Shown here piece by piece: positions 1 through 64,000 of a stretch of 64,000 nt of DNA (position 1 is the first letter of the stretch; each line of letters begins with the position of its first letter). The position numbers were made by a program, and so were the translations under genes. The notes beneath the pieces are model-generated. The model saw only the letters and a program-made list of their open reading frames with translations, was not told where the DNA came from and made no database searches. The DNA lies in contig NZ_PCPR01000002.1 in NCBI RefSeq assembly GCF_002979775.1, positions 124,001 through 188,000 on the forward strand, in the 5' to 3' direction. Source of the stretch: Arthrobacter sp. MYb23 (GTDB lineage Bacteria; Actinomycetota; Actinomycetes; Actinomycetales; Micrococcaceae).

Positions 1-1
1 C

Positions 2-322
2 CAGCATCCCGGCAACCGCCACCCCATCGCCACCGGCGCCCCCGGGATCGCCATCCAATCAACCATGACCGAAGAGCGCTGGCAGCAAGTAGGAGCTCCG
101 AACCCCTACCGCGCCGAAGCCCACGAGGCCCGCCGCCTCGGCTACGCCACCAGCCACGACGAAGTCATCGCCGGCCTGTCCTCCATCGCCGCCCCCATCA
201 GGGTCCCGGGCGGGCGGCCGGCAGCGATCGCCGTCGTCTACATCCGTTTGGATCAGGACGCCGACGCCGTGGGTAAAGCGCTCGCTGCCAGTGCTGCCCG
301 CATCGAAAGCCAACTGGCCTGA
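2..322 (+). CDS. IclR-family transcriptional regulator, 3' part only
   Basis: The reading frame is open from base 2 to the stop at 322, giving 106 residues with no start in the window, so the gene begins upstream of the left edge. The residues match the C-terminal effector-binding domain of IclR regulators: a GAPGIAI stretch, an LGYATSHDEVIAGL segment, then IAAPI and IAVVYIRL strands. That domain binds a small-molecule ligand and controls an N-terminal winged helix, which is missing here. It reads toward the MoaF-like gene 124 bp downstream. The ligand and the regulated genes cannot be told from this fragment. Confidence 0.85.
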   Translation, partial: QHPGNRHPIATGAPGIAIQSTMTEERWQQVGAPNPYRAEAHEARRLGYATSHDEVIAGLSSIAAPIRVPGGRPAAIAVVYIRLDQDADAVGKALAASAARIESQLA

Positions 323-446
323 ACCCTTCCTTCCAGGTCAAGTGACGTGCCCCACAGCACAAGACGATGGCCGCCGTGAAGCGAATACTCGAAGGGAGGA
401 CCGGACACCCCGTCCAGTCCTTCTTTCGAGCCCCGAGAAGGAACCC

Positions 447-1247
447 ATGAGCCTGAATCTCCTCGACACCTCCAACTGGCTGCCGCTGGACGGCCTGGCC
501 CCCGGCTTCGACGCCAACAGAGCCGCCACCGTGCAGGATCTGGCAGGAAAACAGTTCTCCCTCCGCAATGACGGCGGCCCCATGACGTTCAGCTTCGACG
601 ACGAAGAAGTCCAATGGGCTGCGGCCGGTCATTCAGGAACCGCCCCTTATGAGGCCTTCCTGGTGGCCGAGGACCTGTACTACGCCCAGTGGCAAAGCCA
701 GCAGGACCACGAACTCGCCGTTTCCCTTGTCCTGGACCTGCTGCACGGCAGGGCGCTCTACATTGGCGCAGCACTCGGCAGGGCAACGGCCTCCAGCGTC
801 GCCGTCCAGCACGATTTCCGCCCAGGGACGCTCGATGGTCACCTCAGCACGGGGGCGGCAATTTCAGGAAGCAACGCACTCATTGGCCGCCGCGTTGAAT
901 GGGTCTACAGCGAATCCCACGCCTACGAGCACATCTACCTCAGCCCCACCTGGTACACCTGGCAATGCCTCGCAGGCCCGGAGCGTGGATTGGCGGACAC
1001 GGACTCCAACACCGTATTTCAGATCCGCCCAGGAATTTTCGTGTTCACCTGGCGCGAGAAAGTCATACCGTGCGGTTCAGTCACCATCGCCGACCACCGC
1101 GATCCGCGCGCCATCAGGTCCCACGGCAGCCTCTTCGGGTGGGACGAGGCAGGCACGGAACCCGTGCACTTCACTTTCGGTGCCCACGGCCGCCTGATCA
1201 GCATCAGCCGGCACAGCGCGGAACTCGACCCGGCCACAGGGATGTAG
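447..1247 (+). CDS. moaF: MoaF-family protein
   Basis: 266 residues. The ATG at 447 is chosen because GAGAAGGA lies just upstream and the longer in-frame extension has no ribosome site and odd composition. The C-terminal half (about 155-250) carries MoaF-like segments: YEHIYLSPTWYTWQCL, then ERGLADTD, FVFTWREKVIPCGSV and an IRSHG turn. MoaF proteins are usually labelled molybdenum cofactor biosynthesis protein F, but the founding Klebsiella moa genes belong to the monoamine regulon, so that label is doubtful. I see no catalytic motif. The fold is probably a two-domain lipocalin-like beta barrel. Its neighbours, an APC permease and a FeaR-like regulator, fit amine metabolism. Confidence 0.75.
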   Translation: MSLNLLDTSNWLPLDGLAPGFDANRAATVQDLAGKQFSLRNDGGPMTFSFDDEEVQWAAAGHSGTAPYEAFLVAEDLYYAQWQSQQDHELAVSLVLDLLHGRALYIGAALGRATASSVAVQHDFRPGTLDGHLSTGAAISGSNALIGRRVEWVYSESHAYEHIYLSPTWYTWQCLAGPERGLADTDSNTVFQIRPGIFVFTWREKVIPCGSVTIADHRDPRAIRSHGSLFGWDEAGTEPVHFTFGAHGRLISISRHSAELDPATGM

Positions 1248-1280
1248 CCCCGACAGAAGAACTTCAAGGAAAGAAGACAA

Positions 1281-1317
1281 GGAAGCCCCGGCGAGCGGAA
1301 TGCTCGCCGGGGCTTCC
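1281..1317. terminator. Bidirectional terminator hairpin
   Basis: A perfect 16-bp stem (1281-1296 with 1302-1317) closes a 5-base loop. It lies between the converging ends of the MoaF-like gene and the APC permease. Each arm ends in GGAAG/CTTCC rather than a long T run, which is common in high-GC actinobacteria. It could serve both strands. Confidence 0.85.
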
Positions 1318-1335
1318 CTCAGGTTGAGATGGTTA

Positions 1336-2811
1336 TCAGTCGTCCGCCCCATGGCCGATCCGGGCGTACAGTGCCGGCTGCGAGCGCCGCAGACGCAAAC
1401 CCCAGATGACACCCACCACTCCGGGCAACAGGACCAGCATGGGCAGGACAAACGTGACAGCCGTCGACTCAGTCTGTCCCAGCAGGACATTGAAGTTGGT
1501 CATGATGAGCACAAAGACCACAGCCAGGAGCACGAATCCAAGGGCGGGTGCGATCACCCTGACCCACAGGCTCGCGCCATGTTTTTCGCGGCGGAAGAAG
1601 CCGATCACTGCCACGGAGACAACAGTCATCAGCAACACGAGGCCGATTGCACCGCTGTTGGTCAGCCAGGTGAACATGGTCAGGACGGGGTACAGCTCGC
1701 CTAGTTCAGAACCGGAGCCAGCAATGGCGAAGGCGACAGTTACGACGACGGCAATCACCGTCTGCGCCAGCGAACCGGCGAAGGGCGCACCGCTTTCGGT
1801 CCGCACCTTGGCCAGTGCTGACGGCAGGACGCGCTCGCGGCCGAGGGAGAAGAAATAGCGGGCTACTGCGTTGTGGAAGCTGACGAGCGCGGCGAAGAGG
1901 CTGGTGACAAAGAGGATCTGGGCGATGTCGCTGAGGAGTACGCCGCCGTGAGTGCCCAGGAAGGCGAAGATCATGTCCGGGCCGTTGGTGGTGGCCGCCT
2001 CGATCACGGCGGACGGTCCCGCTCCTACGGTCATGGCCCACGCAGAGACGGCGTAGAAGACAGCGATGATGGCTACGGCAGCGAAGGTGGCCCGGGCTAC
2101 GGTGCGCTTGGGGTCCTTGGACTCTTCACCATAAATGGCGGCGGATTCGAAGCCCATGAAGGCGGCGATGCCGAAGGAGAGAACTGCTCCGATACCTGGA
2201 ACGAACAGGCTTTCGGGGCTGAACGTTGCTGCGGTAACGCCTTCGGGAGCCACAGCAAGGCTGATGACGTCGTACACAATGACCACCAGGAACTCGAGGG
2301 CAACCAGAACGCCCAGCACCTTGGCGGACAGGTCCACCCTGTTCACCCCCAGCCACCCGACGATTGCGATGCACACCAGCACGGGAATCCACCACGGAAC
2401 GCTCACGCCAAGCCGCGCTGACAGCAGTGAGGAGACGGTGAAGCCGAACAAACCGTAGATCCCCACCTGCATCAGGTTGTAGGCCATGAGGGCAATGAGT
2501 GATGCTCCCACGCCTGCCGGCCGTGAGATGCCCTGTGCGATGTATGCGTAGAACGCCCCTGCGTTGGTGACGTACCGGCTCATCGCGGCGTAACCCACGG
2601 CGAAAAGGGCCAGAATTGCACCCAGGATCAGAAAAGATAGCGGCACGCCGGTGACACCGGTGACCGCGAAGGTGGTGGTAACGCCGCCCGCGAGCACGGT
2701 CAGCGGCGCCGAGGCCGCGATAATCATGAAGGTTACTGCCGGTACGCCGAGCCGCCTTTTGGTGCCTACGGCTCCGGCGGCCCTGCCCTTGACGGGGTTG
2801 TCCACGCTCAT
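1336..2811 (-). CDS. APC-family amino acid or amine permease
   Basis: 491 residues from the ATG at 2811, which has AGGAG about 8 bases upstream; the longer frame is rejected because it enters the divergent control region. About twelve hydrophobic segments span the protein. The first (residues about 24-50) holds a small-residue-rich APC signature, and GFESAAIYGEES near residue 240 resembles the substrate/proton-coupling helix of this family. It should import an amino acid or amine with protons across the cytoplasmic membrane. It is divergent from the AraC-type gene, a usual sign of local control. The substrate is not readable from sequence. Confidence 0.87.
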   Translation of the reverse strand: MSVDNPVKGRAAGAVGTKRRLGVPAVTFMIIAASAPLTVLAGGVTTTFAVTGVTGVPLSFLILGAILALFAVGYAAMSRYVTNAGAFYAYIAQGISRPAGVGASLIALMAYNLMQVGIYGLFGFTVSSLLSARLGVSVPWWIPVLVCIAIVGWLGVNRVDLSAKVLGVLVALEFLVVIVYDVISLAVAPEGVTAATFSPESLFVPGIGAVLSFGIAAFMGFESAAIYGEESKDPKRTVARATFAAVAIIAVFYAVSAWAMTVGAGPSAVIEAATTNGPDMIFAFLGTHGGVLLSDIAQILFVTSLFAALVSFHNAVARYFFSLGRERVLPSALAKVRTESGAPFAGSLAQTVIAVVVTVAFAIAGSGSELGELYPVLTMFTWLTNSGAIGLVLLMTVVSVAVIGFFRREKHGASLWVRVIAPALGFVLLAVVFVLIMTNFNVLLGQTESTAVTFVLPMLVLLPGVVGVIWGLRLRRSQPALYARIGHGADD

Positions 2812-2828
2812 AGTGTGCTCCTGCCTCG

Positions 2829-2877
2829 GTGCCGCGGGAGATTGCGCGGCACGGTGTCTGTCATTCCGCAATCTTCC
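2829..2877 (-). promoter_or_regulatory. Overlapping alternative hairpins in the permease leader
   Basis: On the permease transcript, 2877-2867 can pair with 2846-2836 (10 of 11 bases), and 2852-2845 can pair perfectly with 2836-2829 (8 bp, 8-base loop). The two stems share bases, so they are either mutually exclusive or stack as a compact pseudoknot. The site ends 17 bases before the permease ATG, close to its ribosome site. It could be an RNA switch, or a DNA operator for the divergent AraC-type protein. No known riboswitch class was recognised. Confidence 0.4.
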
Positions 2878-3045
2878 ACCGCAGGGCCCTTGCGTGACTT
2901 GTCTCACACGGCAGGGTGTTTGTCGCTGCACGCAAGCACGGACGCACGCGACCCCCGGTGTAGAATCGTGGGCAAGCTCACGTCCGCACAACCGGCATTC
3001 CCGCCCCAGTGGCAGCGGCGCCGCGGGCCATTGAAAGGGAGTTTG

Positions 3046-4020
3046 ATGACCGTCGCGGCCGATACGGGCCCCGCAACCGTGGAAACCATCGTGGCGGAGT
3101 CGTTCCAGGAGTGGAGCAAAGCAATCTCCAGCTCCTTCGTGCCCCTTGTGGCAACGGGTCCCAAGAGTTCATCTTTTCAAGGCTCAACCTTCCACGGCAT
3201 CATGCGTGCGCGCGTGCTGGGGCAGATTTCCGTGGTGGAGATTGCCGCCGGACCGCACACTGTCCTGCGCACACCGGAGCTGATTGCCAAGTCCACCGGG
3301 CGCTTCTTCAAACTCAGCATCCAGCTCGCAGGATCAGGCCGCCTGGTTCAGGACGATCGCGAGGCCGTGCTGCGCCCCGGTGATCTCTCCATCTACGACA
3401 CCTCCCGCCCGTATCAACTAACGTTCGACGACGACTTCCGCACTTTGGTGCTCATGTTCCCGCACGTCCTGCTGGACTTGCCCGCCGAAGCCATGGGACA
3501 TGTCACCGCCTTGCGGATTCCGGGCGATGAGGGCCTGGGCGAACTCATCAGCCCCTTCCTGGTGAAACTGGCGGACAACCTGGAGGCCCTTTCCGGCGCC
3601 AATGGGCTCCGCTTGGTCCACAACGCGTTGGACCTGGTCACCACACTTTTCAACGGAGAACTCGATCAGCTGATCGAGACGGGCCGGGATCCGCATCTGC
3701 TGCTGCTGGGGCGCATCCACGACTACATCGAGGCAAACCTCGGTGATCCCGAACTCTCCCCCGGAACCATTGCCGCTGCCCACTACATCTCAACGCGGCA
3801 TCTGCACGACCTCTTCCAGGAAATCGGGACAACCGTGGCCTCCTCCATCCGGCAACGGCGACTCGAACGGTGCCGGCGGGACCTCAGGGATCCTGTGCTG
3901 GGCGACCGACCCGTGACGGCCATCGCGGCGCGGTGGGGGTTCACCGATGCCGCACACTTCAGCCGCATCTTCCGCGCGGCTTTCGGGAACTCCCCCACCG
4001 GCTACCGCAACAGCCACTGA
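3046..4020 (+). CDS. AraC-family regulator (FeaR/AraC_binding_2 type)
   Basis: 324 residues from the ATG at 3046, which has GAAAGGGA upstream. Residues about 25-210 form the cupin-like AraC_binding_2 domain, with a RPGDLSIYDTSRPYQL segment typical of regulators such as FeaR. Residues about 225-324 form the double helix-turn-helix DNA-binding domain, ending in FTDAAHFSRIFRAAFGNSPTGYR. Members often activate aromatic or amine degradation genes. It is divergent from the APC permease across 234 bp, which probably holds its binding site. It converges with the sulfatase gene on the far side. Confidence 0.88.
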   Translation: MTVAADTGPATVETIVAESFQEWSKAISSSFVPLVATGPKSSSFQGSTFHGIMRARVLGQISVVEIAAGPHTVLRTPELIAKSTGRFFKLSIQLAGSGRLVQDDREAVLRPGDLSIYDTSRPYQLTFDDDFRTLVLMFPHVLLDLPAEAMGHVTALRIPGDEGLGELISPFLVKLADNLEALSGANGLRLVHNALDLVTTLFNGELDQLIETGRDPHLLLLGRIHDYIEANLGDPELSPGTIAAAHYISTRHLHDLFQEIGTTVASSIRQRRLERCRRDLRDPVLGDRPVTAIAARWGFTDAAHFSRIFRAAFGNSPTGYRNSH

Positions 4021-4038
4021 CGGCCGCTGGATCACCAA

Positions 4039-4068
4039 AGCCAGCGGGCCGCCGTCGAGCCGTTGGCT
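4039..4068. terminator. Possible weak terminator between converging genes
   Basis: A 9-bp imperfect stem (4039-4047 with 4060-4068, one mismatch, 12-base loop) sits between the AraC-type gene and the sulfatase stop, overlapping that stop codon. There is no T run. It is the only candidate terminator in this 46-bp gap. Confidence 0.35.
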
Positions 4069-5677
4069 AAGCCGCAGCCGTCGGGGCCGTGCCCTGGTCC
4101 GCGAGTGCCGCCATCTCTTCGAGCATGGTTCGCAAAAGCCGGTCTTCCAATCCGGCATAGGCAGGATGGCCGGCACGGTTCACCAACTCCCCTGGGTCTT
4201 CGCCATGATCGTACAGTTCGGTAATCCCGGTGCCGAAGTACCGGGTCAGCCTGCCCTCAGCGGTGATGACAGTCCGCATACGGACTGGTCCGGGCAGTCC
4301 GTCCAAGCCAAAAGGTTGCTCTTCCTCCACCAGGAGCGAGTCCCGATGATGCTCGGTGTCCCCCTTCAGGAGGGGCACAAGTGAGCGCCCCTGAATCCCC
4401 CGATACCCTGTGGAGCCTGCGAGCTCAAGGAGCGTCGGGGCCAAATCCGCACTGGAAACCAAGGCTCCAGTTCGCCGCGGTGGCATCCCGGGAAGGTGCA
4501 CCAGCAACGGGACGTTGGTCACGGCCCGGTAGTGGACAAAATGCTTGAGCATGAGGCCATGGTCACCAAACAAATCTCCGTGATCGCTGGTGAACACCAC
4601 AATGGTGTCCTCGGCCAATCCTTGGCGGTCCAGCTCATCCAGGATCCGGCCAATGTGCTCGTCCATCATGGTGATCAGCCCGTACTGGGCGGCCGCCGCG
4701 AACCTGTACTGTTCCTCCGTGGCCGCCCATGTCATGGTCGGGTCCATGTTCGGCTCACCGCGGTGTTCCATCATGTTCCTGACATGCTCCGGCGAGGCAG
4801 CGTGGTCCTGCTCGAAGCCCAACGGGAGCGGCAACTCCCCCGGGTTGTAGAGGTCTGAATAGCCAGCCGGAGGTGAGAACGGATGATGTGGATCCGGGAA
4901 GGACACGAACATGAAGAACGGCTGATCCCGACCGGCGGCATCCTTGAGGTGCTCGATGGCTTTCTCACTCACATAGCTGGTGGGGTGCACATCAGCCGGG
5001 ATAGCCGTCTGATACACCTGATCCCAGCCCCCGTACGTGCTGGACGAATTTCCCGGACCTCCCAGCATCTCGGGATCAACACCGCGTTCCCGGGCCCAAT
5101 GCACGTAGTGACCGCCGGGGCGGTCCCCATGGCCGATCACGAGGTCCACGTGCTGGTAACCGTAGTAGTCGGCGGGAAGTGCAATGAAACGGGCATCGTG
5201 AGCGTCCCGGTTCTCCCACTGATCCCACCCCGGGGAAAAGCCGTGACGGCGGGCGTCGCTGACCACGGCGTCCAACATCATGGGGTCGGTGGCCTGGATC
5301 TCCTCGGCCTGGTGCGGCTCAAACTCCCACCCCATGTTTTGATGGTGCAGCTTCCCCACACCCACAGTGCGGTAACCAGCCGCCCCCAGGGATCCCGGAA
5401 CTGTCCGGGTCTGCGGATCAAGGGTGATGCCGTTGCAGCGGGTCCCGTGAACAGAGGGCCATCTGCCGGTCATCAGGCTGGCACGGTTAGGCATGCACGT
5501 GGGGTTGGCCACCGTCGCATTCTCAAAAACAACGCTCTTGGCCGCGAGCGCGTCCAGGTTCGGCGTCTTGACAGTGGGATTGCCTGCAAAACCCAGGTGG
5601 TCGGCCCGGAGCTGGTCCGCGATGATGAACAGGACATTGGGCCGGCGATTGGCGGCTGCCCCTCGCTGCCCCGTCAT
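4067..5677 (-). CDS. Type I sulfatase / sulfatase-like hydrolase, cytoplasmic
   Basis: 536 residues. The metal-binding start (NVLFIIADQLRADHLG, Asp21) and the C-x-P-x-R box (Cys61-Met-Pro-Asn-Arg65, then SLMTGR) identify a type I sulfatase whose Cys would be converted to formylglycine. FTSDHGDLFGDHG near residue 365 supplies further metal ligands. There is no signal peptide, so the enzyme should act in the cytoplasm. Its ATG overlaps the stop of the ABC ATPase by four bases (ATGA), and it is the last gene of the import operon. It could be an alkyl or aryl sulfatase; phosphonate monoester hydrolases share the same motif, so phosphoester activity is possible. Confidence 0.9.
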   Translation of the reverse strand: MTGQRGAAANRRPNVLFIIADQLRADHLGFAGNPTVKTPNLDALAAKSVVFENATVANPTCMPNRASLMTGRWPSVHGTRCNGITLDPQTRTVPGSLGAAGYRTVGVGKLHHQNMGWEFEPHQAEEIQATDPMMLDAVVSDARRHGFSPGWDQWENRDAHDARFIALPADYYGYQHVDLVIGHGDRPGGHYVHWARERGVDPEMLGGPGNSSSTYGGWDQVYQTAIPADVHPTSYVSEKAIEHLKDAAGRDQPFFMFVSFPDPHHPFSPPAGYSDLYNPGELPLPLGFEQDHAASPEHVRNMMEHRGEPNMDPTMTWAATEEQYRFAAAAQYGLITMMDEHIGRILDELDRQGLAEDTIVVFTSDHGDLFGDHGLMLKHFVHYRAVTNVPLLVHLPGMPPRRTGALVSSADLAPTLLELAGSTGYRGIQGRSLVPLLKGDTEHHRDSLLVEEEQPFGLDGLPGPVRMRTVITAEGRLTRYFGTGITELYDHGEDPGELVNRAGHPAYAGLEDRLLRTMLEEMAALADQGTAPTAAA

Positions 5678-6528
5678 GCGGGCCTCTTGATCAGGGACAG
5701 CACTTCGGTTCGCTGCCGGGCGAACTCCGGCAAGGAACGGGTAGTGATTTGATCGCGTGGTACCGGCAGGTCCACATCCACCACTTTGAGGACGCGGGCG
5801 GGCCGGGATCCGAGGACCACTACACGGTCGGCAAGGTACACAGCTTCGTCGATGTCGTGGGTGACCACCAAAATCGTCATGTTGAAGTCCTTCCGGATCT
5901 TCAAGCAGAGGTCCTCCAAATCAAACCGGGTCTGCGCGTCCACTGAAGCGAACGGCTCGTCCATGATGAGGATCTCGGGCCGGTACGCCAGCGCCCGGGC
6001 GATCGCCACGCGTTGCTGCATGCCTCCGGACAACTGCCAGGGATACTGGTTGTCCGCATGGGAGAGTGCGACGGCGGCCAGCGCACTATCGCAGCGCTCT
6101 TTCAGTTCCGCTGCGGGCAACTTGAGGTGCCGCAAGGGAAGCACCAGGTTCTTCCGGACGGTGAGCCAGGGCATCAGCGAGCGATTGTAGTCCTGGAAGA
6201 CCAGTGCCATTTCCGGAGGCGGGCCACTGATGGTTCGCCCATCAATGGCTGCCCGTCCGCTGCTTGCCGGATGAAGCCCGGCCAGGCATTTCAGGAGTGT
6301 CGTCTTTCCAACCCCTGATGGACCGACGATGCAAACAACCTCGCCGGCGTCCACGGTGAAGGTGAGGTCTTCGATGACTGTGTGTGATTTTTCGCCGCTG
6401 CCATAGGTCTTGGCGAGGTGCGCCACGTCCAGCCGCGGTGTGGTCGCACTGATGCGGGTTTCTGGTTGCTGTGCCATGGTGGACTTTCTGTTTCGGGTGG
6501 GGAGAGCGGGGGCCTGCCGGGCGCTCAT
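5674..6528 (-). CDS. ABC transporter ATP-binding protein (TauB/SsuB-like)
   Basis: 284 residues from the ATG at 6528, which overlaps the permease stop as ATGA. A shorter start at 6477 (267 residues) is equally plausible because neither has a strong ribosome site. The order is Walker A GPSGVGKTTLL, Q loop FQDYNRSLMPW, signature LSGGMQQR, Walker B LIMDEPFASVD and switch histidine VTHD. This arrangement is typical of nitrate/sulfonate/taurine importers. It would power the two permeases just upstream, and its end is coupled to the sulfatase. Confidence 0.9.
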   Translation of the reverse strand: MSARQAPALPTRNRKSTMAQQPETRISATTPRLDVAHLAKTYGSGEKSHTVIEDLTFTVDAGEVVCIVGPSGVGKTTLLKCLAGLHPASSGRAAIDGRTISGPPPEMALVFQDYNRSLMPWLTVRKNLVLPLRHLKLPAAELKERCDSALAAVALSHADNQYPWQLSGGMQQRVAIARALAYRPEILIMDEPFASVDAQTRFDLEDLCLKIRKDFNMTILVVTHDIDEAVYLADRVVVLGSRPARVLKVVDVDLPVPRDQITTRSLPEFARQRTEVLSLIKRPA

Positions 6529-7304
6529 GCTGCACGCGCCATGCGACGGGATCCGATGTACCAGGACAAAACCTTGCGCTTGAGCAGGCTGAACAGGATG
6601 TTGACCAGGAATCCGATAACACCCAGGAGCAGGATGCCGGCCCACATGTCAGCGGTCATGAAGCTCTGTTGTGCCAGCAAGGTCATGGCTCCGATGCCCT
6701 GCGAACTGCCCAGCATTTCGCTGGCGATCATCACGATGAAGGCCACTTGGAGGCTCACCTGCAGTCCGGAGAAGATCTGGGGCATCGCCGCTGGCAGGAG
6801 GACGTTGAGTACCCTCTCCTTTCGGCTTAGCCGGTAAACCCGGGCGACGTCCATGAGATCGTTGCTGACACTCCGTATGCCGTCCACTGTGGCGATCATG
6901 GTGGGGAACAACGCCGCCAGGGCAATGCTGGTTACGCGCATTTGGGTACCAAATCCGATGAGGGAGATGAAGATCGGCACCAGCGCCACGGGAGGAATAC
7001 CGCGGAGGAAATGAATCAACGGATCGATCATCCACCGGGCCGGAGGGACCAGTGCGGTGACGAACCCGAGCACGACCCCGGCAACCGCTGCAATGGCAAA
7101 GCCCAGGAACAGGTTTCCCAAGCTCAGAAGGACATCGGATTGAAAGTGGTCAAACAGCCACAGTTCCTGGAAACGGATGAGGATGGTTTCCAGCGGAGGG
7201 AAGAAAGGATCGGCGGAGTTGGCGGACAGGAACCACCAGGCCGCCAGCAGCAGCACCGGAGTGCCTGCACCGATCACCCAATTTCGTACGGCGACGTTTC
7301 TCAT
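6525..7304 (-). CDS. ABC transporter permease (TauC/SsuC-like)
   Basis: 259 residues with about six transmembrane segments. The segment LMDVARVYRLSRKERVLNVLLPAAMPQIFSGLQ, near residues 150-185, contains the EAA-type cytoplasmic loop that docks on the ATPase. Related permeases move sulfonates, taurine, nitrate or pyrimidine precursors. Its ATG overlaps the preceding permease stop by one base (TGATG) and its stop overlaps the ATPase start, so translation is probably coupled. It differs clearly from its neighbour, so the channel is probably a heterodimer. Confidence 0.88.
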   Translation of the reverse strand: MRNVAVRNWVIGAGTPVLLLAAWWFLSANSADPFFPPLETILIRFQELWLFDHFQSDVLLSLGNLFLGFAIAAVAGVVLGFVTALVPPARWMIDPLIHFLRGIPPVALVPIFISLIGFGTQMRVTSIALAALFPTMIATVDGIRSVSNDLMDVARVYRLSRKERVLNVLLPAAMPQIFSGLQVSLQVAFIVMIASEMLGSSQGIGAMTLLAQQSFMTADMWAGILLLGVIGFLVNILFSLLKRKVLSWYIGSRRMARAA

Positions 7305-8077
7305 CAGGGCACCACTTCCCGGTAGGACTCATGCCAGTGCAGGACACGGCGCTCGGCCAGCCGCGTAGCACCTTGGAATAACAGACCCAGGACACCGAGG
7401 ACAATGACCAATCCGTAAAGACTGGCGTAGTCACCTGCCGCTTGTGCCTGGTAAATGCTTTGGCCCAGGCCCGGGCCACCGCCCAGCAGGCCTGCCACCA
7501 CCGTGACCACCAAGGCAGCAGGAGCTGCCACCCGCATGGCCGTACCGATGTAGGGCATGGCGCTGGGCAACACCACCCGTGCCAGAATCTCTCCCTCGCC
7601 CATGCCGTAGGAGCGGGCAGTATCGCGCGCCACAGGATCAGTCCCCTGAACCCCGTCCACGGTCTGCATGACGATGGGGAGCAGGCACCCGAATACCACA
7701 AGGAACAGCGCCATCTCAGCTGTCGGACCAAGCACCAGGACCGCGAGGGGAAGGATGACGATCGGCGGAACCGGCTTCAGGAATTCCAACACAGCCAACG
7801 TGGCGTATCGGACCGATTCAAAGCTGCCTATCAGCAAACCCAGAACCACTCCCGCCAAAGCCGCTATGGCCAACGCGAGCATTGCGATGCCAAGGGTGGC
7901 GCCAAGGGCTGACCAGAAAGTGCCTGTACCCAGAATGGTCGCAAGCGTAGCGAACACGGTGGTGGCCGACGGCAGGGCATTTCCTGCCACGTTCGCCGCC
8001 GCGAGAACCTGCCAGATGACAAGGGCCCCGGCGATGCCCAGTGCACTGAATGCAGAGGGGCGGATGGATTCTTTCAT
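7304..8077 (-). CDS. ABC transporter permease, second subunit
   Basis: 257 residues with about six membrane segments and an EAA-like loop (ARSYGMGEGEILARVVLPSAMPYIG, about residues 144-168). It belongs to the same BPD_transp_1 family as the next gene. The ATG at 8077 lies 26 bases after the substrate-binding protein stop, and the stop overlaps the following permease start. With that permease it should form the membrane channel of the sulfonate-type importer. Confidence 0.88.
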   Translation of the reverse strand: MKESIRPSAFSALGIAGALVIWQVLAAANVAGNALPSATTVFATLATILGTGTFWSALGATLGIAMLALAIAALAGVVLGLLIGSFESVRYATLAVLEFLKPVPPIVILPLAVLVLGPTAEMALFLVVFGCLLPIVMQTVDGVQGTDPVARDTARSYGMGEGEILARVVLPSAMPYIGTAMRVAAPAALVVTVVAGLLGGGPGLGQSIYQAQAAGDYASLYGLVIVLGVLGLLFQGATRLAERRVLHWHESYREVVP

Positions 8078-8103
8078 GATGAATCTCCCATGTAGCTTCC
8101 GGC

Positions 8104-9096
8104 CTACTTCCCGAAAATTACGTCAGCGGGCAGCTTCACCGGCGCACTCAGGAATCCGAGGTCGGCAAGATTCTTGTTGGCGCGCTCGATGTCTTCAACG
8201 CGAACCTCTTCGGGCCAGTAATTCACGGCACCGGATTTGACGACGTCCAGCGGCGTCTTGGTGATCTCTGCGCTGAGCTGCTGCGCTTCATCAATGTGGC
8301 CGTTGGCGTAAGCGTTCGCCTTGTAGATGGCAGCCTTGAACCCCGCCAGCGCCTTCTCCTTGGACTTCACTGTGTTCGCCCCCGCTACCCACAGGCCAAT
8401 AGCGCCCTGTTCAAAAAACTCGACGCCGGGCGAGGCCAGGAGCCTGTTTCCTTCCGCGGCGGCCTTCGACGTAAACGGGGCGACGAGCGATGCTGCGTCC
8501 ACGCGACCGGAGTTCAGTGATTGGAGTGCAGACGAGGGATCCAGGACCATCCAGTTCACTTTGGCGGGATCGCCGCCGTCGTCCTTGACCAGTTTGCTGA
8601 CCGTGACCTCCAACTGTGCTTTACGCGCAGGGACGCTGACGCTCTTTCCTTCCAGGTCCTTGGGCCTGGTGATGGCCGAGGCCTGCTGCACCAGGAGTCC
8701 GGTGTCATCCACGCGGTTGAGGTCAGCGTCTTCGCTGGCACCGTCCTTGTAGCCGTCGGCCGCGGCGACGATCTTGAGCGGCACGTTCTGGCTCAGTGCA
8801 TTCAACAGCGGGATGGAGGGAGTGTAGGTGAGATCAATCTGGCCGCTCTGGGCAGCTGCAATGCCGGCAGGCGGGTTTGCAATGACAGACGTCTCGACGG
8901 TGAGACCCTGCTCCTTGAAATACCCCTTGTCAGCTGCAAGGCGGATAGCTGCGTCCGAGCCGATGCCGATGGTGCCCACCTTCAGGGTGGTGGTGCCGTC
9001 AGCAGCGGGGGCGGCCGCCGGGCCGGAACCGCCACCGCAGGCGGCCAAAGTCATGGACAAAACTGCGGCCAGGGCCAAGGGAATAGTGCGTCGCAT
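8104..9096 (-). CDS. ABC transporter substrate-binding lipoprotein (SsuA/NMT1-like)
   Basis: 330 residues. Residues 1-20 are a lipoprotein signal with lipobox L-A-A-C20, followed by a flexible Gly/Ser/Pro/Ala linker, so the mature protein is tethered outside the membrane. The body matches the NMT1/SsuA fold: LKVGTIGIGSDAAIRLAADKG, then KEQGLTVE and the GQIDLTYT hinge region. GGAG precedes the ATG. It captures the substrate for the two permeases downstream. Sequence alone cannot say whether this is a sulfonate, a sulfate ester or another anion. Confidence 0.9.
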   Translation of the reverse strand: MRRTIPLALAAVLSMTLAACGGGSGPAAAPAADGTTTLKVGTIGIGSDAAIRLAADKGYFKEQGLTVETSVIANPPAGIAAAQSGQIDLTYTPSIPLLNALSQNVPLKIVAAADGYKDGASEDADLNRVDDTGLLVQQASAITRPKDLEGKSVSVPARKAQLEVTVSKLVKDDGGDPAKVNWMVLDPSSALQSLNSGRVDAASLVAPFTSKAAAEGNRLLASPGVEFFEQGAIGLWVAGANTVKSKEKALAGFKAAIYKANAYANGHIDEAQQLSAEITKTPLDVVKSGAVNYWPEEVRVEDIERANKNLADLGFLSAPVKLPADVIFGK

Positions 9097-9155
9097 GGTG
9101 CTCCTTGAATCACGAATGGGTTGGAAGGGGAATGTTCTAGCTGGTTATGGGCGGA

Positions 9156-10853
9156 CTACGTTGATTGGTGGACTACGCGGCCACCGCTCAGGGTGAGCCT
9201 GACCTCTGTGTCGAGGAGCTTTTCAATGTCCTCGTCCACCGGCCAGGGGTTGGTCAACAGGCACAAATCTGCTGTCATGCCAAATGTCAAAGCACCTTTG
9301 AAGTGCTCCGCGTGGTCCTGCCAGGCTGCGTTGGTGGTCATGGCAGCCAAAGCCTGCAAGCCGGTAATACGCTCAGGGTCCCGCGGATTGCCCGGCTGGG
9401 AACGAGTGGCTCGTCGGACGGCTGCCACCACGGTGCGCCGCCAATCGCTACTGGTGACGGGAGCATCCGAGGCAAGGTTGACATGAACTCCGGCTCCCGC
9501 TGCTGACTTCAGGGGCTGGTGCCGGGAGAAACGCTCCTCACCAAGAACCTGGCGCATGATGTCGCCAGCCTCTTGGCGGATGAGGGGGTTGGTGCTGTAA
9601 CCAATGCCGTGGGAGGCCATGGTGTGCAGTGTCCCGTGATCACCGAAGGCGCCGTGGATGATGTAGTGGCGGTTCCCGGATGACGTCGGACGGCCCTCGG
9701 CACCGTCATCCGCTGCGATGATCGCTTCAACGGCTGCGGCGGTGGCCGCGTCCCCCGTGGCATGGACCCCTGCCTGCTGCCCGGCGTCGTTGATCAGCCC
9801 CAGGATTTTATGCAGCTCCGCAACCCGCTGGGCGTCGGTGGCCCCTTGGATCACCAAGCTGCCGTGCGTACAGGCCTTGCCATACGGCTCACTCATCCAC
9901 GCGGTGCCGCTGCGCGGAATGCCATCGGCGAAGATCTTGACGCCCGCGATCCGCAACTGCTCCGGATTGATACCGCGGTTCAGGTAGGTAGCAGCCAGTC
10001 CGCTGCGCAGGCCTGCACTAACCGCATCGGCGTTGGCTCCCCCGGTTCCCGCGAAGAGCATCAGGACGTTGACCCTGAGCGTCAGTTCGTTCGCCTCGGC
10101 GAGGTCGCCCAGCAACTCCAGTGCCGCCGTCGAACCTGCACCATCCATGAGTCCCGCACTTGCCGGACCCAGGCCAGGATCGGTGAGGGAAGTGATACCC
10201 AGCCCATGGAGGTGCGCCTGCAAGGCAAGCAGAGCCGGCCGCAGAGTGGATCCCGGCACCGGCGGCATGGCCCGCGAAAGAAGTTCCATGGCCCCGTCCT
10301 GGAGCAGGCCTGTGGGGCTGCCGTCGGAAGTCCTCGCCACAACGCCCCCGTGCACGTCCGGTGTTGCGGCGTCAATTCCGGCCCTTCTCAGGGCTTCCCC
10401 GTTAGCCAACAACTGGTGCCCTGTGCTGTCGAACGCCACCACGGGCGTGTCCGGCCGGACTTCGTGCAGGAATCCCTGCGCCGGGCCCAGCAGGGCTTCG
10501 TCCCAGCCATGGGCACGCACCCAGCCGTCTTCCCCCGCCGGCGCTGACTCCACGACGTCGACGACGGCCGCCCAGTCAGGCGCCACGGCCGGTTCCAGGC
10601 GCACATAGCCAAAGGCGGCCATGGCAGCCGACACGAAATGCAGGTGGGCATCGTTGATGCCTGGAATGACAGCACCACCCGCGGCATCGATGACGTGCGT
10701 GGCGGTGCCGATCAATTGGCTTACGTCGTTGTAGCCCAGCGCGGCGACGCGGCCGCCCTTGACGGCGATGGCATCGCTCACGTGATGAGGTGCCGCCGGG
10801 TCCATGGTGTGGACCGAAGCATTCATGATCACCAGATCAGCGAAATCTTCCAT
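9156..10853 (-). CDS. Amidohydrolase family protein (YtcJ-like)
   Basis: 565 residues, the usual length for amidohydrolase_3/YtcJ proteins. The N-terminal beta domain leads to PGINDAHLHF (about 69-78), giving the HxH metal pair. VKIFADG near 305, a histidine strand HATGDAATAAAVEA near 365 and ASDAPVTSSDW near 465 complete the metal site. Members hydrolyse amide or similar C-N bonds with one or two metal ions in the cytoplasm. As the first gene of the putative import operon, it may act on the substrate before or after the sulfatase. The true substrate is unknown. Confidence 0.85.
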   Translation of the reverse strand: MEDFADLVIMNASVHTMDPAAPHHVSDAIAVKGGRVAALGYNDVSQLIGTATHVIDAAGGAVIPGINDAHLHFVSAAMAAFGYVRLEPAVAPDWAAVVDVVESAPAGEDGWVRAHGWDEALLGPAQGFLHEVRPDTPVVAFDSTGHQLLANGEALRRAGIDAATPDVHGGVVARTSDGSPTGLLQDGAMELLSRAMPPVPGSTLRPALLALQAHLHGLGITSLTDPGLGPASAGLMDGAGSTAALELLGDLAEANELTLRVNVLMLFAGTGGANADAVSAGLRSGLAATYLNRGINPEQLRIAGVKIFADGIPRSGTAWMSEPYGKACTHGSLVIQGATDAQRVAELHKILGLINDAGQQAGVHATGDAATAAAVEAIIAADDGAEGRPTSSGNRHYIIHGAFGDHGTLHTMASHGIGYSTNPLIRQEAGDIMRQVLGEERFSRHQPLKSAAGAGVHVNLASDAPVTSSDWRRTVVAAVRRATRSQPGNPRDPERITGLQALAAMTTNAAWQDHAEHFKGALTFGMTADLCLLTNPWPVDEDIEKLLDTEVRLTLSGGRVVHQST

Positions 10854-11058
10854 CAGTTCTCCTCAGTTCACCGCATCTGAATGTGATGCAGACAACGTTC
10901 CTGAAAGAAGTATGTCGCTTGACTGGGTCACTTGACTAGGTTTTGGCGTAAAATTTCTTTCGGAGGACTTTTTCACCTCCCCGGCACGGCCAAAACGACG
11001 TCACGGCGGATACCGCCTACGATCGTTGAGACCGCCTGAAAGAGAAGAAGGTGCATGG
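10854..11058. promoter_or_regulatory. Divergent control region, amidohydrolase operon / TetR gene
   Basis: 205 bp between two divergent genes. It contains a direct repeat of CTTGACT (10919 and 10932), a 9-bp imperfect inverted repeat (10901-10909 with 10955-10963), a short palindrome GGCGGATACCGCC (11005-11017) and ACGATCGT (11019-11026). The last two lie close to the TetR start and are reasonable operator candidates. TTGACT could serve as a -35 element, but no well-spaced -10 was found, so promoters are not assigned. Confidence 0.4.
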
Positions 11059-11664
11059 ATGGCCAGGGTTCCCGCTGAGGAAAGGCGGCTGCAGTTCGTT
11101 GAAGCCGCTGCAAGGGTGATCGCCCAGGACGGCCTCGCCTCTGCAACCACGCGACGAATCGCCAGTGAAGCCGAAGCCCCGCTTGCGGCACTGCACTACT
11201 GTTTCCGGAGCAAGGACGAACTCCTGGAAGAGGTCTACAACTTCCTCAGCAGGGACTACGCCAAGGCACTGGAGCCTGTGGCCGACCCTGGAATGGGATT
11301 GCGCCACATGGTGGGCGCCCATGCCAGACGCATCTGGAGCCGCATGCTGGAAAACCCGCATGAGCAGGTCACCACCTTCGAGCTGTTGCTTCGGCGCTTC
11401 CGCGTAGAGGCCGAGGACCAGCCACAGGCCTTGCTCATGAACCGTTCCATGTACGACGGCTGGGTTAACTCAACGCTGGAGCTGTTCCGTTCGGCCGCAG
11501 AAGCCGCCGGAGAACCTGTCCCCGCCAACCTGGAGGACATCACGCGCTTGTTCATTTCCGGGATCGACGGCATCAGCATGCAACATTTGGCCGACCCCGA
11601 CGACGAACGGTCCCTCCGGCTGGTGGAACTCATGGCCTCATCCCTCGCCGGGGCGCTCCACTAA
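11059..11664 (+). CDS. TetR-family transcriptional regulator
   Basis: 201 residues from the ATG at 11059, with AGAAGAAGG upstream. The N-terminal helix-turn-helix runs through about residues 8-52 (AARVIAQDGLASATTRRIA, then CFRSKDELLEEVYNFL). The remaining all-alpha region is the ligand-binding and dimer domain. It is divergent from the amidohydrolase-ABC-sulfatase operon, which it probably represses until a substrate or product binds. Its stop overlaps the MFS gene stop by three bases on the other strand. Confidence 0.9.
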   Translation: MARVPAEERRLQFVEAAARVIAQDGLASATTRRIASEAEAPLAALHYCFRSKDELLEEVYNFLSRDYAKALEPVADPGMGLRHMVGAHARRIWSRMLENPHEQVTTFELLLRRFRVEAEDQPQALLMNRSMYDGWVNSTLELFRSAAEAAGEPVPANLEDITRLFISGIDGISMQHLADPDDERSLRLVELMASSLAGALH

Positions 11665-13076
11665 GCCTGAGGCTGGCGCTTCATCACCAACCACGTGAGA
11701 ACACCCAGCAGCAGAAGGCCGGCTGCAGCGGCCACCGAAACGACGAAGGCCGCCCCCGGGCCCTGCGTTTGCGCCAATTGCCCGGCCAGGTAGGAGCCCA
11801 AAGCCGTTCCAGCCACGATTCCGCTGGCCAGCGCCGTCATCACTGTGGCCATGCGACCGGCCGGAGCCACCACGCCACCGATGCTGAAAACAGTGACCAT
11901 GACCGGCCCCACAGGGACGCCCAGTATCAGCAAGACAAAGATCATGGGCCAAATACCTGCAGGGAGAAACAGCAGGAGGGACAAAACAGACATGGCCAGT
12001 GCCGCGACAACCCAACGGGAAGCCAAGCTGAACCGTTGAGGCCAAAACGCTACGGACAGCGCTGCAACAGCGGAACTGAGACCCATCACCGCATACAGAA
12101 GTCCGGCGATCTCAGCTGAGGCGTACTGCGCCGAGAAGGCACTCAACGCGTTCTGCGTCGCCCCGAAAAAGGTACCCATGCAAACCATGGCAACCACCGG
12201 AACAGCCACCACGGCGCCGGCCCATCGCTTGCGCTGCTGCGGAGCCACCTGGGTGGATTGCGCCCCGGGAGATTGCTGTCCCTGAGAAGTTTCCTGGCCT
12301 TGAGAAGTTTCCTGGCCCTTGGGAGGCACGACGCCGGCACGCGGCTTCCGGGGTGCCGGTACCACCGCATGCTGGCTGGGGTGGACCGCAAAGGCAGGAA
12401 CCAGGGTGATGGTCATGACGGCTGCCAAAGCGAGAGGCAACCAGGGTGCCACCATGCTGGCCAAGACGCCCACCAACGCAGGGCCCAGCACGAAGGTGAC
12501 CTCGTCTGCGGTGCCCTCATAGGACAGTGCGGTATCCAGGTCAGCCCGGTTGGCTGCGACACTTCTTCCACCGTTGGCTGCAGAAGGGGACAAATTGCGG
12601 GTGGTCAGCGCCATCCACCGCACACGGGCCATGGGACCCACCTGCGGACAACTGGCTCCCGCGAGGAAAGCTGCAATGAGGACACCCACCGCGTCGCCCA
12701 CGGAACCATAGCCGGACGTGAGGTAGGCCGCGGCGAGGAGCCCGGCTACGGCAAGGGTATTGATGACCGCTGCCACAAGGAGCACAATCCGTTGCCCGGC
12801 CCTGTCGGCCAAAGAGCCCAGTACCGGAGCACCCAACGCCGAGCCGATGCCCACCGCTCCGGCCGCCATGCCGCCGATTGCGTACGACTGGCTGACGGCT
12901 GTAATGAGGGTCAGGGTCCCCACGGTCAGCATGGCCAAGGGAAGCCTGGCAAAGAGCCCCAAGGGCAGGAAACCAGGTCCCGCCAATTCAGGAAGCCGCG
13001 CGAATCGGCCCGGCAGGCGTGAGGGGCGTGCGGGAGCCGATGATAAAGACTGTGAAGCTACAGAGGTTTTTTCCAT
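11661..13076 (-). CDS. MFS transporter, probable drug or metabolite efflux
   Basis: 471 residues with about twelve transmembrane segments in two halves. The loop between TM2 and TM3 has GSLADRAGQRIV, the MFS motif A equivalent. A central linker (about residues 220-285) is hydrophilic and contains a GQETSQ duplication produced by an 18-bp tandem repeat at 12283-12318. The ATG at 13076 has only a weak ribosome site, and a structured leader precedes it. The gene lies 86 bases after sbcC on the same strand. The substrate is unknown; efflux is inferred from family and leader. Confidence 0.87.
   Translation of the reverse strand: MEKTSVASQSLSSAPARPSRLPGRFARLPELAGPGFLPLGLFARLPLAMLTVGTLTLITAVSQSYAIGGMAAGAVGIGSALGAPVLGSLADRAGQRIVLLVAAVINTLAVAGLLAAAYLTSGYGSVGDAVGVLIAAFLAGASCPQVGPMARVRWMALTTRNLSPSAANGGRSVAANRADLDTALSYEGTADEVTFVLGPALVGVLASMVAPWLPLALAAVMTITLVPAFAVHPSQHAVVPAPRKPRAGVVPPKGQETSQGQETSQGQQSPGAQSTQVAPQQRKRWAGAVVAVPVVAMVCMGTFFGATQNALSAFSAQYASAEIAGLLYAVMGLSSAVAALSVAFWPQRFSLASRWVVAALAMSVLSLLLFLPAGIWPMIFVLLILGVPVGPVMVTVFSIGGVVAPAGRMATVMTALASGIVAGTALGSYLAGQLAQTQGPGAAFVVSVAAAAGLLLLGVLTWLVMKRQPQA
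12283..12318 (-). repeat. 18-bp tandem duplication inside the MFS linker
   Basis: Two 18-bp units (12283-12300 and 12301-12318) differ at only the last base and add six residues in frame to the central cytoplasmic loop. This is a local slippage product in a region with little constraint. Confidence 0.8.
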
Positions 13077-13080
13077 TAAT

Positions 13081-13133
13081 CCGGGTTCGCTAAAGAATGC
13101 GCATCGTCCCTCCTCCCGATGCGCGCGACCCGG
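13081..13133 (-). promoter_or_regulatory. Structured leader of the MFS gene, possible translational attenuator
   Basis: In the MFS transcript an inner perfect 8-bp stem (13099-13106 with 13117-13124) encloses the loop GGAGGAGGGA. An outer stem adds CCGGGT/ACCCGG plus three more pairs (13081-13090 with 13123-13133). The loop is a strong Shine-Dalgarno sequence for a 4-codon ORF that starts in the stem. A possible -10 TAGACT lies at 13156-13151. This resembles leader attenuators of resistance genes in layout only. Confidence 0.45.
13090..13104 (-). CDS. Putative 4-residue leader peptide (Met-Arg-Ile-Leu)
   Basis: ATG CGC ATT CTT TAG, preceded four to seven bases upstream by GGAGGAGGG, which is far stronger than the ribosome site of the MFS gene itself. 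The stop lies 13 bases before the MFS ATG. The start codon sits in the 3' arm of the inner hairpin. Translation or stalling here could open or close the region and set MFS expression. It may also be a chance ORF; the ribosome site is the main evidence. Confidence 0.35.
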   Translation of the reverse strand: MRIL

Positions 13134-13162
13134 TGTAACGGGTTAAGTCTATCGGATGCGAC

Positions 13163-16100
13163 TTAGACCGGAAGAGCTTCGGCAATCCGCACGCTGGATC
13201 CGTTTCTGCCCTTAACCACCTGAAGCTGGCTGGTGATCCGTTGCTTCATTTCCGCGACGTGACTGACAAGGCCAACCACCCGGCCGCCGTCACGAAGTCC
13301 TTCCAGTGCGTCCATCACTTGCTCCAGTGATTGCTCATCCAGGCTGCCGAAGCCTTCGTCAACAAACAGTGTCTCGATATCCACGCCGCCGGCCTCCTGC
13401 TGGACCACGTCGGCGAGGCCCAGTGCCAAGGACAACGAGGCCATGAAGGATTCACCGCCAGATAGCGTGGACGTATCCCGCCGCTGGCCGGTCCACTCGT
13501 CCACGACTTCGAGACCAAGGCCCGACTTTGCACCTCTGGCAGCCTTGGCGTCCGTATGTTGCAAGGTGTACCTGCCATCGCTCATGGCCACGAGCCGCTC
13601 GGAGGCGGCAAGGGCCACCTGTTCCAGCCTTGCTGCCAGGACGTAGGTGTTCAGGCTCATCCGGTAGTTGTTATCGCCCGATCCCCGCACGGTATCGGCC
13701 AGTTCAGCCAGCATATGTGCCCGGCTCAGAGGTTCCCTTCCCTCTTGCGCCAGAGTCCGGTACTCCTTCCCCAGCCGGGCAACAGCATCCGCCGACTTTC
13801 CAGCCAGGCCGGCTGACAATGCCTTCGCCCGCGCATCATCCGCGGCGGTGGAAGCAAGAAGCCTCGATTCGGCAAGTTCGGCCTCGGTCAAGGGTAGTTC
13901 GCCAATGCTGGCTTCCTTTGCCGCAAGGACCAGGTCCTCAGCGGCAAACAGTTCATCCACGCGGGACGATTCGGCGTCGAAATCAGCGAGGTCTTTCTCA
14001 AGGCCCACAACATCGGCCGGCGGCAGGATTTCCCGGCGGGCTTCGTCGCCCGATGCGAAACCGGATTCCGAAAGGGCCTTTTCCAGTGAGGCGGCGGCGT
14101 CCACGCCGGCCTGTTTTGCCTGGTCCAGTTCCCGGTCTGCATCAACGGCCGCTTGCAGAAGCCCGCGCTCAGCCATGAGGGCTTCCAACTTCCCGCGAAG
14201 GCTGGGGAAGCCTTCCCTCAAGCCAGCGAGTTCTGCTTCCAAGGCAGCACATTGCTCCTGCAGCAGGTGCACAGCCGATGACGCTTGGGCCGCTGCGCTG
14301 ACGGACTCAGCGTGCTCTTGCTGCACCAGGGCAATCTGCTTGCTGAGGGCCCCGTGCCGAGCACGAAGCTTTTCCAGCTCCACTGCCGCCTGACGGGCCG
14401 CCGAGGCAGCATCCCGGGCGGATGCCCGCTTTGACTCTGCTTCAGCAGCATCAACTGAGCCACCCCGGGCAACCAGTCCGGCGAGCACCTGCGCCGCAGA
14501 GGAAACCTGCTCGGCGAGGAGCCCCAAGACTTTTTCACTGGCCTCAAACCGTTCCTTTGTGTCTTCCTCTTCCTGGGCGAGGGACAGTGCTGTTTGCACG
14601 GCTTCGGCGGGGTTGGGATGCTCTTCGCTTCCGCACACGGCGCACGGCTTTCCGCTCTCCAACGCCGCTGCCAGCTCCCCTGCTGCGTTGGCCAGACGCA
14701 GCTCACGGACATCAAGCCACTTCTGCCGCAGGTCTTGGGACGAGGTCCTGGCCTGGAGATGTCTCCGGGTAATCTCGTCCAACTCATGGGTGGCAGTTGC
14801 GTGAAGGGCCACAATCCCCACCAACTCGTCAGCATCAGCAGCCGCCCGTTCCAGTTCTGCGAGTTGATCAGCCACAGGCACATGCGGCAGGATCTCTGAC
14901 TCCACAGTGGACACGTCAAGGCGCAGCTGTTCCAATACGGCGGCCGAAGCCTGGGCAGCTGCCTGATGTTCAGCGACTTCACCGTTTACGGTTGCCAGCC
15001 GTGCCGTGATCACCTCCAAGCGCTGCTCATCGGACAGCCGGGCCTCAAGGACTGCGCAGCCGGCCTTGACGGTTTCCAGCGCGACATCCGCAGTGGCAGC
15101 ATCCAAGCCCACAGCCTCAAGCTTCCCGCGGATCACGGAAGCCCGGGCTATGGCGGTTTGGAGTTTGCGTGCTGCCGAATCGACTGCTTCCAGTTGGCCG
15201 CTGAGAACGGCGGCCCGCCAGTGCTTTCCGAGCATCTCCTTGTTCTCCAGTGCCCGCGGCGCTGCCAGTTCAAGGAGCACCCGCCGCTGCATCGCGGCGC
15301 CGAGCCGCCCGTGCCTGAGCGACCTCTCCTGGGCCTCTTGGAACTCTTCCAGAAGTCGGGTGGACAGAGACGCTGCCTCAGCTGCCTCGTCCTCCCGGCG
15401 CTTCCCTTCAGCCCGGACCTCTGCCTCTACAGCGGCCAGCCAGGCCTCTGGGTCCTGTCCCGGTTCCGTCCTGGCGGCCGGAGTGGCATCGGCTGAGGTG
15501 TCAGCCGTGTGAAGATCCACTGCGTCACGCTCCGAGGCAACCCGGTCCAGCAGCAGTTTGAGCTCTGAGGTGTTCTCCTGCACAGCACGGGTAGCTTCAG
15601 CGGATTGTTGAAGAAGCTGGCGTTCCACCGTTTCAAATCGTTGGGTCCCGAACAATTTCTGGAGGAGATCCAGGCGTTCATTGGCCTTGGACCTCAAGAA
15701 CGCCGCGAAGTCGCCCTGGGGCAGCATCACCACACGGGTAAACTGCTCGCGGTCCATTCCAAGGATGTCCGAGAGCTCCGCACCTACCTCATCATTCCTG
15801 GAAGACTTCTCCTCCCAGCTCCCGGCCACGCGTTCCCTGAGGAGCGTCTTGGCCTGCTGGGTGGTGAATCCATGGCGACCGCGGGCGCTCGGCCGGTCCC
15901 ACGCCGGGGATCGCGTCACTTCAAAACGGCGGCCACGCGCGGAAAACTCGCAGACCACGCGCGGCTCCGCGCCGGGCGCGGCATGATCGCTTCGTAGCCG
16001 TTTCCCCTCTTGGCGGGTGCCGGGAACGGACCCGTACAGGGCAAAACAGATGGCGTCCAGAATGCTGGTCTTGCCGGCTCCCGTGGCGCCGTTGAGGAGG

Positions 16101-16192
16101 AAAAGGCCCTGGGCGCTTAAATGGTCGAAGTCAATGTGCTGTGGTGCTGCAAACGGGCCGAAAGCCTCAATGTCCAAACGATGAATTCTCAC
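13163..16192 (-). CDS. sbcC: Nuclease SbcCD subunit C (Rad50-like ATPase)
   Basis: 1009 residues, normal for SbcC. Walker A is GATGAGKTS (35-43). Long coiled-coil arms flank a CAVCG zinc hook near residue 517 that joins two molecules. The ABC signature LSGGES is near 910 and Walker B LFVDEGFGSLDE near 940. With SbcD it forms an ATP-driven nuclease that opens hairpins and processes double-strand ends. The start overlaps the sbcD stop as ATGA, so the pair is translated together. Numerous Ala/Glu-rich heptads fill the arms as expected. Confidence 0.95.
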   Translation of the reverse strand: MRIHRLDIEAFGPFAAPQHIDFDHLSAQGLFLLNGATGAGKTSILDAICFALYGSVPGTRQEGKRLRSDHAAPGAEPRVVCEFSARGRRFEVTRSPAWDRPSARGRHGFTTQQAKTLLRERVAGSWEEKSSRNDEVGAELSDILGMDREQFTRVVMLPQGDFAAFLRSKANERLDLLQKLFGTQRFETVERQLLQQSAEATRAVQENTSELKLLLDRVASERDAVDLHTADTSADATPAARTEPGQDPEAWLAAVEAEVRAEGKRREDEAAEAASLSTRLLEEFQEAQERSLRHGRLGAAMQRRVLLELAAPRALENKEMLGKHWRAAVLSGQLEAVDSAARKLQTAIARASVIRGKLEAVGLDAATADVALETVKAGCAVLEARLSDEQRLEVITARLATVNGEVAEHQAAAQASAAVLEQLRLDVSTVESEILPHVPVADQLAELERAAADADELVGIVALHATATHELDEITRRHLQARTSSQDLRQKWLDVRELRLANAAGELAAALESGKPCAVCGSEEHPNPAEAVQTALSLAQEEEDTKERFEASEKVLGLLAEQVSSAAQVLAGLVARGGSVDAAEAESKRASARDAASAARQAAVELEKLRARHGALSKQIALVQQEHAESVSAAAQASSAVHLLQEQCAALEAELAGLREGFPSLRGKLEALMAERGLLQAAVDADRELDQAKQAGVDAAASLEKALSESGFASGDEARREILPPADVVGLEKDLADFDAESSRVDELFAAEDLVLAAKEASIGELPLTEAELAESRLLASTAADDARAKALSAGLAGKSADAVARLGKEYRTLAQEGREPLSRAHMLAELADTVRGSGDNNYRMSLNTYVLAARLEQVALAASERLVAMSDGRYTLQHTDAKAARGAKSGLGLEVVDEWTGQRRDTSTLSGGESFMASLSLALGLADVVQQEAGGVDIETLFVDEGFGSLDEQSLEQVMDALEGLRDGGRVVGLVSHVAEMKQRITSQLQVVKGRNGSSVRIAEALPV

Positions 16193-17379
16193 AGCCCGGC
16201 CTCCTGCACCCGGACTGCTTCAAGTGCGTCGCGCAGTGCGGCTTCTTCAGCATCATTGGCGCTTCGGTCCCTGACATGTTCCAGGAAACCGCAGCAGACG
16301 CCCAGGTCATCTTGTGCCGCCGCGAGGCGGTTGCTGTAACTGGTGGACGTCCGCACTTCCCCACCTTGGGGATCAAAGGAGAGAACCAGGGTGTCCGGGA
16401 ACCGGGCCCGGACCCTTTCCATGGCCTGAGCAGGACGTTGCGCGTCAGTGAGGGTTACCTGGCAATAGGCGTTCTCTGCCCACGCGTGCTCTTCGCCGCC
16501 CAGCAATTCCTCCAGCGTCCCGCGCAATGTGGCCAACGCTTTGGGGGCATCCCACAGAACTTCCTCAACTGCGACCACGCCGTCGGCGTCAAGATCCACC
16601 AGCCAGGCACCCTTATGATGTTTGGCTTCCGAGAATGAATAAGCCAAGGGAGAACCGGAATAGCGGACATTGGGTGCCAGCTCCTGCCGCCCGTGGAGGT
16701 GACCCAGTGCGGTGTAGGAGAAGTCTTCGAAGAGATCCAGTGGAACCGCACCCAGGCCACCGATGCTCAGATCCCGCTCGCTCTCTGAAGTAATGCCGCC
16801 ACTGGCGAAGGTATGCGCAAGGACTACCGGATACACGGGTCCTGATGCGCGGCGCTTCTCAACATCACTCCGGATCCGCTCCACCGCTGCCAAGGTGACA
16901 TCAAAATGGTTGGCGTTCTCAGCGCCCAACCGTTCCGCGACGAGCCGGGGTTCAAGATAGGGGATGCCGTAGATAGCCACCTGGCCGTTCCCTGCGCGGT
17001 CCCCGCCGTGTCCGTCGGTTTCCAGGGGAAACAGCACTGGTACGTCAAGTTCCTCCACCTGCGTCCTGAGGTGGACTCCCCCGCGCTCCAGCAAACGGGA
17101 AGCAAAGCCCAACCTGATCGCGGAGTCGTGGTTGCCACTGGTCAAGACCACGCCAGCCCCTGCCTGCGTGATCCGCACCAGAGCGTCATCGAGGAGCTTG
17201 ACCACATCCAGTCCCGGCAAAGCGCGATCGTAGACGTCTCCGGCTATCAGCACGACATCAACGGATTTCGATTCCACCAGCGCTACCAGCTGGTCCACGA
17301 AGTCTCGTTGGGCATCAAGCATGCCAACGCCGTGGAATGACCGGCCAAGATGCCAATCGGAAGTGTGAAGTAACCGCAT
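16189..17379 (-). CDS. sbcD: Nuclease SbcCD subunit D (Mre11-like exonuclease)
   Basis: 396 residues. The calcineurin-like phosphoesterase motifs appear in order: HTSDWHLG (5-12), GDVYDR (47-52), GNHDS (about 82-86), a central AHTF histidine (near 188) and LGHLHG (near 223). These bind two manganese ions for exo- and endonuclease action. The C-terminal part holds the SbcC-binding region. It is the first gene of the sbcDC pair, with an aquaporin gene upstream on the same strand. Confidence 0.95.
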   Translation of the reverse strand: MRLLHTSDWHLGRSFHGVGMLDAQRDFVDQLVALVESKSVDVVLIAGDVYDRALPGLDVVKLLDDALVRITQAGAGVVLTSGNHDSAIRLGFASRLLERGGVHLRTQVEELDVPVLFPLETDGHGGDRAGNGQVAIYGIPYLEPRLVAERLGAENANHFDVTLAAVERIRSDVEKRRASGPVYPVVLAHTFASGGITSESERDLSIGGLGAVPLDLFEDFSYTALGHLHGRQELAPNVRYSGSPLAYSFSEAKHHKGAWLVDLDADGVVAVEEVLWDAPKALATLRGTLEELLGGEEHAWAENAYCQVTLTDAQRPAQAMERVRARFPDTLVLSFDPQGGEVRTSTSYSNRLAAAQDDLGVCCGFLEHVRDRSANDAEEAALRDALEAVRVQEAGL

Positions 17380-17447
17380 ATTTCCAAGTTAACCGGGGGC
17401 ACCGACAATAAAGCGCAGGCGAGCCGCCCGCCGTCGAGCCCGTAAGG

Positions 17448-18395
17448 TTATTTGCCCTTTTTACCGTCGAAGAAGTCCCGGGCATCATCATTGACCGGCG
17501 CAGCCGGCACGGCCCGGGGTGAGGCGATGTCCGGCTTCACAGCGGCTTCCTTAACCTCGGAGTCGCTGACATCAGCGTCCTCAACCGGCTCGTCGTTGGC
17601 ATCGAAGGAGTCGTTCACCCCATCGCTGCCCACCTTGAAGTCCTCAGGCCCGGCGACCGCAGCAGATGACAGGCCCTGGAAACCACGGAAGGCAAGGCCG
17701 GCAAGAGCGGCACCCATCAGCGGGGCCACCCAGAAGAGCCACAGGCCCTCAAGTGCCCAGGACGAGCTGAAGAATGCTTGGGCTGTTGCCCGCGCTGGGT
17801 TGAAGGGAAGATTTCCCAGTACCTGGCCGAGCTGAAGCAGAACAGCCATTGACAGGCCCACGGCGAAGGGCGCCATGGCAGGTACGGCCCGGCGGCCTGC
17901 TGTCGCGCCAAGGAACACAGCCACAATGAGGGCTGCACCCAGGACTTCGACCAACAGAACTCCGGCCAGCTGTGTTTGGGCGGCAGCGTGTTCGCCAAAG
18001 CCCGGCGCCACGACGTCGAACGCGGCCCTGGCGTCCTTAAGGACCGGCACCGTGCTCAACACAAAGTAGATCAACGCAGCACCAACCACGCTGCCGATGA
18101 TTTGCGCCGCCAGGTAGCCCAACGCAGCCACAGCCCGGATGCGGCCGGCGATCAGATTGCCCAGGGTGATCACCGGGTTGAAGTGACCTCCCGACACATG
18201 GCCAAAGGCCAGCATGGCTGCTGTTACCGCAAGGCCGGTCGCAAGAGCTACCGGCAAGGGGGCGGCACCAGGATTTGAAAAAATCCCGACTCCCACCGCG
18301 ACAACAGCGACGAACATCGATCCCAAAGCTTCAGCCGACAGCCGGGCAACAAGTCCCGGCTGGGGTTCGGGTGTGGCCTGTACAGGTGAGGTCAT
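17448..18395 (-). CDS. Aquaporin / MIP-family channel with acidic C-terminal tail
   Basis: 315 residues. Six membrane helices and two half-helices are present. The first box is HFNPV (NPV rather than NPA) near residue 73 and the second is FNPARA (NPA) near 195. The pore would pass water or small neutral solutes. After about residue 235 the protein has an extra hydrophilic tail rich in Asp, Glu, Val and Ala that ends in DGKKGK, making it longer than a typical 230-250-residue aquaporin. The tail is probably cytoplasmic and disordered. Confidence 0.85.
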   Translation of the reverse strand: MTSPVQATPEPQPGLVARLSAEALGSMFVAVVAVGVGIFSNPGAAPLPVALATGLAVTAAMLAFGHVSGGHFNPVITLGNLIAGRIRAVAALGYLAAQIIGSVVGAALIYFVLSTVPVLKDARAAFDVVAPGFGEHAAAQTQLAGVLLVEVLGAALIVAVFLGATAGRRAVPAMAPFAVGLSMAVLLQLGQVLGNLPFNPARATAQAFFSSSWALEGLWLFWVAPLMGAALAGLAFRGFQGLSSAAVAGPEDFKVGSDGVNDSFDANDEPVEDADVSDSEVKEAAVKPDIASPRAVPAAPVNDDARDFFDGKKGK

Positions 18396-18555
18396 GTGGA
18401 ATGAGTCCTTACGGTTGGTGTGGATGCCGTATGACCGGCTTCGTCGCTGCGGACGCTGGTGTTTGGCGCTGGCTTTGCAGGGAGTGATGCAAGCTCAAAG
18501 CCACTGTGCATTGTGCCAGCCGAGTCTGGGCGCTGGCTGAATCCCGCCTCCGAGC

Positions 18556-18900
18556 CTATCCACCCAGGGCGATGGCGGCGATGGCCGTGGCACCGAGTCC
18601 CACCACAGCCACCGTGCTGACCAGCACGAGCCGGGCCGATGCTGCCTCGTTGCCGGCGTGGAGTTGGCGTGAGCGAACCCACACCACCGAAGCCAGCACG
18701 ATGGTGGCCGCGGCTGCCATGAGAGCGCAAATCCCTTCGTAATCGAGCCCTGGCAGGCCTGCCACGAGGCTGCCGGTGGAGGGTTCGGACGTCAGCCAAC
18801 TCCGCCAAATGAAGAGGTCCACCACTACCAGGGAGATCAGCGTCCGGCGCCATGCCAAGGTGGTGCGCTCAGGTTGCAACCCGGGATCGCGGACTTCCAT
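18556..18900 (-). CDS. DUF202 family small membrane protein
   Basis: 114 residues from the ATG at 18900. The N-terminal ERTTLAWRRTLISL segment is the DUF202 signature, followed by three hydrophobic helices. Function is unknown; related proteins occur as small inner-membrane proteins beside YidH. The start lies two bases after the stop of the second DUF202 gene, so the two are probably co-translated and may form one complex. A longer upstream frame is rejected because it overlaps that gene. Confidence 0.8.
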   Translation of the reverse strand: MEVRDPGLQPERTTLAWRRTLISLVVVDLFIWRSWLTSEPSTGSLVAGLPGLDYEGICALMAAAATIVLASVVWVRSRQLHAGNEAASARLVLVSTVAVVGLGATAIAAIALGG

Positions 18901-18902
18901 CC

Positions 18903-19304
18903 CTACCGCGCCACCAATATCAGCACCGCAAAAGCGAACGCCGCTACGGCAACCACAATGGTCATGAACAACATGACCCTGGAGAACGGCAGCGCCTGAT
19001 CGTTGCGCATCGCGGCTTCCATCTGCCCCCAACGGCGGTATGAAAGGACAGCCAGCCCCGCCCCCACCAAAGCAAGCAGGACACAGAGGACCAGGCGGAC
19101 TGGCGTGGGCGCTATGTTGGGAGCCAGCTGGTCAACAGCGACCGCGCCGGCAAGCAAGGCCAGGGACGTGCGGATCCAGGCAAGGAAGGTACGTTCGTTG
19201 GCGAGAGAAAACCTGTAATCGGGGGTCTTGCCTGTCCGTCGCCAAGCAGGTTCACGCAAAATGTCTCTCCAAGTTTTGTCAGTGCCGGGCAGCTTCCCCA
19301 CCAT
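18903..19304 (-). CDS. YidH-like DUF202 membrane protein
   Basis: 133 residues from the ATG at 19304. FSLANERTFLAWIRTSLALLAGAVAVDQL (about 28-56) is the classic DUF202/YidH start, followed by two more hydrophobic helices. Function is unknown. It forms a two-gene unit with the smaller DUF202 gene downstream, and its promoter must lie in the 36 bp shared with the divergent ADP-ribosylglycohydrolase gene. Confidence 0.85.
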   Translation of the reverse strand: MVGKLPGTDKTWRDILREPAWRRTGKTPDYRFSLANERTFLAWIRTSLALLAGAVAVDQLAPNIAPTPVRLVLCVLLALVGAGLAVLSYRRWGQMEAAMRNDQALPFSRVMLFMTIVVAVAAFAFAVLILVAR

Positions 19305-19340
19305 ATCAGCGGAGGTTCCCGGGCACGGTAAGTTACTGGC

Positions 19341-20411
19341 ATGAGTGTTGAGCCTAAGTCCCCCGCCGTTCCTTCCTTCGAGTCCCGCGTCCATGGCTCA
19401 CTTTTGGGCGGCGCACTGGGTGATTCCCTTGGTTATGCAGTGGAGTTCGAGTCTCTTGCCGCGATTCGCGCGCGCTATGGTTCCGCGGGCCTGACTTCCT
19501 TCGGTCAACTTGAGGCCGGCAGCCACTTCTCGGACGACACGCAAATGACGTTGTACACCGTCGACGGCCTGGTGGAAGCTCTCGAATGGGCGAACGACGG
19601 CGTAGCAGCGGACGAGATCGCCTGCCTGTGGCTGGCCTACCTGCGCTGGCTCGCCACGCAGGACGTTGCTGTTGCCTCGTCCGCACCTGTTCCGCAACCG
19701 CGCTGGATCGACGCCCAGGATGTCCTGCATCACCGCCGTGCACCTGGTAACGCCTGCCTCAGCGGTTTGGCTACGGGCCAGATGGGAACAGTTGCCCGTC
19801 CGGTCAATGCCGACTCCAAGGGTTGCGGCACGGTGATGCGTTCAGCCCCGTTTGGACTCATCCCCCACATTTCCCGCGAAGCGGTCTACAAACTCAGCTC
19901 GGACGCCGCTTCGTTGACACACGGACACCCTTCAGCGCGGCTCTGCGCGGCAGCCTTCAGCCTGCTGATCCACAACATCGTGGCAGGAAGCGACGTCCGC
20001 AACGCCGCCACCGAGGCCCTCATCTACGTCAACGGCGTCCCCACCAAAGCACCCGAACTGTCGGAGCGGCTGGATGCTTGCCTGCAGTTGTCCCTGCAGG
20101 GCGCCCCCTTGGACCCGGAAGAACTGACCACAGCCCTTGGCGAGGGGTGGGTCGCAGAGGAAGCACTCGCCGTCGGGCTTTACGCAGTGCTGGCAACCAG
20201 TGGCAGCACGCCGGCAGAGCATTTCCGCAAAGCGATAACCGTGGCCATCAATCACAGTGGCGACAGCGACTCCACCGGGTCCATTGCCGGAAACATCGTG
20301 GGCGCTTACTACGGTGAGGACTGCCTTCCGGCCGACTGGTTGGAGGCCTTGGAAGCCCCGGAGGTGGTTCGCGGCATGGCCGACCGCTTGCTTGCTGTCA
20401 CCACCGGCTAA
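19341..20411 (+). CDS. ADP-ribosylglycohydrolase family protein (DraG-like)
   Basis: 356 residues. The metal-binding motifs of the DraG fold are present: LGGALGDSLGYAVEFE (about 21-36), FSDDTQMTL (about 63-71) and HSGDSDSTGSIAGNIVGAYYG (about 310-330). The enzyme would remove ADP-ribose from a protein, nucleic acid or small molecule using two magnesium ions in the cytoplasm. No ADP-ribosyltransferase or toxin gene is nearby, so the substrate is open. It converges with the DUF4395 gene with only seven bases between stops. Confidence 0.88.
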   Translation: MSVEPKSPAVPSFESRVHGSLLGGALGDSLGYAVEFESLAAIRARYGSAGLTSFGQLEAGSHFSDDTQMTLYTVDGLVEALEWANDGVAADEIACLWLAYLRWLATQDVAVASSAPVPQPRWIDAQDVLHHRRAPGNACLSGLATGQMGTVARPVNADSKGCGTVMRSAPFGLIPHISREAVYKLSSDAASLTHGHPSARLCAAAFSLLIHNIVAGSDVRNAATEALIYVNGVPTKAPELSERLDACLQLSLQGAPLDPEELTTALGEGWVAEEALAVGLYAVLATSGSTPAEHFRKAITVAINHSGDSDSTGSIAGNIVGAYYGEDCLPADWLEALEAPEVVRGMADRLLAVTTG

Positions 20412-20418
20412 ACAAGAG

Positions 20419-21006
20419 TTACGTTCTGCGGAGCGTCACGTTGTTGCAGGCCTCGCACACGTCCTCGGGAATGAGGCCGCGGCGCTGCAGGAAGCCAAAG
20501 ATGGAGCAGCCGAGGCAGAAACCCACAAAGGATTCCAACGAAGCCGCCACGATCAGCATTGCCAGCAGGATCCAGGCGGCGGGCTGGAAGCCGGTGAAAA
20601 ACAGCACGACAGCGGCGGTCGTCAAGGCGGCACCGATGCCTTGAGCGAAACGCTTGGGTGGACCGGCAGCCAGCTTGGCGTGTCCGATCCTGGGCGCCAA
20701 GACCTTCACTGACAGCAGTGCGAGCGGGGAGATCCGTGGCCCGAACAGCACCCGAAGCCAGAAGCCGATTGCCAGTGCCACCAGGCCCAAGGCCCAGCCG
20801 GTCAACAAGGTGGCGACTGCCAGCACCACCACCAGTCCGGCCGTGATCCGTGCGGCGTACTCGTTGACGGGGTTCGGGAAAGCGAACACCTTCCGCCAAT
20901 CCACCCCGCCGCGTACAGCAGCGCCGGCAGGAGAAGCAGCACCGGCAGGAGCGGAGCCGCTGGCTGGCAGGCGCACAGGAGCGTGGGGAAGAGCTGGCTT
21001 GGTCAT
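20419..21006 (-). CDS. DUF4395 membrane protein
   Basis: 195 residues. A Pro/Ala-rich N-terminus of about 40 residues is followed by FPNPVNEYAARITAG, the start of DUF4395, and four hydrophobic helices. The C-terminus has SFVGFCLGCSIFGFL and then CEAC; these three conserved cysteines are a hallmark of the family and suggest redox chemistry or metal binding at the membrane. Relatives are often found beside thioredoxin-like or rhodanese genes, but none is adjacent here. Function unknown. Confidence 0.8.
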   Translation of the reverse strand: MTKPALPHAPVRLPASGSAPAGAASPAGAAVRGGVDWRKVFAFPNPVNEYAARITAGLVVVLAVATLLTGWALGLVALAIGFWLRVLFGPRISPLALLSVKVLAPRIGHAKLAAGPPKRFAQGIGAALTTAAVVLFFTGFQPAAWILLAMLIVAASLESFVGFCLGCSIFGFLQRRGLIPEDVCEACNNVTLRRT

Positions 21007-21110
21007 GCCCCAAGGCTAGGAGTCCGGCTCCACCAGCGGGAAGGATTGTTGCGCAGTATGACCGGACACGTACAGCATGACTGGATATGGGCAGGTCCGA
21101 TGCGTGGAGG

Positions 21111-22121
21111 CTACGCGCCGCCCACCATCTGCAGGAACTCCCCCTCGGACACAACCTCGATTTGCTGGCCCTTGGCATGGAGTTCCAGGACCCTCTTTGC
21201 CTTGCCTGTGAGCCGGCCGGCGCGAAGGTCACCTGCCACAAAGCCGTCACCCACGATCAGCACAGTAGTCCGTGCAGTTACCCGGCTTTCGGGACGTGCG
21301 CCCATGTCCGCGGCCCGTGATTTTGCCTCCGGCCTGGTGATGGCGAGGTCGCCAGTGAACACCACGGTCTGACCGAAGAGCGGGTGCCCGGGTTCCGCGG
21401 ACGGGTTCGGCAACGGGTTGGGCCCTTCCTCAGGCCAGGCCTGGAAGCCACCCGGCACGCCCAATGCTCGTTCAAGCGTGCGTTCAGCGGCGCTTCCGGT
21501 CCTCGCCGCGAGCGCGGACATGGTGGCTTTGGAGAGACCTTGTGCGGGATCGAATGCCGGTTGCTTTGGCAGGTTCAGGCCGAGGGAAAGGTAGAGCTCG
21601 GCGATGCTGTTGGTGTTGTTCCGTCTGGCGATGTCCACCAGGATGCCGGCGCAGGCGCGGGCATCTTCCGCGGCGTCGTGGTGATTGACCAGGGGAACGC
21701 CGGCTTCCTCTGCGGCATAGGGCAAAGAATTGGAAACCAGCGAATAGCAGCGTCGGGACAGCATCACGGTGCACACGTAGTCATAGGCCGGCCCGGCCAG
21801 GCCTGAGACTTCCAGGCCTGAGCGGATAACGCCGAGGTCGAAGGCTGCGTTGTGGGCAGCGAGTACGTCGTCGCCAATGAACGCGCCGATTTCAGGGAAG
21901 AGCTCTCCGAACCGTGGGCGGCCGGCGACGTCCTCGGCACGGATGCCGTGGATGCGGGTGTTGTGGAATTCGAAGTGATCGTGGTTCTCCGGAGGGCGCA
22001 TCAACCAGGAGGCTTCCTCCACCACAACTCCGTTGCGGACTTTACTCAGGCCCACCGAACACGGAGACCCCCTGAAGCCGTTGGCTGTTTCAAAGTCGAT
22101 CGCCGTAAAGTCCAATGCCAC
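21111..22121 (-). CDS. DEDDh 3'-5' exonuclease with C-terminal BRCT domain
   Basis: 336 residues. The N-terminal exonuclease domain (DnaQ/epsilon type) shows AIDFET (Asp9, Glu11), AAHNAAFDLGV near residue 88-98 and HHDAAEDA near 155-162, completing the DEDDh set. A BRCT domain follows at about 245-335 (FGQTVVFTGDLAITRPEAKSRAADMGA). The combination suggests a nuclease recruited to DNA or a partner through BRCT. It is not the replicative epsilon subunit by context. It is probably monocistronic, with a terminator from the ABC operon upstream. Confidence 0.88.
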   Translation of the reverse strand: MALDFTAIDFETANGFRGSPCSVGLSKVRNGVVVEEASWLMRPPENHDHFEFHNTRIHGIRAEDVAGRPRFGELFPEIGAFIGDDVLAAHNAAFDLGVIRSGLEVSGLAGPAYDYVCTVMLSRRCYSLVSNSLPYAAEEAGVPLVNHHDAAEDARACAGILVDIARRNNTNSIAELYLSLGLNLPKQPAFDPAQGLSKATMSALAARTGSAAERTLERALGVPGGFQAWPEEGPNPLPNPSAEPGHPLFGQTVVFTGDLAITRPEAKSRAADMGARPESRVTARTTVLIVGDGFVAGDLRAGRLTGKAKRVLELHAKGQQIEVVSEGEFLQMVGGA

Positions 22122-22144
22122 TGGACAAGATTACAGCCGGAAAA

Positions 22145-22178
22145 GGCCGCCCCTGCCGATTTGTGCGGCGGGGCGGCC
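22145..22178 (-). terminator. Terminator of the YtrA-type ABC operon
   Basis: A 9-bp GC stem (22145-22153 with 22170-22178) continues as GCCG/CGGC past one bulged base around a 7-base loop. On the minus strand the hairpin is followed by TTTTCC. It lies 40 bases after the stop of the membrane gene at 22218. Confidence 0.8.
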
Positions 22179-22217
22179 CTTCCGGCCAGTATTGTGGCGA
22201 ACGCTACATCTCGTTGC

Positions 22218-22904
22218 CTAGGGAGTGGCCCGGCGCAGAGTTGTGTAGGAACCTGCTGCGAGGATGACGCACAGGAGCGCGGCCCACCCGCTGATGCTGA
22301 GCGGGGTCTGCTGGGCCATCCAGTTTCCAAAGTGTCCCCATCCATCAAACACGGTGGTGAGGGCGGCTATGCCGATCAGGGCTATCGCCGTTCCCAGGGT
22401 GGAGACCAGGGTTCCGGTGGTGCCCCAGCGCTTGAAGATGGTGGCGAACCAGAATCCGATGATGAACATGAACATCATCAGCACAAAGAAGAATGCGGCG
22501 GTGGAGTACCAGGGACCGTCGGTGACCCACGGGATATTGAAGAAGTACCCGTAAACGCCCCAGCCGTTGGTGGCCCGTTCCAGGACACCGCCCAGCATGT
22601 ACAGCACGGTCATCCCCAGTGCGATAAGCGAGAAGAGGCCCAGGGTTCCCAAGTAGAACGCACGCCGGCTGATGCTCAGGCCTTGGGAGAACGGGAACAC
22701 CAGGGTCATGCTTTGGATTCCAAGGACCAGGAAGTACCAGAGTGGCGCCTGGCTGCCGCCGCCATTTTTCCCCTCGGTGACGGGAATGAGGGCAAAAATG
22801 GCGAGTGACATCAGGAAGGATGCCGCCAGGATAGTCAGAGGCCATCCGATGTACGTCCACTTGTTGATCAGCTGCATTCGGGCAACTGCCAGGGTCCTGC
22901 TCAT
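22218..22904 (-). CDS. ABC transporter membrane protein of the YtrA-type operon
   Basis: 228 residues with about six hydrophobic segments and no clear catalytic motif. The ATG at 22904 overlaps the ATPase stop as ATGA. The size and operon position (GntR regulator, ATPase, membrane protein) match envelope-stress or antibiotic-responsive ABC modules of the Ytr type. It should be the membrane partner of the ATPase. Homology beyond general ABC-2 permeases was not recognised. Confidence 0.75.
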   Translation of the reverse strand: MSRTLAVARMQLINKWTYIGWPLTILAASFLMSLAIFALIPVTEGKNGGGSQAPLWYFLVLGIQSMTLVFPFSQGLSISRRAFYLGTLGLFSLIALGMTVLYMLGGVLERATNGWGVYGYFFNIPWVTDGPWYSTAAFFFVLMMFMFIIGFWFATIFKRWGTTGTLVSTLGTAIALIGIAALTTVFDGWGHFGNWMAQQTPLSISGWAALLCVILAAGSYTTLRRATP

Positions 22905-23833
22905 CGCCTTGCCTCCATCGTGTCATCGGCGAATTCTCCACTGCCTGCACCTGTTGCGCCTGCCCCGGCCATGGTCTTCCGTACCACCAACTGCTGCAAT
23001 GAAACCGGTGATAGTTCGAGGCCAAGCTCCTGGGCTTCGGTGCGTTCGCGGCTGCTGAGAGCTTCGTCTACCGTCACGGAGGCCAGGGATCCCAGCGTTT
23101 CCCGGTGCAGGATCCGGCGGCCTGCCAGGAAGGCGTCCACCTTTTCCGCGGAACCTGAAACGGTGACAGCCGAACCTCGGATCTCTTCAGCATCGGCGTC
23201 CATGATGATCCGCCCCCGATCGATGACAACGACGTGTTCAAGGAGATTGGCTACCTCGTCGATCAGGTGTGAGGAGAGGATGATGGTCCGCGGGTGCTCT
23301 GCATAGTCCTCCACCAGGCGGTCGTAGAACAATTGCCGGGCTACGGCGTCGAGCCCCAAATATGGCTCATCGAAGAAGGTCAGTTCTGCCCGGGAGGCCA
23401 GGCCAATAATGACTCCGACAGCGGACAGTTGCCCGCGTGAGAGTTTCTTGATCCTCCGTTTGACGGGAAGCTGGAAGTCCTCGGCCAGGCGGTCGGCGAA
23501 CTCCTGGTCCCAGTTCTTGTAGAACAGCGCAGCAGAACGGAACGCGTGCTGCGGTTGGAAGTCATCCGGGTACTTTTGCGATTCGCGGATAAAGCAGATC
23601 CGGGACAGCACCGCCTCGTTCTCGTAGGCGTTGGCTCCGAAGACGAGTGCTTCACCGGACGTGGCGAAGGCCTGGGCTGTCAGGATGGACATCAGGGTGG
23701 TCTTGCCTGCTCCATTGCGCCCCAGCAATCCGCAGATGCGGTTGGCTGAGAGGCTCAGGTTCACCTGGTCCAGAGCATTCAGGTCTTTGTAGTGCTTGAT
23801 CAGGTTACGGGCCTCGACGATGGTCTCGTTCAC
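22901..23833 (-). CDS. ABC transporter ATP-binding protein
   Basis: 310 residues. Walker A GRNGAGKTTLM (about 38-48), an atypical signature LSRGQLSAVGV (about 134-144), Walker B LTFFDEPYLGLD (about 154-165) and switch histidine SSHLID are present. The last 90 residues form an extra C-terminal domain common in ABC-2 exporter ATPases. It overlaps both neighbours by four bases, so GntR, ATPase and membrane protein are translationally coupled. Confidence 0.9.
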   Translation of the reverse strand: MNETIVEARNLIKHYKDLNALDQVNLSLSANRICGLLGRNGAGKTTLMSILTAQAFATSGEALVFGANAYENEAVLSRICFIRESQKYPDDFQPQHAFRSAALFYKNWDQEFADRLAEDFQLPVKRRIKKLSRGQLSAVGVIIGLASRAELTFFDEPYLGLDAVARQLFYDRLVEDYAEHPRTIILSSHLIDEVANLLEHVVVIDRGRIIMDADAEEIRGSAVTVSGSAEKVDAFLAGRRILHRETLGSLASVTVDEALSSRERTEAQELGLELSPVSLQQLVVRKTMAGAGATGAGSGEFADDTMEARR

Positions 23834-24237
23834 AGGGCCGCGCTCCTTTCCTTGTCAGTTCCGGGTTCCGGGTTGAGCCCGGAGCTGCGTTCAATCATGG
23901 TGTTGAGCTGCTCCGCTGAGATGCCCAGCTTCCGGGCCTCCAGCGCCAGCGGCTTGACGTACTGCTCGAAGAACTCCTCGGTGCGGCGTGCTACCAGCTG
24001 GGCGCGTGCCCCCGTAGCTACGAACATCCCTATCCCCCTGCGTTTGTAGAGAATTCCTGAATCCACCAGCAGATTGACGCCCTTGGCAGCTGTTGCCGGG
24101 TTGATGCGGTGGAAAGCTGCGAACTCATTGGTGGAAGGCACTTGGGATTCCTCGGCCATACTGCCGTCCACAATTCCGTTCTCTATGAGTTCGGCGATCT
24201 GCATGAAGATCGGCTTGCTGTCATCGATCATGAGCAT
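23830..24237 (-). CDS. GntR-family regulator, YtrA subfamily
   Basis: 135 residues from the ATG at 24237; a GTG one codon earlier and an ATG at 24231 are alternatives. A winged helix covers about residues 8-75 (PIFMQIAELIENGIVDGS, then INPATAAKGVNLLVDSGILYKRRGIGMFV). The short C-terminal helical tail, rather than a large ligand domain, marks the YtrA subfamily. Such repressors control the ABC operon that they begin, as the overlap with the ATPase gene suggests here. Confidence 0.88.
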   Translation of the reverse strand: MLMIDDSKPIFMQIAELIENGIVDGSMAEESQVPSTNEFAAFHRINPATAAKGVNLLVDSGILYKRRGIGMFVATGARAQLVARRTEEFFEQYVKPLALEARKLGISAEQLNTMIERSSGLNPEPGTDKERSAAL

Positions 24238-24346
24238 CACCGCCTCACTGGTTCATTACTCATGTAACTAACCATACAACCGGTACGCCACGAGTCAAGA
24301 GAGCACCCGGAAAAATACGACGACGGCCGTCAAGTAGGCTTGATGG

Positions 24347-25123
24347 GTGATCTTTTCTGCGATAAGCGACCTTGCCGTATCCACATTCGGGGGCGCGGGC
24401 CCGGTTTCGCCGCCTATGGCTTCCTTCCTGCCGGACTGGCTGAACCCTGACGTCTTCCTCCGCGATTCACCGTTGGGACCATGGGTGGTCCTCCTGGTCT
24501 GCGCCATTGTGTTCGCAGAAACAGGACTCCTGGTGGGGTTCTTCCTGCCCGGTGACTCCATGCTGTTCACGGCCGGACTTCTGGTTTCCACGGGAGCCAT
24601 CGAGTTCAACCTGTGGGCCATGTGCGCCATGATCATCGTGGCTGCCATCATCGGCAACCAAACCGGCTACCTCATTGGATCCAAGGCCGGCCCAGCGATC
24701 TTCAATAAGCCCGATTCACGGCTTTTCAAGAAGGAAAACGTGGAGAGCGCCCACGCGTTCTTCGAAAAGCACGGCGGCAAGGCCTTGATCCTGGCGCGGT
24801 TCGTTCCCATCATCCGCACTTTCGTGCCAGTGATAGTGGGTGTTGCGCAGATGGACAAGCGCAAGTTCTTCCTCTTCAACGTCATTGGAGCAGTCCTCTG
24901 GGGCGGCGGCGTAACCCTGCTCGGCGCTTGGCTTGGCCAGTTCGAATGGGTCGGCAACAACATCGACATCATCTTCATCGTCATCGTTCTGATCTCGGTC
25001 ATCCCGATCTTCATTGAGATCGGCCGTGGATTCATGGCAAAGCGCAGGGCAGCGGCCGAAGGCACCGACCCCGTTGAAGAGTTCATCGAAGAGCACGACG
25101 GCGGCAAGCACCCCGAGCACTGA
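24347..25123 (+). CDS. DedA-family membrane protein
   Basis: 258 residues from the GTG at 24347; an ATG at 24416 would give 235 residues. The DedA (SNARE-associated) motifs are clear: FAETGLLVGFFLPGDSMLF near residue 55-75, and ARFVPIIRTFVPVIVG near 148-163. About five membrane segments and a hydrophilic C-terminal tail follow. Family members act as lipid-carrier or phospholipid flippases and support envelope homeostasis. It is divergent from the GntR gene by about 110 bp and ends at a strong terminator. Confidence 0.88.
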   Translation: MIFSAISDLAVSTFGGAGPVSPPMASFLPDWLNPDVFLRDSPLGPWVVLLVCAIVFAETGLLVGFFLPGDSMLFTAGLLVSTGAIEFNLWAMCAMIIVAAIIGNQTGYLIGSKAGPAIFNKPDSRLFKKENVESAHAFFEKHGGKALILARFVPIIRTFVPVIVGVAQMDKRKFFLFNVIGAVLWGGGVTLLGAWLGQFEWVGNNIDIIFIVIVLISVIPIFIEIGRGFMAKRRAAAEGTDPVEEFIEEHDGGKHPEH

Positions 25124-25165
25124 GGCTCCGCAAACCATCCCAAGGACAAAAGAGCCGCAACAACA

Positions 25166-25197
25166 AAAAGGCACCCCGCATTCGCGGGGTGCCTTTT
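25166..25197. terminator. Bidirectional Rho-independent terminator
   Basis: A perfect 14-bp stem (25166-25179 with 25184-25197) with an ATTC loop and A/T-rich ends (AAAA and TTTT). It lies between the converging DedA and rdgB genes and should stop transcription in both directions. Confidence 0.95.
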
Positions 25198-25225
25198 CTG
25201 TCACGGAGGACAGCCAGGGGGAAAG

Positions 25226-25888
25226 CTACCTGGCGTCGGCCTCGGACAGGGCAGACACAATCGCGGGCAGCAAAGCACGGAACGCCTGTCCGCGGTGGCT
25301 GATGGCGTTCTTCTCCTCGGAGCTAAGCTCGGCACAGCTGCGGTCCATCCCGGCCGGTTGCAGCACGGGATCGTATCCAAAGCCACCTTCGCCACGAGGC
25401 TCGCGCAAGAGCGTCCCCTCCAGCTGGCCGTACTCCACGGTCTCGTGGGCAATGCCGTCCGGACCTGGCACCGCCAAAGCTGCGGCGCAAACGAACGCTG
25501 CTCCGCGGAACGCATCAGGAACATCGGAAAGCTGCGCAAGAAGCAGGTTCAGGTTGGCGGTGTCGTTCCCATGCACTCCGGACCATCGGGCCGAGAAGAT
25601 GCCCGGGGCTCCACCCAGAACATCCACAGCAAGGCCCGAGTCGTCGGCGATGGCTACCAAGCCTGTCGCTTCCGCAACAGCCCGGGCTTTAAGGAGGGAA
25701 TTCTCAGCAAACGTGACACCGGTTTCGGCAACATCCGGGGCACCTGCCGCGGCGGCGTCCACCACCTGGGTGTCGACGTCGAGCCCTGGAACCTGGCCAC
25801 GAAGAAGTTCGCGGAGTTCCTTCAGCTTGCCCTTGTTGTGAGTTGCCAGGACGAGCCGCTGGTCCCTGGGAGCCGGCGTTCCGCTCAC
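25226..25888 (-). CDS. rdgB: XTP/dITP diphosphatase (RdgB/HAM1)
   Basis: 220 residues. It shows [11 protein letters not shown] (15-25), [21 protein letters not shown] (about 79-99) and the C-terminal SHRGQAF, all Ham1 signatures. The enzyme hydrolyses non-canonical purine triphosphates such as dITP and XTP to monophosphates, keeping them out of DNA and RNA. Its start overlaps the rph stop as ATGA, an order conserved in many actinobacteria. Confidence 0.95.
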
Positions 25889-26643
25889 GGGGCTTCCGCC
25901 AGCGTCTCGCGCTGGATGGCGGACAGCTGAGTGGTCCCGAGGAGGGCGAGATCAAGCAGGGCGTTGAGCTCGTCGCGATCGAACGGAGCCCCTTCGGCCG
26001 TGCCCTGAACTTCAACGAACTTGCCTGAACCGGTCACCACAACGTTCATGTCCGTCTCGGCACGAACATCTTCCACATACGGGAGGTCCAGCATCGGGAC
26101 GCCATCAATGATGCCTACCGAAACAGCCGCGATGGTGTCCACCAGGGGCTCCGCATTACGGGCGATGAGCTTGTTCTCACGGGCAAAACGGATGGCTTCG
26201 GCGAGCGCAACGTAGGCGCCGGTGATCGCTGCGGTGCGTGTGCCTCCGTCGGCCTGCAGGACGTCACAGTCCAGGACGATCGTGTTTTCGCCCAGGGCCT
26301 TGGTGTCGATGATGGACCGGAGCGAGCGGCCAATGAGGCGCGAGATCTCGTGCGTGCGTCCACCGATCTTGCCCTTGACGGACTCGCGGTCCGAACGGGT
26401 GTTCGTGGCACGCGGAAGCATTGCGTACTCTGCCGTGACCCAACCACGGCCTTCGCCCTTGAGCCAGCGGGGCACGCCCTCGGTCAGTGAAGCCGTGCAG
26501 AGAACCCTGGTGTTGCCGAACTCGATCAGCGCCGAGCCCTCGGCCTGCTTCGACCAGCCGCGGGTGATGCTGATGGGGCGCAGTTGGTCCGGGGTCCGGC
26601 CGTCAGCGCGGATAACGGGTGTGGCTGTAGCTTCAGAAGTCAT
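25885..26643 (-). CDS. rph: Ribonuclease PH
   Basis: 252 residues, slightly longer than most RNase PH. It has the N-terminal R-ADGR-PDQLRPI motif, [25 protein letters not shown] (about 66-90) and the core [23 protein letters not shown]. It trims tRNA 3' ends by phosphorolysis as a hexamer in the cytoplasm. The operon order rph-rdgB, with the MBL hydrolase and murI upstream, is a conserved actinobacterial block. Confidence 0.95.
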
Positions 26644-26689
26644 GGTTCCAGCTTAGCCAAGCTGAAGGCACCCCTCCGACCCGGGGAAA

Positions 26690-27487
26690 CTAAATCGTGT
26701 AGTGGACTCCGGCGACGGCAACAGCGACGTCACCGGCGAAGACCGGCTTGGCCTCGGACAACACTTTGGTCTGCGAAGTCCACACAGGGATGTGCGTCAG
26801 CAGAAGTCGCTTGGCACCGGCGTTCATGGCAGCCTCACCTGCACGCTTTCCAGTGAGGTGGACGTCCTTGATGCCGTCATCCCGGCCTTCCTCAAACGCC
26901 GCCTCGCAGAGGAACAGGTCCGAGCCCTTCGCTGCGTCTTCGAGTCCCTGGCAGGAATCGGTATCCCCCGAATATGTCAGGATCTTGGTCACCGGAACTC
27001 CGTCCTTGCCCGGCTCCGTGGCGGTGACACGCAAGGCATAGGCCTCTTCGACGGGGTGATTAACCGCGAAGGGGGTCACCGTGAACGGGCCCACCGTCAC
27101 CGGCTTGAGTTCGGTCCAGTTGGTGAAGTCGAATTCCTCGTGCATTCCGGGATCGAGGTCCAGCCCATATGCCGTGGCCATCCTGTCCGCGGTAGCTGCA
27201 GGACCCCAGACCGGCAGGCGGTCCCGGCCCCATCCGCCGGGCTTCCAGCGGACCGCGACGTGCAGGCCGCAAAGGTCCATGCAGTGATCGGGATGAAGGT
27301 GGGTGAGGAAGATCGCGTCAATGTCTTCCAGGTCCGTATAGCGCTGAATGGCGCCCAAGGCTCCGCTGCCCAGGTCCATCACGATCTTCCACTCGCGCTC
27401 ACCGTCGTGGGCTGTCACCAGGTAGCACGACGCCGGCGAACCAGGACCGGGGAAAGAGCCCGTGCAGCCCACGATGGTCAGCTTCAC
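26690..27487 (-). CDS. MBL-fold metallohydrolase (possible cyclic-nucleotide or RNase Z-like hydrolase)
   Basis: 265 residues. The metallo-beta-lactamase box [11 protein letters not shown] gives His63, His65, Asp67 and His68 for zinc. SGDTDSC near residue 175 and a late LLTHIPVW histidine complete the site. No signal peptide. In mycobacteria the gene next to murI and rph encodes a cyclic-nucleotide phosphodiesterase of this family, so cAMP hydrolysis is possible but not shown. The ATG overlaps the murI stop by four bases. Confidence 0.85.
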
Positions 27488-28515
27488 AGGTCACGTCCCA
27501 TGGTTGTGCCGGTGCCGCGACTGAGCGTGCCCTCGGGCTGGACGAAATAGGAGCGCCGGGACAGCCCGGATCCGGACCGTGCTGCTTCCAGCATCTCGGG
27601 AGTTATTCGAGCCAGGCTGCCCGTGGGGTATTGGGCCGCAACGTGGTCCACATGCTTCACAGAGAGGACTTCCGGCCCCAGGAAGCGGCGGGCCAAGGTC
27701 TCAAACTGGGTGGCATCACCGGTCGCTATGAATTCGTGGCTCGGCGCCCAGGTCTCAGTCCGTTGGATGCCGTGGTTGGCCAAGGCGCGGTAGACGTCTT
27801 TGGCAGTCTCCTCGGCACTGGAAACCAGGGTGACGTCCTCGCCCATGACGAAGGAAATGACACCGGTCAACAGCGGGTAGTGGGTGCATCCCAGGACAAC
27901 AGTGTCCACTCCGGCAACCTTGAGGGGCTCGAGGTACTCATTGGCAGCAGCCAGGAGCTCGGGGCCCGTGGTGATTCCAGCTTCCACAAACTCCACGAAC
28001 GCCGGACAGGCCACGGACGTAATGCTGAGGTCCGGGGCGGCGGCAAAAGTGTCCTCATAGGCTCTCGACCCCACAGTGGCGGAGGTTCCGATGACGCCGA
28101 TCCTGCCGGAGCGGGTAGCCGAGACGGCGCGCCTCACCGCCGGCTGGATCACTTCGATGACCGGGATGCCGTAACGGGCTGTGTAGCGTTCCCTGGCGTC
28201 CCGGAGCACCGCGGCGGAGGCCGAGTTGCAGGCAATGGTCAACAACTTCACGCCGGAATCCACCAGTTCGTCCATGACACCCAGCGCGTTGGCACGAACT
28301 TCGGCAATAGGCAGCGGACCGTAGGGGCCGTGTGCGGTGTCGCCAACGTAGAGGATTGATTCGTTGGGGAGCTGGTCAATGATGGATCGCGCCACAGTCA
28401 ACCCACCCACACCTGAATCAAAAATCCCGATTGGACGTGGCCCTAAGAGTTCCCCGTTACCGGTGGGGGCGTCGCTGCCCAAGACGCCGCTTGGTGAACC
28501 CGAATCTGAAGTCAT
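27484..28515 (-). CDS. murI: Glutamate racemase
   Basis: 343 residues from the ATG at 28515; an upstream ATG at 28554 has a slightly better ribosome site and would add 13 residues. [17 protein letters not shown] near residue 29-45 gives the catalytic Asp, TIACNSASA the first catalytic Cys and [11 protein letters not shown] the second. The enzyme makes D-glutamate for peptidoglycan. A C-terminal extension of about 50 residues goes beyond a typical 270-residue MurI. It heads the murI-MBL-rph-rdgB operon. Confidence 0.93.
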
Positions 28516-28638
28516 AATTATTCGAGAATAAGGCTTCCCGTGGTGTGCGGCCATTACCTGTGCTCTCCGCCTCGTGTCTGATGTGTCACAAGGCAGCCGG
28601 ATCTGTTGCAGGGCAGTAGCGGCAACACGCCGCCAGGA

Positions 28639-29205
28639 TCAGGATTTCCCCTGCCTTGCGGCCATCATCGCCTGTACCAAGGACTCCTGGAGCCACGTAG
28701 TGAAGTTGTAGACGAGGGCCAGGTAACTCTCCACGTCCTCCGCCTGGCTCCAGTCCTGCATGCTGTGGATGTGCTCGGCGTCGGCTTCATCGCGAATATC
28801 CAGGCGTTCGGCCAGGACAAGCCGGACATCGTTCAGTGCCATTGACCAACGAGTGGCATCCTCGGGCGAGAGAACGAGCTCATCCTTGTCCAAGCCCAGA
28901 GCGGCGGCCCTCAAAGCGCCTATCTTGCTTTCCCGGACAGAGCGTTCAGTGAGCTGGCGGAACTCCAGCGAGCCGTCGTCGTCGTCCTTCATGACGTTGG
29001 GCAACAGGCGCAGCAGGGCGCGGTCGCTGGGCTGCTTGACGTCCATGTCCAAGCCGATCAGCGCCGCGAGGGGGTCTTCGTTCTCCCGGACGTCCGACTC
29101 CAGCATGGAGATGACGTCGTCCAGCAATCCGCGCAGGAGGTCGCGCTCTGCCGGCTCCAGGTATCCGCTGATGCCTTTGAGGCCGTACTTGAATGCCTTA
29201 GCCAC
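28639..29205 (-). CDS. DUF2017 family protein
   Basis: 188 residues from the GTG at 29205, which overlaps the clpS stop by eight bases. The start is chosen because family members begin with a KAFKYGLKGISGYLEPAE-like segment. A mostly helical acidic protein with no catalytic motif. In actinobacteria this family is consistently found after clpS and before murI, suggesting a role linked to protein turnover, but no function is established. Confidence 0.82.
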   Translation of the reverse strand: MAKAFKYGLKGISGYLEPAERDLLRGLLDDVISMLESDVRENEDPLAALIGLDMDVKQPSDRALLRLLPNVMKDDDDGSLEFRQLTERSVRESKIGALRAAALGLDKDELVLSPEDATRWSMALNDVRLVLAERLDIRDEADAEHIHSMQDWSQAEDVESYLALVYNFTTWLQESLVQAMMAARQGKS

Positions 29206-29560
29206 GCTGGCGGCCGCCCTTCCCGGGTGTTTCGTTGCCGCTTGCGGCCTTCTCAACTGTGGCCCACAGACCAAAACCGTGCATGGCCACGGCATGCTGT
29301 TCCACTTGTTCCTTGCTGCCGTGGGCAACGATTGACCGGCCCTTCTTGTGGACCTCCATCATGAGCTTGTGGGCTTTGGATTCGGAGTAGCCGAAGTAAC
29401 TCTGGAACACAAAGCTCACGTAGCTCATCAGATTCACGGGATCATTCCAGATCACAAGGTTCCACGGGATATCAGGGGCTGTCAGGACATCGGTGGAGGA
29501 CTGCTCTGCAGCTTTGGTCCGCTCATCGATGTCCGTGCCGTACGCAACGCTAGGGCTCAT
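29198..29560 (-). CDS. clpS: ATP-dependent Clp protease adaptor ClpS
   Basis: 120 residues. WNLVIWNDPVNLMSYVSFVFQ (about 33-53) contains the NDPVN signature that binds N-degron residues, followed by the KAHKLMMEVHKKGRSIVAHG helix. The N-terminal 30 residues are flexible and enter ClpA/C. It delivers substrates with bulky N-terminal residues to the Clp protease. It is divergent from pncB by 37 bp and is followed by DUF2017. Confidence 0.95.
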   Translation of the reverse strand: MSPSVAYGTDIDERTKAAEQSSTDVLTAPDIPWNLVIWNDPVNLMSYVSFVFQSYFGYSESKAHKLMMEVHKKGRSIVAHGSKEQVEQHAVAMHGFGLWATVEKAASGNETPGKGGRQRG

Positions 29561-29597
29561 CTGTCCATTCTATGGCGGCTCGCACTAGAGTGAATTC

Positions 29598-30926
29598 GTG
29601 AGTAGAGCCACGTCGTGGGACCACCCCGCAACTTCCTTGTACACAGACCACTACGAACTGACCATGCTTCAGGCAGCCTTGCACTCCGGCGCCGCGCACC
29701 GCCGCTCGGTGTTCGAAGCATTCGCCCGGCGGCTGCCGGACGGCCGCCGCTATGGCGTGGTAGGCGGCACGGGACGCCTTCTGGAGGGGATAGCGGACTT
29801 CCGGTTCGGCGAGGAGGAGCTTGCCTTCCTGGAGCAGAACAAGGTGGTCAACCAGGAAACCCTGGACTACCTGGCGGACTACAAGTTCAGCGGCGACATC
29901 TGGGGCTATGCCGAAGGTGACGCCTACTTCCCCAACTCCCCCATCCTCATTGTCGAATCCACCTTCGCCGAGGCCTGCATCCTGGAAACATTCATCCTGT
30001 CCGTCCTCAATCACGACAGCGCCATCGCTTCCGCGGCCTCCAGAATGACCTCAGCGGCCGGTACGCGCCCCTGCATCGAGATGGGCTCCCGGCGCACCCA
30101 AGAGGAATCGGCGACGGCGGCAGCCCGCGCCGCCGTCATTGCCGGCTTCGCCAGCACCTCGAACCTCGAAGCCGGCCGACGCTATGGCATAAAAACGGTG
30201 GGCACAGCCGCGCACTCCTTCACGCTCCTTCATGACACTGAGCGCGAAGCCTTCGAGGCACAGATCGCAACGTTCGGCCCCGGCACATCGCTGTTGGTGG
30301 ATACTTACGACGTCGAGACGGCGGTGCGCACCGCCGTCGAGCTGGCCGGCGACAAACTCGGCGCTGTCCGGCTGGATTCCGGAGACCTCATTGCACAGGC
30401 TCAGTGGGTCCGGCAATTGCTTGATGAACTCGGCAACGTCAACACCCGCATTGTGGTCACCTCCGACCTCGACGAATTCGCCATCGCGGCCCTCCAGTCA
30501 GCCCCCGTGGACTCTTACGGAGTCGGTACGTCGCTGGTCACCGGATCCGGCGCTCCCACGGCCAGCATGGTCTACAAGCTGGTCAGCCGCACCAACGACG
30601 CCGGCGAGTTCATCTCGGTTGCCAAAGCCGCCAAGAACAAGGCAAGCGTCGGTGGACGAAAATACGCCCTCCGGAAGCTCAACGAGCGTGGCCGGGCCAC
30701 CCAGGAAATGGTGGGAATCGGCCACCGCCCCGAAGATGACGGCAACGACCGCGAGCTGCTTCACCAGTTCGTCAAGAACGGCGAGGTGCTGCCAGGGTGG
30801 ACCGGACCGGAAGGCGTCATCCGTGCCCGCGAACGGCACACGGCCACCATGGCCGAGCTGCCCGCCGTCGTGAACCGTCTCCAGCGGGGCGAAGCTGCCA
30901 TCCCCACCATCTACGAGGAGAACTGA
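29598..30926 (+). CDS. pncB: Nicotinate phosphoribosyltransferase
   Basis: 442 residues from the GTG at 29598. It has LYTDHYELTMLQAALHSGAAHRRSVFEAF at the N-terminus, AVRLDSGDL near residue 254-262 and GVGTSLVTGSG near 308-318, which build the phosphoribosyl pocket. It converts nicotinate plus PRPP to nicotinate mononucleotide with ATP, the salvage entry to NAD. Its stop overlaps the nicotinamidase start by one base (TGATG), so the two salvage steps are coupled. Confidence 0.95.
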   Translation: MSRATSWDHPATSLYTDHYELTMLQAALHSGAAHRRSVFEAFARRLPDGRRYGVVGGTGRLLEGIADFRFGEEELAFLEQNKVVNQETLDYLADYKFSGDIWGYAEGDAYFPNSPILIVESTFAEACILETFILSVLNHDSAIASAASRMTSAAGTRPCIEMGSRRTQEESATAAARAAVIAGFASTSNLEAGRRYGIKTVGTAAHSFTLLHDTEREAFEAQIATFGPGTSLLVDTYDVETAVRTAVELAGDKLGAVRLDSGDLIAQAQWVRQLLDELGNVNTRIVVTSDLDEFAIAALQSAPVDSYGVGTSLVTGSGAPTASMVYKLVSRTNDAGEFISVAKAAKNKASVGGRKYALRKLNERGRATQEMVGIGHRPEDDGNDRELLHQFVKNGEVLPGWTGPEGVIRARERHTATMAELPAVVNRLQRGEAAIPTIYEEN

Positions 30927-31552
30927 TGTCCAGGGCCTTGATCATCGTCGATGTTCAAAATGACTTCTGCGAGGGCGGAACGCTCGCCGTTCAAGGCGGC
31001 GCCGCTGTGGCAGGTGCCATCACGGAGTACGTGGATGCCAACCAGCAACACTTCGATCACATCGTGGCCACTCAAGACTGGCACATAGAGCCCGGAGACC
31101 ACTTCTCAGAGGACCCGGACATGGTGGATTCCTGGCCTCCGCACTGCAGGGCCCGAAGCAAAGGTGCCGAACTCCACGAAGACCTGGATCCCGAGTACAT
31201 CCATGCCTACTTCCGGAAAGGGCAGTTCACCGCGGCCTACTCCGGCTTCGAAGGCGTTTTGGCTCCCGAAGACGACGTTCCCACCGGCGACCTCAAAGCC
31301 GGCACGGCCACTGCCGAGGTCATCGATGAAGACGCGATCGGGCTCGACGATTGGCTGCAAAGCCATGACGTCGAGGAAGTGGTGGTGGTGGGACTTGCCA
31401 CGGACTACTGCGTGAAGGCTACAGCGCTGGATGCCGTCCAGGCCGGATACACCACCACGGTGATCGCTGAGCTCACGGCCGGAATCGCCGAGGACCTTAG
31501 CGATGCCTATGACGAAATGGAAGCCGCCGGCGTCGACGTCGAACGCGACTGA
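30926..31552 (+). CDS. pncA: Nicotinamidase
   Basis: 208 residues from the ATG at 30926. IVDVQNDFCEGG gives the catalytic Asp9, ATQDWHIEPGDHF the metal ligands, and GLATDYCVKATALDA the nucleophilic Cys near residue 162. It deamidates nicotinamide to nicotinate, which PncB then uses. An acidic stretch around 110-130 is typical of actinobacterial forms. The gene ends 10 bases before a terminator. Confidence 0.95.
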   Translation: MSRALIIVDVQNDFCEGGTLAVQGGAAVAGAITEYVDANQQHFDHIVATQDWHIEPGDHFSEDPDMVDSWPPHCRARSKGAELHEDLDPEYIHAYFRKGQFTAAYSGFEGVLAPEDDVPTGDLKAGTATAEVIDEDAIGLDDWLQSHDVEEVVVVGLATDYCVKATALDAVQAGYTTTVIAELTAGIAEDLSDAYDEMEAAGVDVERD

Positions 31553-31562
31553 GGCCAAAGAC

Positions 31563-31600
31563 ACACGCAGGGGCGCCGCAACCGCGGGGCCCCTGCGTGT
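31563..31600. terminator. Terminator between pncA and the helicase gene
   Basis: A perfect 12-bp stem (31563-31574 with 31589-31600) with a 14-base GC-rich loop lies between converging stops. Moderate T content follows on the plus strand (TTTCTG). It probably works in both directions. Confidence 0.88.
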
Positions 31601-31621
31601 TTCTGCTGATTCTTGAGCCAG

Positions 31622-33397
31622 TTACTTCCGGCCGATGAACCAGTCCTGAAGCTTGCGCAGGCGGGCCTGCAACTGCTCCTCGTTCGCTTGGGCCACGGCC
31701 GGGCCACCACACACTTCGCGCAGTTTCGTATGAACAACTCCGTGCGGTGTACCGGTCCTGGCGGACCAGGCAGCCACGTTCTTAGCCAGTTCATTGCGAA
31801 GATCCATGAGCATCCTGTGGTCAGGGATGGTGGGCGAAGCGGCTTCTGCCAAAGGGGACTGCCGCTTCTTGCGCGACTGTTGGTCGTGCTGGCGTTGACG
31901 CAGCAGCGTTCCTACCTGTTCGGCGTCGAGAAGTCCTGGTATGCCGAGGAAGTCCAGTTCCTCATCAGAGCCGATATCGGCTCCGGTACCAAACTCACCG
32001 CCGTCGAAGAGCACGCGGTCAAAGGAGGCCTGCGAATCCAAGGCTTCGAATTTACCCTTGGTGAGCTCGTCCGAGGCCTTGTCCTCGCGGTTGGCCTCCG
32101 CCATGAGGTTCTCTTCAGGGTTGAAGAGACCGTCGTCGTCCTTCTCGGGGCGGTCCAGGGCGTGGTCGCGCTCTGCTTCCATGGTGTTGGCGAGGATCAT
32201 CAGGGGCGGAACCGAGGGCAGGAAGACCGACGCCGTCTCGCCCCTCTTGCGGGCACGCACAAAGCGCCCCACGGCTTGGGCGAAGAACAGCGGTGTGGAG
32301 GTTGACGTGGCATAGACGCCCACTGACAGGCGGGGAACGTCCACGCCTTCGGACACCATGCGGACAGCCACCATCCAGCGCTGGTCCCCCGCGGAGAATT
32401 CCTCGATTTTGCTGGATGCCTTGGAGTCATCCGAGAGAATCACCGTGGGCGACTGGCCCGTGATTCTTTTCAGCTGGCCGGCATACGCACGTGCGTCTTC
32501 ATGATCCGTGGCGATCACCAGTCCACCGGCGTCCGGCACGGTCCGCCTGACCTCGCTGAGACGTTTGTCCGCAGCGGCCAGGACTGCAGGGATCCACTCA
32601 CCGGTGGGGTTCAAGGCCGTCCGCCATGCCTGCGAGGTGATGTCCTTGGTGACAGCAGCCTCCCCAAGGGACGCCGCCATTTCGTCGCCGGCGCTGGTCC
32701 GCCAGCGCATCTGGCCCGAGTAGGCCATGAACAGAACGGGACGCACCACGTGGTCCCGCAGTGCGTTGCCGTAGCCGTAGGTGTAGTCAGCCTTGGAACG
32801 GCGAATGCCGTCGCGGTCCTCGGCGTATTCAACAAAGGGAATCGGCGACGTGTCCGAACGGAACGGAGTACCTGTCAAGGACAGGCGCCGCGCGGCAGGA
32901 TCAAAGGCCTCACGCAGGCCGTCTCCCCACGACAACGCTTCGCCGCCGTGGTGGATTTCGTCCAGGATCACCAAGGTGCGGGCTGCTTCGGTCTTCGCCC
33001 GATGCAGCATGGGCTTGCTGGCTACCTGCGCGTACGTGACGGCAACCCCAACAAAACCGCGGCCGTGTTGGCCATCTGAGTTCTTGAAGTTGGGATCAAT
33101 GGCAATGCCCACTTTTGCGGCGGCGTCAGCCCACTGCCGCTTCAGGTGGTCGGTAGGCGCAACGATGGTGATCCTGTTGACCACTCCGCTATCCAGCAGG
33201 GTGGTGGCAATGCGCAGCGCAAACGTGGTCTTACCAGCGCCGGGGGTAGCCACAGCGAGGAAGTCCTTGGGATTGCGGGTCATGTAAAGGTCAAGCGCGT
33301 CCTGCTGCCAGGCACGGAGCTTGGGCGCCGTACCCCAGGCGGCGCGTTCGGGGTACGCCGGTGGCAGGGACGGTCCACCAAAAAGTGTTTCTGTCAT
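31622..33397 (-). CDS. DEAD/DEAH-box superfamily 2 helicase
   Basis: 591 residues. Motif I is ATPGAGKTT (50-58), motif II DEIHHGG near residue 148, motif III SLTGTPFRSD near 176, and motif VI VGRFVRARKRGE near 385. The layout matches type III restriction-like/RecG-like translocases. Long charged C-terminal regions follow the second RecA domain. No nuclease domain or methylase is nearby, so restriction is unlikely. It may remodel nucleic acid in repair; the precise role is unknown. It lies downstream of DUF3039. Confidence 0.87.
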   Translation of the reverse strand: MTETLFGGPSLPPAYPERAAWGTAPKLRAWQQDALDLYMTRNPKDFLAVATPGAGKTTFALRIATTLLDSGVVNRITIVAPTDHLKRQWADAAAKVGIAIDPNFKNSDGQHGRGFVGVAVTYAQVASKPMLHRAKTEAARTLVILDEIHHGGEALSWGDGLREAFDPAARRLSLTGTPFRSDTSPIPFVEYAEDRDGIRRSKADYTYGYGNALRDHVVRPVLFMAYSGQMRWRTSAGDEMAASLGEAAVTKDITSQAWRTALNPTGEWIPAVLAAADKRLSEVRRTVPDAGGLVIATDHEDARAYAGQLKRITGQSPTVILSDDSKASSKIEEFSAGDQRWMVAVRMVSEGVDVPRLSVGVYATSTSTPLFFAQAVGRFVRARKRGETASVFLPSVPPLMILANTMEAERDHALDRPEKDDDGLFNPEENLMAEANREDKASDELTKGKFEALDSQASFDRVLFDGGEFGTGADIGSDEELDFLGIPGLLDAEQVGTLLRQRQHDQQSRKKRQSPLAEAASPTIPDHRMLMDLRNELAKNVAAWSARTGTPHGVVHTKLREVCGGPAVAQANEEQLQARLRKLQDWFIGRK

Positions 33398-33509
33398 GCT
33401 GACTCCCCCGGCCTGATGGCAGCGACGATGATCTCCGGCTTTACGGGCACACCAAAGGGCGCCGTGAGCCGTTGATGATCAGATAGGGCCGGTGTTCTCT
33501 TCCCACCCA

Positions 33510-33839
33510 CTACTTGGAATTGCCCGGGCCGCCGTTGTTTCCACCGTCATTGCCGGGGCGGAGGCCTTCGTAAATCTCCTTGCACTCCGGGCAGACCGGG
33601 AACTTCTTGGGATCGCGTCCCGGCGTCCAGACCTTGCCGCACAGGGCAATGACGGGCTCGCCGGACAGGGCCGACTCCATGATCTTTTCCTTGCGGACGT
33701 AGTGCGAAAACCGCTCGCGGTCGCCGGGTTCCACTTCCTGGCGCGTTTCCTCGCGCTCAATGGTGGCAGTGGACGTTCCGGCTCCGGAAAGCTCTCGCAT
33801 GGGGTCGTTTTCGAATGGATCCGGAGGAAGCGTAGTCAT
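33510..33839 (-). CDS. DUF3039 zinc-ribbon protein
   Basis: 109 residues from the ATG at 33839. YVRKEKIMESALSGEPVIALCGKVW (about 48-72), then PVCPECKEIYEGL, give a Cys...CxxC pattern plus a conserved His, typical of DUF3039. Family members are small actinobacterial proteins of unknown role that precede the helicase at 31622 in related genomes. The C-terminus is Gly/Asn-rich and flexible. It follows nagB by 17 bases. Confidence 0.85.
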   Translation of the reverse strand: MTTLPPDPFENDPMRELSGAGTSTATIEREETRQEVEPGDRERFSHYVRKEKIMESALSGEPVIALCGKVWTPGRDPKKFPVCPECKEIYEGLRPGNDGGNNGGPGNSK

Positions 33840-33856
33840 GCCAAACATCTTACCGT

Positions 33857-34639
33857 CTACAGTCCCTGCCACTCAGGCTTGTTGTCATAGGTGTGCCGAT
33901 AATAATCGGCCAGTTTCAGCGATGACGCGGCCGCCTCATCCACCAAAATCGTGGCGTGCGGGTGCATCTGAAGGATGGATGCAGCACAAATGGCCGCTAC
34001 CGGTCCCTCAACGAAATCCCGGACAGCCTGGGCTTTCTGGGCACCTGTTGCGACCAACACCACATGGCGGGCGTCCATGATGGTTCCCAATCCTTGGGTG
34101 ACCACATGATGAGGAACGTCATCGATGCTGTCGAAGAAGCGGGCGTTGTCCTTCCGGGTCTGCTCGATCAGCGTCTTGATGCGCGTCCGGGATGCCAGGG
34201 AGGACCCGGGCTCATTGAAACCGATATGCCCGTCTGTCCCCACGCCCAGGATCTGGAGATCCACTCCGCCCACAGCCTTGATGGCGTCCTCATAGCCCTG
34301 ACATGCGGCCTCAAGGTCTTCGGCTGCCCCGTCGGGTCCGTGGACGTTCTCCGGCTTGATATTCACCCGGTTGGTGAACTCGCGCCGGATGACCTCGCGG
34401 TAGGACTCGGGATGTCCTGCTTCAAGCCCAACGTATTCATCCAAGGCGAAACCATGCGCCTGGCTGAAGTCCAGCCCCCCGGCCTCGTAGCGGCTGGCCA
34501 ATTCGTCGTAGATGGGCAAAGGGGAAGAGCCCGTTGCCAGGCCCAGCACCGCATTGGGCTTACGGCGGACCAACGATTCGATGGCATCGGCTGCGAGTGC
34601 ACCGATCTGCTTGGTGCCAGGGAGAATGACAACTTCCAT
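33857..34639 (-). CDS. nagB: Glucosamine-6-phosphate deaminase
   Basis: 260 residues from the ATG at 34639, with AGAAAGG upstream. NAVLGLATGSSPLPIYDEL, then SQAHGFALDEYVGL and LGVGTDGHIGFNEPGSSLASRTR are NagB motifs containing the catalytic Asp and His. It converts glucosamine-6-phosphate to fructose-6-phosphate and ammonia. The partner nagA lies about 10 kb away at 44,843, so amino-sugar use is split over two sites in this window. Confidence 0.95.
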   Translation of the reverse strand: MEVVILPGTKQIGALAADAIESLVRRKPNAVLGLATGSSPLPIYDELASRYEAGGLDFSQAHGFALDEYVGLEAGHPESYREVIRREFTNRVNIKPENVHGPDGAAEDLEAACQGYEDAIKAVGGVDLQILGVGTDGHIGFNEPGSSLASRTRIKTLIEQTRKDNARFFDSIDDVPHHVVTQGLGTIMDARHVVLVATGAQKAQAVRDFVEGPVAAICAASILQMHPHATILVDEAAASSLKLADYYRHTYDNKPEWQGL

Positions 34640-34724
34640 CGTCACGGCCTTTCTAGTTGTGGTCGTCGAGCTATCTGACAAGAGGTTATCCCATGTCCCA
34701 CCTACGGGCACGGTTGTTACACAG

Positions 34725-36296
34725 TTATCGGTTCACGCTGAGCTGGGCGAACATCTCAGGACCCCGGGCGTCCAACCATTTCCCACCGAGACGGATGCCC
34801 ACCACGAACAGGATGACGCCCAGCACAGGACCAACTGCCAGGTTGATCCATCCGGCTTCGGGACCGCCGCTGAAAGCTTGGACTGCCACCAGGGCAAGCT
34901 CAGGAATGAGCAGCAGAGCCAAGACTCCCATACCAATGGCCTGGACTGCCAGCGTCTGGGCGACATTTCCCGGGGGCTTCTTGAAAGGGCTGTCCCCCGG
35001 CAAAGGCACGGCGATGTTGTATCGGGCCGAGATCACCGATGAGAGTCCCAGGCCAGTAAAGAGTGTGCCCAGTGACAAACCCAGAAGGTTCGGGAGCCAT
35101 TGCCACTCGCCCGTGACGAAAAGCGGCCCTATGGTGAACAGCAGCACCACCGGGAGTGAGATTGCCAAGCAAGCCAACGCCCGGCCAAGGCGGTCGTCGA
35201 GGCCCCGGACCCCCGCCGAGAGATGAAGAGCAAAAGCTGTGTTGTCATACGAGACATCAGCGCAGATGGACCAGGCCATCACAAAGGCGGTCAACGGCCC
35301 CAGGATCATGAGCAGCCCGTAGCTGCCGCTTTGTGATCCGCTGAAGAAAAAGAGGACAGGGAACAGCGGAACAATGACCAGGGATGCCGCGTACCGTGGA
35401 TCCTTCATCCAATAGATCAGAGCCCGGGCAGCAACTGCACCTGCCGGAGTTCCGGGGAGAAGTCCAAACAGCCCAAGTTTCCCGCCCTTCTTCGCTGACC
35501 CTCCGGAGTATGGGGGCGTCACCAACGCCCGCTGCAGCAGAACATGCCAGCACAGGAGCAGGCCGGCAATGGTTGCTGCGGAAATCAGGAACTTGAGCCC
35601 TGCTGCGGCCACATTGCCGGATTCCAGATCTCCACCCAGAGACCACGCCGCACCCAATGGCGTCCAGGAAACAGCCCGGGCCAGCACGGGCAGGTAATCA
35701 GCGCTTCCGCGGACACCATCAATAATTCCCAGCATGATGGGCCCCAGCAGCACCAGCGGGATGAACACAATAATGCTGCTGACGTCTTTGAAGCGCCGCG
35801 ACGCCGCAAGCCCGGCCGTCGCCGTGGTGACCACCTTGGACAGGATGACGCAGGTTACGGCACCCATAACGGCACCCAACAAAGCGCCTGCCACTGCAGG
35901 GAAACTACGCCACCAGGTGCCTACCGTGCCCAGCGCAGCAAGCAAAGTGGCCAGACCGGGAATGCCGATGAAACCTGCGATGGCGAGCCCCGTCAGAAGC
36001 TGCCTCGGCGGAATGGCGAACGTGGTGAAACGCGCTGGGTCAAGGGTCATGTCCGCCGCCGAAGCAACCAGCGGGATGATGGCCCAACCCAGGACAGCGG
36101 CCGCTCCACCCAATACCACTACAGTGTGGGCGATCTCCGGATCAGCCCACCGCAGTGCTATGAGGCCTCCAACAAGGAGGACCAGCAATCCCAACGCATA
36201 AAGGAGCCCCAGGACCATGCCCACCAGCTGCCACGGACTGCGCTTGAACCCGTTGAGGAGCAAGCGCCACTTGAGGTTTAGAAGGTGCGCAACCAT
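34725..36296 (-). CDS. ABC-2 type transporter membrane protein
   Basis: 523 residues with about twelve hydrophobic segments. No motif beyond a general ABC-2 exporter membrane protein was recognised. It overlaps the ATPase gene by 19 bases, and the two form an exporter of unknown substrate. Length and helix count suggest that one polypeptide supplies the whole channel. It ends 85 bases before nagB. Confidence 0.8.
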   Translation of the reverse strand: MVAHLLNLKWRLLLNGFKRSPWQLVGMVLGLLYALGLLVLLVGGLIALRWADPEIAHTVVVLGGAAAVLGWAIIPLVASAADMTLDPARFTTFAIPPRQLLTGLAIAGFIGIPGLATLLAALGTVGTWWRSFPAVAGALLGAVMGAVTCVILSKVVTTATAGLAASRRFKDVSSIIVFIPLVLLGPIMLGIIDGVRGSADYLPVLARAVSWTPLGAAWSLGGDLESGNVAAAGLKFLISAATIAGLLLCWHVLLQRALVTPPYSGGSAKKGGKLGLFGLLPGTPAGAVAARALIYWMKDPRYAASLVIVPLFPVLFFFSGSQSGSYGLLMILGPLTAFVMAWSICADVSYDNTAFALHLSAGVRGLDDRLGRALACLAISLPVVLLFTIGPLFVTGEWQWLPNLLGLSLGTLFTGLGLSSVISARYNIAVPLPGDSPFKKPPGNVAQTLAVQAIGMGVLALLLIPELALVAVQAFSGGPEAGWINLAVGPVLGVILFVVGIRLGGKWLDARGPEMFAQLSVNR

Positions 36297-37192
36297 TCCA
36301 ATCCCTCCGTCCGGTGTCCGCCGCCCACCAACTGCACGAAGCGTTCCTCCAACGTGGAGCCGTCACGGACTTCGTCCACGGACCCGGCCGCCAAAACACG
36401 TCCGCCAGCCACCACTGCGACGTGGCTGCACATACGCTGCACAAGATCCATGACGTGACTGGACACAATGACCGTACCGCCGGAGGCCACGTACCCCTCC
36501 AGGATTCCGCGGATATTGGCGGCAGAGACAGGATCCACAGACTCGAAGGGCTCGTCGAGGACAAGCAGGCGGGGTGCGTGAATCAGTGCGGAGGCCAAGG
36601 CGATTTTCTTGGTCATACCCGCTGAGTAGTCAACAACCAACGTGCCGGCGTCCGCCTGGAGATCAAGGGCAGCCAGCACTTCGGGGACCCGGGCGCCCAC
36701 CACGTCACGGTCCATGCCGCGGAGCAGTCCCGAGTACGTGACCAACTGTTCGCCGGTCAGCCGGTCAAAAAGACGCACGCCATCAGGCAGGACGCCCATG
36801 AGCTTCTTGGCCTCCAGCGGCTGCGCCCAGACGTCCACCCCATGGACCAAGGCCGTGCCAAAGTCGGGCCGCAGCAGGCCGGTGGCCATGGACAATGTGG
36901 TGGTTTTGCCCGCACCGTTGGGACCGACCATCCCATAGAAGGAGCCCGCGGGCACCTCCAGGCTCACGCCGTCGACGGCAATTTTCTCGCCGAATCGTTT
37001 GGCCAGGCCGCGAATGGACAGGGCAGCCAACGGCGCGACCCCGGCAGAGGCCTCCGGGGGCGTCGGCAGGGCGGCCTCCTGTGGCGGGGCAGAGTCTTGT
37101 GGCGGTGCAGCCTGTGGCGGAGCAGCCTGTGGTGGAGCGGAAGCTTGTGGCGGCTCGGGCGTGGACGTGGGTTCATGGCGTGGTTCCGTCAT
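36278..37192 (-). CDS. ABC transporter ATP-binding protein with Pro/Gln-rich N-terminus
   Basis: 304 residues. Residues about 8-50 are low complexity with several PPQ/A repeats, an unusual leader for an ABC ATPase. The domain then has Walker A GPNGAGKTTTL (about 91-101), a variant signature YSAGMTKKIAL (about 190) and Walker B LLVLDEPFESVD (about 211). It pairs with the membrane protein downstream. The N-terminal repeat probably arose by slippage. If the true start is at 'ALSIRGLAKRF', the repeat would be absent, but no good start is seen there. Confidence 0.87.
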   Translation of the reverse strand: MTEPRHEPTSTPEPPQASAPPQAAPPQAAPPQDSAPPQEAALPTPPEASAGVAPLAALSIRGLAKRFGEKIAVDGVSLEVPAGSFYGMVGPNGAGKTTTLSMATGLLRPDFGTALVHGVDVWAQPLEAKKLMGVLPDGVRLFDRLTGEQLVTYSGLLRGMDRDVVGARVPEVLAALDLQADAGTLVVDYSAGMTKKIALASALIHAPRLLVLDEPFESVDPVSAANIRGILEGYVASGGTVIVSSHVMDLVQRMCSHVAVVAGGRVLAAGSVDEVRDGSTLEERFVQLVGGGHRTEGLEWLRTF

Positions 37193-37232
37193 GAACCCAG
37201 CCTAACCGTGCCAGCAGAAACCTGAGGAGGTC

Positions 37233-38333
37233 CTAGAAGCCGTGGCGGGGAAGGGCCCGCTGGTACTGCGGAACCCACGGAATTTCATGGCCTAATTCGT
37301 AGGCAGCCCTGAGCCACCAGTGCGGATCCCGTAGTGCGGCACGGGCCATGAAAACGGCGTCGGCCCTTCCGTTGGCCACAATGTCCTCGGCCTGAGTGGG
37401 GCTCGTCAGCAAACCCACCGCTCCGGTGAGGACGCCGGCGTCGTTCTTTACCTGCTGGGCGAACCCTGCCTGGTAGCCGGGCACCGCCCTGATCTGTTGA
37501 TGCGCCACGGCGCCGCCACTGGAGACGTCCACCAAGTCAACCCCACGTTCAGCAGCAGCGCGGGCAAGTCCCACAGAGGCCTCCACGTCAACGCCGCCTT
37601 CGGCCCAGTCCGAGGCCGAGATACGCAGCAGAAGCGGCATGGAGTCAGGAATGACTTCCCTGACCGCATCCACCACTGTGAGCATCAGCCGGTTGCGCCC
37701 TTCCTCGCTGCCACCCCAGGCGTCCGTCCGTTTGTTGATGAGCGGGCTCTGGAATTGGTGCAGCAGATACCCATGGGCGCCGTGGATCTCCACGGTGTCG
37801 AAACCCGCAGCCACAGCGCGGCTGGCAGCGACGGCAAAGTCTCCAACCACACCCTGGATATCCTCTTCGCTCATTACTTCCGGCGAAGCATAGCCGTCAA
37901 AAGGATCGCTGCTTGGCCCAACGGTGACCCATCCCCCGTCGCCTTCCGGAACAGAGCCCGAGCGATCGGAAAACGGCCAATACGTGGATGCCTTGCGTCC
38001 CGCGTGGGCCAGCTGGACACCTATCTTGGCGTCGACGGCGCCATGCCGGTGGACAAAGGCCACCATCCGTTCCCATCCAGCAGCCTGTTCATCGGAGTAC
38101 AGGCCGGCGTCCAGCGGGCTGATCCTGCCTGCCGCGTTCACCGCAGCTGCCTCAGTCAGGATCAACGCGGCACCGCCGGCTGCAAAAGAGCCCAAGTGCA
38201 TCAAGTGCCAGTCGTTCGGGACGCCTTCTCCGGTCTCCGGGTGACAGCTGTACTGGCACATGGGCGATACCCAACCACGGTGTGGAACGGTGAGGGAGCG
38301 CAGCTGGAGCGGCGTGAACAGCGCGGACGGCAC
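37233..38333 (-). CDS. NADH:flavin oxidoreductase, old yellow enzyme (YqjM-like)
   Basis: 366 residues. VSPMCQYS puts Cys26 and Tyr28 at the positions used by YqjM-class enzymes. IHGAHGYLLHQFQSPLINKRTDAWGG near residue 181-206 holds the paired histidines and the RTD-GG signature. It binds FMN and reduces activated C=C bonds with NAD(P)H. Physiological substrate unknown. The start ATG and the TPR protein stop share base 38333. Confidence 0.92.
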   Translation of the reverse strand: MPSALFTPLQLRSLTVPHRGWVSPMCQYSCHPETGEGVPNDWHLMHLGSFAAGGAALILTEAAAVNAAGRISPLDAGLYSDEQAAGWERMVAFVHRHGAVDAKIGVQLAHAGRKASTYWPFSDRSGSVPEGDGGWVTVGPSSDPFDGYASPEVMSEEDIQGVVGDFAVAASRAVAAGFDTVEIHGAHGYLLHQFQSPLINKRTDAWGGSEEGRNRLMLTVVDAVREVIPDSMPLLLRISASDWAEGGVDVEASVGLARAAAERGVDLVDVSSGGAVAHQQIRAVPGYQAGFAQQVKNDAGVLTGAVGLLTSPTQAEDIVANGRADAVFMARAALRDPHWWLRAAYELGHEIPWVPQYQRALPRHGF

Positions 38334-39334
38334 TAGAAGAGGACCCTCGCGAGCCCCTGGCGGGCCTTGGCCACACGCTCGTCCTGCGTCCCGACGACCT
38401 CGAAAAGCTCAAGGAGGCGGACGCGCGCCGTCTCCCGCTCGGGACCGAAGTTCCTGCCGATGAACGTGATGATGCGTTTGAAGGCGTCGTCGATGTGGCC
38501 GCCGGAGATATCGAGGTCAGCAACGGTCAACTGGGCTTGGAGGTTGTCGGATTCTTTGGCGGCGAGGTCGCGGAGGCTCTCAGCCTCGGGTGCGGAAAGC
38601 TTGTCCAACCGCGCCATGAGTTCGACCTGCGCCAAGCCGGCTTTGGCATCAGCGTCTGCTGGCTGTTCGAGAAGAGCCTGCTTGTAGGCCGCTACTGCAG
38701 CGGCGTAGTCGCCGGCCTCGATCGCGTCAATGGCTGCCTGGTGAAGTGGTGGAAGGGGTGCGGGCTCCGCGTCCTCCCCATCTGCCGCAGCGTCACCCAT
38801 GCTGCCGGTGACCCCGTTGGCTGCAGCAACCTTGAGAAGTTCCTCCACCAGGTTACGGATCTGCTCGTCATCAGCAGGTCCTTGGAAAAGCGGTACGGGT
38901 TGTCCCTTAACCACGGCAACCGCTGTGGGAACGGCCTGAACCTGGAAGGCCTGCGCCAACTGCGGGAAGGTGTCAACGTCGGCGGCCGCAAGCACCAGGC
39001 GGCCACCGTAACTCTCAACCACGCGTTCGGCTGCATCGAGTACGGCGGGTGACTCCGGTGCGTAGCTCGACCAAAGGATGAAGAGCACGGGGATCTGTGC
39101 AGACAATTGCACCAGATCCTGGAAATTTGATTCGGTGGCATCCACTCGAAGTGGCGCTTTACCGGTTTCGCCACCTTGCGGGGTGCCACCGGCCGGCGAT
39201 GCACCGTCCGCCGAAGCAGAGGGGGCGGGCGCGGGCGGAGCGGCCGGGCGGCGCAATGACGACAAGTCAACTGCACCGCGAAGATTGAGCTGGCTGGCAG
39301 CGGCTGGAGTGGGTCGGTATCCGGGCGAACTCAT
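38333..39334 (-). CDS. Thioredoxin-like TPR protein (CnoX-like), no active-site cysteines
   Basis: 333 residues from the ATG at 39334. A Pro/Ala-rich N-terminus (1-55) leads to a thioredoxin fold (about 65-165) in which the usual CxxC is SSYAPES, so no redox dithiol exists. A helical TPR region fills the C-terminus (about 180-333). This matches the CnoX/YbbN co-chaperone group, which holds oxidant-damaged proteins. Coupled to the old yellow enzyme gene downstream. Redox activity is unlikely. Confidence 0.85.
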   Translation of the reverse strand: MSSPGYRPTPAAASQLNLRGAVDLSSLRRPAAPPAPAPSASADGASPAGGTPQGGETGKAPLRVDATESNFQDLVQLSAQIPVLFILWSSYAPESPAVLDAAERVVESYGGRLVLAAADVDTFPQLAQAFQVQAVPTAVAVVKGQPVPLFQGPADDEQIRNLVEELLKVAAANGVTGSMGDAAADGEDAEPAPLPPLHQAAIDAIEAGDYAAAVAAYKQALLEQPADADAKAGLAQVELMARLDKLSAPEAESLRDLAAKESDNLQAQLTVADLDISGGHIDDAFKRIITFIGRNFGPERETARVRLLELFEVVGTQDERVAKARQGLARVLF

Positions 39335-39372
39335 ACCGTCCACTCTAGCCGCTGCCCTGCCATGGGTATGTC

Positions 39373-41199
39373 CTACTTGAAGCTGGCTCCGACCAGCCCG
39401 CGGGTAGCTGCCACGAGCTTCATGGGGTCTGCGGAACCTGCCGGCGGAATGTACACGGCCACGGATTCCGCGAAGTTCAGAACCATGCCCGTGGTGGTTT
39501 CCTTCCCGCCGGCGAAGACCGCGGAATCGTCCTCAAGAAGAAGCTTGTCGCCTGCGGCCTTGGGCGTGCCCTCGAAAGCGAAGTCCAGGCGCCCCACCAC
39601 CACGGCACCGCCGTCGGCCGTCCGCAGCACCACCGTCTGGTTGGTGACCGGCGTGTGCGTGAACTTGAAGTTGGCGCTGGTTCCATTCTTCACGGTGTCC
39701 GCCTGGTAGGCCAGTGCCCCTGCGATGTACGGGGAAGACTGCCCATCGGCCAGCTTGCTGCGGTTGGGCGACTCCGGGTTGGTGAGCATTTCACTCAGGA
39801 TTTCCAGAGCCTCATTACCGCTATAGGCCAGGCCCGTACTGTCACTCGCCGGTACGGGCTCTGTTCCCTTGCGCGGAACCGGGAAGGACGGGAAATTGGT
39901 GCCGGGCTGAAGCGGCGCACTGGCCCACAGCTTGTAGTTTTCACGGGGCGAGAGCTGCACGAGTGTCAGAACCTGCGGCACAACATTCCCCTCGCCCTGG
40001 GTAAGGGCGAAAACCGTCCGGGGCCAGTCGCGTTTGGTGCTGATGACGCTGCTCTGAAGCTTGGTGGCGCGGACCGGCATACGCGGTTCATAGGCGGACA
40101 CAGTGGACCGGATCTTGTAATTCTGCGACCGGATCTGAAGTTCCATCTTGTCTACGCGCGGAGCCAGCTTTGCCGCGTCCTTGGCCGCATCCGCTGCGTC
40201 CACGGTGCTGGCAACCTGCTCAAGAATCCTCTGCAGCTGGGATTCCAGCATGACCGGCGTTCCGCCGTCGGCAGTCGCTGCGGCAGAGGACGTCGGCGTG
40301 GCCTCGGGGGTTGTAGTGGCTTGGGCAGCGATGGCTGTCCCTCCCACCATGACCGCTGCCAGCGTGGCGGCCAGAGCAGTGATCCGGAGGGCCGGCCCTT
40401 CTGTTCCGGCAGTTCCGGCACCACGACGCCGGCCTTCGTCACCCGTGGGCGACTTGATCTCGGGCGTCTGCGTTGTTGACGGCTGCGTTGTTGACGGCTG
40501 GATGGGCAGGGTGGTGGTTTCTCCACCATCGCGCGGCTCATCGTCACCATCGCGCGGCTCATCGTCACCGCCGTCCCTCCGGCGATTGCCCAGGGCTTTG
40601 GCGATGAACGGCAATGCCGCTCCAACCAGAATGATGATGATGCCCAGAACAATCAGCGGCACTGCCCAGGGGGTGGTGGCGTTGTTCGGGAACGTCATGG
40701 AAATCGACGACGGCGCGGGCTGGGTACCGTCGCCGGCTACCAGCAGGGACCACTCGCCGTCAGCGGGAGGATTCCAGGTGTAGTCCAGATCCCCGCTGGC
40801 GTCCTCGGTGCTGACCCACAGATCGGATCCAGCCGGGGAAGGCGCCGTGGCCTCGCCGTCTGCCGAGGAAACTTCCAGGGCCTTCTGGTCAGCAGAGACG
40901 CCTGTCAGCGTGTTGTGGGCGGTCTTGCCGACCCACGCTTCGACGTCGTCCGGGCGTCCGGTGGCCACAATGAAGTTGCCCTCACCCTGGATCTTGATTT
41001 TCACCGGCCCATCATGGAGTGCGATCAACTTTTGGTCGATCACGGTCAGCGGGGCAGCTTTGGTATCGCTCGGAACCGAAGCCGTCACGGTTTCAGCGGG
41101 GGCCCAAAAAGTCAGCTGGCCAATACCGGCCAGCATCGTCAGCAGGCCCAGCAGCACCAGCAAGGCTGCAGTCTTCAAACGCACAGGATCACCTATCAT
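39373..41199 (-). CDS. Two-module membrane/secreted protein, function unknown
   Basis: 608 residues. A first membrane helix (8-27), an extracellular-like beta domain, a second helix (179-201), then a charged linker with in-frame repeats (DDEPRDG and QPSTT, about 210-250). Residues 271-294 look like a second signal peptide ending in AAQA, followed by a Thr/Pro-rich stretch and a 280-residue extracellular-type domain. The layout is as if two envelope proteins were joined. I recognise no catalytic motif. It is divergent from the AI-2E family gene by 202 bp. Confidence 0.78.
   Translation of the reverse strand: MIGDPVRLKTAALLVLLGLLTMLAGIGQLTFWAPAETVTASVPSDTKAAPLTVIDQKLIALHDGPVKIKIQGEGNFIVATGRPDDVEAWVGKTAHNTLTGVSADQKALEVSSADGEATAPSPAGSDLWVSTEDASGDLDYTWNPPADGEWSLLVAGDGTQPAPSSISMTFPNNATTPWAVPLIVLGIIIILVGAALPFIAKALGNRRRDGGDDEPRDGDDEPRDGGETTTLPIQPSTTQPSTTQTPEIKSPTGDEGRRRGAGTAGTEGPALRITALAATLAAVMVGGTAIAAQATTTPEATPTSSAAATADGGTPVMLESQLQRILEQVASTVDAADAAKDAAKLAPRVDKMELQIRSQNYKIRSTVSAYEPRMPVRATKLQSSVISTKRDWPRTVFALTQGEGNVVPQVLTLVQLSPRENYKLWASAPLQPGTNFPSFPVPRKGTEPVPASDSTGLAYSGNEALEILSEMLTNPESPNRSKLADGQSSPYIAGALAYQADTVKNGTSANFKFTHTPVTNQTVVLRTADGGAVVVGRLDFAFEGTPKAAGDKLLLEDDSAVFAGGKETTTGMVLNFAESVAVYIPPAGSADPMKLVAATRGLVGASFK
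40469..40498 (-). repeat. 15-bp tandem duplication in the linker
   Basis: Two identical 15-bp units (40469-40483 and 40484-40498) encode the repeated Gln-Pro-Ser-Thr-Thr residues of the linker. The repeat stays in frame. Confidence 0.85.
40524..40565 (-). repeat. 21-bp tandem duplication in the linker
   Basis: Two identical 21-bp units (40524-40544 and 40545-40565) encode a repeated Asp-Asp-Glu-Pro-Arg-Asp-Gly acidic motif, in frame, next to the second membrane helix. Confidence 0.85.
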
Positions 41200-41401
41200 C
41201 AGCGGTCGTTGAACTTCAAGGGTAACCGTTTTGTTATCAGAGAGTCAGATCGAGGTGATGTCCCCAACATCCCGAAAAGCCCGCCACCGCGCCGCTCGGG
41301 CGCCATTACGCGCTCCTGATAGTGTGGCGATGATCATGATCTCCGGGCCTTCCAACGCCTAAGTCCACCCTGTACCACCACTGAAAAGGCAGCTAAACCG
41401 C

Positions 41402-42712
41402 GTGAAAGACCACATGGAGCCCCGTCCCGTCGAAGAGCCCGGGTCAGGTGCGGTGGATTCCCCTACCGGGGGCACTGCCGCTTCCGAAGGCAGTGCTGCG
41501 ACCGTTCCGGTCCGCACCGGGCGCCTGGCTGCCATCGGCCGAAGGCTTCGTCAGCCCATCCCCGGCGCCCGGAACCGGGTGCGCTTCGAGATGCCCCCGG
41601 AAACTGAATCCGACGAGGGCAGCGACGGCTTCCGGCCCGAAGACGACCACGGCTTCGGCGCCCCCGGCCCGCGGATATCATCCCAGCATCCTGTATATGT
41701 CGGATTCATGGGTACCGCCGGCGTCGGCATTGCCCTGGCAGTGTTCTACATTGCCAGCAACACCACCCAACTCATTTTGTGGATCGTGGCGGCCCTGTTC
41801 ATCGCACTGGGACTTGATCCCGTGGTCCGTTGGCTTGAAAGCCGCAAAGTCCCCCGACCCGCCGGCATCCTCATCTCCGTCTCAGCGCTTGTCCTCGCGG
41901 TGGCTGGATTCTTCGCAACCCTGATCCCCACCATCGTCGAACAGGTATCGGAGATCGTCCGCCAAGCCCCCGAATGGATCCGGACCTTCCTCGACTCGGA
42001 CTTCTTCCGCAACGCAGACAGCCAATTTGGAGTACGGGACCGCATCACCACTGAGCTGGACAAATTTGTCAAGGACCCTGAAGCGATGGGCGGCATCTTC
42101 GGCGGGGTGGTCGGTTTTGGTTCCACCGTGGCCAATGGCCTGTTCGGTTCGCTGATCGTCCTGGTTCTGAGCCTCTACTTCCTGGCCGCCCTGCCTTCCA
42201 TGAAGAAGTGGGCTTACCGCCTGGCTCCCCGGTCCCGCCGCCCACGTGTTGAGGCGCTGTCAGAGGCGATCACGGATTCTGTGGGCAACTACGTCATTGG
42301 CCAGGTCTGCGTCGCGCTCCTGAACGCGATTTTCGCCTTCATTCTGATGACCATCCTGGGCATCCCCTTCAGCGTCCTGCTTGCGTTCGTCGTTGCCCTG
42401 CTTGCCTTCATTCCGTTGGTGGGCGGCATGATCGCCGCTGTGGTGGTCATCCTGGTAGCACTCACCGCAGGCTGGCAGACAGCCGTGATTTACGCGATCG
42501 CCTACTTCGCCTACCTTCAGTTCGAGGCCTACTTCATCTCGCCGCGCATCATGCAACGGGCAGTGGCGGTACCGGGCGCGGTGGCAGTGATCTCGGTCAT
42601 CGCCGGCGGAAGCCTTCTCGGGGTGCTTGGCGCGCTGATCGCCATTCCCACCGCGGCAGCGATCATGCTGCTGATCAAGGAAGTCTTCATCGTCCGCCAA
42701 GACCGGCACTAA
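41402..42712 (+). CDS. AI-2E family transporter
   Basis: 436 residues from the GTG at 41402; an ATG four codons later (41414) is also possible. After about 95 hydrophilic N-terminal residues come eight hydrophobic segments with the family layout, including the QLILWIVAALFIALGLDPVVRWLE region and FEAYFISPRIMQRAVAVPGAV near residue 379-399. Members include AI-2 exporters and sodium/proton antiporters, so the family name does not prove a quorum-sensing role. It ends 41 bases before a 25-bp palindrome. Confidence 0.85.
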   Translation: MKDHMEPRPVEEPGSGAVDSPTGGTAASEGSAATVPVRTGRLAAIGRRLRQPIPGARNRVRFEMPPETESDEGSDGFRPEDDHGFGAPGPRISSQHPVYVGFMGTAGVGIALAVFYIASNTTQLILWIVAALFIALGLDPVVRWLESRKVPRPAGILISVSALVLAVAGFFATLIPTIVEQVSEIVRQAPEWIRTFLDSDFFRNADSQFGVRDRITTELDKFVKDPEAMGGIFGGVVGFGSTVANGLFGSLIVLVLSLYFLAALPSMKKWAYRLAPRSRRPRVEALSEAITDSVGNYVIGQVCVALLNAIFAFILMTILGIPFSVLLAFVVALLAFIPLVGGMIAAVVVILVALTAGWQTAVIYAIAYFAYLQFEAYFISPRIMQRAVAVPGAVAVISVIAGGSLLGVLGALIAIPTAAAIMLLIKEVFIVRQDRH

Positions 42713-42753
42713 CCCCCGATCCTCCGGGCAGCTTCTTACTACAGATACAGCGT

Positions 42754-42808
42754 TTTAGGACAGATAATGCCCCCAAACATCACGTTTGGGGGCATTATCT
42801 GTCCTAAA
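42754..42808. repeat. 25-bp perfect inverted repeat, possible terminator or REP-like element
   Basis: Arms 42754-42778 and 42784-42808 are perfectly complementary around a 5-base loop. The arms contain an AT-rich half (TTTAGGACAGATAATG) and a GC half (CCCCCAAAC). It could end transcription of the converging genes, but the length and AT-rich outer part exceed what the other terminators here show (8-16 bp). No T run follows. Confidence 0.8.
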
Positions 42809-42824
42809 GCCGAGGGGCTCACCC

Positions 42825-42900
42825 CGGGCTAAGCACCCGCAACCGGGCTAGGCACCCGCAACCGGGCTAAGCACCTGCAACCGGGCTAAGCACCTGCAAC
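42825..42900. repeat. Four tandem 19-bp repeats across the hydrolase stop codon
   Basis: Units at 42825-42843, 42844-42862, 42863-42881 and 42882-42900. The last two are identical, and the others differ by one or two bases. On the minus strand each unit contains the end of the alpha/beta hydrolase coding sequence, including a TAG. The copy nearest the gene provides the stop used, and the other three extend downstream. It is a slippage duplication of a gene end. Confidence 0.9.
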
Positions 42901-43680
42901 CGGCCCCGCCCACTCCCGAGGAAGACCGTCCGCTCCGGCACCCGCCGGAGTGACGTCGTCGACGATTTCATTTAAGACGCGCGCAGCGTACTTCTCACCC
43001 ACCCAGAGGTGCTTGGCGCCGTCGACGCCGACAAGCCGGGCCTGCGGCACCAAACCGAACCGCTGGGCTGCTTCAACCGGCTGCAGATAATCGTCGTGCT
43101 CCGGCACCAGCACCGTGAGCGGTTTCCCCGATGCGGCCCACTCCTTGAGGTGCACGTCCGTGGCCCGGTGCAACGGTGGCGACAGCAACACTGCACCTTC
43201 GATCTCCGAGGCTACCGGCTCCACCGCCCCGTACATCAGGGCCAGTTCAGTACCGAAGGACCACCCCACCAGCCAGCGGTGAGGCAAGCCGCGTTCCACG
43301 GCGAACCGCACAGCGGCCTCGACGTCGTAGCGCTCACCAATACCTTCTTCGAATTCCCCATCGCTGGTACCGCGCGGTGATTGCGTGCCACGCGTATTGA
43401 ACCTCAGCACGGCGACTCCGGCCAGCGCTGGAAGCCTGTACGAGGCCTTCCGGTAAACGTGCGAATCCATGAACCCGCCGTGCGTAGGCAGAGGGTGCAG
43501 AGTGATCAACGTGGCAGTAATCTCCCCCGATTCCGGGAGCGCAAGTTCACCCCTCAACACCTTGCCGTCTTCGGTGGTGAACTCCACATTCTCGCGGCGG
43601 GCGGGGAGGACCGTGGAAGCACGGATCTCCGAGGGCGCATCCTGCGGGCTGAACACGAACGAGGCGGGATCGAAAGTCAT
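42886..43680 (-). CDS. Alpha/beta hydrolase
   Basis: 264 residues. The nucleophile elbow GWSFG puts Ser141 in place, PEHDDYL near residue 196 supplies the Asp and GAKHLW near 223 the His. The N-terminal beta region (LHPLPTHGGFMDSHVYRKA) is typical of small KANL/DLH-like hydrolases acting on esters or acyl groups in the cytoplasm. Substrate unknown. The tail of the gene runs into the 19-bp repeats, so the C-terminal residues may vary among relatives. Confidence 0.85.
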   Translation of the reverse strand: MTFDPASFVFSPQDAPSEIRASTVLPARRENVEFTTEDGKVLRGELALPESGEITATLITLHPLPTHGGFMDSHVYRKASYRLPALAGVAVLRFNTRGTQSPRGTSDGEFEEGIGERYDVEAAVRFAVERGLPHRWLVGWSFGTELALMYGAVEPVASEIEGAVLLSPPLHRATDVHLKEWAASGKPLTVLVPEHDDYLQPVEAAQRFGLVPQARLVGVDGAKHLWVGEKYAARVLNEIVDDVTPAGAGADGLPREWAGPVAGA

Positions 43681-43698
43681 GGCTCCAAGCCTAGCGAA

Positions 43699-44043
43699 TC
43701 AGCGGTATCGGTACGTCCGGCCCGTCCAGCAGTTGGTGTGCCAGTGCCTGCGTTCGGCCAGCCCCGCGGCCTGTCCAAACAAATGGCTGTCAGACCACAC
43801 CACCAGGTGGGCAATGCCCGGGACGATGGCGGTGGAGCAGCCAGGACAGATGTACTGTTTTTCCGCTTTCTTGGCCGTCATGGTCCGCACCATCCAGTCG
43901 CCGTCCGGCGCGCTCTCGCGCCGGGCAATCCCGCCGCGCGCCCGCTCGAGGTCCAGCTCCGGCGTCGGTTCCGCCCACTTGCCGCCGGCGTTGCCGGAGC
44001 GTGTGCTGGACGCGTTGCGACGAGGACGGTTGGAGCGGGGCAT
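43699..44043 (-). CDS. Small zinc-ribbon-like protein, function unknown
   Basis: 114 residues from the ATG at 44043. The basic N-terminus is followed by CPGCSTAIVPGIAHLVVW and, later, RHWHTNCW, so CxxC plus His/Cys may bind one zinc. It is conserved in style among actinobacterial proteins encoded beside nucS; some databases call such proteins ATP/GTP-binding, but I see no P loop. Divergent from nucS across 48 bp. Confidence 0.7.
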   Translation of the reverse strand: MPRSNRPRRNASSTRSGNAGGKWAEPTPELDLERARGGIARRESAPDGDWMVRTMTAKKAEKQYICPGCSTAIVPGIAHLVVWSDSHLFGQAAGLAERRHWHTNCWTGRTYRYR

Positions 44044-44091
44044 ACTTCCATTCTGCCCCAGCCGCGCTGTTGTAGATGGTGAGACGGTAAT

Positions 44092-44796
44092 GTGGAGCGG
44101 GTGCGACTCGTCATAGCCCGTTGTTCTGTTGATTACGTTGGCCGCCTCAAGGCCCATCTCCCCCTCGCCACCCGGCTGCTGCTGGTCAAGGCCGATGGCT
44201 CGGTGCTGGTGCATTCGGACGGTGGCTCCTACAAGCCGCTGAACTGGATGAGCCCTCCGGCCACGCTTCGGGTCACCACACCGGAGGAGACGGAAGTGGA
44301 GGAAGGCGTGGTGGAACAGTGGATTGTCCAGTCCGCCAAGACCGATGACCGCCTCATCATCAACATCTACGAGCAACTGCATGACACCTCACACGATCTC
44401 GGTACCGATCCCGGCCTGATAAAGGATGGCGTCGAAGCGGACCTCCAGCGGCTCCTTGCAGAGCAGATCGAGCTGCTCGGATCCGGCTACTCCCTGATAC
44501 GGCGCGAGTACTTCACCGCAATCGGCCCTGTGGACATCCTGGCCAGGGACGCAAAGGGTGCCACAGTGGCCGTTGAGCTGAAACGCCGGGGCGACATTGA
44601 CGGCGTCGAACAGCTCACGCGCTACCTCGAACTGCTCAACCGAGATCCCCTGCTGGCACCGGTTCGTGGAATTTTCGCAGCACAGCAGATCAAGCCACAG
44701 GCGAAGGTGCTGGCAAACGATCGCGGTATTGACTGCGTCACGTTGGATTATGACGCCATGCGCGGCGTGGATGACAGCGAGTCGCGGCTCTTCTAG
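44092..44796 (+). CDS. nucS: Mismatch-specific endonuclease NucS (EndoMS)
   Basis: 234 residues from the GTG at 44092. The N-terminus [16 protein letters not shown] and the nuclease core GPVDILARD, then [27 protein letters not shown], are near-identical in pattern to mycobacterial NucS. The catalytic Asp, Glu and Lys lie in the core. It cuts mismatched duplex DNA and replaces MutS/MutL repair in actinobacteria. Its presence supports the actinobacterial assignment. Confidence 0.95.
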
Positions 44797-44842
44797 GCGG
44801 CTCCCCTCAGGCCGGTGTGCCGCAGGCCACTAGAATCAAAAC

Positions 44843-46090
44843 ATGACTGTCGCATCCCCCTTTCCCACTTCCTCCGCGCCAAGCCACCAAATCATCAAAG
44901 GAACGCTGGTCAGCGACGGCGAGGTGGTGGAAGACGGCCTGGTTGCGGTCGACGGCGACAGGATCGCCTATGCAGGGCCGGCCAGTGGTTTCAATCCCGA
45001 AGAGTTCGACGGTTTTCAAAGTGCCGTCCGCTTGGGTATCCCCAGCGGGAGTTATCTCTTCCCCGGCCTCGTTGACGTGCACTGTCACGGCGGCAATGGC
45101 GGCGACTTCCCTGGCGGCGAAGAAGCCTCGGCGCGCAAGGCCGTGGATTTCCTCCATCGATCAGGAACTACGACGTTCCTTGCAAGCATGGTTACCGCTC
45201 CCCGGGAAGACCTCCTCCGGGGCATCGAGCTCTACGTGAAGCTCGCGGATGAGGGGCTCGTGGCCGGCATTCACCTTGAAGGCCCGTTCCTTTCCCACGC
45301 CCGCTGTGGAGCACAGAACCCGGACTACTTGTTGGAACCGGACCTGGAGCTCATGGACGAGCTGGTGGGTGCCGCGGCCGGCAAGCTGTCCACCATGACC
45401 TATGCCCCGGAGCTTCCGGGCGCAGCTGCGTTGGTGGACCTGATGACTTCCCATGGCGTCACCCCCTCCTTGGGCCACACAGACTGCGACGACGCTACGG
45501 CCGCGGCGTCGCTGGCTGCAGCGCGGGAGGGACTCGAGTCAGCAGGGTTCGACGGCGTCAGCTCGCTGCCCACCGTGACGCACCTCTTCAATGGGATGCC
45601 GCCCATGCATCATCGCGCTCCGGGTCCCGTTGCAGCGTGCTTGCGCATGGCCCAGGAGGGAAAGGCAGTGGTTGAACTCATTGCGGACGGAACCCACCTG
45701 GCCCCGAGCACGGTGGCCACTGTCTTCCAGTTGGTGGGAGCCGCAAACATCGTCCTGGTAACGGATTCCATGGCCGCCGCAGGATTGTCCGATGGCAGCT
45801 ACATGCTCGGCCCGTCCCCCGTCACCGTCAGCGACGGAGTGGCCACACTGGATGCCACAGGATCCATCGCCGGGGGAACCGCCACTCTTCTGGAAGTCGT
45901 CAGCAAGACCGTGGCTGCCGGCGTCGGACTTCCCGATGCGATGTGTTCCGCCACTGCGGTACCCGCGGCTGTTCTTGGTCTTTCGGACGAAATAGGCGGG
46001 CTCCGCCGGGGGCTGCGCGCCGACGTCGTTGTGACAAACCAGGATCTGGAACTGACAGGCGTAATGCGCAATGGGCAGTGGTTGTCTTAG
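44843..46090 (+). CDS. nagA: N-acetylglucosamine-6-phosphate deacetylase
   Basis: 415 residues. DVHCHGGNGGDF (about 76-87) gives the metal HxH, GIHLEGPFLSHARCGAQNP (about 141-159) the catalytic Glu, LGHTDCDDA and THLFNGMPPMHHRAPG more ligands, and VTDSMAAAG the catalytic Asp. It removes acetate from GlcNAc-6-phosphate, feeding NagB. No ribosome site is obvious at the start. A stable hairpin (46110-46132) follows the stop. Confidence 0.95.
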   Translation: MTVASPFPTSSAPSHQIIKGTLVSDGEVVEDGLVAVDGDRIAYAGPASGFNPEEFDGFQSAVRLGIPSGSYLFPGLVDVHCHGGNGGDFPGGEEASARKAVDFLHRSGTTTFLASMVTAPREDLLRGIELYVKLADEGLVAGIHLEGPFLSHARCGAQNPDYLLEPDLELMDELVGAAAGKLSTMTYAPELPGAAALVDLMTSHGVTPSLGHTDCDDATAAASLAAAREGLESAGFDGVSSLPTVTHLFNGMPPMHHRAPGPVAACLRMAQEGKAVVELIADGTHLAPSTVATVFQLVGAANIVLVTDSMAAAGLSDGSYMLGPSPVTVSDGVATLDATGSIAGGTATLLEVVSKTVAAGVGLPDAMCSATAVPAAVLGLSDEIGGLRRGLRADVVVTNQDLELTGVMRNGQWLS

Positions 46091-46109
46091 TTCTCCAGTT
46101 CTCTGTCCG

Positions 46110-46132
46110 CCGGGGTGTCTCATGCACCCCGG
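46110..46132 (+). terminator. Hairpin after nagA, probable terminator
   Basis: A perfect 8-bp GC stem (46110-46117 with 46125-46132) with a 7-base loop lies 20 bases past the nagA stop. An A-rich run rather than T follows on the plus strand. Confidence 0.6.
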
Positions 46133-46199
46133 AAAAGGATCCTGATGAATTGCGGAAGCTGACGTTACCTTCTTTTTACCGAAAATTTTCCTGAATTGG

Positions 46200-46407
46200 C
46201 CAAAAGACCGTTGACCTCCGGGAGAGCACATGAAAGTGTTGTAGCAGTCTTTGTGTAGGTGGTTTTCATGCTCGCAAGACCAGTTGCGAGCGTGAAGCTC
46301 CTGCGAATCAATCAGGCTCCGGTCTGGTTGGTATTCGGGTCTTCTCGCGGAGTAACAAAACCGGTACGAGGTGTATCGGACTGAAGTTCCACAATGAGGA
46401 GATATAC
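46200..46407 (+). promoter_or_regulatory. Long structured 5' leader of the cold-shock gene
   Basis: Part of the 317-bp gene-free stretch 46091-46407. TTGACC at 46211-46216 may be a -35 box, but the -10 is uncertain. The leader contains a stable hairpin (46268-46277 with 46284-46293, ten pairs with one G-U, 6-base loop). The layout recalls long temperature-sensitive leaders of cspA genes. GAGGAGATATAC precedes the start codon. Confidence 0.55.
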
Positions 46408-46611
46408 ATGGCACTGGGAACCGTCAAGTGGTTCAACGCCGAAAAGGGTTTCGGCTTCATCACCCCGGATGACGCGGATGGCGACGTTTTCGTTCACTAC
46501 TCCGAGATCCAGACCGGTGGCTTCAAGACCCTCGATGAGAACCAGCGCGTTCAGTTCGAGATCGGTCAGGGAGCCAAGGGCCCCCAGGCAACCGGCGTTA
46601 CGGTCGTCTAG
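46408..46611 (+). CDS. cspA: Cold-shock protein (CspA family)
   Basis: 67 residues. [17 protein letters not shown] and DVFVHYSEI contain both RNP motifs of the cold-shock fold, and the remaining strands are present. It binds single-stranded RNA and DNA as a chaperone. The ribosome site GAGGAGATATAC lies right at the start. The gene is followed by a strong bidirectional terminator shared with the MprF-like gene. Confidence 0.96.
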
Positions 46612-46650
46612 TCTTACCCGTTGATCCCTGCTTAATGCAGAGACAACAAA

Positions 46651-46684
46651 ATGTTGACCCCGGCTTTCGAGCCGGGGTCAACAT
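46651..46684. terminator. Bidirectional terminator
   Basis: A perfect 15-bp stem (46651-46665 with 46670-46684) with a TTCG tetraloop lies between cspA and the converging MprF-like gene. On the minus strand it is followed by TTTTGTTG, so the main use is probably for that gene. Confidence 0.93.
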
Positions 46685-46788
46685 GTCTTAATGCCAGGAA
46701 TCCCAGTCGCCATCTGCGGCTTCTCAACAACGACTATTACTAACCTTGAAGAAATACCAAAAGGGTCCGTCGAATATGCGTTGACAAT

Positions 46789-49290
46789 TCAACCAACCAG
46801 AGTCCGGAGAAGCCGCGCGGAATGCCGGACTGACAATCCTGGAAGGTACGCCCTGCTGAGCGCGCGTCCTATTGCGGGAAGATGCAGCGGGTCTTGGTAA
46901 TACATGTATAGCGTTCTGTACTCGGGTTGGAACCTCGACTTAAAGGACGCCAGGGACCTGAATCCGTAAACGGGTTCCAAGGCTTGGCCCACCACCTGAA
47001 GTATTCCAGCCAAGCCTTTGGACCGTTGGTCTATTTCGCCCTCTTCCCGGGCCAGAGGCGAGCCGGACAGGGAAATCAGTTCCACGGAGTCCCGCAAGTG
47101 CAGAACCGCGGAGGCGATCAGGAACTCCATGACTCCCGGGAAAGCGTCACCTCGCCGCCTCATAAAGTCCAGCGTCCAACTGACTACCGCCCCATCTTCA
47201 TAAACGGGTAGCCAACTGGTCACGCCATAGACAAAGCCCGAGCCATCCACAGCAACGCAGCACAGGACGTCCTCATCATCCAGCTCGTCCAGTCCGCCCA
47301 TGGTGAAGCCCATCTCCGGAATCTTCTTTTGGGCTGCCCACTCTTCCGAGACTTCACTCACTTGGGCACGCACCCCGTGGGGAAGTTCGGCGTAACGGCC
47401 CCAGTTCGCCGTGATCCCCATCTTGGCGGCGCGGTTAAGGGACGTTCTGACGTTCTGCCACTCCTTGCCCCTGAATTCCAAACCCCTGATCCGAAGCCTG
47501 GTTTCCTGGGCCACCGAGACGCGGCGGAATCCGCGGGCATGAAGCATGGGCCAAAGCTCGTCCGTGCAGGAGTAGAGGCACGGTGTCAACGCCTGCTGGG
47601 AGCAGTAGTCCAGGAACCCTTTGGCAGTGAGCTCATGATGCTGCCGCGCTCCCAAGGGACCGGCCAGCGTCAATGCCACGTGACTATGCTGTTGGTAGGC
47701 CACTCCCCCGCTGCCATCCGGAGTGAACCAATACTTGTTCGGTTCCCAGAGCGCCATCCAGGAGAGTGAGTCTCCGCCTCTTTTCACCAGGGCACGGGCC
47801 GCCTGACGCGACTGGCCGTCCAGTCCGCCCGTGTGATGTCCGCGGATCAGCAGCACCCACACACCAATCAACGCTACGAGCCAAAACAAGGTGCCCGAAT
47901 AGGAAAAGAGGAAAACTTCCAGGACGTCGCGCTCAGCGAAGACCTTCCGGTAGACACCGGGAAGGGGAACCGGGAGATACTGCCTGGCAAGTTCAGCCGC
48001 CAAACCCAGCAGGCCGCCGTCGCGGACCAATCCACCGGAGGCCAACCACACCACTGTGTAGGTCAGGCCGAGGCCTCCTCCGGTCAGCCCTACCAGCCAG
48101 AAAACCTTCCGGCGCAGGCGATCAGAAGTCTCAACCCGGAAGTGGCCCCGGTACGCAAACAGCAGCAGCGCCAGGGCCAACGGAACCAAGACGAGCGGAA
48201 TGATATGAACCACGGGCGAATTGAGCATGCCCACATGTGGTCGTCCTGCCGGCCGCGGAATACCGGCAAAGAGACCAAGGTAGACCGTGGACAACACCAC
48301 CACCACCAACTGCACGCCAATGGCGATTCCCAACGCCAACCGGCGCCCCCGCCTCATTCCGTCGGCACAAATGAGGAGCAGGACAACCGGGACCACAGCC
48401 AGCGCCAATCCGAACGGCCCAGTGTAGCCTTGACGGGCAATCTCCAGGCAGGCAACGTCGATGGTGCCCCCGCAGTTGCTCTCCAATTGACTCAGGGTGG
48501 GCAGCGGATTGAGGATGACGTCCCGCAATAGAGCCAAGGGTCCGGACGGACTTTTTGCCGCAGCAGTCACGATGGGACCCACGGCGAAAATGGCCATGGT
48601 CAGTGAAAGAAGGTTGCGGATTTCCCGGCTGGTTGATCTGTGTAGGTGGAGATGGCCTTGGCTGCTCTGCATCCACCACCCGGCGAGCAAGCCAATCAGC
48701 GCGCCCAGGAAACCCACCACCGTCTCTGCGTGCCCTACATAAAGCACCAACAGCAAGGAAATGGCGAGAACTACGGTGCGAAGGCGCCGCTGCCACAAGG
48801 TGGGCATCAGCGCACTGGCGGCCAAAACGCTGGCGAGGACGGCACCGTAGGGTCCGATCAGGCGGATGTCAGCCATCCCTGAAAGCCAGCCGTCACCGAG
48901 GTACTGCGCCACCTGGGTCACCAGGAGGAACGCCGATACGCAGGCGAACTGACCGCCGAAGAACACCACTGCCGCCTTGAGGGAGCCCAGGTGTCGCTCT
49001 GCCAAGCCAAGGAGGAACAGAATCATCAAAACGGCCGTGACATATGCCAAGGGGTTCGTGGTGAAGAACAGTGATGTCCAGATTGACCACCATTCACCGG
49101 ACCGCAGCCCCTCCAGCGACACACTCGCAAAGGCAAGCCACGGCTGTGCCGGACCGGTCAGGAAGCTGCCAGACGCTAAGGAAAGACCCACAAAAAGGGC
49201 GAGGACAACCATAGTGAACGGCGTCGATCGCAGATGCCGGACCGCTTGCCCCAACGCTGGCTGAATTACACCTTTGAGATCAAGGCTCAC
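46789..49290 (-). CDS. Aminoacyl-lipid synthase of the MprF/LysX type with rhomboid-like N-terminus
   Basis: 833 residues from the GTG at 49290, which overlaps the esterase stop as GTGA. The N-terminal half carries about a dozen membrane helices. Its start looks like a rhomboid fold (GEWW 65-68, ERHLGS 98-103, GPYGA 146-150, GH 186), but the catalytic Ser (GxSG) and the TM2 histidines are absent. The cytoplasmic C-terminal half (about 490-833) matches DUF2156, the tRNA-dependent transferase domain that adds Lys or Ala to membrane lipids. The product is unknown. Coupled to the esterase. Confidence 0.82.
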   Translation of the reverse strand: MSLDLKGVIQPALGQAVRHLRSTPFTMVVLALFVGLSLASGSFLTGPAQPWLAFASVSLEGLRSGEWWSIWTSLFFTTNPLAYVTAVLMILFLLGLAERHLGSLKAAVVFFGGQFACVSAFLLVTQVAQYLGDGWLSGMADIRLIGPYGAVLASVLAASALMPTLWQRRLRTVVLAISLLLVLYVGHAETVVGFLGALIGLLAGWWMQSSQGHLHLHRSTSREIRNLLSLTMAIFAVGPIVTAAAKSPSGPLALLRDVILNPLPTLSQLESNCGGTIDVACLEIARQGYTGPFGLALAVVPVVLLLICADGMRRGRRLALGIAIGVQLVVVVLSTVYLGLFAGIPRPAGRPHVGMLNSPVVHIIPLVLVPLALALLLFAYRGHFRVETSDRLRRKVFWLVGLTGGGLGLTYTVVWLASGGLVRDGGLLGLAAELARQYLPVPLPGVYRKVFAERDVLEVFLFSYSGTLFWLVALIGVWVLLIRGHHTGGLDGQSRQAARALVKRGGDSLSWMALWEPNKYWFTPDGSGGVAYQQHSHVALTLAGPLGARQHHELTAKGFLDYCSQQALTPCLYSCTDELWPMLHARGFRRVSVAQETRLRIRGLEFRGKEWQNVRTSLNRAAKMGITANWGRYAELPHGVRAQVSEVSEEWAAQKKIPEMGFTMGGLDELDDEDVLCCVAVDGSGFVYGVTSWLPVYEDGAVVSWTLDFMRRRGDAFPGVMEFLIASAVLHLRDSVELISLSGSPLAREEGEIDQRSKGLAGILQVVGQALEPVYGFRSLASFKSRFQPEYRTLYMYYQDPLHLPAIGRALSRAYLPGLSVRHSARLLRTLVG

Positions 49291-50585
49291 CGCGGCAACT
49301 CCCAGCGGGCGGCCAGGAAGTCCAGTCCCCCGGGCATGCCACGTATCACGGCGTCCCACGAATGTCCGGCCTGAGGAATGGAGTGCTCTTCGGTGTCAAA
49401 GCCGGCATTTCTAGCAGCGTCAGCAAGTTCATGCATGTAATCGGTGAACTCATGATCGGCCTCACCTGACACCAAATACACGCCACTTCCGGAAAAATCG
49501 CGTTGTTGCATCAGCACCAAAGGCGTCCTGGACTCGAAGGCCTCAACATCACCATCAAATGAATCGGCGATCGTCTTGCTTCTGTCTTTGGCCAAAGCAG
49601 GCTCCCTCTCGGCAGCGAAGGGAAGAATGGACGCGAACAGGTCCGGGTGGGAGGTTCCCATCTGCATGGCGCACGTGCCGCCAAACGAGAATCCTCCAAC
49701 GGCCCACTGCTTGTGATCACTCGAGACACTCAACGTCTCAGTGATCCAGGCCGGTACGTCCTTTGAGAGATAGGTATCCACCGAAGCTATGTTGCTGTCC
49801 ATGCACATGGTGTTGGCATTGGCTGAGCCATTGGGATCCACAACTACTGTGACAGGGGCAATCCCGTGGTGCGTCTCAGCGAACTGGTCCAGCAGGGAAC
49901 GGAGCTGGCCACCTGTCAGCCAATCCGCAGGACCACCTGGTTGGCCGGCGAAGAGTACCAGTACGGGCAAGGTGGGCCGCTCTGCCGTCTGATAGGCGGG
50001 CGGCAAGTAGATGTATGCCTCGCGTGCACCGAACCCGGACTGTTTACCGGGAATCTCAGCCTTGCGCAAAATGCCGCTGCGTGGCATGGAATCCGGTGCT
50101 TTCCATGCGGAGAGGGCTGGGCCGGGCTTTGCATCCGGAGTGCGTTTGAGGCTTGCTTCCAAGGGTTGTATGCGCGCCACCGCAGTACCCAGCAGGTCCG
50201 AGACCGTGTTATTGAGTCCGAAATACAGATTGATCTGGACCACGCTTAGCAGCAGAACGCCGAGCATCGCCGCTACGCTGAGCGAGCGGCCTCGCCAGGA
50301 GTTTCGGGGGAAGCGTGCAGCGCACAGGAGAAGGGCGGCGACAGCCGGGACCGCCCAGGCTACAGTCTGAAACGGCAGGTTCTCCGAGAATGTGGCCATA
50401 AGATCCACAAGGATCCAGTGGACCAGCGCCACTACACCTATCGCCAGCAGCAGGCTGGCAGGGACGAGCAGAAGCCAGGAACGTCGTCGCCGCCATAGGA
50501 GGTAGGCCCCGCCGGCCGCACCACAGGCGATGCTGAACCAGAGGAATGGCCCATCCACGAGGCTGACGTCCGAGAGAAAATCCAT
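49287..50585 (-). CDS. Membrane-anchored alpha/beta esterase
   Basis: 432 residues. Four N-terminal hydrophobic segments (to about residue 125) anchor it, and the remainder is an esterase-D/antigen-85-like alpha/beta domain. The nucleophile elbow GGFSFGG places Ser300, and AGHSWDA near the end supplies the His. Being coupled to the aminoacyl-lipid synthase, it may remove the aminoacyl group or process another acyl ester outside the membrane, as AhyD- or AcvB-type hydrolases do for aminoacyl-phosphatidylglycerol. The assignment rests on context. Confidence 0.8.
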   Translation of the reverse strand: MDFLSDVSLVDGPFLWFSIACGAAGGAYLLWRRRRSWLLLVPASLLLAIGVVALVHWILVDLMATFSENLPFQTVAWAVPAVAALLLCAARFPRNSWRGRSLSVAAMLGVLLLSVVQINLYFGLNNTVSDLLGTAVARIQPLEASLKRTPDAKPGPALSAWKAPDSMPRSGILRKAEIPGKQSGFGAREAYIYLPPAYQTAERPTLPVLVLFAGQPGGPADWLTGGQLRSLLDQFAETHHGIAPVTVVVDPNGSANANTMCMDSNIASVDTYLSKDVPAWITETLSVSSDHKQWAVGGFSFGGTCAMQMGTSHPDLFASILPFAAEREPALAKDRSKTIADSFDGDVEAFESRTPLVLMQQRDFSGSGVYLVSGEADHEFTDYMHELADAARNAGFDTEEHSIPQAGHSWDAVIRGMPGGLDFLAARWELPR

Positions 50586-50590
50586 GGCGC

Positions 50591-51022
50591 CTAACGCCAG
50601 GTTCCGACGCCGATGACCGGCCCTGCTTCGAGCCAGGACGACAAACCAGCGTAGGCATCGAAGTTCATGGCGAGCATGAACTTCTTGCCTTCATACTGCA
50701 GTTCAACCACTACGACGCCTGGCTGAATCCGGACGAGCTCATCCTCCGTGGGCTGGCGGCGCCCCAGCAATTCAAGGGAACTGCGCGTGAACTTGTGCTT
50801 GGGGATGACGCTCAGGGACATCAGGCGGAACCACTCGAGCTCGTTGTCCTGATAACGACAAACCCCCATCTGCCAGCTGTTTCCAGCCATGCAAATGGAG
50901 GCGTCGACCGTGCCCAGGGCGCGCCGCAGATTGAAGCGGCGCACCCCGAAAAGGCACAGTGAAATGATCAGCAACGTAAACGCTGTTGCCAGGGCGATGA
51001 ACGGAATAAGGGAATCGTCCAT
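50591..51022 (-). CDS. DUF2550 protein
   Basis: 143 residues from the ATG at 51022. One N-terminal membrane helix (about 7-27) is followed by a compact domain with GNSWQMGVCRYQDNELEWFRLMSLSVIPKHKF. DUF2550 genes follow atpC in most actinobacteria, as here (10 bases after the atpC stop). The role is unknown, but the position suggests a link to the ATP synthase or its membrane environment. Confidence 0.85.
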   Translation of the reverse strand: MDDSLIPFIALATAFTLLIISLCLFGVRRFNLRRALGTVDASICMAGNSWQMGVCRYQDNELEWFRLMSLSVIPKHKFTRSSLELLGRRQPTEDELVRIQPGVVVVELQYEGKKFMLAMNFDAYAGLSSWLEAGPVIGVGTWR

Positions 51023-51032
51023 CAAGGTCGTG

Positions 51033-51317
51033 CTATCGGATCCCCGCTGTAGCCGCTTCGCCCAATTTGGCGTTGTCAGCAACAATCACCACGCGGTCGT
51101 TGTCGACGGAGAAGAATCCGCCGTCAACAACTACTGCAATGCGATCACCGGAAACCGGCTGGATTGCCAGCTCGCCAGCGGCCATGATGGCCAGAAGGGG
51201 CGCGTGGCCCGGCAGGATTCCGATTTCACCATCGCTGGTGCGGGCCTTCACCATCTTGGCCGCACCGGACCACACGAAGTGGTCCGCTGCGACAATCTCA
51301 ACCTCGAGCTCAGCCAT
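51033..51317 (-). CDS. atpC: ATP synthase subunit epsilon, short form
   Basis: 94 residues. The beta-sandwich domain is present (VEIVAADHFVWSGAAKMVKARTSDGEIGILPGHAPLLA). The protein ends about where that domain ends, so the C-terminal helical hairpin of longer (about 130-residue) epsilon subunits is missing. That hairpin inhibits ATP hydrolysis in other bacteria. The gene overlaps nothing and is followed by DUF2550. Part of the central stalk. Confidence 0.93.
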   Translation of the reverse strand: MAELEVEIVAADHFVWSGAAKMVKARTSDGEIGILPGHAPLLAIMAAGELAIQPVSGDRIAVVVDGGFFSVDNDRVVIVADNAKLGEAATAGIR

Positions 51318-51318
51318 A

Positions 51319-52854
<1,536 letters not shown>

Positions 52855-53745
52855 CTAGGACGCGAGGGCGTCTGCGCCGGCCACGATTTCGGAAAGCTCC
52901 TGCGTAATTTCGGCCTGGCGGGCCGTGTTGCGAAGGCGCGTGTACTTCTTGATCAAATCGGTAGCGTTGTCACCGGCCGACTTCATAGCGCGCTGGCGGG
53001 CTGCGAGCTCGGAAGCTGCGGCCTGCAGCATGGCTGCGAAGATGCGGGACTCGATGTAACGCGGAAGCAGTGCGTCGAGCACCTGCTCTGTTTCCGGTTC
53101 AAACTCGTACAACGGCAACAGCTCGGATTCCGAGGCTGCTTCCTCTTCGACGACCTCCAGCGGGAGCAAACGGATAACCGTGGGCTCCTGCGTCACCATG
53201 GACTTGAAGCGGGTGTAAACAACGTGGATTTCGTCCACGCCGCCCTCTTCGAAGTCAGTGGAGAAGTCTTCAAGAAGTGCAGCTCCGACTTCCTGCGCGG
53301 TTTCGAATTCCGGTGCGTCCGTGCCACCGGTCCATACGCGGGCGTAAGACCGGTTGCGGAAATCGAAGTACGCCTGCGCCTTGCGGCCAACCAGGTACGC
53401 CTTGACTTCCTTGCCTTCTGCGTGAAGAAGCTCGGTGAGACCTTCAGCCTGCTTGAGCACGCTCGCGGAGTAGGATCCTGCAAGGCCGCGGTCCGATGTA
53501 ATAACAAGGACTGCGGCGCGGCGGATCTGCTCCGGCTCGGTGGTCAGCGGGTGGTCGATTTCGCTCTGAGTTGCGACAGCAGAAACGGCGCGGGTAATCG
53601 CGTTCGCGTAAGGCAGTGAAGCTGCTACGCGGGCGCGGGCCTTACCGATGCGCGAGGTAGCGATCAGTTCCATCGCCTTGAAGATCTTGCGCATCGACGT
53701 CGTCGAGCTGATCTTCTGACGGTAGACCCGAATCTGGGCTCCCAT
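52855..53745 (-). CDS. atpG: ATP synthase subunit gamma
   Basis: 296 residues. It begins with the conserved [34 protein letters not shown] helix and ends with the C-terminal [25 protein letters not shown] helix; these two form the coiled-coil rotor shaft. [20 protein letters not shown] is the central Rossmann-like strand. It transmits rotation between the c-ring and the catalytic hexamer. Confidence 0.97.
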
Positions 53746-53778
53746 ACTTATCCTTTCCTAAGTTTCCGATGTGCTGCC

Positions 53779-53806
53779 CTGCCGGGGCCCTTGCGGACCC
53801 CGGCAG
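53779..53806 (-). other. Hairpin between atpA and atpG
   Basis: A perfect 9-bp GC stem (53779-53787 with 53798-53806) with a 10-base loop lies in the 76-bp atpA-atpG gap. Since the operon continues, it is more likely an mRNA stability or processing hairpin than a full terminator. Confidence 0.6.
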
Positions 53807-53821
53807 AGCAGGTGATCGGAA

Positions 53822-55459
53822 CTAGCGCTTCTGCTTGACGATCTTTTCCTGGTCGACGTCGCCGCCGGAGATCGCTGCGTGCTCCTCGTGGCCAGCGCCA
53901 ACCAAGTGGTTGTCGCCTTCGCCGAAGAAGCCCTTCTTGAAGGAAACAATGGCTTCCTTCAAAGCTGCAGCGGTGTCGTCATCCAGGACGTTGGTCTGAG
54001 CCAGCGTGGTCAGGATGGAGGACTTGTGCGTGAGGTGCTCGAGGAACTCGGACTCGAAGCGGCTGATGTCCTCAACCGGAACGTCGTCCAGGTAACCGTT
54101 GGTGCCGGCCCAAATGGAAACAACCTGGTTCTCAACGGGGAACGGTGAGTACTGGCCCTGCTTCAGCAGTTCCATCAGGCGTGCACCACGGGTCAGCTGC
54201 TGACGTGATGCAGCATCGAGGTCAGAGGCGAACATGGCGAATGCCTGCATGTCGCGGTACTGAGCCAAGTCCAGCTTCAAGGTACCGGAGACCTTCTTCA
54301 TGGACTTGACCTGTGCAGCGCCACCAACGCGGGAGACGGACACACCAACGTCAACAGCGGGACGCTGGTTGGCGTTGAAGAGATCCGACTGGAGGAAGAT
54401 CTGACCATCGGTAATGGAGATCACGTTGGTGGGGATGTATGCGGAGACGTCGTTTGCCTTGGTTTCGACGATCGGAAGACCGGTCATCGAACCAGCACCG
54501 AGCTCGTCGGAGAGCTTGGCACAACGCTCCAGCAGGCGGGAGTGCAAGTAGAAAACGTCACCCGGGTATGCTTCGCGTCCCGGCGGACGACGCAGCAGCA
54601 GGGAAACGGCGCGGTAGGCTTCGGCCTGCTTGGACAGGTCATCGAAGATCACCAGAACGTGCTTGCCGCCGTACATCCAGTGCTGGCCGATGGCCGAGCC
54701 TGCATACGGTGCCAAGTACTTGAAGCCAGCGGGGTCAGATGCCGGGGACGCCACGATGGTGGTGTACTCCAGTGCGCCGTGGTCCTCGAGGGTCTGGCGG
54801 ACGGCTGCAATGGTGGAAGCCTTCTGGCCAACACCAACGTAGACGCAGCGAACCTGCTTGGTGACATCTCCCGAAGCCCAGTTGGCCTTCTGGTTGATGA
54901 TGGTGTCCACAGCGATGGCGGTCTTGCCGGTCTGGCGGTCACCGATGATCAGCTGACGCTGGCCACGGCCGATCGGGATCATGGCGTCGATAGCCTTGAG
55001 GCCGGTCTGCATCGGTTCGTGAACCGACTTGCGTTCGGTAACGCCCGGAGCCTGAAGTTCCAGTGCACGGGTGGCTTCGGCCTTGATCTCGCCGAGGTCA
55101 TCGATGGGCTGGCCCAGGGGGTCGACGACGCGACCCAGGAAGGCGTCGCCAACCGGAACGGACAGGATCTCACCGGTACGGTGAACTTCCTGGCCTTCTT
55201 CAATACCGGTGAAGTCACCGAGGATAATGACACCGATCTCGCGGACGTCAAGGTTCTGGGCCAGGCCCAGCGTGCCATCTTCGAAGCGAAGCAGCTCGTT
55301 CGCCATGACCGAGGGAAGACCCTCAACACGGGCGATGCCGTCACTTGCGGTGGTCACACGACCAACCTCTACGCGCTCTGCGTTACCGGGTTCGTAGGAC
55401 GCCGCGAACTCGTTCAACGCATTACGGACGTCGTCGGCGTTGATGGTCAATTCGGCCAT
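53822..55459 (-). CDS. atpA: ATP synthase subunit alpha
   Basis: 545 residues from the ATG at 55459, the start that gives the usual MAELTIN beginning; the 11 residues upstream look like leader. [15 protein letters not shown] is the P loop, and [17 protein letters not shown] and [27 protein letters not shown] are core motifs. It binds nucleotide non-catalytically and alternates with beta in F1. Confidence 0.97.
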
Positions 55460-55544
55460 CTGCAGTCCCTGCTCTCCTGTTTTCGTGATCATCGTTGCTC
55501 ACGATGACCGGGTTTTATATCAGTTAAGTTGTGCTTAGTCTTCG

Positions 55545-56372
55545 CTAGCCAGCGAGCTGGCGGCGGAGTTCGGTCAGGCGGGCGATAACCGAAGCGTCAA
55601 GCACTTCGTCACCTACCTGGACCCTGATTCCACCGATCAGTGCAGGGTCAACATTGACGTTGACCTTCAGTTCGCGGCCGTACAGGGCATCCAGCCCGGC
55701 CTGCAGACGACTGGCCTGCGTTTCCGTCAACGGACGGGTAACGCTGACAGTTGCAATCCAGCGCTGCTGACGCTTGGCTGCAAGCTTGGCGAATGAATCG
55801 ACGAGCTTGCTCGGCTTGACACCGCGCGGCTGCGTAACTGCCTGGCTGATGAGAACTTTTGCTTCCTCGCTGCTGCCAGGAACAAGTTTCTCAGCCAGTG
55901 CAATCTTCGCCGCGGGAGATGCCTGCGGCTCAGACAGAGCACGTTGTACTTCGTGGCTGGAGGCGACGGTCTGGTTGAAGGCAAACAGATCGTTTTCCAG
56001 CTCTTCCAGCCCCGTGATACCGGAGGCAGAAACGGCCGACTTGTTTTCAGCTACGGCAATGACAACCGTGGCGGCAAGCGTCTCGAGTGCATCGCCGATA
56101 TCGCGTGCCGATGCCCAGCGCGAGCTGGCCAATCCGCCTGCAATTTCAGCAGCATCAGCGGAGACTTTTCCGCCAACCAGCTGCTTGACCAGCGCCGACT
56201 TCTCGTCACCGGAACGGGACGGGTCAGTCAGGGCGCGGCGCAAGCCAGCCGAGCTGTCCACCGTTCCCAGGATTCCGAAGAGGTCCTTAGCCAACTGCAG
56301 CGAGGCGAAGGGAAGCTTGGCTTCCAACTGCGCCAGCGCTGTGGTCAGCGATTCGCTCGATATTCCTGCCAT
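55545..56372 (-). CDS. atpH: ATP synthase subunit delta
   Basis: 275 residues, longer than the 180 residues common outside actinobacteria but normal inside this phylum. The C-terminal region has the delta signature (YGRELKVNVNVDPALIGGIRVQVGDEVLDASV). It joins the peripheral stalk to the top of F1. The ATG and the atpF stop share base 56372. Confidence 0.95.
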   Translation of the reverse strand: MAGISSESLTTALAQLEAKLPFASLQLAKDLFGILGTVDSSAGLRRALTDPSRSGDEKSALVKQLVGGKVSADAAEIAGGLASSRWASARDIGDALETLAATVVIAVAENKSAVSASGITGLEELENDLFAFNQTVASSHEVQRALSEPQASPAAKIALAEKLVPGSSEEAKVLISQAVTQPRGVKPSKLVDSFAKLAAKRQQRWIATVSVTRPLTETQASRLQAGLDALYGRELKVNVNVDPALIGGIRVQVGDEVLDASVIARLTELRRQLAG

Positions 56373-56929
56373 TACTTAGCTGCACCTGCGCTCTGGGTCT
56401 CCAGATCTGCCAGGAAACGGTCCACTACGCGTGCGGCGCGCTGGTCGTCGGTGAGTGCTTCCCCAACGATGCGGCCTGCCAGCGTGGTAGCCAAGGTGCC
56501 AACCTCGGAACGAAGCGAGACAACAGCTGCCTGGCGCTCCGATTCGATGGCAGCGTGTGCCTGCTCGGTGATGCGTGCAGACTCTGCTGCAGCCTTTGCC
56601 TTCAGGTCCGCGAGGATCTGAGCGCCTTCGGCGCGTGCTTCTTCGCGGATGCGGTTGGCTTCGGCACGGGCATCGGTGAGCTGCTGCTTGTACTCTTCAA
56701 GAGCTGCAGAAGCTTCTGCCTGGGCCGCTTCGGCCTTTGCAATGCCACCTTCAATTGCTTCGGCGCGCTCTGCGAACGTCTTCTCGAACATCGGGACAAC
56801 AAACTTGACCACGATGTACATGAGGACCGCAAAGCCGACGAGGACTACGCCCATTTCCCAGACGTTGGGAACGAGCGGGTTGCTCTTCGCTTCGCCTTCA
56901 GTGGCGGCTGAGATGATCAGCTGATTCAT
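56372..56929 (-). CDS. atpF: ATP synthase subunit b
   Basis: 185 residues. One N-terminal membrane helix (about 24-48) is followed by a long charged alpha-helical stalk rich in Ala, Glu, Arg and Lys (about 55-165). It forms the peripheral stalk as a dimer. It lies between atpE and atpH, the standard order. Confidence 0.95.
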   Translation of the reverse strand: MNQLIISAATEGEAKSNPLVPNVWEMGVVLVGFAVLMYIVVKFVVPMFEKTFAERAEAIEGGIAKAEAAQAEASAALEEYKQQLTDARAEANRIREEARAEGAQILADLKAKAAAESARITEQAHAAIESERQAAVVSLRSEVGTLATTLAGRIVGEALTDDQRAARVVDRFLADLETQSAGAAK

Positions 56930-56980
56930 ATTTCACCCGTCCTATCTACTCGTGCGTCGAATTCGCTTGGGTTCTTATTA

Positions 56981-57199
56981 TTAGGAAAGAACGAAAGCGA
57001 AGACGAGGCCGAGGATGGCAAGAGCTTCAGTCAGTGCCAGGCCAAGGAACGCGATCGGCTGCAGCACTCGCTGAGCTTCCGGCTGACGTGCAACACCGTT
57101 GATGTACGCGGCGAACACGAGACCCACACCGATACCACCGCCGATGGCCGAGAGACCGTAGCCGATGAGGTTGAGGGAGCCGTTGATGGTGCCTTCCAT
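56981..57199 (-). CDS. atpE: ATP synthase subunit c
   Basis: 72 residues in two membrane helices joined by the ARQP loop (37-40). Glu58 in [11 protein letters not shown] is the proton-binding carboxylate. It assembles into the rotating c-ring. Two stable hairpins lie between it and atpB on the transcript. Confidence 0.97.
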
Positions 57200-57217
57200 T
57201 TTTTCTTCCTTTCAAGA

Positions 57218-57266
57218 TGCCGCCCGTGCGGCAGGTTGTTTGGGTTGCTTCATCCCCGCGAGGGGA
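57218..57266 (-). other. Two hairpins between atpB and atpE
   Basis: Stem 1 is 57218-57223 with 57228-57233 (6 bp, CCGT loop); stem 2 is 57253-57257 with 57262-57266 (5 bp, GCGA loop). Both lie in the 80-bp gap upstream of atpE, whose product is needed in many copies. They may act on translation or stability rather than stop transcription. Confidence 0.5.
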
Positions 57267-57279
57267 AGTTTTTGGGAGC

Positions 57280-58080
57280 CTAGTGGCTGTCGGCGTGCAG
57301 GGCGCCTTCGATGTAGATCGCGGTCAACAGAGTGAACACGTAAGCCTGCAGGGCCATGATCAGTGCTTCAAGCATGTACATGGCCACGGCGCCTACCAGG
57401 ACCAGTACCGACGCACCCTTGAGCAGGACGTTCTCCTGCATGACAAGGAACTCGATGCCGGAACCGGCGAGCATGACGATCAAGTGACCGGCCAGCATGG
57501 TCGCAAACAGACGGAGGCTGTGCGTGACCGGGCGGACCAGGAAGTTGGAGATGATTTCGATCGGTACCACGATGGGCAGGATGTACCACGGGACGCCGGA
57601 AGGAACGGTGGCGAGCTTGAAGTACCTCAGGCCGTTCTTCTTGATGCCGATGACGATCCAGGTGAAGTACACGATGCCGGCCATGACGTAGGCTCCGCCT
57701 ACGTGCGAGAAGCTCGGAAGCTGGATCACCGGGATGGCGCCGTAGATGTTGTTCACCAGAATGAAGAAGAACAAGCTGAACAGCAGCGGCACGTACTTGA
57801 TAAAGTCCTTGCCGCCGATGATGTCCTTGGCGATGCTGTTACGGACGAAGCCGTAGGCCATCTCGCCTGCGAACTGCAGCTTGCCGGGAACCAGCTGCTG
57901 CTTACGTGCAGCGAGGATGAAGAATGTAGCGATAATGACGACCGAAAGGATCACCAGCAACATCTGCTTGGAGAAGCCATCGTGCGCACCCCAAGGCAGG
58001 ATTGCCGGCAGGTGCATTTCGTCGATTCCGGGTGGGGTGAATGACCCCGAATCCTGGGCGGGGAGCGCAAGCGCGATCAA
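57280..58080 (-). CDS. atpB: ATP synthase subunit a
   Basis: 266 residues with about six membrane helices. VTHSLRLFATMLAGHLIVML (about 183-202) contains the conserved Arg that works against the c-ring Glu, and VFTLLTAIYIEGALH is the last helix. It forms the proton half-channels. It is the first structural gene after the two AtpI-like genes. Confidence 0.96.
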   Translation of the reverse strand: MIALALPAQDSGSFTPPGIDEMHLPAILPWGAHDGFSKQMLLVILSVVIIATFFILAARKQQLVPGKLQFAGEMAYGFVRNSIAKDIIGGKDFIKYVPLLFSLFFFILVNNIYGAIPVIQLPSFSHVGGAYVMAGIVYFTWIVIGIKKNGLRYFKLATVPSGVPWYILPIVVPIEIISNFLVRPVTHSLRLFATMLAGHLIVMLAGSGIEFLVMQENVLLKGASVLVLVGAVAMYMLEALIMALQAYVFTLLTAIYIEGALHADSH

Positions 58081-58161
58081 CGCGTTTCCTCTCTGCTGTG
58101 TCCATCATTGGGCATTGGTTGGAATCCGGATGCGTTGGACGCATCTGCATTCCTTGTGAAA

Positions 58162-58497
58162 TTATTTGGCATTACTGTCCCCGTCCGTGGACGGACCGCT
58201 GTCTGCTTTGCTCTCGCCAGAAGAAGAGCTTTGCCTGGTGAGGCCGTGCATATGGGAAAGATAGAACCCTCCTGCGGCTCCCAGCAGAGCGCCAAGGAGC
58301 ACAATCCAGCGGGTCCCCCACAGATTATCCAGACCCCAGCCTATCAAACTCCAGACAATGATCCCGCCAATGATGTAGCTGAAGACGGCAATGCCGGCGT
58401 TGTATCCGCCGTCGTTTCCGGCTTCTGCAGATTCACCGCGGTTGACAGCTTGCTGAGCATCGACGGCCGGGCGTGAGTAACGCTTACGCGGAGACAT
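58162..58497 (-). CDS. AtpZ/AtpI-like small membrane protein
   Basis: 111 residues from the ATG at 58497. After a hydrophilic N-terminus, VFSYIIGGIIVWSLIGWGLDNLWGTRWIVLLGALLGAAGGFYLSHM forms two helices with the Gly-rich pattern of AtpZ-type proteins. They aid c-ring assembly or magnesium transport. It overlaps the upstream AtpI-like gene by 14 bases. The C-terminus is Ser/Asp-rich. Confidence 0.85.
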   Translation of the reverse strand: MSPRKRYSRPAVDAQQAVNRGESAEAGNDGGYNAGIAVFSYIIGGIIVWSLIGWGLDNLWGTRWIVLLGALLGAAGGFYLSHMHGLTRQSSSSGESKADSGPSTDGDSNAK

Positions 58498-58975
58498 CCG
58501 GGCCACCCTTCTGCTCATCAGGATCGTTGTAGATCTGCAGGCGGGCCTTGCTGAAGGCGTAGATTTCGGCGGCTTGCCAGAAGACAACCGTGACCACGGC
58601 GCCAATGAGGAACCACCGGCCGTGGAGCCATTCCGGAGCGCCGAGCACAAACAGCACAACGGCAAACCCGACCACCTTGATGAAATATGTTGCAACAAAG
58701 ATGCCGACTGCGCCGGAGGGGTTGTTACGGCCAACGAAGTGACCGATCAGAAGGCTGATACCAAAGAAGAGCATGACCAGCACGGCACCGAACGCTGCTG
58801 AAAGCGCGCCCAGCCCGCCGTTCATGAAGGCCGCAATCACGCAAGTGATGGCAGTGGCTGCCACTGCTGCTGCGGCGCTGATAAGAAGCAGCCGGAGCCA
58901 CAACGAGGTCGGTTTACCAACGGATCCAACACCACGTTTACCGGACGGGCGTCCGGTTTCGGCGTTGGATGTCAT
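58484..58975 (-). CDS. atpI: AtpI-like membrane protein, first gene of the atp operon
   Basis: 163 residues with four membrane segments and a hydrophilic tail. Size and position before atpB match the i gene, although the sequence is only generally similar. The product may help insert the c-ring. The promoter of the atp operon should lie in the 119 bp between this start and the WecA-like stop at 59095. Confidence 0.78.
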   Translation of the reverse strand: MTSNAETGRPSGKRGVGSVGKPTSLWLRLLLISAAAAVAATAITCVIAAFMNGGLGALSAAFGAVLVMLFFGISLLIGHFVGRNNPSGAVGIFVATYFIKVVGFAVVLFVLGAPEWLHGRWFLIGAVVTVVFWQAAEIYAFSKARLQIYNDPDEQKGGPDVSA

Positions 58976-59094
58976 GGGGATACCAATCCTCGTGGCACAG
59001 GTGCCATATTCTCAAAGTGGGGTTACGGGCGAGTGACTGTCCGCAGAAAGAATTCTACATGAGATAGAACTGTGACCATAACCGGCCGTCACAA

Positions 59095-60207
59095 CTACTC
59101 CCCCGGCCGCGTCGAGTTCCGGGTGAAGTAAGGCCACGCCGTTACGGCAGCCATGACAAGCGCTGCCGCTATGAGGACAATGAGCACCACTTGCCAGGGG
59201 AACACCGCAAAGGCAACGCCGCCAAAGGCGAGAATGCACGTCCAAACGTAAAGCATGACGACGGCGCTGCGGTGCGAGTATCCAAGGTCCACCAACTTGT
59301 GGTGGAGGTGCCCGCGGTCAGCGGACCAGGGCGACTGACCCCTGGCTGTTCTTCGCACAACGGCCATCCCCAAATCAAGCAGGGGAAGAGACAACACGGC
59401 GAAGGGCAGCAGGATGGGGACGATGGTGGGAATACCGTTGGCGCGGTCGTAGAGGCCGGAGCCGATCTGCCCCGTTGCCACCACACCGGCGGAAGCCATG
59501 AGCAAACCAATAAGCATGGCCCCCGAGTCGCCCATGAAGATCTTGGCCGGGAACCAATTGTGCGGCAGGAACCCGATGCAACTGCCCACGAGGATCGCCA
59601 TCAAGAGAGTTGCGAGGTCTGAGTTGTCGGTGGACGGGTTGTTCCGGTGAACCCAGTACGCCGTGAGGAAGAAGGCTCCACCACCAATGATGGCGACTCC
59701 CGCCGCCAACCCGTCCAGTCCATCAATGAAGTTGACCGCATTCATGGTGGTGACAATGAGCCCGGCGGTCAGAACAATCTGGACGACTTCGGACTCAAGA
59801 AAAATCGGTTCCGGGATGAAGGGCACAACAGACATCCGCACACCCCAGATGGCCACTATGAAGGCAGCAGCGGCCTGGCCCAGCAGCTTGATCCACCAGC
59901 GGATATCGAGGATGTCGTCTGCGACCCCCACAGCGACGATCACCACGGCACCGGCCAGAATCCCCCAAGGGGCGTCGTTGTGCCTGAAGATGTCCTTGAC
60001 GAAGAAGGAATTGCTCGCCACCACCAACGCGGCAAAGAAGCCCACAAAGATGCCCAGTCCGCCAAGCTTGGAGATCAGGGCCGAGTGCATGTCACGGCTG
60101 CGGATGGGCTGGTATAAGCGCAGCTTGTTTCCCACCACGCGGGCGCCCCACGTCCCGGCGTACGCCACAACGGCCGCAGTGAGGGCCATCAGCATGTACA
60201 TGATCAT
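59095..60207 (-). CDS. WecA/MraY-type undecaprenyl-phosphate sugar-1-phosphate transferase
   Basis: 370 residues from the ATG at 60207; a GTG at 60234 would add nine residues without a ribosome site. About eleven membrane helices. AVNFIDGLDGLAAGVAIIGG and FMGDSGAMLIGLLMA carry the catalytic Asp residues, and the C-terminal RGHLHHKLVDLGYSHR is the H-rich WecA motif. It transfers a sugar phosphate (often GlcNAc-1-phosphate) to the lipid carrier, starting a cell-wall glycan. The GT2 and WecG/TagA genes nearby could continue it. Confidence 0.92.
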   Translation of the reverse strand: MIMYMLMALTAAVVAYAGTWGARVVGNKLRLYQPIRSRDMHSALISKLGGLGIFVGFFAALVVASNSFFVKDIFRHNDAPWGILAGAVVIVAVGVADDILDIRWWIKLLGQAAAAFIVAIWGVRMSVVPFIPEPIFLESEVVQIVLTAGLIVTTMNAVNFIDGLDGLAAGVAIIGGGAFFLTAYWVHRNNPSTDNSDLATLLMAILVGSCIGFLPHNWFPAKIFMGDSGAMLIGLLMASAGVVATGQIGSGLYDRANGIPTIVPILLPFAVLSLPLLDLGMAVVRRTARGQSPWSADRGHLHHKLVDLGYSHRSAVVMLYVWTCILAFGGVAFAVFPWQVVLIVLIAAALVMAAVTAWPYFTRNSTRPGE

Positions 60208-60487
60208 GACGCGGCCCCGGAGAGCAGCCTGCACACCAAACGGTTGGATTGGACCACCGAATGCAGCCGACGGGATCGAATGCCGTCGACTTGTGGGCAG
60301 CTCAAGGTGTGGAAATCTGTCTTTGGATAAATGGAACTACTCCGTCGCCATGCCTGCACCGGCTGTGCCGAATGTTGCGGGATTTCTGTGGACTCTAGTC
60401 ACGATACTAATGCCAATGGCCGTGACCCCCCTGTGACGCAGCCGCCAAGCCCCAGCGTGTTTGGCTGGGATTCAAGCAGCGTAACTG

Positions 60488-61444
60488 CTACCTGACAGGC
60501 TCTTGGACGTTACGCAGCGCGTAGATCCCGTTCAGTACCTGAGCGTTGGATCGCGGGGCTTTCAGGCTGTGGCGCAGACCCTTGAGCAGCCCCGCCAAGA
60601 GTACTTTGCGGTTCGGCGAGGCGGCAATCGTGCGGGTCCAGTTGCGCAGTGATGCGCCTGTAAACAAGATCTTTTCCCACGGCGCCAATGCGTTCGAGCG
60701 GGTGTAAACCCAGAGCTTGTTTCGCACTTCGTAGTAGAAGCGCGGGCCCGGATCCGCTCCGGCGTCGCCAAAGACCTTCGTGTGGTGATTGGCCACCGAC
60801 GCATTGGTAGTCAGGGCGGTCCCCCGACGGGAAATCCTGGCGGTGTACTCCAAATCGTCGTTCCAGATGAAGTAGTCCGCAATGGGGAGGCCGTGTTGTC
60901 TGATTTCCTCGGCGCGAATCAGCACCGACACGAACGAAGCACTCCTGATTTGAGTTGCACCCAGCCGGGCAGCAGCGATGCGCTGGTTCTCACTGGCTCC
61001 CATCCGCGGCCGCATACGGTTCATCGGGTGGTCGCGGCCATCAGTCCACACCACACGGCTCGCGATGAACGCCGGGGCGTCCCCGGTTTCGGTGAGGTAG
61101 GACTCGGAGGCATCCAACGCTTCGCGCAGGGCATTCGGCTGCGGTTCCGTGTCATCGTCCATGATCCACACGTGGTCCGCCCCGTGGTCGAGTACGGCCC
61201 GTTCCATGCCGACGACGAAACCGCCGGCACCGCCCACGTTGGTGTTCAATGTGACCACATCAGTGGTCATCGGACTTTGATACTGCTGGAGGAATTCCGC
61301 GGTTCCATCGGTGGAGGCGTTATCCACGATGACGACGGCGTCAGGTACCTGGGTACCTGAGGCAATGCCGTCCAGAGTGGTCTGGAGGAGTTCACGCCGG
61401 TTATATGTCACTACAACAGCGACCACGACAGGGTGGGAGGTCAT
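60488..61444 (-). CDS. Glycosyltransferase family 2
   Basis: 318 residues. AVVVTYNRRELLQTTLDGI starts the GT-A fold, VDNASTDGTAEFL follows, and VWIMDDDTEPQPNAL holds the DDD metal site near residue 93-95. Features near the C-terminus (YEVRNKLWVYTRSNAL) resemble rhamnosyl or galactofuranosyl transferases such as GlfT. It would act on the cytoplasmic face using a nucleotide sugar. It directly follows the WecG/TagA gene with no gap. Confidence 0.87.
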   Translation of the reverse strand: MTSHPVVVAVVVTYNRRELLQTTLDGIASGTQVPDAVVIVDNASTDGTAEFLQQYQSPMTTDVVTLNTNVGGAGGFVVGMERAVLDHGADHVWIMDDDTEPQPNALREALDASESYLTETGDAPAFIASRVVWTDGRDHPMNRMRPRMGASENQRIAAARLGATQIRSASFVSVLIRAEEIRQHGLPIADYFIWNDDLEYTARISRRGTALTTNASVANHHTKVFGDAGADPGPRFYYEVRNKLWVYTRSNALAPWEKILFTGASLRNWTRTIAASPNRKVLLAGLLKGLRHSLKAPRSNAQVLNGIYALRNVQEPVR

Positions 61445-62230
61445 TTACTTGCCTTTGGTCTTGGATAGTTGGAATCGGCGCCCGATCAGCAGGCTTGCCA
61501 GCTTCCAAGGTTCAACGAAAACTCTGTAGGCCACGCGGCCCGGGTGGAGGACCAACCGCCAGGCCCACTCGAGTCCCAGGCGCCCGAGCCAGCGCGGCGC
61601 CAGCTTTTGGATCCCCGCAACCTGCTCAATGGCACCGCCGACGGCGCAATAAACGGCAGGTGGCAGATCTGCGAGCCTGCGGTGAAGCACCGTCTCCTGA
61701 AGCGGCATACCCAGTCCCAACAGGACCACTTGCGGACGGAACTCCGTCAGCCAGTTCACCACCGCGTCTTCCAGGGTGCTGTCCCACCCCTCACCGGGCA
61801 TCCCGTCCACTGTTGCACCGGGAATAATGGAGCGAAGCCTGGCAACGGCCTTCGTATTAGCAGCCCGTCCGGCGCCGACTACAGCGATACGCTCCAGACC
61901 GTTGACCTTTCCCAGCTCCGGGATCCAATCCATGGAACCGAGCCGGTAGGCCATGGTTCCCTCACCCAGCGTTTGGAGTTGACGCTTGTGCGCGAGCCCC
62001 CAAAGCATGGCAACCGGAGCGCCATCCAGGAGCACGATCGAGCTGTTCCCGTACAAAGAACTGACATCCGGACGGGAGTGAAGAAGCGTGATGCTGTGAA
62101 GATTGTGTCCAAGAACGGTGGCGGTTGCTTCGGCTTTGATGAGACCGCCCATGGCATCAATGACCTCATGGACGCGCATCGGAGTGGCGTCAACGTCAAG
62201 GACGGGGACGCGTTGGCGCTCCGGAATCAT
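61445..62230 (-). CDS. WecG/TagA/CpsF-family glycosyltransferase
   Basis: 261 residues. ATVLGHNLHSITLLH, VVLLDGAPVAMLWGLAH and VVLLGLGMPLQETVLHR near residue 164-180 are the family motifs. Members add ManNAc or another sugar to a lipid-linked acceptor made by WecA-type enzymes, as in teichoic-acid linkage units. It overlaps the tsaC stop as ATGA and abuts the GT2 gene, so translation, tRNA modification and envelope glycans share one transcript. Confidence 0.9.
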   Translation of the reverse strand: MIPERQRVPVLDVDATPMRVHEVIDAMGGLIKAEATATVLGHNLHSITLLHSRPDVSSLYGNSSIVLLDGAPVAMLWGLAHKRQLQTLGEGTMAYRLGSMDWIPELGKVNGLERIAVVGAGRAANTKAVARLRSIIPGATVDGMPGEGWDSTLEDAVVNWLTEFRPQVVLLGLGMPLQETVLHRRLADLPPAVYCAVGGAIEQVAGIQKLAPRWLGRLGLEWAWRLVLHPGRVAYRVFVEPWKLASLLIGRRFQLSKTKGK

Positions 62231-63174
62231 TCGGACTTGGCTTCGCTGGAGGCCTCCGGTTTAACCGTGTCTTGCTTTGAATCCCCGACGACGGCGGCTT
62301 CGGTCACTTCGGCCGGCGCGTCGTCCGCTGGTGTGGCCTCATCGCTGGGACCCACGGCGTCAACGGCAGGCACAGATACATCTTCGGCAACAGCATTTTC
62401 TGTGGCGTCTTCGAGTGCAGCTTCTTCAGCTTGGGTATCGTCAGCTTGGGTATCGTCAGCTTGGGCGTCTTCGGCTGCCGCGTCGTCCGCAGCCGGGGCC
62501 TCTGCAGGAATGGCTTCGCCAACACCGAGGATGGAGGGAACAATTTCACGGAGCCGCTCAAGCTCAATGGCTCCTTGGCGCACCACCCGGAACGGAGTGG
62601 ACGTGGCGTCAACGATCGTCGAGGGCAAGGCAGCGGTCCCCTTGACCGGACGGAAGCCGCCTTCAAGGTAGACCTCAACGGACTCCGCCAATTGAAGTCG
62701 GGCTTCCGACGCCGTCTGAGCCGCCTCCTGGCCCGTCCGGTTGGCGGAAGAAACAGCTAAAGGACCTGTGAGTCCGAGGAGTTCCAAGGCGATCTGGTCA
62801 TCGGGCATCCTGAGGGCCACAGTGCCCTTGGTTTCGCCGAGGTCCCAGTCCAAGGATGGCTGCGCGTGCAGGATCAGTGTCAGACCACCTGGCCAAAAGG
62901 CCTGAGCCAGAGCGCGGGCATCGGCAGGTACGTCGGTGGCAAGTCCGTCCAGGGCATTGACCCGGGGAATCAGGACCGGAGGAGGCATTTGCCGGCTGCG
63001 CCCTTTGGAAGCCAACAACATGGTCACGGCCAACGGAGAGAAGGCATCTGCGGCAATGCCGTAGACGGTGTCCGTTGGCAGCACGACGCACTTCTTCTCG
63101 CTGATGGCGCGTTGGGCATGCTGAAGCCCTTCAGTCCGCTGGTCATCGGAAGTGCAGTTATAGGTTGTGGTCAC
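62227..63174 (-). CDS. tsaC: Threonylcarbamoyl-AMP synthase with acidic C-terminal tail
   Basis: 315 residues. KKCVVLPTDTVYGIAADAF (about 27-45) and the SANRTG motif near residue 141 are Sua5/TsaC signatures. It makes threonylcarbamoyl-AMP for the t6A modification of tRNA. After about residue 215 comes an extra Ala/Asp/Glu/Val-rich tail of some 100 residues with in-frame 15-bp repeats (62426-62470), probably disordered. It follows prmC by 12 bases. Confidence 0.92.
   Translation of the reverse strand: MTTTYNCTSDDQRTEGLQHAQRAISEKKCVVLPTDTVYGIAADAFSPLAVTMLLASKGRSRQMPPPVLIPRVNALDGLATDVPADARALAQAFWPGGLTLILHAQPSLDWDLGETKGTVALRMPDDQIALELLGLTGPLAVSSANRTGQEAAQTASEARLQLAESVEVYLEGGFRPVKGTAALPSTIVDATSTPFRVVRQGAIELERLREIVPSILGVGEAIPAEAPAADDAAAEDAQADDTQADDTQAEEAALEDATENAVAEDVSVPAVDAVGPSDEATPADDAPAEVTEAAVVGDSKQDTVKPEASSEAKSE
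62426..62470 (-). repeat. 15-bp repeats in the tsaC tail
   Basis: Three 15-bp units (62426-62440, 62441-62455, 62456-62470); the first two are identical and the third differs at its end. They encode repeats of Thr/Ala-Gln-Ala-Asp-Asp in frame. Confidence 0.8.
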
Positions 63175-63186
63175 AGCGCTATTCTT

Positions 63187-64000
63187 TCACTCATCAGGAG
63201 ACAGGGTTGCCAGGATCGCGCTGGTTGCACGTTCCTTGCCGTTCAGGTCGTAGTGCGTGGTGACGTTGTTCCAACGTCCGGTTCGCTGAAGCATCCCGGC
63301 GATCCAAGCAGCTTGGACTTCCGCGTGCTCCATCACGAAATAACCACCGGGCTTAAGGAGGCGGGCCGCGGACGCCGCTGCCGCCGTCGGAAGTACCATG
63401 CCGTCCGCTCCCCCGCCATACAGTGCCTCCGGTGGATCGTGGAGAGCAACTTCAGGCTCTGTGGGGATCGCTTCGGCCGGAATATACGGCGGATTGGATA
63501 CCACGACGTCGAATGTTCCGTTGTGCTCAGGAAGGGCATCCCGGAGATCGCCTTCAACGAGAATGACGCCGAGAGGTTCGAGGTTCCTGGCAGCCCAGGC
63601 ATGCGCAAGCATGCTGTATTCAACCGCGTGAACTTCGGCACCCGGAACCTCGAAGGCGATGGAGCCGGCTATTGCGCCGGATCCCGTGCCAAGATCCACT
63701 ACCTTGGGGTTGGGCAATCCTGAGACGTGATCGATGACCAACTGCACCACCGACTCCGTTTCGGGACGAGGAATGAAGACGCCGGGTCCTACGCGCAACT
63801 CCAGATGCCGGAAATATGCAACACCCGTGATGTGCTGCAAGGGCACGCGCCCGGCCCGTTCCTCCACCAGTTCCCGGTAGCCATCGGGAGCAGGGGCATC
63901 GCCGAGCACCATGGCGCGCAGCCGTCCGAGGCCGACGCCAAGCAGGTGATCGGCAAGCAACTCCGCGTCAACCCGCGGGCTGGGCACGCCGGCGTCGGTT
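63187..64000 (-). CDS. prmC: Release factor glutamine methyltransferase, 5' end missing
   Basis: The frame stays open to the right edge, so the start lies beyond the window; the GTG at 63987 is inside the conserved VPSPRVDAELL segment and is not the true start. VDLGTGSGAIAGSIA is the S-adenosylmethionine loop and VVVSNPPYIP the NPPY catalytic motif. It methylates the Gln of the GGQ motif in release factors. It leads into tsaC. Confidence 0.95.
   Translation of the reverse strand, partial: TDAGVPSPRVDAELLADHLLGVGLGRLRAMVLGDAPAPDGYRELVEERAGRVPLQHITGVAYFRHLELRVGPGVFIPRPETESVVQLVIDHVSGLPNPKVVDLGTGSGAIAGSIAFEVPGAEVHAVEYSMLAHAWAARNLEPLGVILVEGDLRDALPEHNGTFDVVVSNPPYIPAEAIPTEPEVALHDPPEALYGGGADGMVLPTAAAASAARLLKPGGYFVMEHAEVQAAWIAGMLQRTGRWNNVTTHYDLNGKERATSAILATLSPDE

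Follow-up and report, generated by a model that had tools for sequence, protein, structure and literature searches.

The leader-peptide attenuators of erm, cat and cmlA resemble the leader described below in placing a hairpin before an exporter-like gene, in containing a short ORF with a strong Shine-Dalgarno (SD) sequence and in having the downstream start codon near a helix. Translational riboswitches, taken as a group, also lie at the mRNA 5' end and share with it a conserved single-stranded core carried by helices that co-vary, and a helix beside the start codon of one gene family. The hairpin sites of CsrA/RsmA are similar in presenting GGA in an apical loop that overlaps an SD-like sequence.

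The leader belongs to Arthrobacter sp. MYb23 (assembly GCF_002979775.1, contig NZ_PCPR01000002.1, positions 124,001-188,000; these 64,000 nt form the window). It lies between sbcC and an MFS gene, all on the minus strand, and matches its own genome once only. The reading preferred here, with a probability of roughly 0.6, is that it represents an undescribed structured leader RNA which would gate translation of the MFS gene through its outer helix P1, and not a four-codon stalling peptide. The features are listed below in the direction of transcription, with their basis in brackets.

13163-16192, minus strand: sbcC, the upstream neighbour (annotation)
13151-13146, minus strand: -10 box TAGACT (sequence; TANNNT spacing in relatives)
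about G13139, minus strand: predicted transcription start (placed from the -10 box)
13133-13128, minus strand: 5' strand of P1, CCGGGT (sequence, fold, co-variation alignments)
13124-13117, minus strand: 5' arm of P2, GCGCATCG (co-variation; G-U versus A-C test)
13116-13107, minus strand: G-rich apical loop, GGAGGAGGGA (conserved in relatives)
13106-13099, minus strand: 3' arm of P2, CGATGCGC, holding an ATG at 13104-13102 (sequence, co-variation)
13104-13090, minus strand: four-codon ORF, MRIL-TAG (present here, not conserved)
13086-13081, minus strand: 3' strand of P1, ACCCGG (its CCC ends 6 nt 5' of the MFS start codon)
11661-13076, minus strand: MFS gene, 471 aa, Pfam MFS_1 (NorA/MdfA-like predicted fold)

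P1 encloses P2, with a small internal loop between the two helices. The MFS ATG at 13076 lies 4 nt past the 3' strand of P1 and 13 nt past the MRIL stop. An earlier note on this DNA had described a ribosome site in the loop, an ATG in the P2 stem and the MRIL ORF ending 13 nt before the MFS ATG, and these sequence details are correct. In 172 of 173 distinct loci, compared with 6 of 935 control windows, the loop CGGG is preceded by a TANNNT box that ends 24-33 nt 5' of it (24-29 nt as seen). The usual spacing from a -10 box to the transcription start is 6-7 nt. With this spacing the transcript would begin at the foot of P1, so that the element is predicted to form the 5' end of the MFS mRNA. 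The earlier note had regarded a transcription start downstream of 13,090 as fatal to its proposal; the start placed near 13139 precedes the whole structure.

The fold of the leader is stable, with a minimum free energy (MFE) of -35.3 kcal/mol for 75 nt (z -4.8; equalled by none of 200 shuffles) and of -36.9 for 95 nt (z -3.5; equalled by 1 of 200). A perfect 8-bp hairpin with GGAGG in a loop of 8-12 nt occurs at one site in the window and on average 0.2 times in 10 mononucleotide shuffles of it. Taken alone this rarity is unusual, not extreme, and the significance of the hairpin comes from its conservation in relatives. RNAfold adds an outer CCGUUA/UAAUGG helix spanning the MFS ATG, which is not relied on, since its 5' strand precedes the predicted transcription start and the helix is missing in many other species. 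A G-quadruplex using the upstream GGG was also considered; it would compete with the well supported P2. An intrinsic terminator of sbcC was rejected: a terminator scan, restricted to loops of 3-8 nt, gives none at 13081-13133, and the tail after the stem, inspected by eye, reads ATTCTTTA, with no T run of the terminator kind.

Conservation within the genus was established by searching separately for the MFS protein (1e-40) and the leader (0.001) in 149 genomes, 91 of them from the same genus. The element and the MFS gene occur in the same 88 of these 91 genomes, and neither is found at these thresholds in the other three (G014, G047 and G081); the 58 genomes of this draw from outside the genus give no leader match. 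In the 88 leaders, positions -20 to +6 around the hairpin ATG are nearly fixed, while conservation falls to background upstream of the -10 box. The MFS start codons in the genus comprise 53 ATG, 29 TTG and 5 GTG, one locus having no scorable start. Start-codon scoring of 147 of 172 leaders often placed the start too early, and its start, SD and accessibility figures are not used.

For the analysis of pairing, alignments A1 (56 of 116 sequences), A2 (81 of 91) and A3 (87 sources) were used. Counts are made on distinct sequences because many loci duplicate one genome; the distinct sequences are still related, and no count represents a number of independent events. The pairing-filtered set keeps 187 of 196 loci and required the loop pattern, GGG upstream and five of six standard outer pairs. 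Among the nine loci dropped, L216, L226, L242 and L253 hold the element according to the model, L252, L255 and L261 are weak and without an MFS gene, and L256 and L259 are without the element. The unfiltered set accepts 229 of 256 loci and adds L147-L176, which were left out of the filtered set; some of the 27 not accepted, such as L211, L251 and L409, hold the element and miss the -10 or the loop pattern.

In 81 aligned leaders, 99.5% of the P2 cells are paired, compared with 6-53% in slid controls. P2 shows 60 double-change cells versus 12.8 in shuffles, with none of 500 shuffles as high, and the double changes are distributed over six of the eight pairs. The arms, GCGCATCG/CGATGCGC in this genome, read GCGCGACG/CGTCGCGC, GTGCACCG/CGGTGCAC or GTGTAGCG/CGCTACAC elsewhere, and five standard pair types are found at one position. 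Among 31 distinct arm pairs of the pairing-filtered set, one-sided changes give 19 G-U pairs versus one A-C, with three other mismatches. Because the 81 leaders came from loci preselected for five of six standard outer pairs, this test was repeated without the pairing filter; the 36 distinct arm pairs then give 21 G-U versus one A-C and 13 other mismatches, many of which derive from two wrong sites that are included (L054 and L289). The large excess of G-U over A-C argues for pairing in RNA rather than for a DNA operator.

The 10-11 nt between the arms are the most conserved part of the element. The loop pattern CG-GGNGG-N(1-2)-GGGA-CG, i.e. CGGGNGGN(1-2)GGGACG, is kept with rare exceptions, in filtered loci, whose selection itself used a similar loop pattern, and in family loci selected by a covariance model (R1, see below). 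The CG/CG pairs closing the loop are invariant, and the loop remains constant while the letters of the stem vary. The compensatory helices (P2 and, more weakly, P1) and the conserved unpaired core that characterize a structured cis-regulatory RNA are both present.

P1 is weaker than P2. In 87 sequences 86.6% of its cells are paired and double changes occur at four of six pairs (model-fitted alignment). Of the co-variation in both stems that the earlier note had proposed as a check, that of P2 is strong, and that of P1 is present in A3 and only one-sided in A1 (56 leaders, mostly from the genus). A free duplex test of P1 gives a mean z of -1.04 with p<0.05 in 26% of 80 windows, and the duplex energy is -11.0 kcal/mol in a species' own windows versus -10.6 kcal/mol in those of other species. 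The CCC or CCT of P1 is located 3-7 nt 5' of the MFS start codon in every one of the 87 genus loci whose start could be scored. In L200, L206 and L213 the best P1 partner is situated just 3' of the start codon, not 5' of it. By reading of the start codon, a TTG start in L282 (GACAAGGGT/ACCCCTTGTC) and a GTG start in L409 (CACAGG/CCTGTG) lie inside the 3' strand of P1, in each case before an MFS homologue. P1 is proposed as the gate for initiation because its 3' strand adjoins the MFS start codon or, in these two distant relatives, appears to contain it. A separate SD is recognized by eye after P1 in L243, L246 and L248, and masking by P1 would therefore be indirect in several genera. The nested stems of the MFS leader, P1 around P2, which the earlier note had pointed out, are conserved across relatives and sited to act on translation of the MFS gene.

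Beyond the genus, the distribution of the element was traced with covariance models. R1, made from 56 leaders and built partly from loci of genomes that it later matched, finds the element at E<=0.1 in 115 of 245 genomes of the family, representing 20 of 32 genera. Directly downstream of 70 of the 75 fetched R1 matches lies an MFS homologue; the other five are L211 and four weak matches. At L211 (genome G203, 301-565) the element after sbcC looks intact, but the MFS gene is reduced to a truncated start; another element of this genome, at C1:94008 (L225), does precede an MFS gene. At the old site the gene was apparently lost and the element survived. Some genomes negative by R1, such as G250 and G231, hold the element, as seen by eye and with a second model search. 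In a phylum-wide draw R1 matches 8 of 296 genomes, consisting of its own genus and six weak sites. R2, a wider model than R1, was run on an order-wide draw at E<=0.1, where it matches 38 of 396 genomes (15 from other families), and on a class-wide draw at E<=0.01, where it matches 9 of 394 (5 from other families). Of the 15 order-wide matches outside the family seven were inspected and two accepted, and the remaining eight, at E 0.034 and higher, are uncounted. The elements accepted outside the family are those of G094 (L285), G854 (L282) and G1112 (L409), each before an MFS homologue; these homologues are 32-39% identical over the aligned part.

A scan for one exact form of the element in genomes of named species gives at least 117 stretches. 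The 80 matches listed all belong to Arthrobacter, Paenarthrobacter, Pseudarthrobacter or unnamed Micrococcaceae, and in 78 of these 80 an MFS gene follows just downstream, the other two ending at the edge of the locus. Weak model matches not counted as members are L177-L182, from outside the genus, for which only the first 120 bases around each site were read, L252, L255, L261, L262, L286, L288, L289, L290 and L291, which are without an MFS match, and L410, L411 and L412, whose MFS match is at noise level only. L288 and L291 (about 1504, minus strand; another family) show a look-alike of P2 and its loop of the form GCATCGGGCGGAGGGACGATGC or GGGCGGGGGGA, with no MFS match nearby, and L410, from a distant actinobacterium, shows a perfect hairpin at about 1520-1550 with the same loop form, CGGGAGGGGGGACG, and no MFS match after it.

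Before some MFS homologues in the family and order, those at L256, L259 and L263-L269, no element is recognisable. At L263, L264 and L265, from another Micrococcales genus, a different, near-identical leader of about 70 nt precedes the MFS homologue and ends in GGAGGAGACC. It has no Rfam match at the cut-offs, and the exporter may thus have leaders of two types.

The MFS protein itself matches Pfam MFS_1 and has no NCBIfam or PADLOC match. A comparison with PDB sequences gives no match (protein E<=0.1; profile E<=0.01). Structure prediction (mean pLDDT 82) gives a NorA/MdfA-like fold, but many other MFS folds are nearly as similar, so that it does not point to a substrate. Plasmid records yield two entries, with distant MFS homologues only. 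A TetR-family gene (11026-11664, plus strand) is convergent with the MFS gene, the ends of the two genes overlapping by 4 nt; its product is a possible regulator of the MFS gene.

What the sequences support directly is that the helices and the loop are conserved, that the promoter keeps its spacing and that the element is closely linked to one MFS gene. Based on these features, transcription would start just 5' of P1, at the position given by the -10 box, and the RNA would fold into P1, the small internal loop and P2 capped by the G-rich loop. Formation of P1 would hold initiation back and opening of P1 would allow it, so that control would be exerted on translation with P1 as its gate. The G-rich loop probably reads the signal, and the effector acting at this site could be a small molecule, a protein or the ribosome. 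A small-molecule or protein signal is ranked above a ribosome-based one, and a stabiliser that reads no signal is a live rival.

In one version of this structured leader, which is put forward tentatively, the element would be a very small ligand-sensing RNA, i.e. an orphan riboswitch, in which the G-rich loop forms the pocket and the ligand is the MFS substrate or a relative of it; such an RNA would occur in Micrococcaceae and a few other actinobacteria. Somewhat less probable is that the loop is bound by an RNA-binding protein or, in trans, by a C-rich small RNA. Sites of these two kinds usually look like the loop observed here, which is purine-rich, unpaired and strongly conserved while its stem varies, but a search of this genome at E<=0.001 detects neither a member of the 6C small RNA family nor CsrA. 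It was also considered whether the SD-like loop pairs with the MFS coding region. This was rejected; such pairing appears striking by eye at some loci (CTCCTCCC), but over 116 loci the loop is no more complementary to the first 40 nt that follow the leader than expected by chance (mean z -0.03 versus codon shuffles).

Control by translation of the short ORF, as the earlier note had proposed, is considered unlikely. According to this proposal a ribosome would start at the hairpin ATG and melt P2 and P1, and its stalling or termination would set initiation on the MFS gene, either as an attenuator or through coupling of the ORF. In agreement with it, GGAGG is present in the loop near an ATG or GTG in the 88 genus loci, the MFS start has no obvious SD by eye in the genus, and 46 of the 88 ORFs either stop within five codons or share 4 nt with the MFS start. 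However, the peptide and its stop vary. The exact MRIL-stop, whose conservation in relatives would have supported the proposal according to the earlier note, is found in 7 of the 88 loci; a further 30 have another four-codon ORF, making 37 in total, one has a five-codon ORF, and in 50 the ORF is longer. Of these longer ORFs 8 overlap the MFS start by 4 nt (ATGA or TTGA), 40 enter the MFS gene out of frame and 2 run in the MFS frame without a stop. Residues 3 and 4 of the ORF are variable in the genus, and in one further locus of the same genus, L130, ACG stands in place of the hairpin start codon.

Across genera, a start codon (ATG, GTG or TTG) is present at the site in 33 of 50 distinct sequences of P2 and its loop and absent in 17, while GGAGG is present in 36 of the 50 and absent in 14. 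A start codon accompanies GGAGG in 24 of 36 sequences, compared with 9 of 14 sequences lacking GGAGG, in the pairing-filtered set; the corresponding values without the pairing filter are 25 of 37 and 8 of 17. The start codon and GGAGG show no clear tendency to occur together, and with this the main argument for a stalling peptide falls away. The comparison reveals no short ORF that is conserved along with a start and SD of its own, and no conserved peptide or stall codon, as a leader-peptide attenuator would have. What relatives have conserved in the element is not the synthesis of a peptide from MRIL, and control by stalling on a tiny peptide is not supported. Of the outcome that the earlier note had named as contrary to its proposal, relatives keeping the MFS gene while losing the ORF, the ribosome site and the stem pairing, the loss of the ORF is observed, but the stems are kept. 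Ribosome loading on the loop GGAGG is possible in this genus. More generally, a conserved stem-loop can incidentally produce what looks like a short ORF with a strong ribosome site.

About equally improbable is a constitutive 5' element, a stable hairpin whose SD-like loop binds the 30S subunit or blocks 5'-dependent decay and which would increase the lifetime or ribosome loading of the mRNA with no signal involved. The position at the predicted 5' end of the mRNA, the high stability and the presence of GGAGG in the loop of 36 of the 50 distinct sequences are in line with such a role; the link to a single gene family, the conserved loop, the invariant CG/CG closing pairs and the loops without GGAGG exceed what it would need. 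A DNA operator, in which the inverted repeat binds a dimeric regulator such as the convergent TetR protein and RNA pairing is incidental, is very unlikely, because, despite the perfect palindrome just 3' of the promoter and the adjacent TetR gene, the distinct P2 arms contain 19 or 21 G-U pairs versus one A-C and are not the symmetric sites without G-U preference of an operator palindrome, the 10-11 nt between them are the most conserved part, unlike a spacer, and the arms drift through five standard pair types at one position.

Rfam 15 gives no family at its gathering score in the window; on the leader it gives two chance-level matches at E<=10, and on seven loci of relatives one match at E<=1, all far below the cut-off. 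The element was not found described in the literature, in which subscription journals were covered incompletely, and a term count in Stav et al. 2019 (PMC6429828) gives no mention of Arthrobacter, Micrococc, MFS, major facilitator or sbcC. As a family-wide RNA element tied to one exporter, the leader is of interest because the signal read by the RNA should point to the substrate of the pump. As a sensor of a small molecule it would rank with the smallest ligand-sensing leaders; as a sensor of the ribosome or a protein it would show how efflux is controlled in actinobacteria with few known RNA regulators.

The leader also differs from the described systems. Unlike the CsrA/RsmA hairpin sites, the element occurs in a genome in which no CsrA gene is found, and its loop, GGNGGN(1-2)GGGA, is longer and different. 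Compared with translational riboswitches it is very short, at about 60 nt, and has no Rfam match, no separate expression platform beyond P1 and no ligand assigned to it. In contrast to the erm, cat and cmlA attenuators, the peptide, its stop and, in many genera, the start codon and SD are unconserved, whereas the helices and the G-rich loop are the parts that are conserved.
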